A stretch of 64,000 bases of DNA from Thermoanaerobaculia bacterium (GTDB lineage: Bacteria > Acidobacteriota > Thermoanaerobaculia > Multivoradales > J023): the NCBI GenBank assembly GCA_030431255.1, contig JAUIJL010000022.1, positions 83,583-147,582 on the forward strand, given 5' to 3'. The notes beneath the pieces were generated by a model. It did no database searches, was not told the DNA's origin, and worked only from the letters and a program-made list of their open reading frames with translations. The translations under genes and the position numbers were made by a program. Each line of letters begins with the position of its first letter. The first letter of the stretch is position 1. Below are positions 1 through 64,000 of this stretch, in pieces.

Positions 1-2
1 CA

Positions 3-644
3 CGCCACGGCCAGCAGATCCAAACCGACGGCCCCTGGGAAGTGAAGGGCCGGCAGATTCTCTTCACCAGCCCCGAGGGAAGGCTTTCTTCCGTTCGCTT
101 GAGCGAGATCGACCTGGAGGCCAGCGAGCTGGCGACCCACCCGCCCCCCGAGCCCGAAAAAGTCGTTGAGCCCGAGCCCGCCCCCGAGCCTAAGGAACCG
201 ATCCTGGTGCTCACCGACAAGGATATCGGCGGATTTGACCGAGACACCTTCCTCGGCACGATCGTCCTCGAGGTTAACGACGTCCTGCGATCTGTGGACG
301 ACATCGGATTGGTTCCCGAGGATCACCCCGACCTTCAGGCGGAAATCGACCGAATTACCCTGCTGGTCGATGAGCTGATGACCATGATCCAAGACTCGTG
401 CTCCGGTTATGAAACCCTGGACCAACCCGTAGAGCACGTTCAGGATGCCATGGAGTTCTTTCCCAGGGATCTCGAGAGCTGCGCGGAAGAGCTGGAAACC
501 CGAGGCAAAGAGTCGGCCGACCCGAAGCTTCGAGACGGCGCTCTCGAAATGGCCGGAAAGATGAAGAAGATGGCCAGAGAGTTTCAGGCCGATCCAGACG
601 CTTTCGTGGAGAAATACCAGAAGCTCGCCCAGCAGCAAGAGTAG
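3..644 (+). CDS. Hypothetical protein, 5' end truncated by window edge
   Basis: Frame is open from base 3 (RHGQQIQTDGPWEVKGRQILFTSPEG...) upstream of the listed ATG at 42; Pro/Glu-rich linker then helical domain. Confidence 0.6.
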   Translation, partial: RHGQQIQTDGPWEVKGRQILFTSPEGRLSSVRLSEIDLEASELATHPPPEPEKVVEPEPAPEPKEPILVLTDKDIGGFDRDTFLGTIVLEVNDVLRSVDDIGLVPEDHPDLQAEIDRITLLVDELMTMIQDSCSGYETLDQPVEHVQDAMEFFPRDLESCAEELETRGKESADPKLRDGALEMAGKMKKMAREFQADPDAFVEKYQKLAQQQE

Positions 645-664
645 GTCGCCTTCGGCCGAAGCCA

Positions 665-2551
665 CTAACCTTCGCTACCCTTATCGGCCTCCGCCAGGGC
701 GCGACGCAGCTTCTTGACTTGCCCGAGCTGCCAAGGTTGCACCGCCTTTTCCGACAGCCGATCCACCAATTCCCGAGCCTTGGCCGAGTCGCCGCTGTTG
801 ACCGCCGCAGCGGCCCGGTTGTAGAGGTCGATGAATCCGCGGTAGTCCCCCACCATCGAAAGCTTGTCGAGCTGCTCTTCGGCCTTTTCCTTGAGCCCAG
901 GATCTTGGGTGGTGCTCTGGATGCGGGCAAAAAGGGCGATAGCGTCGTCGGCTCGGCCCTTACGCACCCTCTGGGCCGCCTCACGGTAATCCATTTGCAA
1001 GAGGATCTCCTGGGCCCTGCCCAGGGTCCCGGCATCGACCCCGGCCGTCTTCAGACTCTCAAAGACCGTGTCCGCCTCGGTACGCTCACCCCGTCGGGCG
1101 TGGGTGAGCAAAAGGTTCAGGCCCAAGTCGGCGCGCTCGGGAAAGAATCCCAGCGCCCGCTGGAGCGCTTCGACACCGGCATCGGACGGTTCCGTCTGCA
1201 AACCGTAGGCATAACCCAGCTCGGCCCAGGCCTCGGCGAAGGCATCACTCTGCTCCACACTCTTGCGCAGGGATGCAATGGCCTGCTCGAGGGCTTGCTC
1301 TTGGGCTTCGTCCGCCGGTCGTTTTCCTTCCAAGGTCCGCAGCAGACTCTTGCCGTAGAGATAGGACGTGAGGAAGTCGCCGGAGCCTTGGGCCATCGCC
1401 TTGTGATAGTGCTCACGGGCGGCTTGGTCATTCCCCGCCGACTCCGCGAGGACACCGAGACCAGCAAGGGCCGGGCCGTAGCTCGGTTCCATCTCCAAGC
1501 TGCGCTCGAAGAATTTCGCGGCCTGAGATTCGCCCCCTTGAACCGCCCGGGCCGATAAATCACCGAGGTGATAGAGCACCTCGTGGGGTTTCAGCTCGAC
1601 GGATTTGAGAATCAACAGATCGAGCTGCTCTACCGGAATCTTCAGATAGGTCAGCTCTCCACGGCCGAAGTATTCTTCGAGCTGCGCATTCAAGGTATCG
1701 AGCTTCAGACCGAAAGCTTCCTCGAAGGAATGGGTCGTCGGCATACCCGCGGCCACCTTGGCGACGAATTGGGGGATTTGCTGCCGTTTGGATGGGCTAC
1801 CGTTCTCCAGGGATCGGTTGTGTAAAAAGTGAAAGAGGCCCCAGGACTGCCTGAAGTAGGTCTGCCGAACCATCTGCGGAATTTGGTCAAACGACTGCTC
1901 GTCCACCGTCATCAGCTGCACGGCGGGCACGAGCGGCTGATTGCGATAGCGGATCCACTGCAAATGCTCCTCGGACGGCAGGCCGAGCAACGCGTAATCC
2001 CCTTCAGTTTTGAAGGCGCTGTAAAACTCGGCCACTCCCTGCCGGAACCAATGGGGCAGATACGGATGCTCTTCGTGCAATCGATGGTGGATGTATTGCT
2101 TGTAGACGTAGCGGGTCGGCACGAAGTCCTCACCACCGACGACCACCGCGTAATTGCCGTGCTCATGGGGCACCAAATATCCGGCATTGGACGGCGCTCC
2201 GCCGAGCACCTCCATGGACGGGTCGTTCAAGGAGCCGTATCCCGAGCCGGGTTGACGGAACGGAGCCAGCGACGCCTCATCGCTGAAGACGTAGAAATAG
2301 CTGGGCAACGGCGATTCCCGATGGGAGCTGGGTGCCAGCACCTGCAGGGCGTGATGCAGCCGCTCGAGATCCGCACCGACCTGACGACCGACCTCACCGC
2401 CCGACTGGCTGAGGATGGTGAAATGGGCGGTTTCGACCCGAGCCCAATTACCGCTCTCGGGCTGGGCAACGGCGGGCCATGCCCACAAGAAGGTCACAAA
2501 GAAGACCGTTAGGGTGGCTGCACTGACTCCAAAACGGCTGCATTTCTTCAT
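665..2551 (-). CDS. Secreted TPR-repeat protein with an N-terminal peptidase-MA/DUF1570-like region
   Basis: Signal peptide; WARVETAHFTILSQSG start; repeated TPR-like helices. Confidence 0.7.
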   Translation of the reverse strand: MKKCSRFGVSAATLTVFFVTFLWAWPAVAQPESGNWARVETAHFTILSQSGGEVGRQVGADLERLHHALQVLAPSSHRESPLPSYFYVFSDEASLAPFRQPGSGYGSLNDPSMEVLGGAPSNAGYLVPHEHGNYAVVVGGEDFVPTRYVYKQYIHHRLHEEHPYLPHWFRQGVAEFYSAFKTEGDYALLGLPSEEHLQWIRYRNQPLVPAVQLMTVDEQSFDQIPQMVRQTYFRQSWGLFHFLHNRSLENGSPSKRQQIPQFVAKVAAGMPTTHSFEEAFGLKLDTLNAQLEEYFGRGELTYLKIPVEQLDLLILKSVELKPHEVLYHLGDLSARAVQGGESQAAKFFERSLEMEPSYGPALAGLGVLAESAGNDQAAREHYHKAMAQGSGDFLTSYLYGKSLLRTLEGKRPADEAQEQALEQAIASLRKSVEQSDAFAEAWAELGYAYGLQTEPSDAGVEALQRALGFFPERADLGLNLLLTHARRGERTEADTVFESLKTAGVDAGTLGRAQEILLQMDYREAAQRVRKGRADDAIALFARIQSTTQDPGLKEKAEEQLDKLSMVGDYRGFIDLYNRAAAAVNSGDSAKARELVDRLSEKAVQPWQLGQVKKLRRALAEADKGSEG

Positions 2552-2767
2552 CGATCAAATCTCCCCATGGAAACAAGTAGCTCGCGTTTCAGCTCTACGC
2601 AAAGGTCATTCGAAAATTCGTTGAGGGCTGAGCTCTTCTCGCCGTCTGATGTCCCACACTGAGGCCCCGGGCAGGTTCTGGGCCGAAGATAAACGGGGTT
2701 ATGGGTGAGAGGATCTTCCGGATCGCCGCGTCTTGCTCAACGACTCACCATCCTTGAGGAGCCCCCC

Positions 2768-4232
2768 GTGCACAGAATTCCCGACCCGTTTCCGCTGCTC
2801 GTTCTCACATTCCTCCTCGCGGCCGCCCCCGCGCGGCCGGGGCAGGGCTCCATTTTCACCGATGGCTTCGAGTCTGGAGACACCTCTCCGCCTGGTCCCA
2901 AACTTTCGGCGGCCCCGAGCCCTCCTGTGCCCAGGGTCCGACCATCGTCGATGAACGGACGGGCGATCTCGGCCCGGCGCCCAACGGCCCCTACGACGAC
3001 ATCGCCTGCGTGGAAGTCCGCAACGACACGGACTTGCTTCGGGATCGGGAAGTCGCCTTTTCGAGCATTCCCATCCCCCGGAGTCTGAACCTGCTCGACA
3101 CCTCCGAGCTCGTTCTGCTCGGACCGGGAGACCGGAGATTGGCCGCCCAATTCAGCGTCATCTCCCGCTGGGCCTCCACGGTCGACGACACGAGCGCTCC
3201 CATTCGGTGGCTGCAGATCGCCGTCCGCCCTCGGGTCGAAGCCCAGCAATCCACATTTTATGCCCTCCGCCGCTATCCAGGGGTCGGGGCGGCGGCTGAC
3301 CCCTGGGCGCTGACGGTCCAGGCCGAAAACGATCTCTGGCGGGTTTCGACGGGTCTCGCCGACTACCTGCTCGACCCCGACGATCCGGCCCTCATCCAAA
3401 GCATCACCGTCGACCTGAACGACGACGGCATCGGCCTCGCCAACGTTTATCAACATCAACCCGGTGCCGGCCCGCGCCTGGACTTCGATCCCGGCCGGGA
3501 CGATATGACCTGCCCAAGGCCCAAGAAGACCAACGGCAGCCCTTCCTGAATCAGGTCGACATCACCCGTCAGGTCATCCAACACTTCGAGATGCTCGCCA
3601 ATTGCGCGGAATTCGTGCCCGGCGCCGAGGGTGCCGAGTGTCAGACCCGGCTACTGGAAGTCATCGACGAGCTGGCCCGGGACAATCTCAAGGCGGGCAT
3701 CCTTTGCCAGGGTGACCTGCCCTCGAACGTCAGCTGCGGCGGCCCCCAGCGGTTCATGGTCGCTGCACTCTTCTACCACTTCTTCCACCGCTACCTGCTC
3801 AATTGGGGCGACGTCGACGGCTTGATCCAACGGGCGTTGGTGGGTGATGCCCTCAACTACTACCGACAGGGCATGCCAAAGGCGGCCGGAGGCGTGGAGA
3901 TCGACCCCAACGGAGAGTGGGCGGCGCTTTTGGATTGCCCTTTGATCAACGGTGGCACGGACGTCGGCACCTGCTCTTGAATCCAAGTCGACGGCACCGA
4001 CCTGCTCTGGCACAACAAGGCCCACACCGTGGCGCTCATCTTGATGGCCCACGATCTGGATCCTTCGATCGGCCTTTGCCAAATCGGCCGCAACGCCCTG
4101 GATCACCCTTCCACAACCGTGGGCTGGAGCGACAACCGGCTCAACGACGCCGGATGGTGGAAGGGCGCGGCCCAGCAGATGCAAGGGGCCGTCTTCGGGG
4201 TCGGCCTCTACGACGTCTGCTCCGACCCTTAA
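2768..4232 (+). pseudogene. Disrupted secreted protein with N-terminal DGFESGD(L)SAW motif (two frameshifts and one in-frame stop)
   Basis: Coding content moves frame 2 -> frame 1 (~2881) -> frame 0 (~3505), then in-frame TGA at 3978-3980 with the reading continuing to 4232. Confidence 0.7.
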
Positions 4233-4255
4233 GCTGTCGAGCCGTGACCGACGTC

Positions 4256-5119
4256 TCAGTCGTCACTGCCGTAGGAGATCTCCATATTTCGCGCTCGCCA
4301 TCCGGCCAGCGCCAGCACCGCCGCCGTGAGCAAAAGGACCCCGGGCACGGAAACCCACGCCGGAATCGGATCCGCTTGAATCGCGAAGGCGCCGGCGGCC
4401 ACCGGCACCGGCAGCAGGGAATTCAGATAGAAGATCACGCTCAGCTTCTTCAACAAGGACGGCAAGAACGGGTTGATGAATTCCCACGCCCACAGCAGGA
4501 CCGCGACGCTCACCGGGTTCTTGAACAACTGGCCGGCCAGCTGAAAGATCGCCCCATAACCGATGCAGGCCAAGACGGCGATGCTGACATAGGTGATGAG
4601 ATGGCCGAGCCCCGGCCCGCTGAAGAGGTATCGTCCGAGCTCACCCAAACCCCATGGGCTCATGGTCAACAGATAAAGCGTCGTGGTGCCCACGGCAAAA
4701 ACGCCGGTCACCGCGATCAGAGCGGCAACGTATTTGCCGGCCACCAACACCTCACGGCGAATGGGCGATAGGAAGTAATAGTGCAGGCTCTTTTCGAGGA
4801 TCTCACCCCGGAACAAGCTCATGAAAAGGATCAAGCAGCTGAGAAAGATGGACGTGCTGAGGTAGCCTTGGAAAACAAAGGCATACACCCTCGACGCGTC
4901 GATCGGTCCGCTCAACGCGAGCTTGTCCGGCACGGGAGAGGCCGCCCACAGGGCCATGATCCCCACCGGTGCGAAAGCCAAGAAGTAGAGAGCGAAGGCC
5001 CGCCGCGAAAAGAGCTGATTGCGCAGCTCCATGCGCAAAATGCCCACGATCTGACGCCCCACCAAGCCCCAGTCGACTCCACCCGCGGGGCTCGCCTCGG
5101 TCATATGTGTGGCGCTCAT
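4256..5119 (-). CDS. ABC-2 type transporter permease
   Basis: Six hydrophobic segments; overlaps start region of adjacent ABC ATPase gene. Confidence 0.8.
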   Translation of the reverse strand: MSATHMTEASPAGGVDWGLVGRQIVGILRMELRNQLFSRRAFALYFLAFAPVGIMALWAASPVPDKLALSGPIDASRVYAFVFQGYLSTSIFLSCLILFMSLFRGEILEKSLHYYFLSPIRREVLVAGKYVAALIAVTGVFAVGTTTLYLLTMSPWGLGELGRYLFSGPGLGHLITYVSIAVLACIGYGAIFQLAGQLFKNPVSVAVLLWAWEFINPFLPSLLKKLSVIFYLNSLLPVPVAAGAFAIQADPIPAWVSVPGVLLLTAAVLALAGWRARNMEISYGSDD

Positions 5120-6114
5120 AACCCCTCTCCTTCGTTTTCGATCAAGTAAGCATAGACCGCGCGCACGTCGCTGTCGGCCACGGAAATGGTTTCGATATCC
5201 AGGCTCTTGTCGAGCACCAGCTGGTTCATGAAGCGATAGAAATCACCCGCGTTGGCGGTGCGTACCATCACCCCTTGGCGGTCATCGTGCAGGGAGACCT
5301 CCACCGCCACTTCCTGGGCGAAGAGAGCGCCGGCTACCTCGGTGGCCTTATTGCATCGCAGCAGCACTTGAATCGGCCGCTCGTGCATCTCCTCACGCAC
5401 GTCGTTGACGCCGCCTTCGGCCACCACATAACCGCCCGAAAGCAGCAAGACCCGGTCGGAGATCATGTCGACCTCGTGCAGGATGTGGCTCGAGATGATC
5501 ACGTGACATCCGTCCTCCGCCAGGGCCTTGAAGATGTCGATGACCTCGGAGCGGGCCATGGGGTCCAGGCCGTTCAAGGGCTCGTCGAGCACCATCACCC
5601 GCGGCCCGTGGGCCAGTGCCTGGGCCATTCGGATCCGCTGGCGCATGCCTTTCGAGTAGCCACCCATCTTGCGCTCGGCGGCTTCTCGCAAGCCGACTCG
5701 GTCGATCGCTTGCCAGGCCAACCGGTCGGCGTCGGCATGGCCGTGGCCGTGGACCCGGAGATAGGAATACACGAATTGGTAACCGCTCAGGGTCGCCGGA
5801 AACGAGTCGAATTGGGTCAGATATCCCACATGGTGAAAGAGCTGCTCCGGTCGATTTGTGGGCGCGCCCAACACCCGAATCTCGCCCTCCGTGGGGTGCA
5901 AGAGCCCGGTCATGAGGTTCATCAGGGTGGATTTGCCGGAGCCGTTGGGTCCCACCAAACCGGTGATGCCCGGCCCGAGCCGCAGGCTCACCCGGTTGAT
6001 CCCGAGCACCTCGCCGTAGAACTTCGACACATTGTCGAAAACCACCGCTTCCCCGTCGGGCAAGGGACCCTCGGGATCGAAACCCACGGTTGAGGTCTGT
6101 GTTTCGTTGGCCAT
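5116..6114 (-). CDS. ABC transporter ATP-binding protein
   Basis: Walker A GPNGSGKST, signature YSKGMRQR, Walker B VMVLDEP. Confidence 0.95.
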   Translation of the reverse strand: MANETQTSTVGFDPEGPLPDGEAVVFDNVSKFYGEVLGINRVSLRLGPGITGLVGPNGSGKSTLMNLMTGLLHPTEGEIRVLGAPTNRPEQLFHHVGYLTQFDSFPATLSGYQFVYSYLRVHGHGHADADRLAWQAIDRVGLREAAERKMGGYSKGMRQRIRMAQALAHGPRVMVLDEPLNGLDPMARSEVIDIFKALAEDGCHVIISSHILHEVDMISDRVLLLSGGYVVAEGGVNDVREEMHERPIQVLLRCNKATEVAGALFAQEVAVEVSLHDDRQGVMVRTANAGDFYRFMNQLVLDKSLDIETISVADSDVRAVYAYLIENEGEGL

Positions 6115-6977
6115 CAGCTCACCACCTCATAGGCTCGGATTTTGCGGTTCAGCATGTAGAGGAACCCGCCCCAATAGAGCAGAAGCACCACCGACGCCGA
6201 AAAGACCGACGTCTCGAGGCCCGAGTCCACGCCCAGCAGACTCGCCCAGAGCACGAAGATCACCTTGATCAGGTTCAGCAGGTCGCCGACCTCGGTGCGG
6301 AAGAGCAAGTTGATGGTGGAGCCGAAGAACAAACCGCCCAGGAGCACCAAGAACATGGCAAAGGCGGCCACCGGTCGCCAGCGAACCCAGGCGGAAATCG
6401 CCAAGGACATCAGGGAAAGGGTGAGGATCCAGATCCAAGAACCGACGAACATGCCGAAGACCAAACGTAGATTGTCCGCCAGCCAGCCCCAACCGACGAA
6501 GCTCGCCTGCATGGTGACCAAAAGCAGGCCCACCACCCAGGTGATCGCCGATAGGACGATCGCCAACACCGTGGTTTTGCCGACCACGTATTCGACCCTG
6601 GAAAAGGGACGGCTGAGGTAGAGGGGCAACCCGTTGTTCGATAAATCTCGCGAGACTAAACCCGGGCCGATAAAGAGCGAGAGAAAGAACGCATACCAGG
6701 CCTGGACTTGCAGGAAGGTAAAGAAGAAATCAGCGTCGATCTTCAGAAACTGGGTGATGTCGAGGTTGGGAAAGAGGGCCAAGAAGTCGGCATTGTTGGA
6801 AAGATAGATGACCGCGCAACACCACAGCGGGAAGACGAAGCAGAGAACCAAGAAGGCCAGCATCCACTTGCTGGCAAAGACTTCCCTGAAGGCATACTTC
6901 GGCAAGATCAAGAAGCGGGTCGAGGTGGACGTCAGCGGCCCTTGGTAACGGGAATAAGTGCGTTCGTAAACGGCCAT
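6114..6977 (-). CDS. ABC-2 type transporter permease
   Basis: Polytopic membrane protein between two ABC ATPase genes. Confidence 0.8.
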   Translation of the reverse strand: MAVYERTYSRYQGPLTSTSTRFLILPKYAFREVFASKWMLAFLVLCFVFPLWCCAVIYLSNNADFLALFPNLDITQFLKIDADFFFTFLQVQAWYAFFLSLFIGPGLVSRDLSNNGLPLYLSRPFSRVEYVVGKTTVLAIVLSAITWVVGLLLVTMQASFVGWGWLADNLRLVFGMFVGSWIWILTLSLMSLAISAWVRWRPVAAFAMFLVLLGGLFFGSTINLLFRTEVGDLLNLIKVIFVLWASLLGVDSGLETSVFSASVVLLLYWGGFLYMLNRKIRAYEVVS

Positions 6978-6979
6978 GA

Positions 6980-7897
6980 TCAGCCCTCCCTCATGGCTTT
7001 GTCGAAGATGTCCTGCAGGGAGTCCTTCTTATAGTCCAGATGACGAATTTGGACGTTGTGCTCGCTGGCCAGCTCATAGAGGTTGCGCACTTTCCGCTCC
7101 GGGGGCATGATCATCTTGACCCGCCGTCGGCCGTGTTGCTCGCATTGGATATCCAAGCTGCGGGCCCCCTCCACAAAGCGCTCCGCGGCGCCGATGATCT
7201 CCAGCTCGAGGAATTTGCGATTGGCGCTGCGCTCCTCTTCCAAGTTGCAGTAGTAGGCAATCTCACCCCCCTTGAGGATCAAGACCTCCTCACAGCATTC
7301 CTCCACGTCCCGCAAGAGATGGGAAGAGAGGATGAGATTGACCTCGCCGGCGTCGCGGATTTCCTTGATCAACCGGATCATGCGCTCTCGGCCCGGTGGA
7401 TCCAGGCCGTTGGTGGGCTCGTCCAAGAACAACAGCCGGGGACCGTGCACTAGGGCTTGTGCCAGCTTCGCCCGCTGCTTCATGCCCAAGGAATAAGTTT
7501 CCAAGGGCCGATAGCGAGCCTCGCCGAGGCCGACGAAGTAGAGGGCCTCGTGGGTGCGCTCCAACGCCTGCTTGGCCGGTAGACCGGAGAGCTCGGCCAT
7601 CATGCGGACGAAACGCACGGCGCTCATGCCCGAGATGAAGGCGTCGCGCTCGGGCATATAACCCACCAACGAGCGGGCCTCCTTCTGCTCCGTGCGCAAG
7701 TCCTTGCCGAAGATGCGAGCGCTGCCCGAAGCCGGCTTGTAAAAACCCAAAAGGGTATGGATCAAAGTGGTCTTGCCGGCACCGTTGGGCCCGAGCAAAC
7801 CGATCGCCCGACCCGTGAACGAGCCGGTGACTTGTTTGAGGGCTTCGAAGTTGCCGAAACGCACTGTGAGGTCGTCGAGCTGGATGACGGGATCCAT
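6980..7897 (-). CDS. ABC transporter ATP-binding protein
   Basis: Walker [18 protein letters not shown] signature, LLFLDEP. Confidence 0.95.
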
Positions 7898-8162
7898 GGT
7901 CGCTCCTCGGTCGAGGCGCTCGAGCGAGTGGCTCGATCGCCGGGAAATTCTCCGACGGCGGGGTCGGTGACGGTTTCGTTGAACGGCTGCGTCAGTTTAT
8001 CCGCGATGCCCGCCGACGGGTGGGTCTCCACGGCAATCCAACAAGTCTTCATGGCAAGCCGGAGCTTCACAGAAAGCCGGGCGGCTTCACAGGAATCCAC
8101 AGCCTGATGCCTCTTCTTACGTGTTTTAGGTCTATTTTGTTCCTGGCCAAAAAATATTTTTC

Positions 8163-8209
8163 GCCCAATAAAAAGACCCGGTGTTGTCCACCGGGTCTTT
8201 TTATTGGGC
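8163..8209. terminator. Bidirectional intrinsic terminator
   Basis: 21-bp perfect stem GCCCAATAAAAAGACCCGGTG / CACCGGGTCTTTTTATTGGGC with 5-nt loop. Confidence 0.85.
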
Positions 8210-8265
8210 CGTCCTGTAAGGAGCTCGCAAGCTCCCCTCCAGGTTGGCCGGCTCACCCGCTCAGA

Positions 8266-10809
8266 TCACGAGTAGCCCTGGATCAGGTCGGCGAAGAGCG
8301 TCTCCAAACCGGCCGGGTTCTTGAGACCCATGGCCCGCAGGAGCAATGACGTCAACACGTCGCCGTCGCTGCCGGCCGCCAGCACGATGCGTTTCTCCTC
8401 ACCGTAGGCATATCCCAGCATCGGCTTGGCATCACCCTTGAGCGACTCCAACGCCGCCTGCTGCTCGTCGGTCAGGCTGCCGCTCGCCAGCTTCTCGGCC
8501 ACCGTCTGCATGACGCTCGACAGATCTTGGTAGACCAACGCCGAGAAGTTGTTGCGACCGTCCTGGGGCAGAAGGGCCCCGAACTTCGACGACTCGGTGA
8601 TGGAATAACCGGACTCCTTATAACGGATCGCCTGATCCAGGATCGCCCGATTCGGAGCCATCAACATATAGCCCTCGAAGAAGGTGTAATGGACGTCCGT
8701 GATCTTCGCCGGCAGGGTGTACAAGGTCCGACCGTTCATCTCGGTCTGCTCGAGCACCAGGGCTTCCTCGCCCTTCTCGGCCAAGTGGGTATTCGCCTCG
8801 GCCAATGCCTGCTCGAGAGCCCATTGCAATCGAGCCGGATCGTAGATCTCGACGATGACTTTCCACGAAGGCGTGGGCAGCAAGGGACCGTCGAGGGCGA
8901 AGACCATCTCTCCCCCGATGGAAGCGGCGAGGTCGTCGCGGACGGAGAAGCCGAACCGCTCCTCGGCCTCGCGCAAGCCCTCGGGCACGCTACCGGCGAT
9001 CGAGAAGACGTCGTCGAGCATGGCCGCCGGATCCTTGAACACCACACCGGTCACCAATTTGGCTTCCGGGGAGACGAACTCCAGGCCGACCATGGGCGCC
9101 GGGGCCGCGAGCCAGGAAGCGATGCCCTGGCGAACCTCTTGGAAGGTGGCCGACGCGCGATGGTGCGACACACCGCCCAAGGTCTTCTGCTCGAGGAGCA
9201 AATGCTGAGCGTTGTCGATACCCAGCTGGGCGAGCTTGGCGCTGGCCTCCTCACCGCCGTCCTCACTCTCGGCTTGGGGGGCGATCATGTTGTCGAAGAC
9301 GTTCTCCAGATCGACCGCCACGATGTATTCCGTGCCCTCGTTGTAGAGGGCGGCGATGCTCTCGTAGAACGGAGTGCCGACGAACGGATTGTCGCCACCG
9401 TCCAAGAGCAGGGTCGCGACCTGCCGCAAGCGATCGGCGCTATTGGACGCCACCGCCTTACCACCTTCATAGAACCAGATGTACAGGTTCTCACCCTGGT
9501 CGCCCACGTTGCGCGGGTCCTCGACGAAGATCGGGCCATCGATTTCGGCGTCGGGATGCTCACCGGCGATCTCCGCCAGCTTCTCCTCGATATATCGGCG
9601 CAGACCGTCCGCGTCGGTGACCTCCGCCAGCGCCACCACACCGCCGACCTCGTTGTCCTCGAGAAAACCGCCCACCGCCACCTCGTCCCCGAGGTAGGAG
9701 CCGAGCTGCTCGAACGCGGCGACCACCTCGTCGACGTGCTCTTGGAAATCGCCGGCCGCTTCATTGGCCCACCACTCCGCGAGCTCGGGGCTCTCGGCCA
9801 AACGCTCCTGCAACACCTGATGGGTCTCGCTCACCGTGTTGGCGACGTTCGGCGCCGCGGCGTAGAGCACGGTGTCCTCGGGCATCAGATCGAGCAAACC
9901 ACTGGTGTAGCGCAGCTCGCGGGAGATCCGCTGATCGAGCTCACGGCGCAGATCGGAGTATTGACGCAGAATCTTGATGTAGTCGTCGGCGTTCTGGCTC
10001 CAAGCGATTTCGTCGGCCACCTTGAGCGGCGCCAACAATCGGTGGGTGGTCACCTGGTCACCGGGCAGCAAGACATCTTGATCTCCGCCGTGGTCGACCT
10101 TGACCTCACCTTCGATCACCGAGACCCGCGAGCCTTTGGTGCCATGGTTGACCGAGAAGATGGTTCCCACCACCGACACCAAGCAGTCGTCGGTGGCCAC
10201 GTAAAGGTGGCGATTCCGCTGTTTAGCGGCCTCGACGATGATGTTGCCGTGACCCAAATCGAGGGTCGTTCCTTTGCGTCCCTCATCGATCGACATCTCC
10301 GAGCGAGGCGCCAGCTCCACCAGGGAGCCGTCGGTCAAGCGCACCACGGCGCCGCCTTCGCGGCTGGTGCGAATCACGTCGCCTTCTTGGATCTCGGTGC
10401 CGATCTCAAGGGGGATCTGAGCGGATTCCGTGACCCGGAACAGCTGACCGTCGACGGTTTTCACCGTGGCGCTCGGGCCGTGGGGCCAGAATTCACGAAC
10501 CAGGAATTGAGCGACGCCGATGGTCGCCAGCAGCACCGCGGCCAAGGCCCACAGGCGGGTCTTCGACGGACGGCGCGAGGCGATATCGATGACATCGCTA
10601 TCGTCGTCGGAATAGTCGATCATGGGATCGTCTTCACGCACGATCTTCATGCCCCGACGGGCGTTGTGCTTGCCGGCCAGCTGGGCCCAAACGCGATTCG
10701 CGGCTTGGGACACCACCACGGGATCCGGCTCGCTTTCACGAATTTGAGTCGCTCCTCGATCGAGAATCTCGTCGACGGCGTCTCGCTTCTCCATCTCTGA
10801 ATGTTCCAT
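8266..10809 (-). CDS. FecR-domain membrane protein with large DUF3352-like C-terminal region
   Basis: Single TM ([19 protein letters not shown]) then FecR-like domain ([14 protein letters not shown]...[11 protein letters not shown]...[10 protein letters not shown]); starts at the sigma gene stop. Confidence 0.75.
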
Positions 10810-11357
10810 CAGTTATCTCCTACGAACGAGCGGATCTCATCTTTAACTTGTGCGCGGGCGCGGTGTAACGCGACCCCTACCGCCGTTTGGCTCATGCCCA
10901 TCAGCTCGGCGATCTCGCGGTTGGAAACCCCTTCAAGAAAGCGGAGCGTGAAGATTTCGGCGGCTTTTTCCGACAAACCCAACACCGCCTGGCGAAGGCC
11001 GCGGCGAAGCTCTTGATCCTGCTGTCGATTCTCCGGCGAATCGACTCGGCTACCCTCGGGCTGGACATCCAAATCGTCCAGTGCGATCGAGCGCTTGCGG
11101 GATCGGGCGCGCATCAAATCGAGGCCGGCATTGACGGCCGCGCGATGCAAATAGGCGCCCGGATTCGGGTCGAGCTGCATTTCGTGTTGGCGTTTGAGCA
11201 GTCGCAAAAAAACGGTTTGCAATACGTCTTCGGCGTCTTGGGCGCTGCCGGTCACACGGTAGGCCGCGGCAAAGACCTTGCCGTGGTATCGCTGGAAAAT
11301 ATCGTCCAGCTCCGTCGACGGCGCGGGAAGTGTTTCTGTGGGATTGGCGACGAGCAC
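10809..11357 (-). CDS. RNA polymerase sigma factor, ECF/sigma-70 family
   Basis: Region 2 (AYRVTGSAQDAEDVLQTVFLRLL) and region 4 (FLEGVSNREIAELMGMSQTAVGVALHRARAQ). Confidence 0.93.
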   Translation of the reverse strand: MLVANPTETLPAPSTELDDIFQRYHGKVFAAAYRVTGSAQDAEDVLQTVFLRLLKRQHEMQLDPNPGAYLHRAAVNAGLDLMRARSRKRSIALDDLDVQPEGSRVDSPENRQQDQELRRGLRQAVLGLSEKAAEIFTLRFLEGVSNREIAELMGMSQTAVGVALHRARAQVKDEIRSFVGDN

Positions 11358-11516
11358 GTATTCTCTCCTTTGTCGAAGCCCTCGCTCCTTTTCGGAGCTT
11401 CGCTCTTTTGGAGCTTTACTGGCGGGAAGGGCTCACCTCGGGTGGCTACAACAAGGAAACGTCCGGGCCCGCGAGTTATTACACCGAGCTTTCGAGAAAC
11501 TTTCGGCTGAAAGACC

Positions 11517-13010
11517 TTAGACCGCAGCCGCTGTTTGCGATCGGCGCGGGCGACGCTGGAAGGCGGGGTAGAGGCCGAGCCAGGTCATGTAGACGTAACC
11601 TTGGAGGAAGAGCCAGAGGAAGGGGAGGGAAAGCCACATCTGGAAGTGGACGGCGGCGGTGAAGCAGCCGATGAAGTAGAGGGCGAGGCCCGCTTCGATG
11701 TAGAAGCTCAGGTTCTTGCGCAATTTGTAGACTTTGTCGCCCCAGCCGTCTTGGGTGTTTTCGATGGCGTATTTCGGGGTGCGGTGGAAGATTCCGCCGT
11801 CTTCGAATAGGCCGGACCACACCGCTCGGGTGTTGTTGACGGACAAGCCGATGCCGACGGCCATCAGGGCGGGCATTTGCAGCAGCGAGCGCCACCAGGG
11901 TGCGCCGTCTCGTTTTTGGCTGGTGATGAAGAAGATCACCACGGAAAGGGTGGCGGCGGCGAAGAGGGGCAGGTCGAAGGCGAGCAGCTTCCAGGCTTCG
12001 TCACCGCGACGCAGATACATGGCGGGGAAGACCAGGACCGAGAGGCCGAGCATCAACAAATAGGTGAAGTTGGCCGTCAGGTGCACGAAGGCCTCGAATT
12101 TTGCGTGCAGCGGCAACGGTGATTTGAGCACCCGGGCCAACAGCTTGCGGCCGGTTTGGATGGAGCCTTTGGCCCAGCGGTGCTGTTGGCTTTTGTAGGC
12201 GTTGATCTCGGCCGGCAGCTCCGCCGGCACCACCACGTCGGGCAAGTAGCAGAATTTCCAACCCGCCAGCTGGGAGCGATAGGAGAGGTCGAGATCCTCG
12301 GTGAGGGTGTCGTGCTCCCAGCCCCCCGCGTCCTCGATCGCCTGACGACGCCAGATGCCGGCGGTGCCGTTGAAGTTGAACAGACAACCCGAGCGATGGC
12401 GGGCGGTGTGCTCGACCACGAAGTGGCCGTCGAGCAGGATGGCTTGGACCCGAGTCAGAAGCGAATAGGCTCGGTTCAAATGACCCCAGCGGCATTGCAC
12501 CATGCCGAGCTCGGGATCTTGAAAATAGGGAACGCTTTGGCGCAGAAACTCGGGTTGGGGCACGAAATCGGCGTCGAAGACCGCCAGCAGCTCGCCTTTC
12601 GCCACGTGCAGACCTGCTTCCAGCGCCCCGGCCTTAAAACCCTCGCGATCCTCCCGGTGCACATGGTGGATATCGACACCCTGACGCCGCCACGCTTTCA
12701 CCACGTCGGCGACCAACTCGCGGGTTTCGTCGGTGGAGTCGTCCAGCACCTGGATCTCCAACAGCCGGCGCGGATACTCTAAGGCGCAGACCGCATCTAT
12801 CAACCGGCGGGCCACGTACATTTCATTGAAGATCGGCAGCTGGACCGTCACCCTCGGCCACGCATCCATGTGCTCAGGCATCTGTGGACCCCGCCCTCGG
12901 GATCGCCAATAACCGACCACCAGGAAGAATCGGTGCAGGCCGTAAGCCGCTAAGACTCCCAGGATCGTGTAATAGAGTGCCAGGATCGAGATCTCAATCC
13001 ATTCGCTCAT
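11517..13010 (-). CDS. Family 2 glycosyltransferase, cellulose-synthase-like
   Basis: FDADF, EDLDLSYR and QQHRW motifs plus TM segments; start chosen at MSEWIEIS. Confidence 0.88.
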   Translation of the reverse strand: MSEWIEISILALYYTILGVLAAYGLHRFFLVVGYWRSRGRGPQMPEHMDAWPRVTVQLPIFNEMYVARRLIDAVCALEYPRRLLEIQVLDDSTDETRELVADVVKAWRRQGVDIHHVHREDREGFKAGALEAGLHVAKGELLAVFDADFVPQPEFLRQSVPYFQDPELGMVQCRWGHLNRAYSLLTRVQAILLDGHFVVEHTARHRSGCLFNFNGTAGIWRRQAIEDAGGWEHDTLTEDLDLSYRSQLAGWKFCYLPDVVVPAELPAEINAYKSQQHRWAKGSIQTGRKLLARVLKSPLPLHAKFEAFVHLTANFTYLLMLGLSVLVFPAMYLRRGDEAWKLLAFDLPLFAAATLSVVIFFITSQKRDGAPWWRSLLQMPALMAVGIGLSVNNTRAVWSGLFEDGGIFHRTPKYAIENTQDGWGDKVYKLRKNLSFYIEAGLALYFIGCFTAAVHFQMWLSLPFLWLFLQGYVYMTWLGLYPAFQRRPRRSQTAAAV

Positions 13011-13018
13011 CAGTGCAG

Positions 13019-14512
13019 ATGCTCCTATCCTTCGATCGCGACCCCGGGCCTCCGGACGACTCCCCCGGGAACACCGGTTCGGGATCCCTCGGGTTGGCGC
13101 CCGCGGCATATTTGGCGCCGATCGTCTTGTGGTCCGCCCACGTGGCTCTTTGGCAGATCCACGATTTAGCGTCCCACCCGTGGTGGACGATCACCTGCCT
13201 AGCTGTTGGCTTCGTGGCCTTCGCGGTGACCATGGTCCGTTTCGAGTCGCGCATCAAGATGGCACATTTAATCATCTTTGCCGCGCTGCTCAGGATCCCG
13301 CTCTTGCCGTTGCCTCCGACCCTCTCCGACGACGCGCTGCGATATGTCTGGGACGGCCGGGTCGTGTCGGCGGGATTCAATCCATACCTCACAGCTCCAG
13401 AGCACGAATCGCTCGCTGAGCTTCGGGACGAGCGGTGGCGGATCATGCCGCACAAGGAAGTCCCGACGGTATACCCGCCCCTCGCCCTCGGGCTCTTCGC
13501 CCTGGGCGCTTTGGCGCCGGACCCGGTGTTGGGGATCAAGATTCTACTCGTTTTCATCGATTTGCTGGCCTGTGCTTTACTTTTTGCCTTGGCTCGCCGA
13601 ATCGGAGCTCCACCGGGGCGAGCCGCCTGGTACGCCTGGAATCCCCTCGTGGTGCTGGAAGTGGCCGGACAAGGGCACATCGACGCGCTGATGGTAGCCT
13701 GCATGATCGCCGCCGTGCTCTGTATTGGTGCCAAGAGGCCGATCGCCGCCGGGATGGCGACCGTCGGCGGGATTGCCGCCAAGCTGGTGCCGCTGGTGTT
13801 GATCTTGGTGTGGGCTCGGACCCACCTGGTGCCACGGGTTGAAGCCGGTGGAGAGCGGGGCCGCGCCCTGCAATATCTGATGGCGGTGGCGGTCTTCTCG
13901 ATGTTGATCTTCCTGCCCGTGGCCGTGAGCACCGGCTTGCCTCCCGGGCTCGTGACCTACGGAGTGTCGTGGGAATTCAACGGTCCCCTTTACGAGCCTT
14001 TGTGGCGGGCCGTGGACTATCTTGATCCCATCGATGAGATCAAAGGCGGAATCGATCGCCTCAAGGGTCGGCTCGGAGATACGACGGGTCATGATTTCTG
14101 GAATCGGTTCTATCCGTTCGTCTACCCGCAGCTCCTGGCCAAGCTGCTGCTGGCCGCCGGATTCGGTCTGGCTTGGCTGTGGTACCTGATCCGTGCGCGT
14201 TCCGCGGGCACGGTCGCGGGACAGGTGTTGGGCGCGGTGATTCTCTGCACGGCCACGGTTTACCCCTGGTATTTGCTTTGGGTCTTGCCGTGGGCGGCTC
14301 TCTACCGGCATCGGGCTTGGCTCACGGTATCCGGCCTGGCGCTCTTGTCCTACTTGCCCCAACATGACCCCCATCTGGAGCTTTTCCCTTGGGTTTGGGG
14401 CTGCATTTGGATTCCCTTCTTCATCCTTTTGTGTCTCCACCGAAATGATTGGCTCCCTCAGCACGATCGCCCGTCCCCCCAAACGCCCCAACCGACGGTG
14501 GATCCCTCATGA
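13019..14512 (+). CDS. GT-C type membrane glycosyl/mannosyltransferase-like protein
   Basis: Polytopic; SDDALRYVWDGRVVSAGFNPYLTAPE and VYPPLALGLFALGA motifs. Confidence 0.75.
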   Translation: MLLSFDRDPGPPDDSPGNTGSGSLGLAPAAYLAPIVLWSAHVALWQIHDLASHPWWTITCLAVGFVAFAVTMVRFESRIKMAHLIIFAALLRIPLLPLPPTLSDDALRYVWDGRVVSAGFNPYLTAPEHESLAELRDERWRIMPHKEVPTVYPPLALGLFALGALAPDPVLGIKILLVFIDLLACALLFALARRIGAPPGRAAWYAWNPLVVLEVAGQGHIDALMVACMIAAVLCIGAKRPIAAGMATVGGIAAKLVPLVLILVWARTHLVPRVEAGGERGRALQYLMAVAVFSMLIFLPVAVSTGLPPGLVTYGVSWEFNGPLYEPLWRAVDYLDPIDEIKGGIDRLKGRLGDTTGHDFWNRFYPFVYPQLLAKLLLAAGFGLAWLWYLIRARSAGTVAGQVLGAVILCTATVYPWYLLWVLPWAALYRHRAWLTVSGLALLSYLPQHDPHLELFPWVWGCIWIPFFILLCLHRNDWLPQHDRPSPQTPQPTVDPS

Positions 14513-15279
14513 CCCATCGGCTGATCATCTCCTACGACGGCCTGCGCTATGCCGGATGGCAGCGTCAGCTCAATGCCGTCGCCGTTCAACAGGTGATTGA
14601 GGAAGCCCTCGGCGAGGTCTTCGGCTCGGAGCTTCGAATCCACGGCGCGGGTCGAACCGACGCCGGGGTCCACGCCCGCGGTCAAGTGGCGCACCTGGAG
14701 CTGCCCAGGCCATTCCCGGCCAAGGGCTTAGTCCATGCCACAAACCACCGGCTGCCTTCGGATATACGAATCTTGGGGGCTGATCGGATGCCTGAGGGTT
14801 TTCATGCCCGTAAGTCCGCCCTGGCCAAGATGTACGTGTACCGGGTTCAACATACGCGGGTCGCCTCACCCCTCGACGCCCCATGGTCGATGGTGATCGG
14901 ACGACCACTGGCCCAGGAGCCCGTCCGCCGAGCGCTGGAAGCCCTGCCCGGACGGCACGACTTTTCCGCCTTTGCTTTGGCAGGCGGCAGCCACGGCCAG
15001 CCCTGGCGACGGCTCTTGGCGGCGACCCTGGATGTCCGTGGGTCTGAGTGGGTATTTCGTTTTGTCGGCGAAGGATTCTTGCGCGGCATGGTGCGAGCCC
15101 TCACCGGCACCTTGGTGGAGATCGGCTTGGGGGAGCGCCCGGCGTCGGACATGGCGCGGCTGCTCAGCCCAGGTCACGCACGGGGCGACGCCGGCTTTTC
15201 GGCCGACGCCAAAGGCCTTTGCCTGGAAAAGGTCTTCTATCCGCCGGGTCTCGAGCCGATCGAGAGCTATCGTCCGTGA
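14509..15279 (+). CDS. truA: tRNA pseudouridine(38-40) synthase TruA
   Basis: MTHRLIISYDGLRYAGWQRQ; GAGRTDAGVHARGQVAH. Confidence 0.95.
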   Translation: MTHRLIISYDGLRYAGWQRQLNAVAVQQVIEEALGEVFGSELRIHGAGRTDAGVHARGQVAHLELPRPFPAKGLVHATNHRLPSDIRILGADRMPEGFHARKSALAKMYVYRVQHTRVASPLDAPWSMVIGRPLAQEPVRRALEALPGRHDFSAFALAGGSHGQPWRRLLAATLDVRGSEWVFRFVGEGFLRGMVRALTGTLVEIGLGERPASDMARLLSPGHARGDAGFSADAKGLCLEKVFYPPGLEPIESYRP

Positions 15280-15312
15280 TACGCCCACATCCTGTGGTAC
15301 TTTACGCCCGAC

Positions 15313-16152
15313 ATGGGGACCCGTAAGCCACCGGATTTTGCCCATCTCGCCGAGGCCGGCACGGCCGCCGAGATGTGGGTGAAGCGCCTCGATTTCGAGC
15401 GCCTGCCGCGCCATGTGGCGGTGATCATGGACGGCAACGGTCGCTGGGCTCAGGGTCGCAGCCGACCGCGGGTTCAAGGGCATAAGGCGGGCATCGAAGC
15501 CGTGCGCGACACCGTCGAGTCGGCGGCTCGGCTCGGCTTGGACGCCCTGACCCTCTACGCCTTTTCCACCGAGAATTGGAATCGTCCACGCCACGAGGTT
15601 TGGACCTTGATGAATCTGCTGCGGGAATACCTGCGGCGCGATCTCCAGGTCTTGCAACGCAACCGGATCCAGCTCCGGGTGATCGGACGCCGGGAGCCCC
15701 TCGACCCGGGCTTGCTCAACGAGCTGGACAAAGCGGTCGAAGCCACCGCGGGTGGTGATCGCATGACCCTCAACGTGGCGATCAACTACTCCGGACGATG
15801 CGAGATCGTGGATGCCTGTCGCCGGATCGTCCAGGATTGGGCCGGTGGCAAACCCGTCGATATCGACGAAAAGACCTTGGGCCAATACCTCTACACCGCG
15901 GGTCAACCGGACCCGGATTTGCTGATCCGAACCTCGGGCGAGATGAGGATCAGCAACTTCTTGCTTTGGCAGCTGGCCTACACCGAAATCTTCGTCACCC
16001 AGAAGCTCTGGCCGGACTTCCGCCGAGCCGACCTCTACGAGGCGATTTGCGACTTCCAACGCCGTGACCGCCGCTACGGCAAAGTCAAAGTGCTCGACGA
16101 GCCGGGAACGGAAACCATAGGACCTACTGAAGCCGAAGGGGCTGTGGGATGA
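15313..16152 (+). CDS. uppS: Isoprenyl transferase (undecaprenyl diphosphate synthase)
   Basis: HVAVIMDGNGRWAQ; LTLYAFSTENWNRP; DLLIRTSGEMRISNFLLWQLAYTE. Confidence 0.96.
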   Translation: MGTRKPPDFAHLAEAGTAAEMWVKRLDFERLPRHVAVIMDGNGRWAQGRSRPRVQGHKAGIEAVRDTVESAARLGLDALTLYAFSTENWNRPRHEVWTLMNLLREYLRRDLQVLQRNRIQLRVIGRREPLDPGLLNELDKAVEATAGGDRMTLNVAINYSGRCEIVDACRRIVQDWAGGKPVDIDEKTLGQYLYTAGQPDPDLLIRTSGEMRISNFLLWQLAYTEIFVTQKLWPDFRRADLYEAICDFQRRDRRYGKVKVLDEPGTETIGPTEAEGAVG

Positions 16153-17021
16153 GCGAGGACGGATCCACCGAAGCGGGCGCGGTTAAGAAATCCTCCTTGG
16201 CCCGTCGTTTGGTCACCGGGATTCTCGGCGCCGCCGTGGCGGTGACGCTGATCCTGAGCGTGCCACCAGCGGTTGGTTTCGTCATTTGGTTGGCGGTCTT
16301 CGCCTGGGCGGCGGCGGAATTCGTGCACCTCGCCCGTCGCTTTGCGCCCACCGCTCCCCTCGGCGGCCTTTGGTTGTGGATCCCCTCGGCGGCTTTCGCC
16401 GGATTTTTCATCCTACGGCCCCCTGGATTGACCGGGGATCCGGTGGCGTTGATGGTCGTCGCGTTTGCACCCGTGGCCGTGGCCGCCATCGGCTGTCTTC
16501 TCTCCTCACACGACATGCGCGACGCCGCGATCGGCATGGGTTTGACCGCCTTCGCCATCCCCTATTTCGCCCTGCCCAGCTTGGCGCTCTATCGCCTGCA
16601 TTTGGTGGATCGCTGGGTGGTCTTCTTGTTGCTCGCCATCGTCGCCCTTGGGGATACGGCGGCTTATTTCTTCGGCAAGGCCTACGGCCGGCACAAATTG
16701 GCGCCGATGATCAGCCCGAAGAAGACCTTGGAAGGGTCCGTGGCCGGCTTTGCCGCGGCGATCCTCGCCACGGCTATTTGGAGCCAGGTGCGCCTCGGAG
16801 AGGTTCGCCCCGCGCTCTTGGCCCTCGCCGCCGTCACCGCGGTTTCCGCACAGCTCGGCGACTTGGTGGAGTCGGTGGTCAAACGGGGCGCCGGGGTCAA
16901 AGACTCGGGTCGCGCCCTGCCCGGCCACGGCGGCTTCTACGACCGCCTCGACGCGATGTTGTTGGCCGCTCCCACTTTCGCCCTCGGCCTATGGATCGTC
17001 GGCTTCGAGCTGGTGATCTAA
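16149..17021 (+). CDS. cdsA: Phosphatidate cytidylyltransferase
   Basis: C-terminal signature LGDLVESVVKRGAGVKDSGRALPGHGGFYDRLDAML. Confidence 0.95.
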   Translation: MSEDGSTEAGAVKKSSLARRLVTGILGAAVAVTLILSVPPAVGFVIWLAVFAWAAAEFVHLARRFAPTAPLGGLWLWIPSAAFAGFFILRPPGLTGDPVALMVVAFAPVAVAAIGCLLSSHDMRDAAIGMGLTAFAIPYFALPSLALYRLHLVDRWVVFLLLAIVALGDTAAYFFGKAYGRHKLAPMISPKKTLEGSVAGFAAAILATAIWSQVRLGEVRPALLALAAVTAVSAQLGDLVESVVKRGAGVKDSGRALPGHGGFYDRLDAMLLAAPTFALGLWIVGFELVI

Positions 17022-17879
17022 CTAACCCCCCGCCTCGCGCGCCAGAGATTCTAAAAGCTCCACCGCCACGTCCCGTCGTCGGCGCCAGAGCTCGCCGACC
17101 CGCCCCGTCCACTCGGGCATCTCTTCCTGACCTCGACCGTGCGTCGCCAACCAGCCCAGCACAGCGGACGGATCCTGCGACATCAGAGCTCGCAACACGA
17201 ATCGCCGCTCCCCGGCTCGCACCGCCAGCCCCAGCTCATGGCCCGCCCGCCTCAGATCGTCACGGGTCAGAATCCAGCCGCTGCGGGCCGGTGCCAATAA
17301 CGATCCAATCCACGGGTCGGCACCTTCGCGCCGTGGGTCGATCAACGATGGGGACTGCCGCAGACACAAGGGCTCGCGGTCCAATGGACCGAGATGCCCC
17401 GCTTCCCTCTGGAGGGCTTCCAAAAGGAGCCCCGCCCATTGCACATAGAAATCGTCTCGGGCGGTACGGATCACCGCGGCCAGGAACAACGGCAGCCAGC
17501 TGATCAAATGCTCCCAAAGAAACGCTCGACGAGCCCGACGCCATGCCGATTCAGCGGATCCGTCGCCATCCCCCTCCGCCTCTTCGTCGCGTATGCACAG
17601 CTCCGCGTAGGTCGACAGCAAGACCGCCAAATGGTCGGGCTCGTCCGGGGCTTGTCGGCCCATCGCCCGCCAGAATCCAGCGATCCGGTCTCGACCTTCG
17701 CCGCCGACCATACCTTCTGGCCCCAAATAGACCGAGGCGTAGGGATAGAGCTGAAAAACGAAAAGGTCGCTGTGATCCGCGGGTGACGGCAGGGGCCCGA
17801 GCTCCAAGGCCTCGGCCGCGGTCACGAGAGCAGCATCGGGAACCTCGACGAGCGCACCTAGGGTTTTGAAGATTTCCAT
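17022..17879 (-). CDS. TorD/DmsD-like molybdoenzyme chaperone
   Basis: Helical protein with YPYASVYLGPEGMVGGEGRDRIAGFWRAMG and EHLISWLPLFLAAV, TorD-like. Confidence 0.7.
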   Translation of the reverse strand: MEIFKTLGALVEVPDAALVTAAEALELGPLPSPADHSDLFVFQLYPYASVYLGPEGMVGGEGRDRIAGFWRAMGRQAPDEPDHLAVLLSTYAELCIRDEEAEGDGDGSAESAWRRARRAFLWEHLISWLPLFLAAVIRTARDDFYVQWAGLLLEALQREAGHLGPLDREPLCLRQSPSLIDPRREGADPWIGSLLAPARSGWILTRDDLRRAGHELGLAVRAGERRFVLRALMSQDPSAVLGWLATHGRGQEEMPEWTGRVGELWRRRRDVAVELLESLAREAGG

Positions 17880-17916
17880 CTGGCCTCAGCTGGGGGTTTG
17901 ATCACGGCACCCGAAG

Positions 17917-19362
17917 TCAATAGGCAGGGGTCACAGCGGCGCCCGCAAGGATCTCACGAAGACGCAACAGCCCTCGCTCCAAATCTTCCCAGCTCGGCAG
18001 GCCGATCGACAGCCTAACCGCATGGGGAATACCGTGGCGACCGACGGCAAAGGCACCGGCGCCGATGACGACCACCTCCCGCTCCCTGGCCGCAGCCACA
18101 AATTCATCGGTGGTCCACGGCTCGGGCAGCTCCAACCACACTTGGTAGCCCAGAGGATGGCGAAGCATGCGGCAGCCGTCGAGACCAGGTCTGTCAAGCA
18201 CCTCAGTGCCGGGCACCTCAGAACCCAGCATCTCAGAACCCAGCAGACCTGGCCCCAACAGACGGGTCACGAGCTCTTGGCGCTTGCGGGTTTGTCGACG
18301 CTTGGCCTCGATCAACCGATCCGCGGTGCCGTCCTCCAACCAGCGGGTCGACACCTCCACCATCAGCGGCGGTGGCATCCACATGCTGGTGTGAATCCCG
18401 GTCAACAGCCGGGGCCGAAGCTCGTCCGGAGCGACGATGAAACCCGTCCGCAGACCCGGTGCCAGGCATTTCGCAAGGCTCGATAAGTAGATGGTGCGAT
18501 CCGGAGCAAAGCTCGCGATGGGAGGCGGCACTTCCGGCAGCAAAAACCCGTGCACGTCGTCTTCCATGATCCACAGCTTGTGCTCGCGGGCAATCAGCGC
18601 CAGCTCCCGTCGCCGCTGCTCCGATTGGGTCGCGCTGGTGGGGTTCTGTAGGGTCGGCACCACGTACAAACCCGACGGACGGGGCTCCTGTCGACACAGC
18701 CTATCGACTGCTTCGGGACACATGCCTTCGTCGTCGAGCTCGACACCCCGCAAGCGAATCCCCAGGGCGCGGGCCTGGCTCTTGATCGACGGATAGGTCA
18801 GCTCGCCGGTGAGCACCACCTCGCCCGGGCGGAACATCGAGGCCAGCGTCACGTTCAAGCCGTGCTGCGAGCCTGCGGTTACCAAGACTCGCTCGGGCCG
18901 GACCTCGAGGCCCAAACGCCCAATCCACTCGGCCGCCACAGACCTCTGACGAGGGTTGGCGGTTTCCGCGTCGTATTCCAGAAGCCGTCCAATGCTCGGA
19001 TCCGCGGCGATCCGGCTCAAGCTTTCGGCAAGCATTTGACCCTCTTCGGGCACGATCACCGGCAGGCTCAGGCTGAGATCGATGGATTCCGGCTCCCCGG
19101 ACGCTTCCGGCCAAGGGTCCCTCGACACCGCGCCGCGCACGAAGGTGCCTCGCCCCACCTCGCCGGTGGTCAAGCCGCGACGCTCCGCTTCCGCATAACC
19201 CCGGCTCACGGTGCCGATGGTCACCCCGAGGGCTCGGGCAAGCCGACGGTGGGTCGGTAGACGATCTCCGGCCCGCAACACCCCGTCCGCCAAATCTCGG
19301 GCGATGGCGTCGGCGATGCCTTGGTAGCGGGGCGATCGGTCGTCGAGAGTAGGTTGCCACAT
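17917..19362 (-). CDS. MocR/PdxR-type GntR-aminotransferase regulator
   Basis: N-terminal GntR wHTH (LPTHRRLARALGVTIGTVSRGYAEAERRGL) plus class I aminotransferase fold. Confidence 0.92.
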   Translation of the reverse strand: MWQPTLDDRSPRYQGIADAIARDLADGVLRAGDRLPTHRRLARALGVTIGTVSRGYAEAERRGLTTGEVGRGTFVRGAVSRDPWPEASGEPESIDLSLSLPVIVPEEGQMLAESLSRIAADPSIGRLLEYDAETANPRQRSVAAEWIGRLGLEVRPERVLVTAGSQHGLNVTLASMFRPGEVVLTGELTYPSIKSQARALGIRLRGVELDDEGMCPEAVDRLCRQEPRPSGLYVVPTLQNPTSATQSEQRRRELALIAREHKLWIMEDDVHGFLLPEVPPPIASFAPDRTIYLSSLAKCLAPGLRTGFIVAPDELRPRLLTGIHTSMWMPPPLMVEVSTRWLEDGTADRLIEAKRRQTRKRQELVTRLLGPGLLGSEMLGSEVPGTEVLDRPGLDGCRMLRHPLGYQVWLELPEPWTTDEFVAAAREREVVVIGAGAFAVGRHGIPHAVRLSIGLPSWEDLERGLLRLREILAGAAVTPAY

Positions 19363-19377
19363 TGTCACCATGACAAT
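19361..19377. promoter_or_regulatory. Inverted repeat ATTGTCA-CCA-TGACAAT over the MocR start codon (candidate operator)
   Basis: Perfect 7-bp arms, 3-nt spacer. Confidence 0.6.
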
Positions 19378-19385
19378 ATTAAGAA

Positions 19386-19414
19386 TTGACACCCTTCATG
19401 TCAACATCTATAAA
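19386..19414 (+). promoter_or_regulatory. Sigma-70-type promoter for the PLP decarboxylase, -35 inside an inverted repeat
   Basis: TTGACA-17 nt-TATAAA; TTGACA-7 nt-TGTCAA dyad at 19386-19404. Confidence 0.7.
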
Positions 19415-19501
19415 TACAATGGTCTCAATCCAGCAGAGGCAAAACCCGCAACACATGCCAACTCTTCGAATCCGCACCCAGCCGACCTTCTAGGAGGCCC
19501 C

Positions 19502-21034
19502 ATGGACCACTCACTTTCCCAACATCCACCGGCTGAGCCGGCATCTTTGACATCCCCGGACCTCCCCGATTCGGGGGCCCCCCGTCCCGAGCTGACCCTC
19601 GACCCGGAGGATTGGTCGAAGGTGCGCCAATCGGCTCATCGGGCTCTCGACGCGGTGCTCGACTATCAAATGCATATCCGCCGACGGCCCACCTGGCAGC
19701 CGGTGCCGGATTCGGCAGAGGATCTGCTGGCCACCCCGGCACCAGAGAAAGGTTTGGGAGCCGACACGGTGATCGACGACATGCTCGAGCACGTCATGCC
19801 CTTCCCCGCCGGCCATGCTCATCCGCGTTTCTGGGGCTGGGTCTGCGGCACCGGGACGCCGATAGGCATGATTTCCGACATGCTGGCCGCCGGCATCAAC
19901 GCCAGCTCGGGCACCTTCAACGACGCCCCCACTCGCGTCGAAGCCCAGGTGTTGCATTGGATGCGCGACCTCTTCGACTTTCCAGAGGGCGCCAGCGGCA
20001 TTGTGACCAGCGGCGGGTCGGTGGCCAATATGATCGGGCTGGTGGTCGGCCGGGATGCGATCCTGGGCGACTTCGTGCGCGAACAAGGTCTAGCCGCGTC
20101 GGATCGCCGGCCCGCGATCTACGCCTCACGGCAAGTTCATTCCTCGATCGACAAGGGCATGCAGATGCTCGGCCTCGGGCTCGACAATTTGCGCAAAGTG
20201 GCGGTGGACCGTCACTACCGAATGGACGTCGAGGCCCTGGAACGTCAGATCGAAAAAGACCGTGCCGATGGTTTGGCCCCATGCGCCATCGTCGCCAGCG
20301 CGGGCACCGTCAATACCGGCGCGATCGACGATTTGGAAGCCATCGCCGCCGTCGCCCGGCGTCACGGCCTGTGGTTCCACGTCGACGGTGCCATCGGCGC
20401 GCTGGCGGTCATGTCTCCCAACCTGCGGCCCCGATTCAAAGGCATCGAGCTGGCGGACTCCCTGGCCTTCGACTTTCACAAATGGCTCTACGTGCCCTAT
20501 GAAGCCGGCTGTATCTTGATCCGAGACGGTGACCTGCATCGCCGCAGCTTTCGGGTCGCCGCCAGCTACCTGGAGCCGCCGCCCCGCGGCCTGGGCGCCC
20601 TCGTCGACTCTTCCAACATCCGCGGCCCGCAGCTCTCTCGGGGATTCAAAGCCCTCAAGATCTGGGCCCAAATCCGCGAGCACGGGTTGGAAAAGCTGGG
20701 CCGTCTGCACGACCAAAACGTCGCGCAAATCCAATACCTGGCAGAGCTCATCGACCACGAAACGAGACTCGAGCGCATGGCACCCTCACCCCTGAACATT
20801 CTCTGCTACCGCTACCTGCCGACCTCCGTCCCCGAGCCCGAATGGGACGGAATCAACGCAGAAATCCTCATGCGACTACAAGAGCAGGGCATCGCCGTGC
20901 CTTCGAGCACTCGCCTCGACGGCAAATTCGCCCTGCGGGTCGCCAACACCAACCAGCGCAGCCGGCGGGAAGATTTCGAGCTCCTGGTGCGGGAAAGTGT
21001 CCGCTTGGGTCGAGAGATCGAGGCTGAGGCCTAA
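19502..21034 (+). CDS. PLP-dependent group II (aromatic/L-amino-acid type) decarboxylase
   Basis: DFHKWLYVPYEAGCILIRD Lys motif; start MDHSLSQ preceded by AGGAGG; listed ORF start lies upstream of the promoter. Confidence 0.88.
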   Translation: MDHSLSQHPPAEPASLTSPDLPDSGAPRPELTLDPEDWSKVRQSAHRALDAVLDYQMHIRRRPTWQPVPDSAEDLLATPAPEKGLGADTVIDDMLEHVMPFPAGHAHPRFWGWVCGTGTPIGMISDMLAAGINASSGTFNDAPTRVEAQVLHWMRDLFDFPEGASGIVTSGGSVANMIGLVVGRDAILGDFVREQGLAASDRRPAIYASRQVHSSIDKGMQMLGLGLDNLRKVAVDRHYRMDVEALERQIEKDRADGLAPCAIVASAGTVNTGAIDDLEAIAAVARRHGLWFHVDGAIGALAVMSPNLRPRFKGIELADSLAFDFHKWLYVPYEAGCILIRDGDLHRRSFRVAASYLEPPPRGLGALVDSSNIRGPQLSRGFKALKIWAQIREHGLEKLGRLHDQNVAQIQYLAELIDHETRLERMAPSPLNILCYRYLPTSVPEPEWDGINAEILMRLQEQGIAVPSSTRLDGKFALRVANTNQRSRREDFELLVRESVRLGREIEAEA

Positions 21035-21699
21035 CCCGAAACCGTCAACCCCAACACCTCCGACCAGCTGGGATCGGCGAAGTGAGGAATCCAGCGCCGC
21101 CACTTTCCTTGGAGCCGTGGACCGACGGCGACGAATCCCCAGTCCAGCTCGGAGGAGGCCTTTAGGTCCCAGGGGCCGTCGCCGATGTAGGTGACCTTGG
21201 GTGAAGCTTCCGTTTCGCCGGGGGCGAGCGAGCTCAGGCACGCCCGCATGATGCCGATCCGTTGGTGGTGGTGGTCGGCGGTGAAGATGGGGATCGACTC
21301 GGTCGGAAAACCCGCCGAGCGCAGCTTCATCGCGGCGGTGTGCCCCCATCCTCCGGTGGCCAAACCCACCCGGACCTTCGGATCACGGATCAGACGGGCC
21401 ATGGCGCCGACAGCTCCCGGCAGGGGGCGACAGGGCTCCTCGGCCAGACGGTCCGCCACCAGCTCGCCGAAGCGGGCTCGGGCCGCGGCGATCGGCTCGG
21501 CCACCGACGGATGCTCGACACCTTTCTCGCGCAGAATTTGCCGCAGAATGCCCGGATCGGTGACGTCGGTGTATTCGCTCCAATCCGAGCGGAATTGGAC
21601 GCTGCCGAGCACCTCTTGAACCGCCTGACGATAGAGCTTCGAATCGAGCCCGGTGCTGTCGATCAACGTGCCGTCGATATCGAAAATGAGAATGGTCAT
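21031..21699 (-). CDS. HAD-superfamily phosphatase, copy 1
   Basis: FDIDGTLIDSTG, ATGGWGHTAAMKL, YIGDGPWDLKA. Confidence 0.9.
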   Translation of the reverse strand: MTILIFDIDGTLIDSTGLDSKLYRQAVQEVLGSVQFRSDWSEYTDVTDPGILRQILREKGVEHPSVAEPIAAARARFGELVADRLAEEPCRPLPGAVGAMARLIRDPKVRVGLATGGWGHTAAMKLRSAGFPTESIPIFTADHHHQRIGIMRACLSSLAPGETEASPKVTYIGDGPWDLKASSELDWGFVAVGPRLQGKWRRWIPHFADPSWSEVLGLTVSG

Positions 21700-21702
21700 A
21701 GG
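21049..21702. repeat. Long direct repeat, copy 1 (HAD gene)
   Basis: Near-identical to 22718-23386 by eye; differs by 15 nt length and a few substitutions. Confidence 0.9.
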
Positions 21703-22018
21703 TTCTCCCGCCCCGGCCGAAGCGATTTGAGCTGCGTGTCCGCGAAAGGGTATCTCGCTTCAGCGCGAGACCCAAACCGCCTGGCCGGGCACCCCTGTGG
21801 GCCGAATTCGAAATGCCTGGCACCACCTGTGGCCATAGCTCTCCCTTCTTCGGGTCCTTCCACAAACATCGAGCTCTCGCGTTGTCGCTACAAGGAAATT
21901 GCGACAAATCTGCGATTTCTGGCTCAGAACGATTCCCGCGTCGGGCTTCCGCCACAAAGTCGAAGATCTTCGTGAGTCTCATGTTGACTTCGTCCACAAC
22001 GAACCCTAGATTCTCACA

Positions 22019-22675
22019 ATGTTCACCTTGGGACTTGCCATGTCGGTAGGCGCGGGATTGCTTGTGGCCTGGTTTCTCATCTATTTGAGGAGAAGCCGGG
22101 AAGCAAAAACGTCGGTTTCGGCCTTGGCCCAGAGTCTTAAAGATCAACCCATCAAAGCCATAGGAGAGATTCTCAGCGCCGCAGAGCATCTTGACAGCGT
22201 TCAATTCGAGAGAGTTGCCAAAAGAAGCAATCTGTTTCGAGCCGTGAGATCTCAAATCGGCCTGCTTCTTTCTACGGCCGAGGGACGTGAGGCCCTTGCC
22301 CGTTTCTATTTGAACCGCACCGTTAGCGGCCGACGGCCCCCAGAACTCACATTCTGGGACCGAGCAGCGGTTTTCGACCCTGAACGTATTGGAGGGATCG
22401 TCGATATCTTTGCCCACTGCCCGGACGACTCACCCGCTCACGAGCTCGGAATAGGTCTGTTGACAGCTCAAAAAGGTGTCCCAAACGATCTTTCCGAATG
22501 GGCTTACCAATACACCTTGAAATCACTGGAACAGCGGCCAGAGAGCATCCCTCGTCGGACGCTAGCTCTTGGCGTAGGTCGCTGGCATTACGGAAATGTC
22601 AGGAGGAATGGGAGGCCTACGATTTACGACGAGGAAGCAATGCAAAACGACATCATGACTCGGGCAGGACGTTAG
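22019..22675 (+). CDS. Hypothetical membrane-anchored protein between the two HAD copies
   Basis: N-terminal TM then helical soluble region; no recognised family. Confidence 0.55.
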   Translation: MFTLGLAMSVGAGLLVAWFLIYLRRSREAKTSVSALAQSLKDQPIKAIGEILSAAEHLDSVQFERVAKRSNLFRAVRSQIGLLLSTAEGREALARFYLNRTVSGRRPPELTFWDRAAVFDPERIGGIVDIFAHCPDDSPAHELGIGLLTAQKGVPNDLSEWAYQYTLKSLEQRPESIPRRTLALGVGRWHYGNVRRNGRPTIYDEEAMQNDIMTRAGR

Positions 22676-22711
22676 TTTCTCGACTCATTTTTCCCTGTGG
22701 GACTGTCTTTC

Positions 22712-23383
22712 CTAAAGCCCCAACACCTCCGACCAGCTGGGATCGGCGAAGTGAGGAATCCAGCGCCGCCACTTTCCTTTGAGCCGTGGACCGACGGCGA
22801 CGAATCCCCAGTCCAGCTCGGAGGAGGCTTTCAGGTCCCAAGGGCCGTCGCCGATGTAAACGACCTTCGTGGAGCCCGGATCGGCGGAACCCGCCGCGGC
22901 TTCGGGGGCGAGTGAGCTCAGGCACGCCTGCATGATGCCGATTCGCTGGTGGTGGTGGTCGGCGGTAAAGATGGGGATCGACTCGGTCGGAAATCCCGCC
23001 GAGCGCAGCTTCATCGCGGCGGTGTGCCCCCATCCTCCGGTGGCCAAACCCACCCGGACCTTCGGATCACGGATCAGACGGGCCATGGCGTCGACAGCTC
23101 CCGGCAGGGGGCGACAGGGCTCCTCGGCCAGACGGTCCGCCACCAGCTCGCCGAAGCGGGCTCGGGCCGCGGCGATCGGCTCGGCCGACGACGGATGCTC
23201 GACACCTTTCTCGCTCAAGATCTGCCGCAGAATGCCCGGATCGGTGACGTCGGTGTATTCGCTCCAATCCGAGCGGAATTGGACGCTGCCGAGCACCTCT
23301 TGAACCGCCTGACGATAGAGCTTCGAATCGAGCCCGGTGCTGTCGATCAACGTGCCGTCGATATCGAAAATGAGAATGGTCAT
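22712..23383 (-). CDS. HAD-superfamily phosphatase, copy 2
   Basis: Nearly identical to 21031-21699; start at MTILIFDIDGTL. Confidence 0.9.
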   Translation of the reverse strand: MTILIFDIDGTLIDSTGLDSKLYRQAVQEVLGSVQFRSDWSEYTDVTDPGILRQILSEKGVEHPSSAEPIAAARARFGELVADRLAEEPCRPLPGAVDAMARLIRDPKVRVGLATGGWGHTAAMKLRSAGFPTESIPIFTADHHHQRIGIMQACLSSLAPEAAAGSADPGSTKVVYIGDGPWDLKASSELDWGFVAVGPRLKGKWRRWIPHFADPSWSEVLGL

Positions 23384-23386
23384 AGG
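22718..23386. repeat. Long direct repeat, copy 2 (HAD gene)
   Basis: See 21049-21702. Confidence 0.9.
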
Positions 23387-23511
23387 GCCCCTCCTGATCC
23401 ACCTAGTTGGAAGCCTAGCTAGCAGTGGCTCGCCCTGCCCCAACGGCTGACTGGCCGAGTCAACTTGTGGCTATATTTGACACATTCTGTTGCCCATGCC
23501 AAGCTGCTGCG

Positions 23512-23865
23512 ATGAGCACTCGTCAAACCCTCAACGTCTCCCTTCCACCTAGTCAAGACCGGTTTGTCCGCGGACAGGTGGACAGCGGCCGCTACCGGAC
23601 GGCCAGCGAGGTCGTCCGGCAGGCCCTCCGTTTGATGGAGCAAATAGAGCACCGCCGGATGCTGGAAAAATGGATCGTCGCGGAGCTCTCCGCGGAAGAA
23701 GAGGCCGCTCTACCTCAGGAGCTAAAAGACCGAGCCCGGGCCCATTTCTCAGATTTGGTCGATGAGAGCCTGCAGGCCGGGAAGAAAGACGGGTGGATAG
23801 ATGGTAATACCGCCATGGCCGGGCTTCGCTCACGTCTTGAGGCCCGATTCAAGAAGAATTCATGA
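23512..23865 (+). CDS. ParD/CopG-family RHH antitoxin-like protein
   Basis: QTLNVSLPPSQDRFVRGQVDSGRYRTASEVVRQALRLME. Confidence 0.85.
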   Translation: MSTRQTLNVSLPPSQDRFVRGQVDSGRYRTASEVVRQALRLMEQIEHRRMLEKWIVAELSAEEEAALPQELKDRARAHFSDLVDESLQAGKKDGWIDGNTAMAGLRSRLEARFKKNS

Positions 23866-23880
23866 CGGACCGATGGCCCC

Positions 23881-24335
23881 CTACTGCTTGATGCCGAAGT
23901 AGGCGTATCCCGCGCCGACGGCGATGCCCAACCAGCTCTGGCCCAGATCTGCGAGCGGCGGTAGGACGCCCGGTTCGACCGTCAGGTATCCGAAGATGAA
24001 GGCGGCGAGCCCGGCGGCGAGCCACACCGTGAGGTAGAGGCCGGTCACGATTTGCAGCAGGCCTTTGCGAGCTTCCGCGCGCTCACGGGATCTACCCAGC
24101 GGGCGGCGGGGGCCTCTCCCGGTTTGGTGACCGCCAGCTCGGCGATGACCAGCGCCGAGACCAAGCCACCGATCAACGCCAAGGAAGATGACATTCGGTC
24201 GTTGAAGTCCGCCGCGGTCAGATCTGTGCATGAGGCGTCGGCCACACAATCGGCGACCTGAATGCCCTTGGTGACCAGGTAGACGTAGATGGAGAGCAAT
24301 ACGACCGTGATCACCGCGCTGAACACCGCTTTCAT
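23881..24335 (-). pseudogene. Small four-TM-like membrane protein split by a frameshift
   Basis: N-terminal half (MKAVFSAVITVV...VDPVSARKL) in one frame, C-terminal half (EARKGLLQIVTGLYLTVWLAAGLAAFIFGY...) in another; junction at 24076-24082 CGCGCGC. Confidence 0.6.
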
Positions 24336-24521
24336 AGCAACCTCCAAAGGAGAGACGGCGCCGCTCGATCCCAACTTTCACCATGCCTGGAGCCCATCCA
24401 GCGCCGCGGCGGGATCGTCTGAAAGACGAGTCGTCTTTGTGCAAGCGCCCCGCGGTTTTTCGTTCTACATTGTGGCCTCCAGCCTACCACCCGCGGGAGA
24501 GAGCGCAAGCTAGCGCGTTTC

Positions 24522-27449
24522 CTAATCGTCGTCGGGTAGGGCGTAGGCCACCCGATTCGGACGCAGGGGACGCAACATCCAATGGGGTCGACGGCTGCCG
24601 TCGGGAGAGACGGAGCGCGCGGATCGGGTCTTGCCCATCCACGCCTCGAACGCTTCCTTGGACTTTTGGGTGTCGACGAAAACGTCGCCATAGCGGTCGC
24701 CGGGCAATGCGTTCTTTACCCGCACCGCCTGATGCCAGCAGTGCATTCCCGAGAGGGGATCAGGGTGCACGGCAAAGGTGAGGTTTTGATGCACGCCGAC
24801 GTCGCTCCACCAGATTCGGCGGGTATCGGGGTCGGAAGACTCCCACGGACCGGCCCCCTTCAACCGGGTCAGCTGCCACTCCTTGCCCTCTGGATCAGAT
24901 CCCTTTGAGTCCAATTCGACCGTCGCCATGAGCTGCTTCTGACCTTCCTCGGAATGACCTTGGAGACGCCATCTACCCATGTGATGGCTGCACGCGACCA
25001 CCCCGGGTTTGATGCCCTCGGTGACCCACGCTTTGACCACGAAATGGCCGATCTCCGTTTCCACCCGCACCAAATCTCCGGTGCTCAACCCACCGAGGGA
25101 GTCGGCGTCCCTCGGATGAATCCACAAGGGATTGGTGTGGGCGATTTCGTCCAACCACTTGGCGTTGGCGCTGCGGGTGTGGATTTGGATCGGCACCCGG
25201 AAGGTGGAGATCAAAACCTTGCGGTCCCCGAGCTTTTCGGGATGCACGTGGCTCTTGAGGTAGGTGGGAATGGCGGCGTCGGCCCAACCCCAAGTCGCTA
25301 GGGTCGGGGAGTAGAACTCGAGCCGTCCCGAGGGGGTGGGGAAACCGCGGTGGATCACCCCGTCGATTTCCACTCCCACCGGCCGCCGCCCTTCGGCGTC
25401 GGCTTCGGGCGCCCCCGTGGGCACGACATTGGGGCTTGCGGGCTTGGCAGCGCGGGTGTAGACCCGGTCGTAAGCACCTCGTCCGACGTCCTCCAACTCT
25501 TCGGTGGGAACAATCTCTTCGTAAATCGGCCCCACGGACGACGCCACCTCATAGGCGCCGTAGCGACGCATATATTCGAGGGGTCTCAGGCCTTCGGCAG
25601 CCGCCTTCTCCGGTAGGCCGGGTAGGGAATGCTCAAAGATATGACCGTAGTATTCGTCCACCGACAGCCGCTCACCGGGGTTTTCCTTCGATTCCGCGAA
25701 GCCGCGGATACCCTTAGAGCCGTCGGGATCGAGCCGCCAGGTGAGGTCGAGCCAGAACTCGTTTTCTTCCCAAACCTCACCGGGATTCACCTGCCGGGTA
25801 TCGGTCACCGGCTCACCCGCCCGCTCCCGCGCCGCCCGCAGCACCGGCTGGCGGAAGCCTACCCAGCGGGCGTTGTGGGTTTCGTAGGAATGGATATCGT
25901 GCCGCTCGGAGGAATGACCCATGGGCAACACGTAGTCGGCAAAGTAGGCGCTCTCATTCCACGTGGGCGTCAATGCCACATGCAGGCCAACTTTCTCCTC
26001 GTTCAACAACATCTCGATCCACGAAAAGCCGTCGGGATTGGTCCACACCGGGTTGTAGACCCGGGTGAAGTAGACGTCGAGCTTGCCGCGCCCTTCGTTG
26101 ACGAAATGGGGCAAGAGGATCGATAGCTCGTATTGGGAGAGGGGGAATTCCTGGGGCCAGCTGAGATCGTTCCAGACGTCCGGATGTCGCGGTGAGTGGA
26201 TCGGCTTGGCGACGAATTTATTCCACGCGTTGAGGGACGTGCCCCCTTCCGTGGCCACCGAGCCCATCAATGCGTTGAGCATGAAAAGGGTGCGAGAGAC
26301 CTGCCAGCCTCCCTCGTTTCCGGACGACGCGCTTCGCCAGTTGTGAGTCGCCAGCCGGGTGCCGGAGGTCGCGACAATCCTGGCGACCTCTTCGATCACC
26401 GCGGCGTCGACCCCGGATTCTTGCTCGGCGAACGTGAAGGTATAACCCTCGTACAGCGCTTTCAGCATGCGCTCGAAGCTCTCGAAGGTCGGGTCGAGAT
26501 CCGGATGCTCGGCTTCCAGGTACTCCTGCCAATTCCACCATCGCCGCACGAAGTCTTGGTTGTAGAGATCGTGTTGGATCAAATAGTTGGCGATCGCCAG
26601 CATCACCGCCGCTTCCGAGCCCGGTTGAGTCGCCAGCCAATGGTCCGCGTGGGTGGCGGTATTGGAGAGGCGGGTGTCGAGCACGATCAGCTTGGCACCG
26701 TTTTGCTTGGCCTCGATGATGCGCTGGGCGTGGGGATTGAAATAATGCCCGGTTTCGAGATGGGAGCTGATCAGCAGGATCACCCTAGCGTTGGCGTGAT
26801 CCGGGCTCGGACGGTCCATGCCGGCCCAGAATTGATAACCGGCCCGCGCTCCGGACGAGCAGATATTGGTGTGGGAGTTGTGGCCGTCGACCCCCCAATT
26901 GGCGAGGATCCGCTCGGTGAAGCCGTCCTCACCGGGTCGACCCACGTGGTACATGACCTCGTTGTGCCGCCCCTCGTCGATGGCGGTGCCGATGCGAGCC
27001 GCCAAGTCGTCCATGACCTCATCCCAGCTGACCTGAGCCCATTTGCCCTCGCCGCGGGCACCCACCCGCTTCAATGGGTGCAGGATGCGATCGGGATCGG
27101 TGATTTGATTGAGGGTCGCGGGTCCCTTGGCGCAATTGCGACCGCGGGATCCGGGATGTTCGGGATTGCCTTCGAATTTGCGGACCTCGAAGGATTCTTT
27201 GTCGATGTAAGCCAATAGGCCGCAGGCCGACTCACAATTAAAACAGGTGGTCGGCACCAGAGTGTAGCGCTTTTCCACCCGCTCCGGCCAGGCCTTGGAA
27301 TCGAGCTCCACCCAATCGTCCCAGCGTTCTTTGGGCGGAAACGCCGCCAGGTGAACCCGGCTCGCTCCGGGATAGAAGGTTTCTCCCCGGCTCTCGGTCT
27401 CGGCGCGGGCTGCGCTCACGCGCTCGTTCAGCTGCTGAATCTTGCTCAT
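24522..27449 (-). CDS. Molybdopterin (bis-MGD) oxidoreductase with N-terminal [4Fe-4S] site
   Basis: CFNCESACG...GRNCAKGP; NSHTNICSSGARAG; C-terminal Mo-dinucleotide-binding domain; no Tat signal. Confidence 0.88.
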   Translation of the reverse strand: MSKIQQLNERVSAARAETESRGETFYPGASRVHLAAFPPKERWDDWVELDSKAWPERVEKRYTLVPTTCFNCESACGLLAYIDKESFEVRKFEGNPEHPGSRGRNCAKGPATLNQITDPDRILHPLKRVGARGEGKWAQVSWDEVMDDLAARIGTAIDEGRHNEVMYHVGRPGEDGFTERILANWGVDGHNSHTNICSSGARAGYQFWAGMDRPSPDHANARVILLISSHLETGHYFNPHAQRIIEAKQNGAKLIVLDTRLSNTATHADHWLATQPGSEAAVMLAIANYLIQHDLYNQDFVRRWWNWQEYLEAEHPDLDPTFESFERMLKALYEGYTFTFAEQESGVDAAVIEEVARIVATSGTRLATHNWRSASSGNEGGWQVSRTLFMLNALMGSVATEGGTSLNAWNKFVAKPIHSPRHPDVWNDLSWPQEFPLSQYELSILLPHFVNEGRGKLDVYFTRVYNPVWTNPDGFSWIEMLLNEEKVGLHVALTPTWNESAYFADYVLPMGHSSERHDIHSYETHNARWVGFRQPVLRAARERAGEPVTDTRQVNPGEVWEENEFWLDLTWRLDPDGSKGIRGFAESKENPGERLSVDEYYGHIFEHSLPGLPEKAAAEGLRPLEYMRRYGAYEVASSVGPIYEEIVPTEELEDVGRGAYDRVYTRAAKPASPNVVPTGAPEADAEGRRPVGVEIDGVIHRGFPTPSGRLEFYSPTLATWGWADAAIPTYLKSHVHPEKLGDRKVLISTFRVPIQIHTRSANAKWLDEIAHTNPLWIHPRDADSLGGLSTGDLVRVETEIGHFVVKAWVTEGIKPGVVACSHHMGRWRLQGHSEEGQKQLMATVELDSKGSDPEGKEWQLTRLKGAGPWESSDPDTRRIWWSDVGVHQNLTFAVHPDPLSGMHCWHQAVRVKNALPGDRYGDVFVDTQKSKEAFEAWMGKTRSARSVSPDGSRRPHWMLRPLRPNRVAYALPDDD

Positions 27450-27489
27450 CGTGATCCTCGAAAAAAACCAATCTTCAGGGCTGATGCTT

Positions 27490-29034
27490 TTACGCCAGCG
27501 GCACGCTTTGACCGGCCTGTACGTAGGCGTGCTCAAAGGCCAGCAAACCGAGCAGCGCGGGTACCGCCGCCACCGGACCGATCACCGGCGCCGCCACGGC
27601 GATCAGCCCCAGGACGATGCCCACTTTGTAGAAAGCACCGTATCGACCGGAGGTCATCTCATGGTGGGCCAATCGGGCATGGGCGCTGACGTGGGGCAAG
27701 GTGCTTTCTCCCCAAACCATCAGCAGGTGGGCCGCGCTGGAAATCGCCAAGATTCGGCCGAGCATCGGCACCAACCCGGGCTCGACGAACATCGCCACGG
27801 GCAGAAGGGCCGCGGAGCCGGCCAAGGCGGCCTGCACCAGCAGGTGAGCCGGCAGCAGAGGGTTCTGCCAAAGGTCCCGGGCCTTGGCTTGAGCGAAGAG
27901 GTATGCGGTGTAGACCGCGGTCATCGCCGCCAAGGGCACACCCACCACCGTCAAGGGTCCGAAGAAGCTTCCACCGGCGATCCCCGCCACGAAATGCACG
28001 GCCAACACCAAGCTATAGCCGGCGATGATGAACGCCCCCTTGACCAACCAGCTCTGCCATTGGGGACGGGTGAAGATGAAGAAGAATCGTTTGGGCTGCT
28101 CGAGATCGCTGATCAACAAACCGCCGGTGATCGCCAAGAACAGGCCCGCGACGACCGGAGTGAGGGTGCTCCACAATGGGCCGCCCGCATCGGCCTGACC
28201 GGTGAGCGCCAGCAGCGCCATCACCAGGTAGACGCCCGACGCCACCCCTTTGGTCAAGGTGTAGAGGCTGACCCGCCAATCCCACGGAGCCTTGTGGCTG
28301 ACGTCGTAGGAAAGCACCGCCGCGGCCGATGAGTTGTGGGCGTCGGGATGCCCCGCGCCGACCTCGTGGTCGCCCTGGGGCTGCTCGCTCCACATGTAGA
28401 GCCCGCCGTCGGGCCGACGGGCGGCCAAGGGATCGAGGGTCGCTTGATGGGCGCCGCGGTAGTAGAGCTTGGGGCGGGTATCTTTTTCCGGCCGACGCAC
28501 CGCCACCGGCTGGCGATTCACCATGTTGGCCACCCGCGACTCGGGATCGTTCAAATCGCCGATCAGGATCGCTTGGGTCGGGCAGACGGTGACGCAAGCC
28601 GGCTCGAGACCGACATCGACCCGATGGGCGCAGAAATTACACTTCTCCGCGCTGTGGTCTTCGGGATTGATGAAGATCGCATCGTAGGGGCAGGCGGCGA
28701 TGCACGCCTTACAGCCGATGCACGCCTTCTTGTCGAAGTCCACGATGCCGTCCGACCGGCGATACATGGCGCTGGTGGGGCAGGCGACCGTGCACGGTGC
28801 GTCTTCACACTGATTGCATCGGGTGACTTGGAAGGCGCGCCGCGCTTGGGGAAAGACCCCCACGTCCACGGACTTCACGTAGGTGCGGGTCACCCCGATG
28901 GGAACCTCGTTCTCCGACTTACAGGCGGTGGTGCACGCGTGGCAGCCAATACAGCTGGCATGGTCGATGACCTTGCCCCACCGAATAGGGCTCGGCTCAC
29001 CGTGGCCCGCGACCGCGGATCCCGGATCGGTCAT
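27490..29034 (-). CDS. Fused DmsB-like four-cluster ferredoxin plus NrfD membrane subunit
   Basis: CIGCHACTTACK, CNQCEDAPCTVACP, CIGCKACIAACP, CNFCAHR...CVTVCP, followed by polytopic NrfD-like region. Confidence 0.9.
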   Translation of the reverse strand: MTDPGSAVAGHGEPSPIRWGKVIDHASCIGCHACTTACKSENEVPIGVTRTYVKSVDVGVFPQARRAFQVTRCNQCEDAPCTVACPTSAMYRRSDGIVDFDKKACIGCKACIAACPYDAIFINPEDHSAEKCNFCAHRVDVGLEPACVTVCPTQAILIGDLNDPESRVANMVNRQPVAVRRPEKDTRPKLYYRGAHQATLDPLAARRPDGGLYMWSEQPQGDHEVGAGHPDAHNSSAAAVLSYDVSHKAPWDWRVSLYTLTKGVASGVYLVMALLALTGQADAGGPLWSTLTPVVAGLFLAITGGLLISDLEQPKRFFFIFTRPQWQSWLVKGAFIIAGYSLVLAVHFVAGIAGGSFFGPLTVVGVPLAAMTAVYTAYLFAQAKARDLWQNPLLPAHLLVQAALAGSAALLPVAMFVEPGLVPMLGRILAISSAAHLLMVWGESTLPHVSAHARLAHHEMTSGRYGAFYKVGIVLGLIAVAAPVIGPVAAVPALLGLLAFEHAYVQAGQSVPLA

Positions 29035-29280
29035 TTGCACTCTCCTGGCCCGAGGGCCCTCACAGACAGATAAAAATAAGGACGGTTGAGCGTAGCCAGG
29101 GGCGGGGAGCGTGTCAAATACCTTTGCCGTTCCTCGGTGGGCGACATCACGACTTTGCACGACACTTCGGGATGGACGAGCACCTGAGCCGTCTCGTAAA
29201 CCTCAGCGACCGTCTTCCCAACCGCTCCCGAGCTGAAAAACCGCTTCTCGTGGGCTCTCGAAGCCGAAGATTGGAATCCA

Positions 29281-31116
29281 TTGAGTCGACTCGACCAGTC
29301 CCTCCGCGACCTGCTGACCCACCGTCGACTGCCGGTAGTGTCGGCGGTTCTGGCCATGCTGCTGTGCACGCCCGCGATCGACATCGGTTTCTTCTTGGAC
29401 GACTACATCCACCAAGCCGCGCTGACCCAGCCCGAGGAGCTGCCGGAGATCCACGCGTCTCCGGATCGGCTCTTTGAGTTCGTTTCCGCCGGCAAGAAGG
29501 TTCTCTCGGACTCCATGCCCTGGTGGGCGTCGGAGGACTTGAAGCTCGCCTTCTGGCGGCCCATTTCCGGGGCAAGCCATTGGTTGGACCATCATCTGTG
29601 GCCGGACAGCCCGCGCTGGATGCACATCCACTCGTTGCTGTGGCTCGGTCTGACGGCCTTCCTCGCCGCCCTCGCGTTCCGCCGGATCCTCGGCGATACG
29701 ACTTGGGTCGCAGGTTTGGCGGCCCTGCTCTTCGCGGTCGACGATGTCCACGCTTGGCCGGCTATGTGGATCGCCAACCGCAACGCTCTGCTTTCCGTGG
29801 CCTGGGCGTTGCTGAGCTTGGTGTCCTACGACGCCTGGCGTCGTCAAGGTCGAAGATGGGGGGCCGTCGCCACGCCGTTCTTTCTCTTGTTGGCGGTTCT
29901 GAGCGGCGAGTCGGCGGTGGCCGGAGGCGCCTATCTCCTGGCCTACGCGCTGACGTTGGAGCCCGGACCGTGGCGTCGGCGCCTGCTGCCGTTGCTGCCT
30001 TCGGCGCTGGTCGGGGTTGTTTGGTTGGCGATTTACAAATGGCTGGGATTCGGCGCTCGGGGCTCCTCCGCCTACCTAGACCCGCTGACCAACCCCTTTC
30101 AATTCCTCGGCGGGCTCATCGAGCGCCTGCCGATGCTGATGCTCGGGCTGTGGACCCCGATGCCGGCGGATGGCTATTTGCTGACCTCAGCCGATGGGCA
30201 GAGGTGGATGTGGGTCCTGGCGGTGGGATTGATGCTCGTGATCGTCGCGCTTTGCACACCCATGGTGCTCAATGATCGCCGAGCACGGTTCTTCGCCTTG
30301 GGGCTCATCGGATCGCTGATCCCCGCCTGCATTATCTTCCCGATGAATCGGCAGCTGCTCTTCGCCGGATTCGCCACCTCGGGTCTGTTGGCGCTCTTCG
30401 TCGAGAACGTTCAAAAGCGCCGAGCTGCAAGCCGAAAAACCGTTAGGTGGGGTACGCGCTTGGCCACGGTGACGGTCCTCGGGGTGCATCTGGTGCTCGC
30501 ACCACTGATTCTGCTCGGCACCCCTTCCCAGCTACATCTGCTGGCCAGACTCATGGACCGCGCGGTTCTCAGCCTGCCCGACGACGCGAGCATCCACGAC
30601 CAGAGGTTGATCGTCGTCCACGCCCCGGGCCATGTATTCACCAGCGGGTCCAAGGTCATGCAGGTCTTACGCGGCCGACCCACGCCCCGAGATCTTCTCG
30701 TGCTCTCGGGCACCATTTGGAGCCTCGAGATCGAGCGTTTGGACGATCATTCGCTGGTAGCTCGACCGGACGGTGGGTTCATGCCACCCGCTGGCCACGA
30801 TCCCACCGGCACGGGCGGGCACCTCAACCAGATGCGGGCCTTTGCCGGTTTCGACCTCATTTTTCAAGACTCGGGACGTCGGTCTAAGGTGGGAGATCGA
30901 TTCACTAGGCCGGGCGTCGAGATTGAGATCACCGCGCTGACCGAGGAGGGTCGTCCCGGCGAGGCGACTTTTCGATTTGATCGATCCTTGGAGGATCCCA
31001 ATCTGCGGTGGGTGCGTTGGCAGGACGGGATCTTCGTGCCCTTTGCGCTTCCACAGGTCGGAGAGTCGGTCACCATGCCGGCTCCGAGACTGTTCCCAGG
31101 AAAAAACGATCACTAG
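29281..31116 (+). CDS. Polytopic GT-C-like membrane protein
   Basis: FFLDDYIHQAAL and WRPISGASHWLDH motifs, ~10 TM segments; TTG start. Confidence 0.6.
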   Translation: MSRLDQSLRDLLTHRRLPVVSAVLAMLLCTPAIDIGFFLDDYIHQAALTQPEELPEIHASPDRLFEFVSAGKKVLSDSMPWWASEDLKLAFWRPISGASHWLDHHLWPDSPRWMHIHSLLWLGLTAFLAALAFRRILGDTTWVAGLAALLFAVDDVHAWPAMWIANRNALLSVAWALLSLVSYDAWRRQGRRWGAVATPFFLLLAVLSGESAVAGGAYLLAYALTLEPGPWRRRLLPLLPSALVGVVWLAIYKWLGFGARGSSAYLDPLTNPFQFLGGLIERLPMLMLGLWTPMPADGYLLTSADGQRWMWVLAVGLMLVIVALCTPMVLNDRRARFFALGLIGSLIPACIIFPMNRQLLFAGFATSGLLALFVENVQKRRAASRKTVRWGTRLATVTVLGVHLVLAPLILLGTPSQLHLLARLMDRAVLSLPDDASIHDQRLIVVHAPGHVFTSGSKVMQVLRGRPTPRDLLVLSGTIWSLEIERLDDHSLVARPDGGFMPPAGHDPTGTGGHLNQMRAFAGFDLIFQDSGRRSKVGDRFTRPGVEIEITALTEEGRPGEATFRFDRSLEDPNLRWVRWQDGIFVPFALPQVGESVTMPAPRLFPGKNDH

Positions 31117-31135
31117 ATCCTCGAAAACGCCAAAA

Positions 31136-31371
31136 CTGGACGGGTCCTAGTTAGATCTCATCCAGAAATGGAACTTCGAGCCAACGTGAGGCTGGGTGGA
31201 CCGAGGACGGAAACGAAGCTTGTCTGAGCGGCACAGCCTATGAATCGGCTTAAGCTCCACCACATCAGCAATTTATGGCGGCTCCTCAGCGGTGGCGCGA
31301 GCTCGTAGTGACGCCCGCAGGCCACCCAGCCGACACCCTGCGAGCCCATTTCTGGACGGAACCTAGTTAGA
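31136..31371. repeat. ~216-bp interval flanked by 20-bp direct repeats ctggacgg(gt/aa)cctagttaga, with an internal 10-bp inverted repeat
   Basis: 31136-31155 vs 31352-31371, 18/20 matches; CCAGAAATGG / CCATTTCTGG just inside. Confidence 0.7.
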
Positions 31372-33754
31372 GCACGTCCAAGTTGGCGTATTTGGCGATC
31401 AGCTTGCGACGACCCACGCTGTCGAAGTACACGATGAGCTTGGCGGAGTCGCCCTTGCCTTCGATTTGAAGCACCTTGCCGATGCCCAATTTGGCGTGAC
31501 GGACACGGGCTCCTTTACGCAGGGGACCACCCTTCGGGGTTTCCGGCATGAACGGCAGCTTGAGGTTCTTCGGTCCCTCGGAGGCCGCCACTTCTTCGGG
31601 GGACAAGCCCTTGGTGGCGTCCTTCTTGCCGAAGAACGACAAGACATCTTTGGCAGACGTTGAGCTGCCCGACGACGAGCCACCGCCATAATTGGAGCCG
31701 CCATAATCGGAGCCGCCGTAGCTGGAGCCGCCGCCGTAGCCGGACCGGGAGCCGTAACCCCGAGCACCGCCTCGGCCGTAGCCGGATGCCGACGCGAAGA
31801 GCTCCGGGCTTTGCTCGACCACCATTTGATCGGCGGGCACCTCCGCCAAAAATCGCGACTCGTTCTGATCCTGATAGGTCCCGGCCACCCGTCGGCGTCT
31901 GCAAGTGGTGAGGAAAAGTCGTTGCTTGGCCCGGGTCATGCCCACGTAGAGCAACCTCCGCTCCTCCTCTAAATCGTCGGGGTTGGATTGGGAGTTGAAG
32001 TGGGGCAGCAGCCCTTCTTCCAGGCCGGTCAGCACCACGGCCCCGTATTCCAAGCCCTTGGCGGCGTGCAGGGTCATGATCGACACTCCGCCCGCTCCCA
32101 GGCCGTCGGTGTCGCTGGTCAAGGCCACGTGGTCGAGGAACGCCGACAACACGTCCTCGACATCGGAGGCGTAGGCATTCTTCTCCGTGAATTCCTGGGC
32201 CGACGACAACAGCTCTTGGATGTTTTCGACCCGTGCTTGATCGTCTTCGTTGCGGCTCGTGTCGTATTGGTCCAAATAGGCCGTGGAGTCGAGGATCTGG
32301 CGCAACACAGCGGGCAAGGGCAGGTCCTCCGCCAGCTGCCGCAGGTCAGCGATCAAATCGCGGAACCGTCGCAGGGCGTTGGCGCTGCGAGCCGGGAACG
32401 CCTCGCCGATGAAAGCGTCATTCTGCAAGGCCTGCCATTGGCTGATGGACTGACGCTGGGCCAGCTCCCGAAGCTTGTTTTGGGTGGTTTTGCCGATTCC
32501 GCGGGTCGGACGGTTGAGCACCCGCTCGAAGGAAAGCTGGTCGTCGGGATTGCGCATCAGGCGCAGATAGGCCACCAGATCTTTGATTTCCGCTCGCTCG
32601 TAAAAGCGCACGCCCGCAACCAAGGTGTAGGGAATGGTTCGACGCAAGAACGCATCTTCAAGCGCGCGGGTCTGAGCGTTGGTGCGCACCAAAACCGCCA
32701 TCTCACCGAAACCGAGCTCGCTTTCGAGCCCTTTGAGGGTGTTGGCCACCCAGCGAGCCTCGTCCTGCTCGTCCCGCGCCCGATAGAGCAGCAGTTTCTC
32801 GCCGTCGCCGGAGTCGGTCCAGAGGGTTTTGCCGCGGCGCATTTCGTTGTTGGCCACCACCGCGCCGGAGGCGTCGAGAATCCGTTGGGTGGAGCGGTAA
32901 TTCTGCTCCAGCTTGCGCACCACAGCGCCTTCGAAAGTCCGTTCGAAGCCGAGGATGTTGCCCAGCTCGGCGCCACGCCAACGGTAGATGCCTTGGTCCT
33001 CGTCACCCACCGCGGTGAGCTGGGCGTGAGGGCCGCAAAGCTCCTCGATCATCGACAGTTGGGCGTGGTTGGTGTCCTGAAACTCGTCCACCAGGAGATA
33101 GCGATATTTGTTGTGCAGCCGACGGCGGATGCCCTCTTGCCCCCGCAGGAGCTCCACGGTCAGGCGGATCATGTCGTCGAAATCCACCGCCCCGGCTTCC
33201 CGCAGGGCCGCTTGGTAGTGCTGGTACACCTTGGCCACCCGCTTGCTGAAGAAGTCGTCGGCCTCGCGGTCGTATTTTGCCGGGCTGAGCAGCTGGTTTT
33301 TGGCGCCGCTGATCGCCCCGAGCACCGCCTGGGGACGGAAGGAATCCTCGGGCACCCCCGACGACTTCATCGCCCGCTTGAGCAGGGTCAGCTGGTCGGA
33401 GGTGTCGAGGATGGCGAAATCCCGCGGCAGCCCGACTTTGGCGCCGTAGATCCTCAGCAGGCGCAAAGCAAAGCGATGAAAGGTGCCGACGAAGGCCCGC
33501 AGGGGATAGATGCCGATCAGCTCTTCAATGCGCGAGCGCATCTCCGCCGCGGCTTTGTTGGTGAAGGTCACCGCCGCGATGTGCTCGGGATAGACCCCCT
33601 TTTCCTGCACCAGCCAGGCCACCCGATAGGTGATCACCCTCGTTTTGCCCGAGCCGGCTCCGGCGAGCACCAATTGGGGCCCGCGTCCTTCGTGGGTCGC
33701 GGCCTCGAGCTGTTCTGGATTGAGGGTGGCGGGGAAATCGATCGCCGACGGCAT
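31367..33754 (-). CDS. pcrA: UvrD/PcrA-type DNA helicase
   Basis: LAGAGSGKTRVITYRVAWL, VDEFQDTNHAQ, Gly/Tyr/Ser-rich linker, C-terminal RHAKLGIGKVLQIEG. Confidence 0.93.
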   Translation of the reverse strand: MPSAIDFPATLNPEQLEAATHEGRGPQLVLAGAGSGKTRVITYRVAWLVQEKGVYPEHIAAVTFTNKAAAEMRSRIEELIGIYPLRAFVGTFHRFALRLLRIYGAKVGLPRDFAILDTSDQLTLLKRAMKSSGVPEDSFRPQAVLGAISGAKNQLLSPAKYDREADDFFSKRVAKVYQHYQAALREAGAVDFDDMIRLTVELLRGQEGIRRRLHNKYRYLLVDEFQDTNHAQLSMIEELCGPHAQLTAVGDEDQGIYRWRGAELGNILGFERTFEGAVVRKLEQNYRSTQRILDASGAVVANNEMRRGKTLWTDSGDGEKLLLYRARDEQDEARWVANTLKGLESELGFGEMAVLVRTNAQTRALEDAFLRRTIPYTLVAGVRFYERAEIKDLVAYLRLMRNPDDQLSFERVLNRPTRGIGKTTQNKLRELAQRQSISQWQALQNDAFIGEAFPARSANALRRFRDLIADLRQLAEDLPLPAVLRQILDSTAYLDQYDTSRNEDDQARVENIQELLSSAQEFTEKNAYASDVEDVLSAFLDHVALTSDTDGLGAGGVSIMTLHAAKGLEYGAVVLTGLEEGLLPHFNSQSNPDDLEEERRLLYVGMTRAKQRLFLTTCRRRRVAGTYQDQNESRFLAEVPADQMVVEQSPELFASASGYGRGGARGYGSRSGYGGGSSYGGSDYGGSNYGGGSSSGSSTSAKDVLSFFGKKDATKGLSPEEVAASEGPKNLKLPFMPETPKGGPLRKGARVRHAKLGIGKVLQIEGKGDSAKLIVYFDSVGRRKLIAKYANLDVL

Positions 33755-33756
33755 GT

Positions 33757-35583
33757 TTACTCCACAGTGACGCTCTTGGCCAGATTTCGAGGCTGATCCA
33801 CGTCGCAACCCAACCGCACACCGATGTAATAGGCCAGGAGCTGCAAGGGAATGACGTTGACCACGGGCTGCAGGATGGCCGACAGGCGGGGCACGCGGAT
33901 GATTTCATCGGCGAATTCCGACATCTCGCCCGGATCCCGATCGGTCACCGCGATCACTCGGCCGTCCCGGGCTTTCACCTGCTGCATGTTGCTCTGGACT
34001 TTCTCCGCCACCTTGTCGCCGGTGGCGATGGCGACCGTCGGCAGATCCTCGTCGATCAACGCGATGGGCCCGTGCTTCATCTCGCCTGCGGGATAACCCT
34101 CGGCGTGGATGTAGGAGATCTCCTTGAGCTTGAGGGCCCCCTCGAGGGCGATCGGATAATTGATGCTGCGGCCGAGATAGAGGAAATCCTGGGCCCGGTG
34201 ATAACGCTTGGCGATGGCCTTGACCTGGGCTTCGGTCTCCAAAGCCTCGGCCACCGCTTGGGGCAGGTGAGCCAGCTCCGAGAGGCGCGACGGATCGAGC
34301 TCGATGCCGCGGACTTGGCAGAGGTAGAGGGCCAGGAGGTAGAGGGCTTCGAGCTGGGTGGTGAAGGCCTTGGTGGACGCCACACCGATTTCGGGCCCGG
34401 CATGGGTGTAGATCACCCCGTCGCTGATGCGGGTCGCTTGGCTGCCGACCACGTTGCAGACCGCCAAAAGATGCCCGCCTCGCTCCCGGGCCGCTTCCAT
34501 GGCGGCCAAGGTGTCGGCCGTTTCGCCGCTCTGGGAAATGCCCACCGCCAGCACCCGATTATCGACGATCGGATCTCGGTAGCGATATTCCGATCCGTAG
34601 TCCACGGCCACCGGAATTCTGGCCAGAGCCTCGATCATGAATTTGCCCACCAGGGCGGAATGCCAGGAGGTGCCGCAGGCCAAGAGGTGGATGCGCTCGA
34701 TCTTGCGCAGGGTGGCTTCGTCGAGATCGATGGCGTCGAGGATCACCTTGCCGGATTCGAAATCCACCCGACCCGCCAGGGTGTCTTGCAGCGCCTGGGG
34801 TTGCTCATGGATCTCCTTGAGCATGAAGTGCTTGTAACCGCCTTTTTCGATCTGCACCGGATCCCAGTGAAGGCGTTGGACTTTGCGCTCGACCTCGTTG
34901 CCGTCACCGTCCCAAATCTTGTAGCCGTCGGTGCGTAGAAGGGCCGTGTCACCGTTCTCCAAGAAGATCACGTCTTGGGTGTAGCTCAGCAACGCCGCCG
35001 GATCCGACGCCAAAAACATCTCGTCTTGGCCGACGCCGATCAATAGGGGCGGGCCCTGACGCCCCATGGCGATTTCCCGCTGCCCGGAGGCGGTGCTGAC
35101 CGCCGCGAACGCGTACATGCCGTCGAGCTCGACACAAGTGGCCTGCAAGGCAGCGATCAAATCCTCGCCGCTACCCAGGTGATCGGCGATCAAATTGGCC
35201 ACCACCTCGGTGTCCGTATCCGAGGAGAAGGTGAAGCCCTTTTCCGTCAGCTTGTGTTTCAGCGGCAGAAAATTCTCGATGATTCCGTTGTGGATCAACG
35301 CCACCTTGCCGGTGGAGTCGATCATCGGGTGGGCATTGCGCTCCGACGGTGGGCCGTGAGTGGCCCAGCGGGTATGCCCGAGGCCGAAGCTGCCGGCCGC
35401 GCTGTGTCCATTCAGCTTCTCTTTGAGATTGCCCAGCTTGCCCTCGGCCTTGACCGTTTCCAGCTGGTCGCCGACGACCACGATGCCGGCGGAGTCGTAA
35501 CCCCGATATTCAAGACGCTGCAAGCCGTCGATCAAGAAGGGGACGACGTCTCGGTGTCCCACATAACCCACGATGCCACACAT
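33757..35583 (-). CDS. glmS: Glutamine--fructose-6-phosphate aminotransferase
   Basis: MCGIVGYVGHRDVVPFLIDGLQRLEYRGYDSAGI; C-terminal LAKSVTVE. Confidence 0.98.
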   Translation of the reverse strand: MCGIVGYVGHRDVVPFLIDGLQRLEYRGYDSAGIVVVGDQLETVKAEGKLGNLKEKLNGHSAAGSFGLGHTRWATHGPPSERNAHPMIDSTGKVALIHNGIIENFLPLKHKLTEKGFTFSSDTDTEVVANLIADHLGSGEDLIAALQATCVELDGMYAFAAVSTASGQREIAMGRQGPPLLIGVGQDEMFLASDPAALLSYTQDVIFLENGDTALLRTDGYKIWDGDGNEVERKVQRLHWDPVQIEKGGYKHFMLKEIHEQPQALQDTLAGRVDFESGKVILDAIDLDEATLRKIERIHLLACGTSWHSALVGKFMIEALARIPVAVDYGSEYRYRDPIVDNRVLAVGISQSGETADTLAAMEAARERGGHLLAVCNVVGSQATRISDGVIYTHAGPEIGVASTKAFTTQLEALYLLALYLCQVRGIELDPSRLSELAHLPQAVAEALETEAQVKAIAKRYHRAQDFLYLGRSINYPIALEGALKLKEISYIHAEGYPAGEMKHGPIALIDEDLPTVAIATGDKVAEKVQSNMQQVKARDGRVIAVTDRDPGEMSEFADEIIRVPRLSAILQPVVNVIPLQLLAYYIGVRLGCDVDQPRNLAKSVTVE

Positions 35584-35601
35584 TGGCTTCTCCCTGATGC
35601 T

Positions 35602-37056
35602 CTAATCTTTTTTGGAACCGTCGGCCTTGGGACCTCGGGTTTTGCGACCTTGGGCGCGGGTCTTCTTATGCTCTGCCCAGCCAGGGATATTCCGCTGACG
35701 GGCCCGGCCGACACCGAGGGCGCCATCGGGCACATCGTCGGTGATCACGGATCCAGCGGCGGTCGTCGCCTCGTCTCCCACCCGCACCGGGGCGATCAAC
35801 ATGGTGTCGCTGCCGACGAAAGACCGCTTTCCGATTTCGGTTCGGTGCTTGTTGACCCCATCGTAATTGCAGGTCACGACACCGGCGCCGATATTCGAAT
35901 CCTCGCCGACATCGGCATCTCCCACATAGGCGAGGTGGTTGGCTTTCGCGCTCTGGCCGAGCCGAGCATTTTTGATTTCCACGAAGTTGCCCACGCGAGC
36001 ACCGGTCTGCAAGAGCGATGCCGGGCGAAGCCGAGCGAAGGGTCCGACGTTGCAGTCCGTCTCCACCTCGGCCTGATCGAGAATGCTGTAGGGATGCAGC
36101 TGCACCGAGTCGGCAACCTGGGAGTCCCGGACCCAACACCCTTGGTGGATCACGCAATCTTCCCCCACCTGGGTGTGTCCAAAAAGCGACACCCCACCGT
36201 GGATCACCGTATCGGCACCGATACGCACGGAGGGCTCAATAGAAGTGGTGGCGGGGTCGAGCAAAGTCACCCCATCCGCCATCAAAGACTCGTGGTGGCG
36301 TTCGATCAACACCCGATGGACCTTGGCCAGGTCTCGGCGATCATTGATGCCCAATGCTTCGTCGGCGTCTTCGAGCCGTACCACCTCCACGCCCCCGCTC
36401 TCGGCAGAGGCAGCGGCCGAGCCGAGGGCATCGGTTAGGTAGAGCTCGCCTTGGGCATTGTCGGTCGAAAGCTGCCTGAGGTAGTCGAAGACCGATGGCG
36501 CGGGCATGGCGTATAGGCCGGCGTTGATCAATCGGATCTCGAGCTGCTCTGGACTGGCATCCGCGGCTTCGACGATCCGCTCCAGTCGATGGCCGTCCGC
36601 CAAGACCCGGCCGAGGCGACCGGGCTCATCGAGCTCGGCGGCGGCCATTGCACCCCAGCCCCGCTCGGCGGCCTCGGCCAACCCGTTCAAAGTGGAAGCT
36701 CGCACCCCGGGAACGTCACCGTTGAGCACCAAGAGCGTGACCTCCTCGGTGGTGCCGGCTTCGCCGACCAGATGGGGCTCAGCTTGGGCCAGGGCGTGGC
36801 CGGTGCCGAGCTGTTGCTCCTGGGTTACCCAGACGATGTCGTCCTGGTCGGCAAAGGCTGCCTTCAAAAGCTCGCTTTGGTGCCCCACCACCACCAAGCA
36901 GCGCTCGCACCCAGCCTCTCGCGCCGCGTTGATCACCCAGTGGAGCATGGGTCTCCCGGCGACCTCGAAGAGGGGCTTGGGGTATTTCGATCGCATGCGG
37001 GTGCCTTTTCCGGCAGCCAGCACCACCGCGACCCGCCGTTTGGAAGACTGGCTCAT
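35602..37056 (-). CDS. glmU: Bifunctional UDP-GlcNAc pyrophosphorylase/GlcN-1-P acetyltransferase
   Basis: VVLAAGKGTRMRSKYPKPLFEVAGRPML; left-handed beta-helix C-terminus. Confidence 0.97.
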   Translation of the reverse strand: MSQSSKRRVAVVLAAGKGTRMRSKYPKPLFEVAGRPMLHWVINAAREAGCERCLVVVGHQSELLKAAFADQDDIVWVTQEQQLGTGHALAQAEPHLVGEAGTTEEVTLLVLNGDVPGVRASTLNGLAEAAERGWGAMAAAELDEPGRLGRVLADGHRLERIVEAADASPEQLEIRLINAGLYAMPAPSVFDYLRQLSTDNAQGELYLTDALGSAAASAESGGVEVVRLEDADEALGINDRRDLAKVHRVLIERHHESLMADGVTLLDPATTSIEPSVRIGADTVIHGGVSLFGHTQVGEDCVIHQGCWVRDSQVADSVQLHPYSILDQAEVETDCNVGPFARLRPASLLQTGARVGNFVEIKNARLGQSAKANHLAYVGDADVGEDSNIGAGVVTCNYDGVNKHRTEIGKRSFVGSDTMLIAPVRVGDEATTAAGSVITDDVPDGALGVGRARQRNIPGWAEHKKTRAQGRKTRGPKADGSKKD

Positions 37057-37070
37057 CGGCTCTCCTATCT

Positions 37071-38069
37071 TCAATCGCCGACACGCGGCTCGTGGGCCAA
37101 CCCCAGCACGGCTCGCCCCAATTTCAAAGGATCGTGTCGAATCAGGTCCTGATCGCCCAAGAGCAAGTCTTCTTCGATCACCTCGACCCCTAGTGTACGA
37201 AGAATTTCCGGGTCCGACTCGATCCAGTGGGAACCGGTATCGGAATAGCGTTGCAACAGGCGGCCCTCCGGCCTGGAGCGATCCACCAAGACGATGTCCA
37301 CCAGCTCGGGGTCTACATGCTTTTGAACCGCTTGCAAGTGATCGACCGCGGATAGGTGGTCCGTTTCTCCCGGCTGGGTCATCAAATTCATGACCAGAAC
37401 CACCCGCGCACCACTTCGCCGCACGGCATTGCGAATGCCGGGGATCAAGAGGTTCGGCAAGATCGAGGTGTACAAGGAGCCCGGCCCCAGCACCACCAAA
37501 TCGGCGGTTTCCAAAGCATCCACTGCCGGAGAAAAGGCGGGGGCCGAAGCCGGCTCCAGGTGGAGCGACTCCATGGGCTCACCGGATCGGCCGACAGCGG
37601 ACTCTCCTTCGTAGACTCGACCGGACCGACCCGCACCGCGCAAACGCACATCCTGAAGGGTGGCCGGCAGGATTCTGCCGCGCACCGAGAGAATCTGCTC
37701 CGCCGTCAAGATGGCTTGGTAGAAATCACCAGTGACACCGGTCAACGCGGTCAGGAATAGGTTGCCGAACGAGTGCCCGGAAAGCCCCTTGCCGTTGGGA
37801 AATCGATATTGGAACAACCTGGAGAGCAGGGCTTCATCGTCCGCCAGAGCGACGATGCAATTGCGGATATCTCCCGGGGGTAAGACCCCCAGCTCCCGCC
37901 GCAATCGCCCGGACGACCCGCCGTCGTCGGCCACGGTGACCACCGCCGTCAGCTGCTCCGCACGCTCGACGAGATGTTTCAATCCGCGCAGCAACACCGC
38001 TAGACCGGAGCCGCCACCGATGACGACCACCGAGGTCTCGCGATCGGGATGACCTTTGAGCCTTGCCAT
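37071..38069 (-). CDS. yvcK: YvcK/CofD-like gluconeogenesis factor
   Basis: VVVIGGGSGLAVLLRGLK; VTVADDGGSSGRLRRELGVLPPGDIRNC. Confidence 0.94.
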   Translation of the reverse strand: MARLKGHPDRETSVVVIGGGSGLAVLLRGLKHLVERAEQLTAVVTVADDGGSSGRLRRELGVLPPGDIRNCIVALADDEALLSRLFQYRFPNGKGLSGHSFGNLFLTALTGVTGDFYQAILTAEQILSVRGRILPATLQDVRLRGAGRSGRVYEGESAVGRSGEPMESLHLEPASAPAFSPAVDALETADLVVLGPGSLYTSILPNLLIPGIRNAVRRSGARVVLVMNLMTQPGETDHLSAVDHLQAVQKHVDPELVDIVLVDRSRPEGRLLQRYSDTGSHWIESDPEILRTLGVEVIEEDLLLGDQDLIRHDPLKLGRAVLGLAHEPRVGD

Positions 38070-38222
38070 AGGATTCGACCGCTCCGGTGGATGAGTAACG
38101 GCCAAGCGGCCCGCTCTACACGGCCATAATGCAGGGTCGGCCTTTGGCCAGACCGCGGAGCCTTGGGCCGTAGAGCTTCAGGAAGCGCGGGCGCCTCGAC
38201 GCCCGATCCAACGGAGCCGGCC

Positions 38223-38771
38223 TCAGGAAATCGGCGATCCCGCAGCGGATGGGTCGGCGGCCGGCGATGCGCCGGCCGACGATCCGGCGGAGGAGGAGCT
38301 TGACCCGGACTGCGGAGGATTGATCAAGGCGGTGAACCCTTCTTGACCGCGCAGACTTTGGAAATCCGGGTCGTGGAAAGCGTGAACCCGGTTCTTCGGC
38401 TCCGACTTAATCGCCTTCTCAAGCAGCAACAGGGCCTTTTCTCCTTTGCCGGCGAGCGCTTCGATGGAAGCCTTGAGGTAGACGAATTTCTCATCATCGG
38501 AGCCGTCTTGCTCGCACAGCCTCATCGCTTCGTCCAATTGGCCGTCGTTCTTCTTGAGCACTGCGGCCAAGAACAGGTCCTCGACGCTTTCGTCCTGGCT
38601 CAAGTGGCTGCGGCACATGGCAAGAAATTGACGCGCCCGGTCTCGCAGGTGGCGACCGTCGGTTTCCGCGATCACTTTTTCGAAGCGTTCGGCGGCGGAG
38701 TTGAGATCTTTCTCGCCCAAGAGCTTCATGCCCTCGGCAAAGTCTTCAAGGCTGGTATCGGTCTCGGACAT
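38223..38771 (-). CDS. TPR-like hypothetical protein
   Basis: Helical-repeat protein, low-complexity Ser/Ala tail, overlaps the adjacent mglA region. Confidence 0.6.
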   Translation of the reverse strand: MSETDTSLEDFAEGMKLLGEKDLNSAAERFEKVIAETDGRHLRDRARQFLAMCRSHLSQDESVEDLFLAAVLKKNDGQLDEAMRLCEQDGSDDEKFVYLKASIEALAGKGEKALLLLEKAIKSEPKNRVHAFHDPDFQSLRGQEGFTALINPPQSGSSSSSAGSSAGASPAADPSAAGSPIS

Positions 38772-38779
38772 GCTGAATA

Positions 38780-39364
38780 TCACCTCTTGCGCAGCTCGAC
38801 GAGAATCTGCTTGGCCACGGATTTCAGAGTGTCGAATACTCCGTTTCCTTGCGGGGCCACCGCCTCGAAAGTCGGCTCGCGTTTGTAATTGAGAACGCGA
38901 TAAAGCTCGTCGACCGGCATGGCGTTGGGAAGGTCTCGTTTGTTGAATTGCAGCGCATAGGGCAGCGACTTCAGGTCGAGACCGTGTTGTTTTAAGTTCG
39001 TTTCCAAGTTGCGGATCGACTCAATATTCGATTCCATCCGCTCTTCTTGGCTATCGGCGACGAAAATCACCCCGTCCGCGCCTTTGAGGATCAATTTTCG
39101 GCTGGCATCGTAAAACACCTGGCCGGGCACGGTGTAGAGGTGAAAACGCGTCGTAAAACCTCGGATCGTTCCCAGATCCAAAGGCAAGAAATCGAAGAAA
39201 AGGGTGCGGTCCGTTTCCGTGGCCAGGGAAATCATCTTGCCCTTGGCGTCAGGAGACGTCTTGCTGTAAATGTACTGCAGATTCGTCGTTTTGCCGCCGA
39301 GCCCGGGGCCGTAATAGACGATCTTACAGTTGATTTCCTTAGCCGCGTAATTGATGAACGTCAT
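38780..39364 (-). CDS. mglA: MglA-family small Ras-like GTPase
   Basis: [28 protein letters not shown]. Confidence 0.95.
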
Positions 39365-39376
39365 AGCGAGTGCCGA

Positions 39377-39871
39377 TTAATCGCTGAAAAGGGCGTCGAT
39401 ATCGTCGTCGGTGATTTCGGAGAACGGTGTTTGGTGGGGGCCTTCAACCGGTCCGGCGCTGGCTTTTTGAGCCATCTGCTCGAAGATCTGATCGAATTCC
39501 GCGGCCGCGCGCTTCACCCGCAGCCTTACCAAACCGAGCGAAGAACGCTCATCGAAAATCACCAACAGGATGGCCCGTTTGGCGACGATCGAGATGTGAA
39601 TGTGGTCTCGCTCCCCCTCGTGGAAGAGCACTGAGAACTCCCGTTCTCCGATCAACTTCGCCAAGCTGTCCGTGGCGGCGACGTTGCCGGCGGTGAGTGA
39701 GGCCAACGACGTCGTGTCGAATTGGTCCACATCTCCATCGGCGGCCATCTGCTGACCGTTCTTGTCGATCAAAAACACGGCGCGGGCGTTTGAATCGTGG
39801 CGAAGGCGCTTGAGCACCTCCTCCAGCTGATGGATTTCTTCTTCGTACAGTACGAGATCCATAGATGCCAT
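39377..39871 (-). CDS. mglB: MglB-like roadblock/LC7 protein
   Basis: Roadblock fold (FLIDKNGQQMAADGDVDQFDTTSLASLTAGNVAAT) next to mglA. Confidence 0.9.
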   Translation of the reverse strand: MASMDLVLYEEEIHQLEEVLKRLRHDSNARAVFLIDKNGQQMAADGDVDQFDTTSLASLTAGNVAATDSLAKLIGEREFSVLFHEGERDHIHISIVAKRAILLVIFDERSSLGLVRLRVKRAAAEFDQIFEQMAQKASAGPVEGPHQTPFSEITDDDIDALFSD

Positions 39872-39967
39872 TAGGTTACCTCGTCGCGGGTAAGCCGAAG
39901 GTATAGCACAGCCGTTCCGGGCCGTCAAAACCTACGACCCCCGCCAAACCGGCGGAGGCTGGGGGCG

Positions 39968-40441
39968 TCAGCGGAAGAATCGCCAACCCGTCAATATGTC
40001 CGCTTCCTTCAAGATCAATTGATTGTTGCTCAGGCGGTGGCTCAGGGGTACCGGACGACAGCCGCCTGTCCCCGTGTTGACCTCGGTTAACCGCGAGGCG
40101 GTATCGCATTTGTTGTTTACCATCCAATCGCCTTCGTGACGGAACCCACGCTTGCGCTTGTAGTCGGTTTCAGAAGCATCAAAAGCCACCTGGATGGTAC
40201 CGTCTTTGTCGCGGCCGACAAAGAACTTGACCTCTTGGTTCCCCGCGTTCAAGAAGCGGTAGTACCGTACTTGCCGTGCTTCGAGGTCCGAGATCTCAAT
40301 TCTAACCAGGCCGTCACGATCCGGGGATACGCGCTCATAACGAGCGGCATGCCCCCCGGACAGCGCAAAATCGGCTGTTAGGATCAGACCCGTGGCGAGC
40401 ACGATCAGGATTAGACCGTGGATCGGTCGAAAGCGTCTCAT
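39968..40441 (-). CDS. DUF2318-like protein with degenerate cysteine motifs
   Basis: KFFVGRDKDGTIQVAFDASETDYKRKRGFRHEGDWMVNNKC...GGCRPVPL. Confidence 0.7.
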   Translation of the reverse strand: MRRFRPIHGLILIVLATGLILTADFALSGGHAARYERVSPDRDGLVRIEISDLEARQVRYYRFLNAGNQEVKFFVGRDKDGTIQVAFDASETDYKRKRGFRHEGDWMVNNKCDTASRLTEVNTGTGGCRPVPLSHRLSNNQLILKEADILTGWRFFR

Positions 40442-40504
40442 TCCTTTATCATTCTGAATCATTCAGCGGTCGGCATCAAGCTCTCGGACGTTTCGATTGG
40501 CGGT

Positions 40505-42511
40505 ATGCTCGATTTCGTGCTGCCGTGGAACGGCCGGCCGAAGCAGTCGGTGGGACGTGGATCGCGGAACGAAGACGTCATTAGCCCAGGGGGACGAAGC
40601 GTGCTCGATCACGCGGGCCAATCATCGCACGAGACCACCACCCAGAATCAAGGTGGTGGGCGCCGAGACAGAGCGAAAGGCGCTGAACAGCTAGTGGCCG
40701 CCGTGTTGCCGTCGGCCTTGGTGATTCTGTTGCTCCTGCTCGCCACCGGATCACCAAAGCTGGCTCCCAACGGATGGTTGGCCGACCCCTGGCAGGCTTT
40801 GGCCTGGATCCTGGTCGGGACCATGGCCGCGTTGCATCGACCACTGTCGAGACACGCCGCCCCGGCCGCTTCGCCCGCGGGGGAAGCCGCGACTTTAGGG
40901 CTCGGCGCTATGGTGCTGCCCGCCGTGATGGCGGAGTCGGGGGCTGTGCCCGCCGCCTTGGTGGCCGGTGCCGTGCTGATCACTTCCGAGGCCGCCCTAC
41001 AAGCTCTCGCGGCTCGCCTGGGCGGTACGGACAACGCCCTGGGTCGTCTCCTGCCGGCGCTGGAAAGAGCCGTTCTTTTCGCCTTTTCGACCCTGATCGT
41101 CGGCACGGCGCTCTCGGTTCCCCAGGTCGGGGCCTGGCCCTCCCACTTCCTCGCCCTCGCCTCGGCGCTGCTCTTCACGCTGATTCCAGCGGCCTCGATC
41201 GCGGCCTTGGCCCGGGTGCGATCGAGAGAATTCTCGGCTCGAGACGCACTGCCACCGATGGCGCTCGACTTTGCCGGATGGATCATCGGCTGGATGTTGG
41301 TTTCCTTGTTGAGCGTCCCGGTGGCCGCTAATCCGGAGCTCGGTGACGCACCTGCAGGGACCTTCCGGCTCGGTGCCGGCGGCCTGGGCGGACAAGGTGG
41401 CCTGGGAGGACAGTGGGTATGGTGGATATTGGCGTTGCTGGCAGCCGAGGCCGCCCGCAACGCTGTCTTGCGAGGGCTCTCCGACCATCGTGTGGGCCAT
41501 TTCGAACGCCTTCGGGAAGCCCACGAGCGTATTTTGTCGGAAACCTCGGGCATGGGTGACATCGCCCAGCAGGTGCTGGTGGAATGTCGCAACATCCTGC
41601 CCGTCCAATGGTTCCAATTCGAGCTTCTGGAAGAAGGTGGGGTAGGAGCCGAAGAGGACTATTGGCAGAGCTGGGCCGCCGGCCCCGACGGCCTCTTGGT
41701 GGAAGGGCGACCGAAGCCGCCGAGCCGCCCCAGCATGTTGCCCGGCATCCACCGACGTGCCGACTGGCGGGTAGTCGAACGACAGCTGGTGCGCACCAAC
41801 CCCGACGACGGCGAGGTGTTGCTGGCCCGGCTGCGGCTTTGGTGCGATCCACGGCGGATCGAGTCCGGGGCCGAAGACCTCCTAGATACGCTGATTCCGC
41901 AGATGGCCAGCTCGGTGCACCGGGCCATGCTCGACCGGGAAGCCAAGCTCGATCCCCTGACCGGAGTGCCGGTGCGTCGGGTGCTGGAAAGCAGCATGCA
42001 GAGAGCCTACCGGCGGTGCATTGAAGACGGTGTGCCCATGGCGGTGATCATGTGTGACATCGATTTCTTCAAAAAGGTCAACGACACCCACGGCCACGCC
42101 GCCGGAGACGAGGCTCTCAAGCTGGTGGCCGCGACCCTCGACAGCCAGCGACGAGACAACGATCTTTGTTGTCGCTACGGTGGCGAGGAATTCACCATTC
42201 TTTTGGAAAGAACCCACGGCGACGACGCTCTCCGGCTGGCGGAACGATTGCGCCAGGCCGTTGAGATGCTGCATTTCGAATTTGAAGGCCGCCACATTCC
42301 CCTGACCTTGAGCCTAGGCGTGGCGTCGTTTCCGGAGCTGCACATCAAAACCGTCAGCGAGCTCCTACTGCTGGCGGACGAAGCTCTGTACGAAGCCAAG
42401 GAGAGCGGCCGCAATCAGTGCATGTTGCACATTGGAAACGGAGCATTCCGCCCTCCCGCGGGAGCCCGTCGCCAGGAGTCCTCAACCATCATCTCCAGAC
42501 CCAATCTATGA
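40505..42511 (+). CDS. Membrane-anchored diguanylate cyclase (GGDEF)
   Basis: RYGGEEFTILLERTHGDDA active site; N-terminal TM region; start uncertain. Confidence 0.9.
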   Translation: MLDFVLPWNGRPKQSVGRGSRNEDVISPGGRSVLDHAGQSSHETTTQNQGGGRRDRAKGAEQLVAAVLPSALVILLLLLATGSPKLAPNGWLADPWQALAWILVGTMAALHRPLSRHAAPAASPAGEAATLGLGAMVLPAVMAESGAVPAALVAGAVLITSEAALQALAARLGGTDNALGRLLPALERAVLFAFSTLIVGTALSVPQVGAWPSHFLALASALLFTLIPAASIAALARVRSREFSARDALPPMALDFAGWIIGWMLVSLLSVPVAANPELGDAPAGTFRLGAGGLGGQGGLGGQWVWWILALLAAEAARNAVLRGLSDHRVGHFERLREAHERILSETSGMGDIAQQVLVECRNILPVQWFQFELLEEGGVGAEEDYWQSWAAGPDGLLVEGRPKPPSRPSMLPGIHRRADWRVVERQLVRTNPDDGEVLLARLRLWCDPRRIESGAEDLLDTLIPQMASSVHRAMLDREAKLDPLTGVPVRRVLESSMQRAYRRCIEDGVPMAVIMCDIDFFKKVNDTHGHAAGDEALKLVAATLDSQRRDNDLCCRYGGEEFTILLERTHGDDALRLAERLRQAVEMLHFEFEGRHIPLTLSLGVASFPELHIKTVSELLLLADEALYEAKESGRNQCMLHIGNGAFRPPAGARRQESSTIISRPNL

Positions 42512-42578
42512 CCCCCCTGGATCTTCTTCATGGGGGCCCATGCTCCGAAGGCGAGCCCACTTCAGCTATGATCTGCGT

Positions 42579-43592
42579 ATGAGATTCAGGGCCAAACCAT
42601 CGTTATTCGGAGCCGCGATCACCGCCGCCCTCCTGCTGTTGACGGCCCTACCGCCCGTCGCGGCCCAAGATGCGGTGAGGATGGCGATGGAAGCCTTCGA
42701 CACCGAGGCTCAAATCGAGGTTCGCGGCCTGAGCCCGTCTCAAGCAGAGCCCGCGATTCGCGCGGCGCTGGCCGAGATCTACGGAATCCAACAGTTGCTC
42801 GACCCTGCCCAAACCGAGGGTTTCGGAGTCGCCTTCCTGGAAGCCAACGCCGGCAAATGGACGACCGTCGACCCGAGGCTCGGCGAGCTACTGGCCAGAG
42901 GCTTACAGTACTGCCTCTGGTCCGGCGGCTCCTACAGCCCCTTAGGCGGTGAGCTCGAGCGGCTGTGGAAGCTTCGAGATCAAACCGGCGAAGGCCCTGA
43001 GCCGTCGGATCTGCACCGCGCCGTGCAGCGGGCGGAATGCGAGCGTTTAGAGGTGGAAACCGGCTCCTCGATCCGTGTTCGAATCCCCGAAGGCAGCAAG
43101 ATCGCCACCTCTAGCATCGAGAAGGGGTTCGCCATCGACAAGGCCTTCGAGACCCTGCTGCGCCACGGCGCCACCAACGCATTCGTTGAGATCGGACACG
43201 TGGTCCGAGGAGTGGGTGGAGGCCCCGACGGCAACGGCTGGTTGGTGGCGGTTCCAGGGCATCGCAAGACCCGCGACCCTCTGGACCAATTCTGGCTGGC
43301 CAACCAAAGCCTGGCGGTGGTTCGAAAAGGCAAAGGGCGACGACTCGATCACCGCAAGGGCGTTCCCAGCATCGGGGTAGTGCAAATCGCCTCGGTTTCC
43401 GAGCTGGCCATCGACACCGAGATTCTGGCCCACCTCCTATTCGTGGTCGGCTCTCCCGAAGGCCAACGCCTGTTGGGTTATTTGAATCCGAGACCCTCGG
43501 TGTTTTGGCTTCTCGGCAACGATGTCGGGACCCCCCTGGAATCCCAATACCATTGGTCCCAGCTCTCCCGTCCCCGAAGGCCGAGCTTCTAG
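42579..43592 (+). CDS. ApbE-like (FAD:protein FMN transferase family) secreted protein, divergent
   Basis: Signal peptide; SIEKGFAIDKAFETLLRHGATNAFVEIG; LDHRKGVPS. Confidence 0.75.
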   Translation: MRFRAKPSLFGAAITAALLLLTALPPVAAQDAVRMAMEAFDTEAQIEVRGLSPSQAEPAIRAALAEIYGIQQLLDPAQTEGFGVAFLEANAGKWTTVDPRLGELLARGLQYCLWSGGSYSPLGGELERLWKLRDQTGEGPEPSDLHRAVQRAECERLEVETGSSIRVRIPEGSKIATSSIEKGFAIDKAFETLLRHGATNAFVEIGHVVRGVGGGPDGNGWLVAVPGHRKTRDPLDQFWLANQSLAVVRKGKGRRLDHRKGVPSIGVVQIASVSELAIDTEILAHLLFVVGSPEGQRLLGYLNPRPSVFWLLGNDVGTPLESQYHWSQLSRPRRPSF

Positions 43593-43934
43593 CCGCCACT
43601 CTCAATCGATCGGTTCAATCGATCGGTCGTCACCCAACCGATCCGCAGTCGTCCCCGCTGAGCCGAGAAGCACCACTTGGCTGCGCCGCCATTCGTCCGG
43701 CCGGTCGGTCGGGAATCACGCCAAAAACGACGACAAACCGAGAGGATTGGCGCGCCGTTCAACTCCACGGCGAACTGCAAATCAAAATCTGAACACTCTT
43801 TTCGTACAATCTCCGGCTGCCCCTACACTGTCCAATGCTCGAACGACGCTGATCCATCTCGGTGCATCCGAGAACGGACCCGAAACAGCGGCCAACAGAC
43901 TTTGCAATGGTGGACTCTGCAAGGGAGATTCAGG

Positions 43935-44192
43935 GTGACTACGGTGTCCGATATCGGCAATGGGCTCGATGTCCTGGCCGAAATTCTAGAACGATGGGAG
44001 CGCAAGCTGCGCCAGCTGACCGAAGAGCTGGAAGGGGCCGAATATGCGGCCGAGACCGACGAGGCGCTGAATTTGGAGGCGGTGGTCCAGAGTCGCATCT
44101 CCGCTGCCCTCGACGACGAGATGCGACCCGTGATCGAAACATTGAAAGACCTCGCGAGCTTGATCGAGAAGGAAAACCCCAAACCCAATTGA
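43935..44192 (+). CDS. Small coiled-coil hypothetical protein
   Basis: GTG start in the ORF listed at 43677-44192; helical, followed by a terminator. Confidence 0.55.
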   Translation: MTTVSDIGNGLDVLAEILERWERKLRQLTEELEGAEYAAETDEALNLEAVVQSRISAALDDEMRPVIETLKDLASLIEKENPKPN

Positions 44193-44216
44193 GCTCGCGA
44201 GTCAGCTGGGCAAGAA

Positions 44217-44243
44217 AAAAGGGCGCCGTTCAGGCGCCCTTTT
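44217..44243. terminator. Intrinsic terminator (bidirectional)
   Basis: AAAAGGGCGCC-GTTCA-GGCGCCCTTTT. Confidence 0.85.
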
Positions 44244-44280
44244 CCTTCGGCTCGCGATCCCCGGGGACCAGCCCGCTCGA

Positions 44281-45555
44281 TCACCGCTCGGCAAGTGGAA
44301 CGAACTCACGCTCCGTTGCACCAACGTAGATCTGGCGAGGTCGGTTGATCCGCGCACTGGGATCACGGCGCAGCTCTTTCCAATGGGCCAGCCAGCCCGG
44401 CATTCTGCCCAAGGCGAACATCACCGTGAACATATTCACCGGAATGCCCATGGCGCTGTAGATGATGCCGCTGTAGAAATCCACGTTGGGATAGAGGCGC
44501 CGCTCCACAAAGTACTCGTCCTCCAGGGCAACCCGCTCGAGGTTTTTGGCGATTTCCAGCAACGGATCGTCGATGCCCAGCTCTTCGAGCACATCGTCGG
44601 CCGCCTTCTTGAGGATCCGAGCGCGGGGATCGAAGTTCTTGTAGACCCGGTGGCCGAAACCCATGAGGCGGAAGTTGTCGTCCTTATCTTTGGCCTTGTC
44701 GACGAACTTTTGGTAGCCGCCGCCGTCGTCCTGGATCATGCGCAGCATCTCGATCACCTTCTGGTTGGCCCCACCGTGGAGGGGGCCCCAAAGGGCGCAG
44801 ATGCCGGCGGCGATCGACGCATAGATGTTCGCACCGGAAGAGCCCACCATGCGAACCGTGGAGGTCGAGCAATTCTGCTCATGATCGGCGTGCAGAATGA
44901 GCAACATGTTGAGCGCCCGCTCCAACACCGGATTCACCTCGTAGGGCTCGGCCGGAACGGCGAACATCATATTCAAGAAACGGGCCGTGTAGGAAAGGTC
45001 GTTTCGCGGATACATGAACGGTTGGCCGATGGACTTCTTATAAGAGAAAGCCGCGATGGTGATCGCCTTGGCCAGCAACCGCGTGATGTTGAGGTCCAGG
45101 TTTGCTTCGAGATTCGCGCCCGGATAATAGGAGGATAGTGAAGCCACCATCGAGGAGAGGATCGCCATGGGATGGGCCGTGGGCGGGTATCCCTCGAAGA
45201 ACTTCTTCATGTCCTCGTGCAACATGCTGTGGTAGGTCAGCCCTTCGTCGAATTCCTCCAGCTCGGAGGCGGTGGGCAAATCCCCATTGAGCAAAAGGTA
45301 GGAAATCTCGGAGAACGTGGCCTCTTCGGCAATGGCCTCGATGGGATATCCACGATAGCGCAGGATGCCTTTCTCTCCGTCGATGAAGGTGATGCCGCTG
45401 GTGCAGCTGCCGGTGTTGCCGTAGCCCGGGTCGAGGGTGATGCCTTTCGATTGGGCGCGCAGCTTGCTGATGTCGATTCCTACCTCGCCCTCCGATCCGA
45501 CCACGGTCGGTAACTCATACTCCTTGCCGTCAAACTGCAGCTTGGCTGAGGCCAT
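44281..45555 (-). CDS. gltA: Citrate synthase
   Basis: GILRYRGYPIEAIAE; LHADHEQNCSTSTVRMVGSSGANIYASIAAGICALWGPLHGGAN. Confidence 0.97.
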   Translation of the reverse strand: MASAKLQFDGKEYELPTVVGSEGEVGIDISKLRAQSKGITLDPGYGNTGSCTSGITFIDGEKGILRYRGYPIEAIAEEATFSEISYLLLNGDLPTASELEEFDEGLTYHSMLHEDMKKFFEGYPPTAHPMAILSSMVASLSSYYPGANLEANLDLNITRLLAKAITIAAFSYKKSIGQPFMYPRNDLSYTARFLNMMFAVPAEPYEVNPVLERALNMLLILHADHEQNCSTSTVRMVGSSGANIYASIAAGICALWGPLHGGANQKVIEMLRMIQDDGGGYQKFVDKAKDKDDNFRLMGFGHRVYKNFDPRARILKKAADDVLEELGIDDPLLEIAKNLERVALEDEYFVERRLYPNVDFYSGIIYSAMGIPVNMFTVMFALGRMPGWLAHWKELRRDPSARINRPRQIYVGATEREFVPLAER

Positions 45556-45748
45556 CTGTATCTCCTAATGTCGAAATCGACACAACTTGCATTGAAGCGG
45601 AATGTACCGCGCGCTGGGGGCGAGCGACGGGCCGCCCAGTGAAGAGCTTGGACGCGCGCGGCGCGTAGAGGGCCTGCCGGATGTAGACACACAGCTTAGC
45701 TGGTGGATTTCAAGGGACTTTCCGGGGGCCGCACCGAATAGCGGAAGT

Positions 45749-46432
45749 TTATCCTTTTGTCGAGTCTAGTCGCAAGAAATTGCCCTGCCGCAAAGCGGCA
45801 TCGGCGATCCACTCCCGGGCACGATCTAAATCTTCAGGGTGATTGAGGTTCGAGAAGAGGGCACTGGACCCGAGAGCCCCCGTCCCTCGAGCATCGAGCC
45901 AATCGTCGAGCCAATCTCGACTATGAATTCGACGCACATCGAGACCCGGATTCCCCTCCGCTAGATCCCGTAGGGAATATTTTCCCCGAGCAGCCCGCTC
46001 TTTCAGATGCCGAAGGGCCTCGGCCCGGTATATAGCACAAGCCGGCTCAAGCCCCCGGTCCGTGATCGGCACCACCCAGTCTCCGGATTGCCACGACAAG
46101 AAATGCAGGAAGGCCGCCGGCACGAAGGGTTGATCGCAAGCCAGTGTCAGCAGTGGGCGCCCCGGCATGTGCTCGGCCGCCCCCAATAGACCCGCCACCG
46201 GACCGGCTCCGGGGCCGTCGCTCACGGAGACGGCGCCCGGCAGCAGCCCGCGACCGGCATCGGCCACCAGCCACGTCTCACAGACTGCGGATATACGGTC
46301 CGCTGCCCATTGCAGCAGACCTCTTCCGTCGCCGAAGGGCAAGCTGACGAAATTCTTGTCGCGCCCCATACGTCGCGACTGCCCTCCGGCTAGGATCACG
46401 CCGACCACAGGTGGGTTGGACGATCGGCTCAC
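45749..46432 (-). CDS. mobA: Molybdenum cofactor guanylyltransferase
   Basis: VGVILAGGQSRRMGRDKNF; TLACDQPFVP. Confidence 0.9.
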   Translation of the reverse strand: MSRSSNPPVVGVILAGGQSRRMGRDKNFVSLPFGDGRGLLQWAADRISAVCETWLVADAGRGLLPGAVSVSDGPGAGPVAGLLGAAEHMPGRPLLTLACDQPFVPAAFLHFLSWQSGDWVVPITDRGLEPACAIYRAEALRHLKERAARGKYSLRDLAEGNPGLDVRRIHSRDWLDDWLDARGTGALGSSALFSNLNHPEDLDRAREWIADAALRQGNFLRLDSTKG

Positions 46433-46815
46433 AGGGGGACGACTCGATGGGCGAACGGACCTCCCGGCCCGACGGCTTTTTCGAAACGCACGCGATCCCC
46501 CGAAGCCAACGGCTTCCGGGTCACGACGTTGGAATGGTGGACGAAGATCTCCCTTTCGGTCTCACCACAGGCCGTCGGCCGGTTCCGAGAAACCTCCTCG
46601 ACACACGAAGGCATTTCAACAGGAGAATTCTCGATGAAGCCGTAGCCCTTGGCCGGGCTGAACCACTTGACGACCCCTACCGAGGTGCGGCCGGCTGAGG
46701 TGCGGCCGGCTGAGGTGCGGCCGGCTGAGGTGCGGCCGGCTGAGGTGCGGCCGGCTGAGGTGCTGCTGGATAGCGGCTCCGCGCGCGACGGACAGTGGTT
46801 GGGCGTTGCGGTCAT
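46429..46815 (-). CDS. Cold-shock-domain protein with N-terminal pentapeptide repeat
   Basis: GVVKWFSPAKGYGFIE...REIFVHHSNV...GDRVRFEKAVGPGGPFAHRV; preceded by (SAGRT)5. Confidence 0.8.
   Translation of the reverse strand: MTATPNHCPSRAEPLSSSTSAGRTSAGRTSAGRTSAGRTSAGRTSVGVVKWFSPAKGYGFIENSPVEMPSCVEEVSRNRPTACGETEREIFVHHSNVVTRKPLASGDRVRFEKAVGPGGPFAHRVVPL
46682..46756. repeat. 15-bp tandem repeat, five perfect units (gaggtgcggccggct)
   Basis: Direct reading; degenerate sixth unit follows. Confidence 0.97.
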
Positions 46816-46920
46816 GGTGATGTCCTCTGAATTCGGTCGCTGACTAGACAACGACCCTGCCTCTTCCAACAAGCCACCGGACCTCGGTATTTCAGTCGAC
46901 GTTTTCCGCACACACGAACA

Positions 46921-46947
46921 AAGCCCGCCGTTGGGAACGGCGGGCTT
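46921..46947. terminator. Intrinsic-terminator-like hairpin downstream of tRNA-Leu
   Basis: AAGCCCGCCGTT-GGG-AACGGCGGGCTT. Confidence 0.7.
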
Positions 46948-47014
46948 AAATATGCAGCTGGGTGGTGAGCTCCGGCTGCGAAGGTCTGGCGGAAGACCTG
47001 ATGTTGGGAAGTAT

Positions 47015-47101
47015 TGGTGCCGAAGGTCGGACTCGAACCGACACGGGTTTTACCCCACACGGCCCTCAACCGTGCGCGTCTACCAATTCCGCCACTTCGG
47101 C
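47015..47101 (-). tRNA. tRNA-Leu (anticodon GAG), CCA encoded
   Basis: GCCGAAG...CACGG-TTGAGGG-CCGTG...GGTTCGAGTCC...CTTCGGC-ACCA on minus strand. Confidence 0.95.
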
Positions 47102-47141
47102 GAGGAGCGAGATTCTATTCAGAAGCCAGTGAGCTTGGCAA

Positions 47142-47178
47142 GCAAAAAGGCGGGAATTTTTACCTCCCGCCTTTTTGC
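47142..47178 (-). terminator. Intrinsic terminator downstream of secG
   Basis: GCAAAAAGGCGGGA / TCCCGCCTTTTTGC stem. Confidence 0.8.
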
Positions 47179-47205
47179 CGGCGAGTCACCGGATCGGCTC
47201 GCGAT

Positions 47206-47276
47206 CAGCCGTTTGGCGGTCAGCCGTTTGGCGGTCAGCCGTCCGACTCAGCCGTTTGGCGGTCAGCCGTCCGACT
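47206..47276. repeat. Tandem repeats across the secG stop codon (15-bp cagccgtttggcggt and 28-bp composite)
   Basis: 15-bp unit at 47206 followed by two exact 28-bp units (47221-47248, 47249-47276). Confidence 0.95.
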
Positions 47277-47778
47277 CAGCCGGCTCGGCCGTCGCATCGT
47301 CGGCGCCAGGATCATCGGCGGGTGCCGGCTCCGGCGTGTCGGGGGAGTCCCCGGCAGTCGTCTCGGCTTCGCCGGCATCGGCTGCGCCGGTATCGTCGAC
47401 CACTGCGTCATCGCCGGCCACGGCGTCGTCGGCAGCAGGCTCTTCGCCTTCGACGTCCGTGGGCAGCGCACCCTCGGCTTCCTCGACCGCCTGCTCGGCC
47501 TCAGCCGTTGCGGCGGCTTCGGGCAGGTCGCTGAAGACCTCACTGCTGTCCTCACGGGTTTGCAACACACCGATGAAGAGCGTGGTGACGATGAAGGCAA
47601 TGAACGAGCCGACCGTCATCTTGTGCAGAACGGTCGCGGCACCTCGGGCGCCAAACGCGGTCTGGGTGCCACCGCCGCCGAAAACGGAAAGGTCGGCACC
47701 TTTGCCTTGTTGTAGAAGAACCACGGCGATCAAGAAAAAGCAGATCAACACGTGGAGCGTGTAAACCAAGAAAGTCAT
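47263..47778 (-). CDS. secG: Preprotein translocase subunit SecG with long acidic C-terminal extension
   Basis: LHVLICFFLIAVVLLQQGKGADLSVFGGGGTQTAFGARGAATVLHKMT; ~90-aa Asp/Glu/Ala-rich tail. Confidence 0.93.
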   Translation of the reverse strand: MTFLVYTLHVLICFFLIAVVLLQQGKGADLSVFGGGGTQTAFGARGAATVLHKMTVGSFIAFIVTTLFIGVLQTREDSSEVFSDLPEAAATAEAEQAVEEAEGALPTDVEGEEPAADDAVAGDDAVVDDTGAADAGEAETTAGDSPDTPEPAPADDPGADDATAEPAESDG

Positions 47779-47846
47779 GTCGGTTTTCCTCCGGAGTCGT
47801 CACCCGCGAATCGGGCGACCTGGCGTGGCCCAGGGACAGAAATTCC

Positions 47847-48632
47847 CTAGGGCGCGGAGCGGGCGCAAGAGCGCATCATAGCCGAGAATTTTTCTGAGTC
47901 AAGACTTGCGCCGCCGACTAGGAAGCCGTCGATATCGTTTTCGGCGTAGAGCTCGTCCACATTTTCGGGTTTGGCCGAGCCTCCATAGAGGATTCTGACC
48001 TGGGATGCCCGCTCTGCGCCGAGCATGTCACCCAACAAGCGACGCAGGAAGGCATGGGCCTCCTGGGCCATCTCCGGAGTCGCGGTCTCTCCCGTGCCGA
48101 TGGCCCAAACCGGCTCGTAGGCGAGCTCGAAGCTTCCGGAAGATCCGTCGAGCGCGGCGGTAACTTGACGCTTCAGCACGTCGAGGGTCTGCCCCTGGGA
48201 CCGCTCCTCACGGGTCTCGCCGACACAGACCAAGGGAATCAGGCCCGCCTCTTGAGCGGCCTTGACCTTGAGACCGATCCATTCGTCGGACTCGCCGTGA
48301 TCTCGACGTCGCTCACTATGGCCGCACAGCACCCAGGAACAGCCGGCGTCGACGAGCTGGGCCGCCGAAACGTCACCGGTGTGGGCGCCTGACGCTTTCG
48401 GATGCACATCTTGGCCACCCACGGACGCGACGCCGCCGGCAAGGCCCGCGGCTACCGTGTCCAAAAGGGGAAACGAGGGGAAGACCAACACCTCTACGCG
48501 GTCGGCTGAGACGCGATCGGCCGGGGCGCGGTCGGCCTCATTCAGACCGCGCAGCTGCTCACAGAAGGACGCGGCCTCGGCGCGCAGCATATTCATTTTC
48601 CAATTGGCGGCGAGAATCGGTGTTCGAGCCAT
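47847..48632 (-). CDS. tpiA: Triosephosphate isomerase
   Basis: ILAANWKMN; CGHSERRR; AYEPVWAIGTG; ILYGGSAKPEN. Confidence 0.97.
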   Translation of the reverse strand: MARTPILAANWKMNMLRAEAASFCEQLRGLNEADRAPADRVSADRVEVLVFPSFPLLDTVAAGLAGGVASVGGQDVHPKASGAHTGDVSAAQLVDAGCSWVLCGHSERRRDHGESDEWIGLKVKAAQEAGLIPLVCVGETREERSQGQTLDVLKRQVTAALDGSSGSFELAYEPVWAIGTGETATPEMAQEAHAFLRRLLGDMLGAERASQVRILYGGSAKPENVDELYAENDIDGFLVGGASLDSEKFSAMMRSCARSAP

Positions 48633-48634
48633 GA

Positions 48635-49834
48635 TCAACCTTCCCCTTTCGAAAGGGCTACCACGCCCGGAAGCGTTTTGCCGGCCAACAAATCCAGGGA
48701 CGCGCCACCGCCGGTAGACACATGGCTGAGCTGCCCGGCCAACCCGGCGCGACGTACCGCGGCCACGGTTTCACCGCCGCCGATCACGGTGAATCCGCTG
48801 CATTGTTTCAACCCCTCGGCCACCGCCGACGTTCCCGCGTCGAACGGCGGTTTTTCGAATACGCCCAGCGGGCCGTTCCAGAAAAGAGTGCCCGCGTCGG
48901 CACAAGCTTCCACAAAGGCCTGGCGAGTCTGCTCGCCGACGTCCACCGCCAGAGTGCCCGCGGGAATGGCATCCGCGGCCACGGTCTCCACCTGCGTGGG
49001 ATGGGCAAAGTCGTCGGTCACGACCACATCCGTGGGCAGCAGAACCCGGGTCTTGCCGGCTTCAGCCCGACGCAGGATGTCGCCCGCGAGCTCCACCCGT
49101 TCCTTTTCCACCAATGAGCTCGCCATGTCGAAACCGCGAGCGGCGAGGAACGTGTTGGCCATGCCGCCGCCCAGCAACAATACGTCGAGACGCGGCAGCA
49201 GATTCTCCAGGGTGTCGATTTTGCCCTCGATTTTGGCGCCGCCCAAAATGCCGACGAACGGGCGTTTCGGCGATTCCAACAGTGAGCCCAAGGCTTCCAC
49301 CTCACGGGCCAGCAGTCGCCCCGCCGCCTTGGCCGGAATCCGCTCCGCCAGGCCCACCACCGAGGCATGGGCTCGGTGGGCGGTGCCGAAGGCGTCGAGC
49401 ACGAAGGTGTCCGCAAGCGACGCCAGCTCGTCGGCGAAATCGGGATCGTTCTGGGTCTCCCCGGCATGGAAACGCAGGTTCTCCAACAGCAAGAGGTCGC
49501 CGTTCTTCAACGCCGACACCGCCGTCTGAGCCGCCTCGCCGACACAATCCTCGGCGAAAGCCACGGGTTTGCCGATCAAGCCGGAGAGCGTGGACACCAC
49601 GGGCCTCAAGCTGAATTCCGGCTTGGGCTCGCCTTTGGGCCGACCGCAGTGGGAGGCCAGAACTACCCGAGCTCCCGCCTCGACCAGCTCTCGTAGGGTC
49701 GGCAAGGCCTCTTCCAAGCGAGTGGCGTCGGCGACTTTGCCGTCGGCAAGGGGCACATTGAAATCGACCCGAACCAGCACTCGTTGACCGGAGATCTGTG
49801 AAGGCTCGAGGTCGTCTAGGGTTAAAAGACTCAT
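48635..49834 (-). CDS. pgk: Phosphoglycerate kinase
   Basis: VLVRVDFNVPL; LASHCGRPKG; VIGGGETVAAV. Confidence 0.97.
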   Translation of the reverse strand: MSLLTLDDLEPSQISGQRVLVRVDFNVPLADGKVADATRLEEALPTLRELVEAGARVVLASHCGRPKGEPKPEFSLRPVVSTLSGLIGKPVAFAEDCVGEAAQTAVSALKNGDLLLLENLRFHAGETQNDPDFADELASLADTFVLDAFGTAHRAHASVVGLAERIPAKAAGRLLAREVEALGSLLESPKRPFVGILGGAKIEGKIDTLENLLPRLDVLLLGGGMANTFLAARGFDMASSLVEKERVELAGDILRRAEAGKTRVLLPTDVVVTDDFAHPTQVETVAADAIPAGTLAVDVGEQTRQAFVEACADAGTLFWNGPLGVFEKPPFDAGTSAVAEGLKQCSGFTVIGGGETVAAVRRAGLAGQLSHVSTGGGASLDLLAGKTLPGVVALSKGEG

Positions 49835-50841
49835 GGGAAGCTCTCTCCTATTTGGGTTACCAAATCCGCCAGGCGGTGGGCGTAACCCCATTCATTGTCA
49901 TACCAAGCTGTGACCCGAAGCATCGACGGGCCCACCCGTTGAATCAATCCGAGGTCGACGATCGCCGAATAGGGCTCGCCGATGTAGTCGCTCGAGACTA
50001 GGGGCTCATCGCTGACCGCCAACAACCCTTTGAGGCGTCCTTCAGCGGCCCCACGGAAGCTCGCGCACACCACCTCTTCGGTAATCGGCTTGCGCACCCG
50101 CACCACCAAATCCAAGAGGGCGACGTTGGCGGTCGGCACCCGCACGGCGATGCCCTCTATCCGCCCCCGCAAGCCCGGTAAAAGCTGCTGGGCCGCCCAC
50201 GGTGCCGCGGTGTGGGTGGGCACGATATTCACGGCCGCGGCCCGTCCCCGACGGGGGTCCGCGTGGTTGCCGTCGACCAGATTCTGATTCCCGGTGTAGC
50301 TGTGGACCTCGTTCATCAAGGCGTGCTCGACCCCGAATTCGCGATCGAGCACGTCCAATAAGAGCACGAGGCAATTCGTGGTGCACGACGCGTTGCTGAC
50401 CACATGGTGGAGCTCGGGATCGTAGACCGGTCCATCGAGCCCCCGGCACATCATCAGGTCCGCGTCCTCGGAAATGGCGCTGACCACAACTTTCTCGGGG
50501 CCATTCGGCCTCAAATGCGCCGCTGCCCGCGCCCGCGTAGTGGATGTCCCCGTGGCATCGACCACCAGCCGTGCACCGACGTCTTGCCAAGGAATGTCCG
50601 ACGGCTCCGGCTGCTGAAACACCTGCACGGGCCGATCGTCGAACATCAATCGATCCCCATCCACCTCTACCTTCGCCGCAAATCGGCCGTGGATGGAATC
50701 ACGTTTCAACAGACGGGCGAGGGTCGACGGATCGGCCAGATCGTTCACCGCCACGAGCTCGAGATCGTTCCGGAAGTGGGCGATGCGGGTCAGCGCTCGG
50801 CCGATGCGGCCAAGGCCGTTGATGGCAAAAGGAATCGGCAT
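49831..50841 (-). CDS. gap: Glyceraldehyde-3-phosphate dehydrogenase
   Basis: INGLGRIGRALTR; SNASCTTNC; WYDNEWGYAHR. Confidence 0.96.
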   Translation of the reverse strand: MPIPFAINGLGRIGRALTRIAHFRNDLELVAVNDLADPSTLARLLKRDSIHGRFAAKVEVDGDRLMFDDRPVQVFQQPEPSDIPWQDVGARLVVDATGTSTTRARAAAHLRPNGPEKVVVSAISEDADLMMCRGLDGPVYDPELHHVVSNASCTTNCLVLLLDVLDREFGVEHALMNEVHSYTGNQNLVDGNHADPRRGRAAAVNIVPTHTAAPWAAQQLLPGLRGRIEGIAVRVPTANVALLDLVVRVRKPITEEVVCASFRGAAEGRLKGLLAVSDEPLVSSDYIGEPYSAIVDLGLIQRVGPSMLRVTAWYDNEWGYAHRLADLVTQIGESFP

Positions 50842-50981
50842 GGAAACAACCGTGGGACGGACTACCGTTGGAAGTGGGGAATGATGGAGCTCGACAGCAG
50901 TGTCGCTCTATTCGTAATTTAACATTGAAGCCGAGGACGAGCCATATGACCCATTCGTGACAGCCTGCGTGGCTCGGCCTG

Positions 50982-51037
50982 GCGGCCCGGCCTTCGCGGC
51001 CCGGCCTACGCGGCCCGGCCTTCGCGGCCCGGCCTAA
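50982..51037. repeat. Intergenic 14-bp tandem repeat, four units gcggcccggcct(tc/ac/tc/aa)
   Basis: Direct reading. Confidence 0.95.
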
Positions 51038-51179
51038 TTCTTGCTTGTGGATAGTTGGGCGTTCAGAAGACTCGGCTTCGTGGCGACCCGAGATGACCGT
51101 GATCTCGACATCGAGCCCATGAAACCTGTCCGCGAAACCATGTTGGGCATTCAAAGATCGGCTGAAACGGAATCCATCC

Positions 51180-52835
51180 ATGACACTTCGCCTTCGTCTC
51201 TTTCTCGCTTTCGGTACTTTCATCGCCTTCTTTGTGCTCGCACAGTGGTGGCTGGTTCGGACCTTGACCCGGGATCTCGCCCAAGAAACGGACTTCTTGG
51301 CGATGTTTGTCGGTGCCTCGGTGGCACAGGTCCTAACCGTCGACCTCGACTGCGAGGGCTCCGACGACCCGGATTGCGCCCGTACTCTCGACCTGTCCGA
51401 GGTGCTGGGTCCGAATGTGGTCGAGACCACGGCCGTCCAATGGCACGATCTTTCCGATGGCGACCCAGCCCGGGAGGCCGGAGCTCACGTCGAGCAGCGG
51501 GTCCATCCTAAAGGTCCGATTCTCGCCGAGGAACGTCGCGTGGTCCGGGTGATCAGGCATTCCGAAGGCGACGACGAGCAGGTCGAGGGCGATTCCCAGC
51601 AGTGGGTGGAGGAAGTTCGCAAACGCGTGCAGCGCGACCACGAGCACGGAGAGCACGTGGTGCGAATGAGGGTGACCGAGGGACACGGCAACGAGCCGAT
51701 TATCGAGCACATCGGGGGCCCGCACGGAGATCACGACATCAGCTTGCGCGTGGGCCGCAGCTCCGGCTCCAGGGTGCTTTTCGTCGAGCAACCCGATCAG
51801 GTAGCCCAGGTGCCTATCCCCAGCCCCGGCAAGGAGGCGTTGCAGCGTTTTCAAAGCCGTTTATGGCTCGGCAGCGCGGCCCTGACCCTTCTGGGTCTGG
51901 CGCTGGCGGCCCTGTTGTCTCACCGTGTTTCCGCACCACTCCGCCGCTTGGCGGCTGCGGCGTCCGAGCTAGGAGACGGCGCCCTCGGCACCCAAGTGGA
52001 GCACGCCGGTGGGGATCGAGAGATCCGCGGAACCCTTCAAGCCTTCAATCACATGTCGGAACGCTTGGCTCAGCTCGAAACCGAGCGACGGCGCCTGGAA
52101 GCCGTCAAACATATGGGGGAGCTCGGCGACGTCGCTCGGGGGCTCGCCCACACCCTACGCAATCCCTTGAACGCCCTGGGATTGTCCGTCGAGGAGCTGG
52201 CTCGATCCCAGGACAGTGGCGACACCGAGGAGCCGGAAGCCGTGGGACAGGTCTTAGCAGAATCCGCCCGTCGCCAGATTCGACGGATCGATCGAGGGAT
52301 CCGATCCTTCTTGCTGCTGGCCAGCCAAGGGGGCGATTCCGACGAGGTGATCGCGGATCGGGTCGATATCGCGGAGCTGGTGCGGGATGTCGCCCTCGAA
52401 GCCATCCAAGACGTGGCGGGCAGGGTGCATCTCGACCTACATATCGACCCCGACCTCCAGGCCGAGCAAGAGGCCGTCGAGCCGGAGCTGCGGGCGGTGG
52501 TTCAAGCCCTGGTGGTGAACGCCCTGGAAGCCAGCCCCGACGGCGCCACGGTCGACGTCTACCTGGATCGCGCGCAGGGCGACGGGAATCGGCTGATCCT
52601 GCAAGTCGACGATCAGGGCCCGGGATTGTCGCCGGAAATTCGTGATCGACTCTTCACCCCGCATCTTTCCACCAAACCCAACGGCTCGGGCATGGGCCTC
52701 TTCTTGGCCCATCGGATCGCGGGCCACCGCTACGACGGCCGCTTGGAGCTCATCGACCGCGAATCGGGAGGCCTGCGGGCGGAGCTCGAATTCGGTCCCC
52801 GCGGCAACCTCGGCACCGGAGAATCAGGCATATGA
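51180..52835 (+). CDS. Sensor histidine kinase with His-rich periplasmic region
   Basis: Two TMs, HAMP, GLAHTLRNPLNALGLSVEEL H-box, DQGPGLSPE...GSGMGLFLAHRI ATPase. Confidence 0.92.
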   Translation: MTLRLRLFLAFGTFIAFFVLAQWWLVRTLTRDLAQETDFLAMFVGASVAQVLTVDLDCEGSDDPDCARTLDLSEVLGPNVVETTAVQWHDLSDGDPAREAGAHVEQRVHPKGPILAEERRVVRVIRHSEGDDEQVEGDSQQWVEEVRKRVQRDHEHGEHVVRMRVTEGHGNEPIIEHIGGPHGDHDISLRVGRSSGSRVLFVEQPDQVAQVPIPSPGKEALQRFQSRLWLGSAALTLLGLALAALLSHRVSAPLRRLAAAASELGDGALGTQVEHAGGDREIRGTLQAFNHMSERLAQLETERRRLEAVKHMGELGDVARGLAHTLRNPLNALGLSVEELARSQDSGDTEEPEAVGQVLAESARRQIRRIDRGIRSFLLLASQGGDSDEVIADRVDIAELVRDVALEAIQDVAGRVHLDLHIDPDLQAEQEAVEPELRAVVQALVVNALEASPDGATVDVYLDRAQGDGNRLILQVDDQGPGLSPEIRDRLFTPHLSTKPNGSGMGLFLAHRIAGHRYDGRLELIDRESGGLRAELEFGPRGNLGTGESGI

Positions 52836-54229
52836 GCCACGACCTCGCCACCCACCGTTCATCGAAAATCGACGACACCGCAACGGCCGTTCGAATCCTG
52901 GTGGTGGAGGACGATCGTGATCAGCGCCGGCTGGTGGGCGCGATCCTCGAATCCCAGGGTTATCAAGTGTCCACGGCCGCGGAGCTGGAGTCGGCCCGTG
53001 GGGCCCTGGCCTCGGGCGCCGTGGACCTGGTGCTTTCGGATTGGAAGCTGCCGGACGGCAACGGCACCGAGCTCTTGACCCTGATTCGGGAGCAGCACCC
53101 CGAAACCGCCTTCATTATGGTCACCGCCTACGGCACCATCGCGCGGGCCGTGGAGGCGATCCGCCTCGGCGCCGACGACTACCTCGCCAAACCCTTTGAG
53201 CGCCAAGCCTTGCTGCTGTCCCTGGAAAAGGTGCTGAAATCCCGTCGCCTGGAGGACGAAAACCGCCGGTTGACCGAAGCCCTCACGGAACGGGATCGAT
53301 TGGTGGATTTGGTCGGCCGGGCCCCTTGTATGCAGCGCCTTTACCAGCGGGTCGAGAAGCTGGCGGGCACCGAGGCCACGGTGCTCTTGACCGGCGAAAG
53401 CGGCACCGGCAAGGAGCTGGCCGCCAGAGCCTTGCACGCCCTCTCCCGACGGGCCGATCGAGCTTTTGTGGCGGTCAATTGCGCTGCCATTCCAGAAGGT
53501 TTGGTGGAGTCTGAGCTCTTCGGGGTGGAAAAGGGAGCCTTCACGGGAGCGGACCGAGGACGTCCGGGTCGGCTGGAATCCGCGGACGGTGGCACCCTCT
53601 TTTTGGATGAAATCGGCGAGCTACCCCTGCTCATGCAACCCAAGCTCTTGAGAGCGCTGCAAGAAGGTCGTATCACCCGGGTGGGCGACCAGCGCGAGCG
53701 GGAGGTGAACCTGAGAATCATTGCCGCCACCAACCGCGACCTGGCCCAAGAGGTCGAGGAGGGTCGTTTCCGGGAGGATCTCTACTATCGCCTCAACGTC
53801 GTGCCTCTCAACATGCCGCCCCTGCGCGACCGACGAGACGACATCCCCCTGCTGGTGGACCATTTCGCCCGTCGAGCCACCCGCCGGCACGGGGTGTCCG
53901 TGGATCCGTTCTCCGGCGCGGTGATGAAACGATTGCTGGACCATCCATGGCCCGGCAACGTCCGTGAGCTGGGCAACACCGTGGAGCGGTTGGTGTTGCT
54001 GGCGGAAGACGGCCGGGTTTCCGTAGACGACCTGCCGGCGGAGCGGGAGAGCCGACAGGACGGTGGATTCAAAGTGCCGCCGGAAGGTTTGTCCTGGGAG
54101 CAACACGAGAAAGATTGTTTGCGCCAAGCCCTGGAGCACACCGCGGGCAACCGCACTCGAGCCGCCAAGCTCCTGAGCTTGCCCTACAAAGCCTTCCTCT
54201 ACCGGTTAGAGAAATACAGCCTAGCCTAA
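52832..54229 (+). CDS. Sigma-54-dependent NtrC-family response regulator
   Basis: Receiver (VVEDDRDQRRLV, VLSDWKLPDG); GESGTGKELAARALH; GAFTGA; C-terminal Fis-type HTH. Confidence 0.95.
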   Translation: MSHDLATHRSSKIDDTATAVRILVVEDDRDQRRLVGAILESQGYQVSTAAELESARGALASGAVDLVLSDWKLPDGNGTELLTLIREQHPETAFIMVTAYGTIARAVEAIRLGADDYLAKPFERQALLLSLEKVLKSRRLEDENRRLTEALTERDRLVDLVGRAPCMQRLYQRVEKLAGTEATVLLTGESGTGKELAARALHALSRRADRAFVAVNCAAIPEGLVESELFGVEKGAFTGADRGRPGRLESADGGTLFLDEIGELPLLMQPKLLRALQEGRITRVGDQREREVNLRIIAATNRDLAQEVEEGRFREDLYYRLNVVPLNMPPLRDRRDDIPLLVDHFARRATRRHGVSVDPFSGAVMKRLLDHPWPGNVRELGNTVERLVLLAEDGRVSVDDLPAERESRQDGGFKVPPEGLSWEQHEKDCLRQALEHTAGNRTRAAKLLSLPYKAFLYRLEKYSLA

Positions 54230-54342
54230 CAGCTGCGCAAAAGGGGAAGGATGTCCCGAAATGGGGAATTGGGTTCGAGCCCGTTGTTGGTTTTTCGCCC
54301 TATGAGCCGGTCCCGAGACAGACGAAGATGGGCGGAAGCGGC

Positions 54343-54358
54343 CGGCACACCCTTTGCT
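54343..54358 (+). promoter_or_regulatory. Sigma-54 (-24/-12) promoter candidate
   Basis: CGGCACACCCTTTGCT; GG-N10-GC, matches TGGCAC-N5-TTGCW except the first T. Confidence 0.65.
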
Positions 54359-54496
54359 CTATAACCTGATGAACGGGCAATTCCTGTTTCTTTCGAGGTC
54401 ACGAGCCGTGACGACGGCGAAGGATCGCAACGACCCGAAATCAAACGACGAACCCACATCAGACAGCTCATTCCGACAACTCGTTAGGAGACTTCC

Positions 54497-55189
54497 ATGA
54501 AAGCTCAGCTCATTTCCGCCGTGACCGCCATCGCCATGCTTTGCGCCTTGACCGCCCAGATCGAGGCCGACGAGCCCGTGGTGGTGAAAAAAGAAAAGGT
54601 CAAGGTCATCGTGGCCGGCGACGACTCCGAGCCCCAAGTCGTGCAATTGAACGGCGACGATCTAGAAATCGGTGAGAGTCGCCAAATCTTCACGGACGAC
54701 GGCAAAGAAATCGTCGTTTCCCGCTCCGAAGAGGGCCTCGAGGTCTCCGTCGATGGCGAAACCATCGACATCGGCGCGCTGCACGGTGCCCATGGGCACG
54801 ACGGCAACATCCAAGTGCACCACAAGGTCATCGAGCATCTGGCCGATGGCGACGCCAAAGCCATGGTCTTTGTCGGCAAAGGCGGGCATGAGGTCGACAT
54901 CGAGCAGATCGTCGCCGATCACGGCGGCAAAGCCCATCGGGTCTTCATCTCCAAGGACGGAGAGACCGTCGATCTCGAAGGCATCGACTCCTTGAAATGG
55001 ACGGGTCATCCCCGGGTGCAAATCCTCGGCGCGGGCCTCGGCGAGCACCTCGAAGAGTCCGGCGCCTTCGACAACCTGTCCGACGAGCAGCGCCAGAAAA
55101 TTCTCGATGCCATCGACTCCTACCACGAGTCCGTTCATGTCGACACCCGGGTGATGGTCCTCGACACCGACGATTCCGACGTCCACTAG
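54497..55189 (+). CDS. Secreted His/Asp-rich protein, no recognised family
   Basis: Signal peptide MKAQLISAVTAIAMLCALTAQIEA; GALHGAHGHDGNIQVHHKVIEHL. Confidence 0.75.
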   Translation: MKAQLISAVTAIAMLCALTAQIEADEPVVVKKEKVKVIVAGDDSEPQVVQLNGDDLEIGESRQIFTDDGKEIVVSRSEEGLEVSVDGETIDIGALHGAHGHDGNIQVHHKVIEHLADGDAKAMVFVGKGGHEVDIEQIVADHGGKAHRVFISKDGETVDLEGIDSLKWTGHPRVQILGAGLGEHLEESGAFDNLSDEQRQKILDAIDSYHESVHVDTRVMVLDTDDSDVH

Positions 55190-55213
55190 GTCTCGCCCAG
55201 AAGACCTCGCACC

Positions 55214-55240
55214 AAGGCGTTCCCATCCCGTGAACGCCTT
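55214..55240 (+). terminator. Hairpin downstream of the His-rich gene
   Basis: AAGGCGTTC / GAACGCCTT, no strong T-tract. Confidence 0.5.
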
Positions 55241-55366
55241 TAGTCATAGGAGTTTGCATGGCTCGACCCAGTGGTGTAAGCTATCGGGCCGAGACTCCGA
55301 AAAACGAACCTCATAGGCATCCGCTCATAAGCAGCGTGCCAACCGAGATCCACGGGAGATCCAGAC

Positions 55367-55915
55367 ATGATCCCACGGTGCAAGATTCCTCAACAGCCGG
55401 CCCAGATCCTCCGGGTCTTTGCCCTGGTCGTGGCTTTGGTCATGATCGCGGGTTCCGCGAGCGCCGCGCTGTTCACCGTCACCATGACCAACGGCACCAG
55501 CTTCGAGACTCGCTACCGCCCACTTCAAGCGGATTGGGACGAGAACCAAGTCATGGTCATGACCGACAAAGGCAATTGGATCGCTCTGCCGAAGAACGAA
55601 ATCGCCGACGTGGAATCGCGCGCCGAGGTCTCCGGTTACGGCTACCAGCTCAACACCACGACCGTATTCTTGGGTTGGAGCCCGAACGATGTCGCCGATG
55701 ACGGGGACGAAGGGGACGACGAGGACGGCGAAGGAGGCGAGGGCGGCACCAAACCGCCGGGCGCCGGTGGCGACCAAGAGGAGCCGCCGATTGAATACGG
55801 AGACGAGGAAGAAGATTCCGGCGTGACCTTCGAGCAATTCCTCGACGTACCAGACGAAGGTGAGGCTCTCGGCGGTGGCATCAGCCTGGATTCCGGCATC
55901 GACAACGACAACTGA
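55367..55915 (+). CDS. Secreted hypothetical protein with acidic Gly/Glu/Asp-rich tail
   Basis: Signal peptide; MTNGTSFETRYRPLQADWDENQVMVMTDKGNWIALPKNEIADVES. Confidence 0.65.
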   Translation: MIPRCKIPQQPAQILRVFALVVALVMIAGSASAALFTVTMTNGTSFETRYRPLQADWDENQVMVMTDKGNWIALPKNEIADVESRAEVSGYGYQLNTTTVFLGWSPNDVADDGDEGDDEDGEGGEGGTKPPGAGGDQEEPPIEYGDEEEDSGVTFEQFLDVPDEGEALGGGISLDSGIDNDN

Positions 55916-55949
55916 ATCCGTGATTCCGCTTTCGTAGCCTCGGCTCGGC

Positions 55950-55976
55950 AAAGCCGCTCCCAACGGGGGCGGCTTT
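55950..55976 (+). terminator. Intrinsic terminator
   Basis: AAAGCCGC...GCGGCTTT hairpin followed by short T-rich run. Confidence 0.7.
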
Positions 55977-56078
55977 CTCACGTTGGCCTCTTTTAATACG
56001 TGCAGATCTCAGTCCGTGCAGTTCGTAAGGACCGCAGCCGTCCCGCGTGTCTCTGTTCAACCCAAGAGCGTGTAATCC

Positions 56079-56855
56079 ATGACGATGCAGCTACTTCGCC
56101 TCGGGCCCGAGGGTTTTTATGCCCTCCGCGACGACAGCGGCAAGGTGCGGTATCTGCACTCCGACCCGTTCGTAGATCCACCGGGCAGCTGGGAGCTGGG
56201 CAGGGTGGTGGTCGACGCCGAGCAGGTCCCTCTGCTCGTGCCCGTGCACCCGGGAAAGATCGTCGGAATCGGGAGGAACTACGTAAACCACGCCAAAGAG
56301 CTGGACAATCCCATTCCCGAGGAGCCTTTGGTATTCCTCAAAGCCCAGTCGTCGGTCATCGGCCCCTCTGCTCCCGTAATTCTGCCGCCCGAGAGCGCAC
56401 GGGTCGATTTCGAAGGGGAGATCGCCGTCATCTTGAAGCAGGAGCTTTATCGGGCAGATCGAGAGCAGGCTGAGCGGGCCGTTCTCGGGGTGACCGCGGC
56501 CTGCGATGTCACCGCCCGGGATTTGCAGCGCAAAGACGCCACCTTCGCCCGGGCAAAATCCTTCGACACCTTCTGCCCCCTCGGGCCGAGCATTTTGCTC
56601 AACCCACCCCTGGATGAGCTCCGCCTGACCACCCGAATCAACGGCGAGATCCGCCAACAAGGCAACAGCCGAGACATGATCTTCGACATTCCCGCGCTGA
56701 TCAGCTACGTCTCCAACATCATGTCCCTGCTGCCGGGCGATGTCATCCTCACGGGCACCCCCGAGGGGGTCGGACCGTTGAGGGCTGGGGACACGATCGA
56801 GGTGCAGGTGCAAGATCTCACGCCCTTGAGCAATCCCGTCGAGCAGCAGTCGTGA
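56079..56855 (+). CDS. Fumarylacetoacetate hydrolase-family protein
   Basis: GIGRNYVNHAKEL; PLVFLKAQSSVIGP; RVDFEGEIAVIL; LLPGDVILTGTPEGVGPL. Confidence 0.93.
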   Translation: MTMQLLRLGPEGFYALRDDSGKVRYLHSDPFVDPPGSWELGRVVVDAEQVPLLVPVHPGKIVGIGRNYVNHAKELDNPIPEEPLVFLKAQSSVIGPSAPVILPPESARVDFEGEIAVILKQELYRADREQAERAVLGVTAACDVTARDLQRKDATFARAKSFDTFCPLGPSILLNPPLDELRLTTRINGEIRQQGNSRDMIFDIPALISYVSNIMSLLPGDVILTGTPEGVGPLRAGDTIEVQVQDLTPLSNPVEQQS

Positions 56856-56869
56856 CGTCTCAGATGAGC

Positions 56870-57139
56870 AAGACCGCCCGGTGGCGTCTGGCGATGATGA
56901 TTCTCGGACTGGCAGCGTGGGCGTTCTGTCGTTTCTATTTTCAGTACCCTTGGCAGCTCGCGCTGCTGACCGCATTCGCTTTGATTGCTTTGGCCTATTC
57001 CGCCCGCCGTACCTACTATGAGCAGCGTCGCCTCTACAGGGCCGAGCCCTCGTGGGAATTCGGCGAGGAGGACGAGGAATCTTCCACTTCGCCAGAGTCA
57101 GCCGAGACCGACGATTCGCCTTCCGAAACGAGCCCTTGA
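56870..57139 (+). CDS. Small membrane protein with acidic Ser-rich tail
   Basis: Two hydrophobic segments; frame overlaps preceding stop; start uncertain. Confidence 0.55.
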   Translation, partial: KTARWRLAMMILGLAAWAFCRFYFQYPWQLALLTAFALIALAYSARRTYYEQRRLYRAEPSWEFGEEDEESSTSPESAETDDSPSETSP

Positions 57140-57330
57140 TCCCTAGAATTTGCCGTTCGAGCCGCCGACCATGGGAAGATGACCACTACGGCTAGGAGCA
57201 AGAGGTGGACCGCCCCCCCGCCCACCCAGCCGATCAAGAGCAGCAGGAGCCATAACGACAACCCTGTCGCAGCCGTCCACAGACGTTTTTCCACGGTCTT
57301 AGTTTTTTCCGTCGACACCTCTACCGCCAT
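57034..57330 (-). CDS. Small lmo0937/DUF5670-like membrane protein
   Basis: LWTAATGLSLWLLLLLIGWVGGGAVHLLLLAVVVIF; 3' end overlaps the convergent ORF. Confidence 0.5.
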   Translation of the reverse strand: MAVEVSTEKTKTVEKRLWTAATGLSLWLLLLLIGWVGGGAVHLLLLAVVVIFPWSAARTANSRDQGLVSEGESSVSADSGEVEDSSSSSPNSHEGSAL

Positions 57331-57429
57331 CGCTCAGCTCGATCCTTTTTCCCAACCCGTTCCAGCAGTCACCGCGATTCTTGTGGTCCGAGACTACCAC
57401 CCAACTTGTTTTCTAGAGCCTGCCAACCC

Positions 57430-57933
57430 ATGCCCGACGACACCCAGCATTCTCCCTCTTCGCCGCTAACGGGCCCGCTCTCGTTCGCCGTCCTGCTCAC
57501 CCTTATGCTCGTCACCCTGTCCGGTTGCTTCGGACCCGGAGATTCGGGCTCCGGCGACCCTTCGGAAACCGTCGACGTGCCGCCGGCTCTTGAGATCCCA
57601 ACGGAAAACGACGAGGTCGCGGCCCCGCGAGCGGTCGAAGAGGTGGCTGGACTAATGCCGTCTAATTTTCCCGAGGACCTACCCCTGCACAGGCCCTCGA
57701 GCTTGGTGAATTTCGGGGATGACGACAAGGGGGCTTGGGTCGAGCTTTTGAGCGACGACCCGCCGATTCACGTGGAGCAGACGCTCACCAATCGCTTGCG
57801 CGCCGGCGGCTGGTCCATGAATCCGATGGGTAGCGCGAAGAATCGCACCTTCGAGCTTCGCCGCAGCGGCCACGTCGCCAAGCTGATCATCCGTGAGAGC
57901 GGCCCGGGCACCCTCTTCCGCTACGAATATTGA
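57430..57933 (+). CDS. Hypothetical lipoprotein
   Basis: Lipobox LVTLSGC; acidic linker and small C-terminal domain. Confidence 0.7.
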   Translation: MPDDTQHSPSSPLTGPLSFAVLLTLMLVTLSGCFGPGDSGSGDPSETVDVPPALEIPTENDEVAAPRAVEEVAGLMPSNFPEDLPLHRPSSLVNFGDDDKGAWVELLSDDPPIHVEQTLTNRLRAGGWSMNPMGSAKNRTFELRRSGHVAKLIIRESGPGTLFRYEY

Positions 57934-57957
57934 CCCACCAAGATCCGGCGAGCGTCC

Positions 57958-59328
57958 TCAACGCTGATACGCACCGTGTTGGCGGCGTCGCTCCGAAACG
58001 TATTCCTCGGCGGTATTCTCCGCCACCAGCTCGTAGAGCACGGCCTGCTTGTCCTTGGCGCGTCGGAGGATTCGACCCAAGCGCTGAACGTGCTCCCGGA
58101 CGCTACCGCTTCCGGACAACACCACACCCACATTGGCCGCGGGCACATCCACCCCTTCGTTCAAAACCCGTGAGGTGACCAAGAACGGCAGCCTGCCTAC
58201 GTTGAAGCTCGACAGAATCTCGTGCCGTTCTTTGACCTTGGTTTGATGGGTGATCGAAGGAATCAAAAAGCTGCGGGAGATTTTGTAGACCGTGGCGTTG
58301 TCGCTAGTGAAGATCAACACCCGATCCATGCGGTGCCTGTGCAAGAGATCTTGCAAGGCCCTCAGCTTGGCCCCCGAAGCCTGGGCGATCGCCTTTTGGG
58401 CTCGATAGGCCAGAAACGCTCGGCGTCCTCGCTCACTGCGGGAGGTCGCCTGCAAGAAGCGCTGCCAGCCCGCCGGCGAGCCGAGCCGGATGCCCTCTTC
58501 GTAAACGAATTGACGGTAGATCTCCCGTTGCTCCGCGTATTCTTCCTGCTCTTGCTCCGAGAGACGAACTTGCAGGCGCACCGTCTCGTATTCCGAGAGA
58601 AATTCTCCCGCCAGCTCGCCGATCTCGCGACGATAGACAAACGGCCCGATCAACCGCTCTAGACGGGTCTCGCCTCCGTCTTCCCGCTCCGGAGTGGCGG
58701 TCAGGCCGAGGCGGAAGGGCGCCAGCGACAGCTCGGCGGCCAGGGAATAAGTGGGCCCCGGCAGATGGTGGCATTCGTCGAAGACCAAGAGGGCGAATCG
58801 ATTGCCGAGTCGCTCCATGTGGATGTAGGCGGAGTCGTACGTGGTGACGGTGAGATCTCGGACCTCATAGTGGCCACCGCCCACCAAGCCGATCTCCCGA
58901 TCGAAGGCGGATTTCAACACCGCGTACCATTGATGCATCAAGTCCAGGGTCGGTGTCACCACCAGGGCCGCCCGACGCAATCGCTCGAAAATCATCTGCG
59001 CGACAAAGGTCTTTCCCGCCCCCGTCGGCAGCACCACCACGCCGCGGCGACGAATCATCCAGGCGGCCACCGCTTCGGCTTGGTAGGGGAAGGGGTCGCG
59101 GATTTCCCGGCTTTTCAAATCCAGCTCATCAAAGCCACCGGCCCGATTGTCGACCTCGACGTCGGACCGATGCAGGAAGGTCAGGACCTCCCGATACCGA
59201 TAGGCCTGGGCTCGCAGGCGACCGACTCGACTGTCGTAAATGCAGCCCAAACGCTGGAGACCCTCGCGAATCTCATCGTCGGCGTTGTGGATCAGCAGGG
59301 TCCCTTGGTCGAATTCCAGCCGGAGCAT
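57958..59328 (-). CDS. XPB/SSL2-type superfamily 2 DNA helicase
   Basis: VVVLPTGAGKTFVAQM; LLVFDECHHLPG; LGLTATPEREDG; VQRLGRILRR. Confidence 0.92.
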   Translation of the reverse strand: MLRLEFDQGTLLIHNADDEIREGLQRLGCIYDSRVGRLRAQAYRYREVLTFLHRSDVEVDNRAGGFDELDLKSREIRDPFPYQAEAVAAWMIRRRGVVVLPTGAGKTFVAQMIFERLRRAALVVTPTLDLMHQWYAVLKSAFDREIGLVGGGHYEVRDLTVTTYDSAYIHMERLGNRFALLVFDECHHLPGPTYSLAAELSLAPFRLGLTATPEREDGGETRLERLIGPFVYRREIGELAGEFLSEYETVRLQVRLSEQEQEEYAEQREIYRQFVYEEGIRLGSPAGWQRFLQATSRSERGRRAFLAYRAQKAIAQASGAKLRALQDLLHRHRMDRVLIFTSDNATVYKISRSFLIPSITHQTKVKERHEILSSFNVGRLPFLVTSRVLNEGVDVPAANVGVVLSGSGSVREHVQRLGRILRRAKDKQAVLYELVAENTAEEYVSERRRQHGAYQR

Positions 59329-59458
59329 AGCTTATCTTAATGGCTGCGGGCCGCCGACGCCGAGCCGCGATTTCCGTCGGCCTTGGTAGACGGCGTTCCT
59401 CAGCAGCTCTTCCGATATATTGGCGTGCCAGGATACGACGATCATTAGGAGCTCATCC

Positions 59459-61726
59459 GTGCTGAGATCTCAACCCTCCCCAGCCCCAAGGCCTCCGCGA
59501 TTTTCGGCCTGTCACGGGCGCGTCCGATCCAAGGCTGTTCAATCCAAGGCCGGGCTCTTGCTCTCGGTCTTGATCTGCGTGTTCTCTACCGGCCCGAGCC
59601 CGGCCTGGGCAGACTCCAAAACACCCGATGATCAGCAGCCCAATTCCGCTAGCTCGCAGCTCAGGAATCAGCGTCGCGCGGTAGGAACGGCCGAAAGGGT
59701 GAATTTCGCCCCGCACCCCGCGGGGCTGAGCGGCTTTCGAGCCGAACGACCTTGGCAGCACACCGTGAGCCGACCCGGCGCCGCGTTTCTCAAACCCCGC
59801 TTCACCCGAGTCGACTTGAAACCCGGCCATATCTTGCGAATCCTCGACGCTCAAGGGCGAGAAATCGAGAGTATCACCGGCCAGGGACCGAGCCTCGGCG
59901 AGTCCTTCTGGGGCCTTTCCGTGCCCGGAGACCAAATGACCCTGCGGCTCGACATGGCGAGCTCCAGAGACACCTACGAGCATCCGCCCTTTCGGCTCGA
60001 GCAGCTGGTAGTGGGAGACACCGAGGTGATGTCGTCCTTCTTGCCGTCGTGGACCGACCCTCAGCTACCCGCCGCCGCCAAGAGCATCTGCGAGCCCGCC
60101 GAATTCACGGACGCCATTTGCCACCAAGGAGACGGCCCCCGCTGGACCAACGCCCAAGCCACCGCCGGGATTTTGGAGATCGTCGGAGACCAAGCCTTTT
60201 TCTGCACCGGGGTCAACGTTTCGCCGCGGAACCTGGTGTTGACCACCGAAAGCTGCCTGGCCGACACGGCTGCGTGTGAAAACGCCGAATTCATCTTCGG
60301 TCATTATCGGGAATCCTGTGGCTCCGGTGACGTATCCCCGGCATGGCAGTCCTACCGCTGTTTGGAAACCGTGGCGTCCTCACCCTTCGACAACCAATGC
60401 GAGCCGGAAGCCGGGCGTTTGGATTTCTCCCTCCATCGCATCGACGGTGAAGCCGCCGTCACCTGGGGTTACGCAGACCCCGACCCGACGCCGCTCAGCT
60501 CCGGAGAAGGCCTCTACATTTTTCAGCACGCCGATGGTCGGCCCCTCGAGCTGAGCGAGGGCAGCGGCGCGGACGTGGTGGTGGACGGACAGACCCTTCG
60601 CTACTTCGGCTCCCTCGACACCGAAAGCTCCAGTGTCGGAGCGCCGGTCTTCCGCGATTCCGATGACCGCCTGGTGGCCCTGCACCATTGCGGCGGCTGC
60701 GCATCTCCGGGTTTGGGAAATCGGGGAGTGATGATGTCGGATATCGAGCCTTTGATCGCCCCGTTCCTATGTGAAGCCGGCGTGACCCTCGAGCCCATCG
60801 CGTCCGACGACTTCTCCCCCGTCTCCGGCAACGGCGACTCCGTGCTCGATCCCGGCGAGACCTGGCAGCTCGTCCCGCGCGTGCTCAACGCCGCTTGCAC
60901 CGCCAACGCCGGCACGATTACCGCCGATTTTCAGGCCAACGTCGGCTCCGTGCCGATCACCTTGCTCGATGCCACCTCGACTTTTGGGGATCTGAACGCC
61001 GGGGCTTCCGGAAACGGCACGCCGATTCGATTCACGGTCGGCGCGGGCCAAAGCTGCGACGGCGAAGTCGTCCTCGACCTGGTGTCGATCACCGCCAATG
61101 AAGGCGCCTTCTCCGGCGAGCCCGCCTACGCCTCAAAAGAAATCGGCGAGGTGCCCACGTCAACTTTGCTGAGCGAAGGCTTCGACAGCGGCATCCCCAT
61201 GACCTGGGCCGTCGACCACCAAGGGACCGGCGTGGGCGAGGGCTCCACTTGGACCACCGACGATCCGGGACAGCGAGACCTCTTCCCCTCGGCCTTCGCA
61301 ATCGTCGACTCGGAATTCCTCGGCCCCGGCCTGACCATGGACGAAAGCCTGATCACCCCGATCATCGACACCACGGGTTTTTCGAATCTCACCCTGAAAT
61401 TCGACCATCAATTCCGCTGGTTCAACGGCGAAATGGACGAAAAAGCCGACGTCGAGGTCCGCTCATCGGCCACCTCCGGTGCTTGGACCCAGGTCGTGAG
61501 ATTCCAGGGCGCAGACGCCCTCGGCTCCGAGCAAGCGGACCTCAGCGCCTCAGGCGCCGCCGACCTCCAGATCCGGTTCCGCTACTTCGATGCCGAATGG
61601 GAATGGTGGTGGGCAATCGACCAAGTCGAGCTGCTGGGTGACAACGGCAGAATGTGTTTCACCGGCATCTTCGCCGACGGATTCGAATCCGAGAACACCG
61701 CCGCCTGGAGCCGGACGGTTCCTTGA
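59459..61726 (+). CDS. Secreted trypsin-fold protein with C-terminal DGFESENTAAWS motif
   Basis: Protease-like region 60150-60780; C-terminal GIFADGFESENTAAWSRTVP; start uncertain. Confidence 0.75.
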   Translation: MLRSQPSPAPRPPRFSACHGRVRSKAVQSKAGLLLSVLICVFSTGPSPAWADSKTPDDQQPNSASSQLRNQRRAVGTAERVNFAPHPAGLSGFRAERPWQHTVSRPGAAFLKPRFTRVDLKPGHILRILDAQGREIESITGQGPSLGESFWGLSVPGDQMTLRLDMASSRDTYEHPPFRLEQLVVGDTEVMSSFLPSWTDPQLPAAAKSICEPAEFTDAICHQGDGPRWTNAQATAGILEIVGDQAFFCTGVNVSPRNLVLTTESCLADTAACENAEFIFGHYRESCGSGDVSPAWQSYRCLETVASSPFDNQCEPEAGRLDFSLHRIDGEAAVTWGYADPDPTPLSSGEGLYIFQHADGRPLELSEGSGADVVVDGQTLRYFGSLDTESSSVGAPVFRDSDDRLVALHHCGGCASPGLGNRGVMMSDIEPLIAPFLCEAGVTLEPIASDDFSPVSGNGDSVLDPGETWQLVPRVLNAACTANAGTITADFQANVGSVPITLLDATSTFGDLNAGASGNGTPIRFTVGAGQSCDGEVVLDLVSITANEGAFSGEPAYASKEIGEVPTSTLLSEGFDSGIPMTWAVDHQGTGVGEGSTWTTDDPGQRDLFPSAFAIVDSEFLGPGLTMDESLITPIIDTTGFSNLTLKFDHQFRWFNGEMDEKADVEVRSSATSGAWTQVVRFQGADALGSEQADLSASGAADLQIRFRYFDAEWEWWWAIDQVELLGDNGRMCFTGIFADGFESENTAAWSRTVP

Positions 61727-61734
61727 AAGGGACA

Positions 61735-62157
61735 CTACTCAATCCCGAAAACAAACCTCACTCGTTCAGGGCTGCCCAACCTACCCGAGAGATAGTCCAT
61801 CAGGCCTATGACCAACAAGGCCGCAACGCTGAGCTCTTCTCGGCGAATATTTAGGTGGGCCAAGGCCAAGTGGATTTCCGAAGCGTTGAGCCAGCTGATC
61901 TGCTCACTGGAATAGGAGAAAAAAAGCTCTTCGTAAATTTGATCCGACATGGGAGTGGGAAGCCCACGAGGTCGGAATAGCGGACTCTCTCCTTCATTCG
62001 ACCTGAATCCTGAGATGGCAGCGAAGAAGCGGTAGTCTTTTCCACCCCGCAAATCCACGTAGCGATCAAGTGGGATGACCCGTCCGGTCTTCACCGAGAA
62101 CGGCTTTTCCAAAGTTCTGTCGTCGTATTCGAGAAAACCGTCGATGCCACTACCCAT
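61735..62157 (-). CDS. Immunity-like protein 2 (paralog of 62150-62590)
   Basis: Shares RGLP-P-S ... SW(L/V) ... GxERVR pattern with the neighbouring gene. Confidence 0.6.
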   Translation of the reverse strand: MGSGIDGFLEYDDRTLEKPFSVKTGRVIPLDRYVDLRGGKDYRFFAAISGFRSNEGESPLFRPRGLPTPMSDQIYEELFFSYSSEQISWLNASEIHLALAHLNIRREELSVAALLVIGLMDYLSGRLGSPERVRFVFGIE

Positions 62158-62590
62158 GTTTCTCTCCCGGAACAACGCAGTACAACAGACGTACACGCTC
62201 TCTTCCCACCTGGAGCGCCAAGATCTTCATCGCCTTTAATAAGAGACCGGTTCCGATATCGACTTGTTCAGGATCAATCTGACATTCCCTCAGATGCTCT
62301 TGAAGCTCGAGATGCGAAACCCAGCTGAGGTGCGCCGCCTGAGACGACAACCTTTGTTTGAGCTCGCGTAGCGCCCATGGCGAGACGGGATCTGGTAGCC
62401 CTCTAGCAGGAAATGACCGCAGAAGCTTCAACAATAAGGGGCTGCATTCTTCGCGTAAAGCCCGATAAGAGGTGAATGGCAAAGCCTGGTCTGGCACCTT
62501 GAAAGGCCGCTCCCCTTCGTTGCCGCCACAGACTTCGTCGTACTCAATAACAGCCTCTAGAACATACAAGTCTTCTGGGAAGGTACTCAC
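62150..62590 (-). CDS. Immunity-like protein 1, start overlaps RHS stop
   Basis: GTGA overlap with RHS gene; no recognised family. Confidence 0.6.
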   Translation of the reverse strand: MSTFPEDLYVLEAVIEYDEVCGGNEGERPFKVPDQALPFTSYRALREECSPLLLKLLRSFPARGLPDPVSPWALRELKQRLSSQAAHLSWVSHLELQEHLRECQIDPEQVDIGTGLLLKAMKILALQVGRERVRLLYCVVPGEKHG

Positions 62591-63861
62591 CTTTTCCAGC
62601 CTTTCATGGGCAGCACCCTAATGATTACGTTGTTCGTTTGCTGGATTTGCTTGAGAGTCCTGAGAAAAGACGGAGAGACTAGACCACTCCGGTTTTCGGG
62701 AATCGCTACGACTAAGACTCTCGCCTTAACTGCCGACCCAGGGATAGTAGGAAGATCTTGATGCGATTTTTTCGGCCGGAAGCTCGGATGCCTTCCAAGA
62801 TCATCCGCAACTTTGCTGATTTGGTGTAGAAGGTTTGAGGACTTGCGATTGGCTTGATAGGTCTTGAAGGAAGTCACGGTCCCATCGCGATAGTCGTCCA
62901 TATCCCGATACGCGGTTGCGTTTGCACCGAATTTGCGTTCAAGAAAGCCACCTGGTTCGTTCGGGCCAGCGGGAACGGCTTCGGAATTCCTTAGAATAGC
63001 CCTGATTCCTGAATCGACGAAGGCAAAAGCTAAGGCGGACAGTGCTCCAGCCAGCTCAATTCGAGCTTGATGATTTACGTAAAGTAGCGTGGCGCGACCG
63101 ATTGTAAGAACAGTGCTACGGTAGGCAGTGATTGCAACCGACTGAATGCCGGCAGCAACGCCACGGACTGCATTCGCAAAGGCCTGGCTTACCAGAGACT
63201 CGGCTCCGTTGGGGTCAACTCGATTCAGAGGATCCAACTCAGAGTAGACATAATCATTGAAGCTCAACGGGCGAAAACGCTCACCTTCCCACGGGTCGAC
63301 CGATCTAAATCGACCTGCCCCGAAATCCAGCCACCGTACCCGGTGGTATCCCAATCCCGCCGCCGACTTCGGCTGGCCAGTAAATCCATAATCCTGACTC
63401 GACACTCCCAAGCTTCTCCCGAACGCGGAGTAATCCAACCGCTCCACCATCCCGCCCAACGCATCCGTCAACCCGCGGACGCTCCCTAGGCCGTCTAAGT
63501 GGTAGTGAAGATCCTCGGATCCGGCACGGCTGAGGCCGAGCAATTGGTCGCCTGCTCGCACGTAGACCGCTTTAGGGTCTCCTGCGCGGAATTCCGTGAC
63601 GACATGACTCAGCCAACCGCTGTCGTCCACCAGATAGCCCGTGGTGTCGGTCTGACCGCCGACCGTCTCCGTGCTTTTCACCCGATTGCCGTTGACGTCG
63701 TAGGTGGTCTCGACTTTGACGCCTTTGGTGGTCTCCACTTCCAGTAGGCGATCCTCGGACCACCATTGATAGGACCGTCCCGGCTCCGGCCAGATCTCCG
63801 GCTGTTTCTTGATCCGACCGCCGCGATCCCACTCGACCCGCTGGCCGTTGTGTTGGACCAT
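62587..63861 (-). CDS. RHS-repeat C-terminal protein with nuclease-like toxin tip (5' end uncertain)
   Basis: YDVNGNRVKSTE, YHLDGLGSVRGLTDALG, GYHRVRWLDFGAGRFRSVDPWEG, NRVDPNGAE boundary, then unrelated tip; frame open upstream to window end. Confidence 0.85.
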   Translation of the reverse strand: MVQHNGQRVEWDRGGRIKKQPEIWPEPGRSYQWWSEDRLLEVETTKGVKVETTYDVNGNRVKSTETVGGQTDTTGYLVDDSGWLSHVVTEFRAGDPKAVYVRAGDQLLGLSRAGSEDLHYHLDGLGSVRGLTDALGGMVERLDYSAFGRSLGVSSQDYGFTGQPKSAAGLGYHRVRWLDFGAGRFRSVDPWEGERFRPLSFNDYVYSELDPLNRVDPNGAESLVSQAFANAVRGVAAGIQSVAITAYRSTVLTIGRATLLYVNHQARIELAGALSALAFAFVDSGIRAILRNSEAVPAGPNEPGGFLERKFGANATAYRDMDDYRDGTVTSFKTYQANRKSSNLLHQISKVADDLGRHPSFRPKKSHQDLPTIPGSAVKARVLVVAIPENRSGLVSPSFLRTLKQIQQTNNVIIRVLPMKGWKR

Positions 63862-64000
63862 GCGGTCCCGGCTGTCGTACCGGGTATAACCAAAGGCACC
63901 GCACCGGAATCTTGAATTCCGAGCTTTTGTTGGGCTCTTGTAACCGAGCCCGGGGCAAAGGTGGGCAGAGGGAAAGAATTCAGAGTGGGAAGGATCGTTC

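Follow-up and report, generated by a model that had tools for sequence, protein, structure and literature searches.

The stretch of DNA analysed here (the window) comprises 64,000 nucleotides from a Thermoanaerobaculia bacterium whose genome assembly spans 10.2 Mb in 54 contigs, and its end is the end of contig C3. At this end lies an RHS reading frame that is followed by two small genes, called A and B (Table 1). The frame is still open at the contig end, with the front of the gene beyond view. A preliminary description of the locus had placed the start of the gene at position 63861, which proves to be merely the first ATG in this open frame. Its account of the gene junctions agrees with our coordinates: the TGA stop codon of the RHS gene and the GTG start codon of gene A share the sequence GTGA, a 4-nt overlap, and the ATG start codon of gene B lies within gene A, the two genes having 8 nt in common. 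A large protein gene on the opposite strand (window 59420-61726, plus strand) converges on gene B and ends 8 bp from the stop codon of B; its product terminates in ...IFADGFESENTAAWS.

Table 1 Features at the contig end of the window
Feature	Position in window	Strand	Basis or remark
RHS frame	62587-63999	(-)	Open to window end; protein ends ...GWKR
RHS core, 3' part (YDSRDRM...NRVDPNG)	63205..63879	(-)	TIGR03696; 5' part of gene outside view
Pre-toxin linker, hydrophobic	62992..63204	(-)	Position after DPNG; composition
Toxin tip (candidate), 134 aa + stop	62587..62991	(-)	59% identical homologue on C38; weak structure model
Immunity-like gene A, 146 aa, GTG start	62150..62590	(-)	Homologues on C38 and C12
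Immunity-like gene B, 140 aa, ATG start at 62157	61735..62157	(-)	PHROG_10141-related; AF2 model
Repeat, in-frame join to RHS core at TACGAC (Y-D) codons	63874..64000	(-)	Contig end

A profile search identifies an RHS-associated core in the window frame (TIGR03696, 42.5 bits against a cut-off of 32.5), which ends at NRVDPNG and gives way to a non-RHS segment as had been described. This segment measures 205 aa, close to the ~190 aa estimated earlier, and ends in GWKR. The core protein is 70-85% identical to that of RHS genes on contigs C29, C40, C48 and C1, and the tips behind the same core on C48, C1 and C29 are unrelated to the one in the window. The window gene thus has the organization of an RHS polymorphic toxin, in which a core domain precedes a variable C-terminal tip. 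Furthermore, GC content falls from 0.594 in the RHS core to 0.51-0.53 in the four segments that follow it (linker, tip, A and B). At third codon positions the GC content of these segments is 0.44-0.61 (0.44 in the linker), as against 0.68 in the core. Such a drop is what an imported tip cassette would show.

The genome carries 48 matches to the RHS core, of which 47 exceed the cut-off, and many of its RHS tips have overlapping small genes downstream. This arsenal is very large and its tips are diverse, including a YwqJ-like deaminase (L043) and a PT-TG pre-toxin tip (L046); single overlapping immunity genes are seen behind many of them.

The last ~127 bp of the window differ from the sequence of this RHS subfamily and constitute a repeat common to two other contig ends. 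It is 98.4% identical to the end of C43 (L201) and 96.3% identical to the start of C32 (L142), and the RHS sequence to which it is joined in frame, at TA[CT]GAC (Tyr-Asp) codons, differs among the three copies. These joins indicate that the RHS gene of the window is rearranged or interrupted just upstream of YDSRDRM. The repeat has no match in Rfam, and a known ribozyme-type intron end is therefore unlikely. Possible identities are a shared leader and the terminal part of a multi-copy element with YD codons as its target. Within the limits of a short-read-like assembly, the cassette could be an orphan module like those found in rhs and cdi loci (PMC3150448).

A second complete cassette resides on contig C38 and has the same order of tip, A and B, with an immunity-like gene directly downstream of the tip at both loci. 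The two cassettes share 59% identity in the tip, 33% in A and 40% in B, and the second half of the linker is also conserved in the C38 copy. At the start of C38 (L002:2-757), the tip is joined to YD repeats in a frame that lacks the RHS core and the DPxG motif, and comparison with C48 reveals two in-frame internal deletions within 240 bp.

Two toxin-less remnants of the cassette occur on C12 and C42, and a damaged copy of B on C48. C12 carries the 3' part of A and all of B, without a toxin, behind an RHS N-terminal region matching DUF6531, and this region runs into A (L004:962-1894). C42 is likewise toxin-less; there, B lacks ~23 residues at its start and continues the reading frame of an RHS N-terminus (L007:1132-1743), which matches the beginnings of two RHS frames, of 1881 and 1904 aa, on C29 and C1. 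These fusions are either deletion scars or assembly joins that have retained B. On C48, a closely related RHS core is followed by an unrelated tip and an unrelated immunity gene, and then by a frameshifted remnant of B (L051:4200-4450). The reading of the locus as a toxin tip with paralogous immunity genes, proposed earlier from the window, is supported by its gene order, the unrelated tips on the same core, the second cassette, the two toxin-less remnants and the tree of A and B described below.

Orphan rhs-CT and cdiA-CT modules have been described (PMC3150448, PMC3967940), and it is quite possible, if a little short of probable, that the window cassette belongs with them, as a silent module that lacks functional delivery and persists because it provides immunity or serves as a donor in recombination. 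Such a history would suit the joining of the RHS core at YD codons to the repeat instead of the normal upstream RHS sequence, the loss of the RHS core from the C38 copy through in-frame deletions, and the fusion of RHS N-termini to immunity genes on C12 and C42. A silent gene is less easily reconciled with the frame that stays open through the repeat junction up to the contig end.

The similarity between proteins A and B, which had been noted by eye, is evident in a BLASTP alignment (26% identity over 141 columns, E 5e-10) and in a profile-profile comparison (99.0%, E 4.5e-18). In a tree that includes free-standing relatives, a single branch with support of 99/95 separates the three A copies from the four B copies, and the C38 sequences branch first in both halves. 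This topology shows that one duplication, which gave rise to A and B, is older than the divergence of the cassettes and so predates their spread. The earlier proposal of duplicated immunity therefore stands as to paralogy, with a duplication that is older than the cassettes themselves.

The subsequent histories of the two genes differ. Between C3 and C12, synonymous divergence is about threefold greater in A (dS 1.7) than in B (dS 0.6), and at the DNA level the two loci are similar only within B, up to its stop codon. This unequal divergence means that A and B have not always travelled together. Identity among the C3, C12 and C42 copies of B is 80-89%, whereas the A copies of C3 and C12 share 41%. 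Values of dN/dS for B among C3, C12 and C42 (0.12-0.21) follow a purifying pattern, as expected of a gene evolving under constraint.

These contrasts bear on whether both genes serve the present toxin. Sequential displacement of toxins with retention of their immunity genes has been proposed for V. cholerae T6SS arrays (PMC5361080), and by analogy A alone might be the cognate immunity gene, with B retained from an earlier, displaced toxin and protecting only against the toxins of other strains. The frameshifted B remnant behind an unrelated tip and immunity gene on C48 fits such a history, as do the higher identity of B relative to A with its matching synonymous contrast, the sharp end of DNA similarity inside B, and the persistence of B without a toxin on C12 and C42. 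However, the order of tip, A and B is identical in both cassettes that still have the tip, the branching orders of A and B are parallel, and the paralogy of A and B is unlike the stacks of unrelated immunity genes that displacement usually leaves. We regard displacement as possible but somewhat doubtful.

No Pfam, NCBIfam or PADLOC model matches A or B, and known immunity families (SUKH and others) were ruled out by the lack of a Pfam match. Searches of plasmids and initial searches of viral sequences for relatives of A and B were empty; viral relatives were reached by using a homologue from a genome of the same order (G010) as an intermediate. The free-standing relatives comprise this homologue, one in a genome of the same phylum (G120), one in an Acinetobacter phage and others on 24 viral contigs, and they share the pattern MGCDIH..E, RNY.LF..LAGVR, PRGLP, GHSHSWLT..EL and VRIVFWFDN. 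Two copies of B match the family PHROG_10141 (hmmscan E 3.3e-4 and 1.4e-3), and alignment with hhalign to the viral sequences of this family connects both B (98.6%, E 1.4e-15) and A (E 2.3e-7). These similarities show that A and B derive from PHROG_10141, a family of unknown function that occurs mainly in phages but also in bacteria and has no Pfam model, an origin that the preliminary description had not seen.

Proteins A and B retain the scaffold motifs of this family (MGxDI..E, Y.LF..LAG.R, RGLP, SWL..E and VR.VF) but are shorter and lack the His of DIH, the histidines of GHSHS and the invariant C-terminal FD; the DIH His and the C-terminal FD are absent in all A and B copies. With conserved polar residues gone and the scaffold kept, A and B are derived branches of PHROG_10141, rather than typical members. 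The same pattern would suit a shift from an enzymatic or ligand-binding role to that of a binding inhibitor.

Structure prediction, suggested earlier as a check on the locus, was informative for protein B and much less so for the tip. An AlphaFold model of B built from 23 sequences is confident (pLDDT 88.4, pTM 0.85), and Foldseek searches with it return only uncharacterized phage proteins (probability 1.00, E 1e-3) and no match among solved structures in the PDB (best E 0.98). The tip model, built from two sequences, is poor (pLDDT 42.7), and because of this its Foldseek search, which gave no fold match, is uninformative. Sequence searches of the PDB with the tip and immunity profiles likewise returned nothing meaningful.

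The preliminary description had also likened the tip to PD-(D/E)XK nucleases on the basis of an E...D...SxK layout. The candidate catalytic residues are E18 (62938-62940), D30, D32 and D33, S41 (62869-62871) and K43 (62863-62865), all of which are invariant in the window and C38 tips. They sit in the best-conserved block of both tips (GGFLERK.GANAT.YRD.DDYRD.TVTS.KTYQANR), and both tips present conserved acidic residues followed by [DES]-x-K in the order expected of this nuclease superfamily. The CdiA-CT DNase of E. coli TA271 is reported to have the same residues in the same order, with different spacing, at its active site (Glu177, Asp198, Ser209 and Lys211; PMC9086364). However, shuffled tips contain motifs of this type at rates from 6% for S-x-K up to 14% for a looser form, and such motifs are also present in 2 of 28 (strict) or 5 of 28 (loose) other RHS tips, so the motif is a lead, not proof.

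In the weak model, a helix (16-24) is followed by two strands (30-34 and 38-43), a second helix (52-67), a strand (91-98), further helices and a last strand (122-129); E18 lies in helix 1, D32 and D33 lie in strand 1, and strand 2 contains S41-x-K43. This predicted order is compatible with a PD-(D/E)XK fold. No Pfam, NCBIfam or PADLOC model matches the tip in profile searches, and this includes Tox-REase and CdiA-CT profiles of Pfam and NCBIfam. A nuclease of the PD-(D/E)XK type is thus a plausible but unproven identity for the tip: the layout claimed earlier recurs in both tips and in a compatible order, while profile and fold matches are lacking and shuffled sequences produce it at appreciable rates. 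The tip could instead be a toxin of another kind, such as another nuclease fold or a different enzyme, the E...D...SxK series then being due to chance; this would accord with the poor, unmatched model and a motif not rare in shuffles, but we think it rather less than probable, because the motif falls within the best-conserved block of two tips just 59% identical and the helix-strand-strand-helix-strand order of the weak model fits PD-(D/E)XK.

Relatives of the tip outside the source genome were absent from pattern searches of viral contigs and 85,462 species genomes, from tblastn searches of plasmids and phages, and from profile searches of 396 genomes of the phylum and 150 of the class. Two weak phylum-level matches are not RHS genes, and a weak class-level match (E 0.002) lies at L107.

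The window contains a genuine toxin-immunity cassette of a known kind and ordinary layout; what is new are the families of its tip and immunity genes, and the tie to a phage family is unexpected. On balance, we think it somewhat probable that this polymorphic-toxin cassette consists of an RHS-borne tip of ~134 aa, probably a PD-(D/E)XK nuclease, against which paralogues A and B both protect. In the scheme that we infer for delivery, toxicity, nuclease chemistry, and immunity with its division between A and B, the RHS shell would carry the C-terminal tip out of the cell. The 1881-1904-aa RHS relatives carry a hydrophobic N-terminal leader (the window contig ends inside the gene) and the T6SS sheath protein VipB was not found in the source genome, so Sec-type export and delivery by contact would be likelier than T6SS. 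Once delivered, the tip would act as a metal-dependent PD-(D/E)XK nuclease, with E in helix 1, D in strand 1 and S-x-K in strand 2, and would attack the DNA or tRNA of a neighbouring cell. Protein A, presumably translated via its stop-start overlap with the toxin gene, and protein B, whose translation would be coupled to that of A by their overlap, would each shield the producer, presumably by binding to the toxin and blocking it. The pair arose through a single old duplication of a PHROG_10141-family gene, with the scaffold kept and conserved polar residues lost.

The cassette resembles catalogued RHS and CDI modules (Zhang et al. 2012, PMC3482391; Poole et al. 2011, PMC3150448) in its core ending in DPxG, its variable tip of lower GC content and the overlapping immunity gene downstream, and the source genome resembles them in its orphan copies and rearranged remnants. 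Unlike those modules, its tip, A and B match no Pfam, NCBIfam or PADLOC model. The order of E, D and S-x-K is shared with the PD-(D/E)XK CdiA-CT toxins of E. coli TA271 and Y. pseudotuberculosis YPIII (PMC9086364), from which the tip differs in spacing, in its RHS rather than CdiA carrier and in having no detectable sequence or fold match to them; A and B belong to another family than the immunity proteins of these toxins.

Tandem paralogous immunity genes are already known (PMC3482391). As in homogeneous polyimmunity loci, A and B are tandem paralogues in one orientation with minimal spacing, but such arrays stand apart from a toxin gene, whereas A and B are two genes only, chained by overlaps directly behind one. 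Their family is not among the immunity families listed for these loci (PMC3482391). Two immunity proteins for one nuclease are also known from Tde5-Tdi5a-Tdi5b (PMC13392607), in which, as in the window with its candidate nuclease, two immunity genes lie directly downstream of the toxin and one immunity type is widespread outside toxin contexts. Tdi5a and Tdi5b have no structural relationship to each other, unlike the paralogous A and B. This anciently duplicated pair offers a simple test of whether paralogues share one toxin or split targets.

With this cassette, the RHS arsenal gains a toxin tip and an immunity family that are both unclassified. The cassette also links that immunity family to an abundant phage protein family without known function, providing a first testable idea of what the phage family can do. 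Specifically, PHROG_10141 ('MGCDIH' proteins) might be a scaffold that binds and blocks nucleases and was turned twice into an immunity protein here, although we consider this unlikely. If it were so, phage members of the family may inhibit host nucleases or toxins. The genome of the same phylum that has a free-standing PHROG_10141 relative (L068:3942-4364) also carries, amid unrelated genes, a lone C-terminal remnant resembling A and B (L067:5380-5550, E 2.7e-10).
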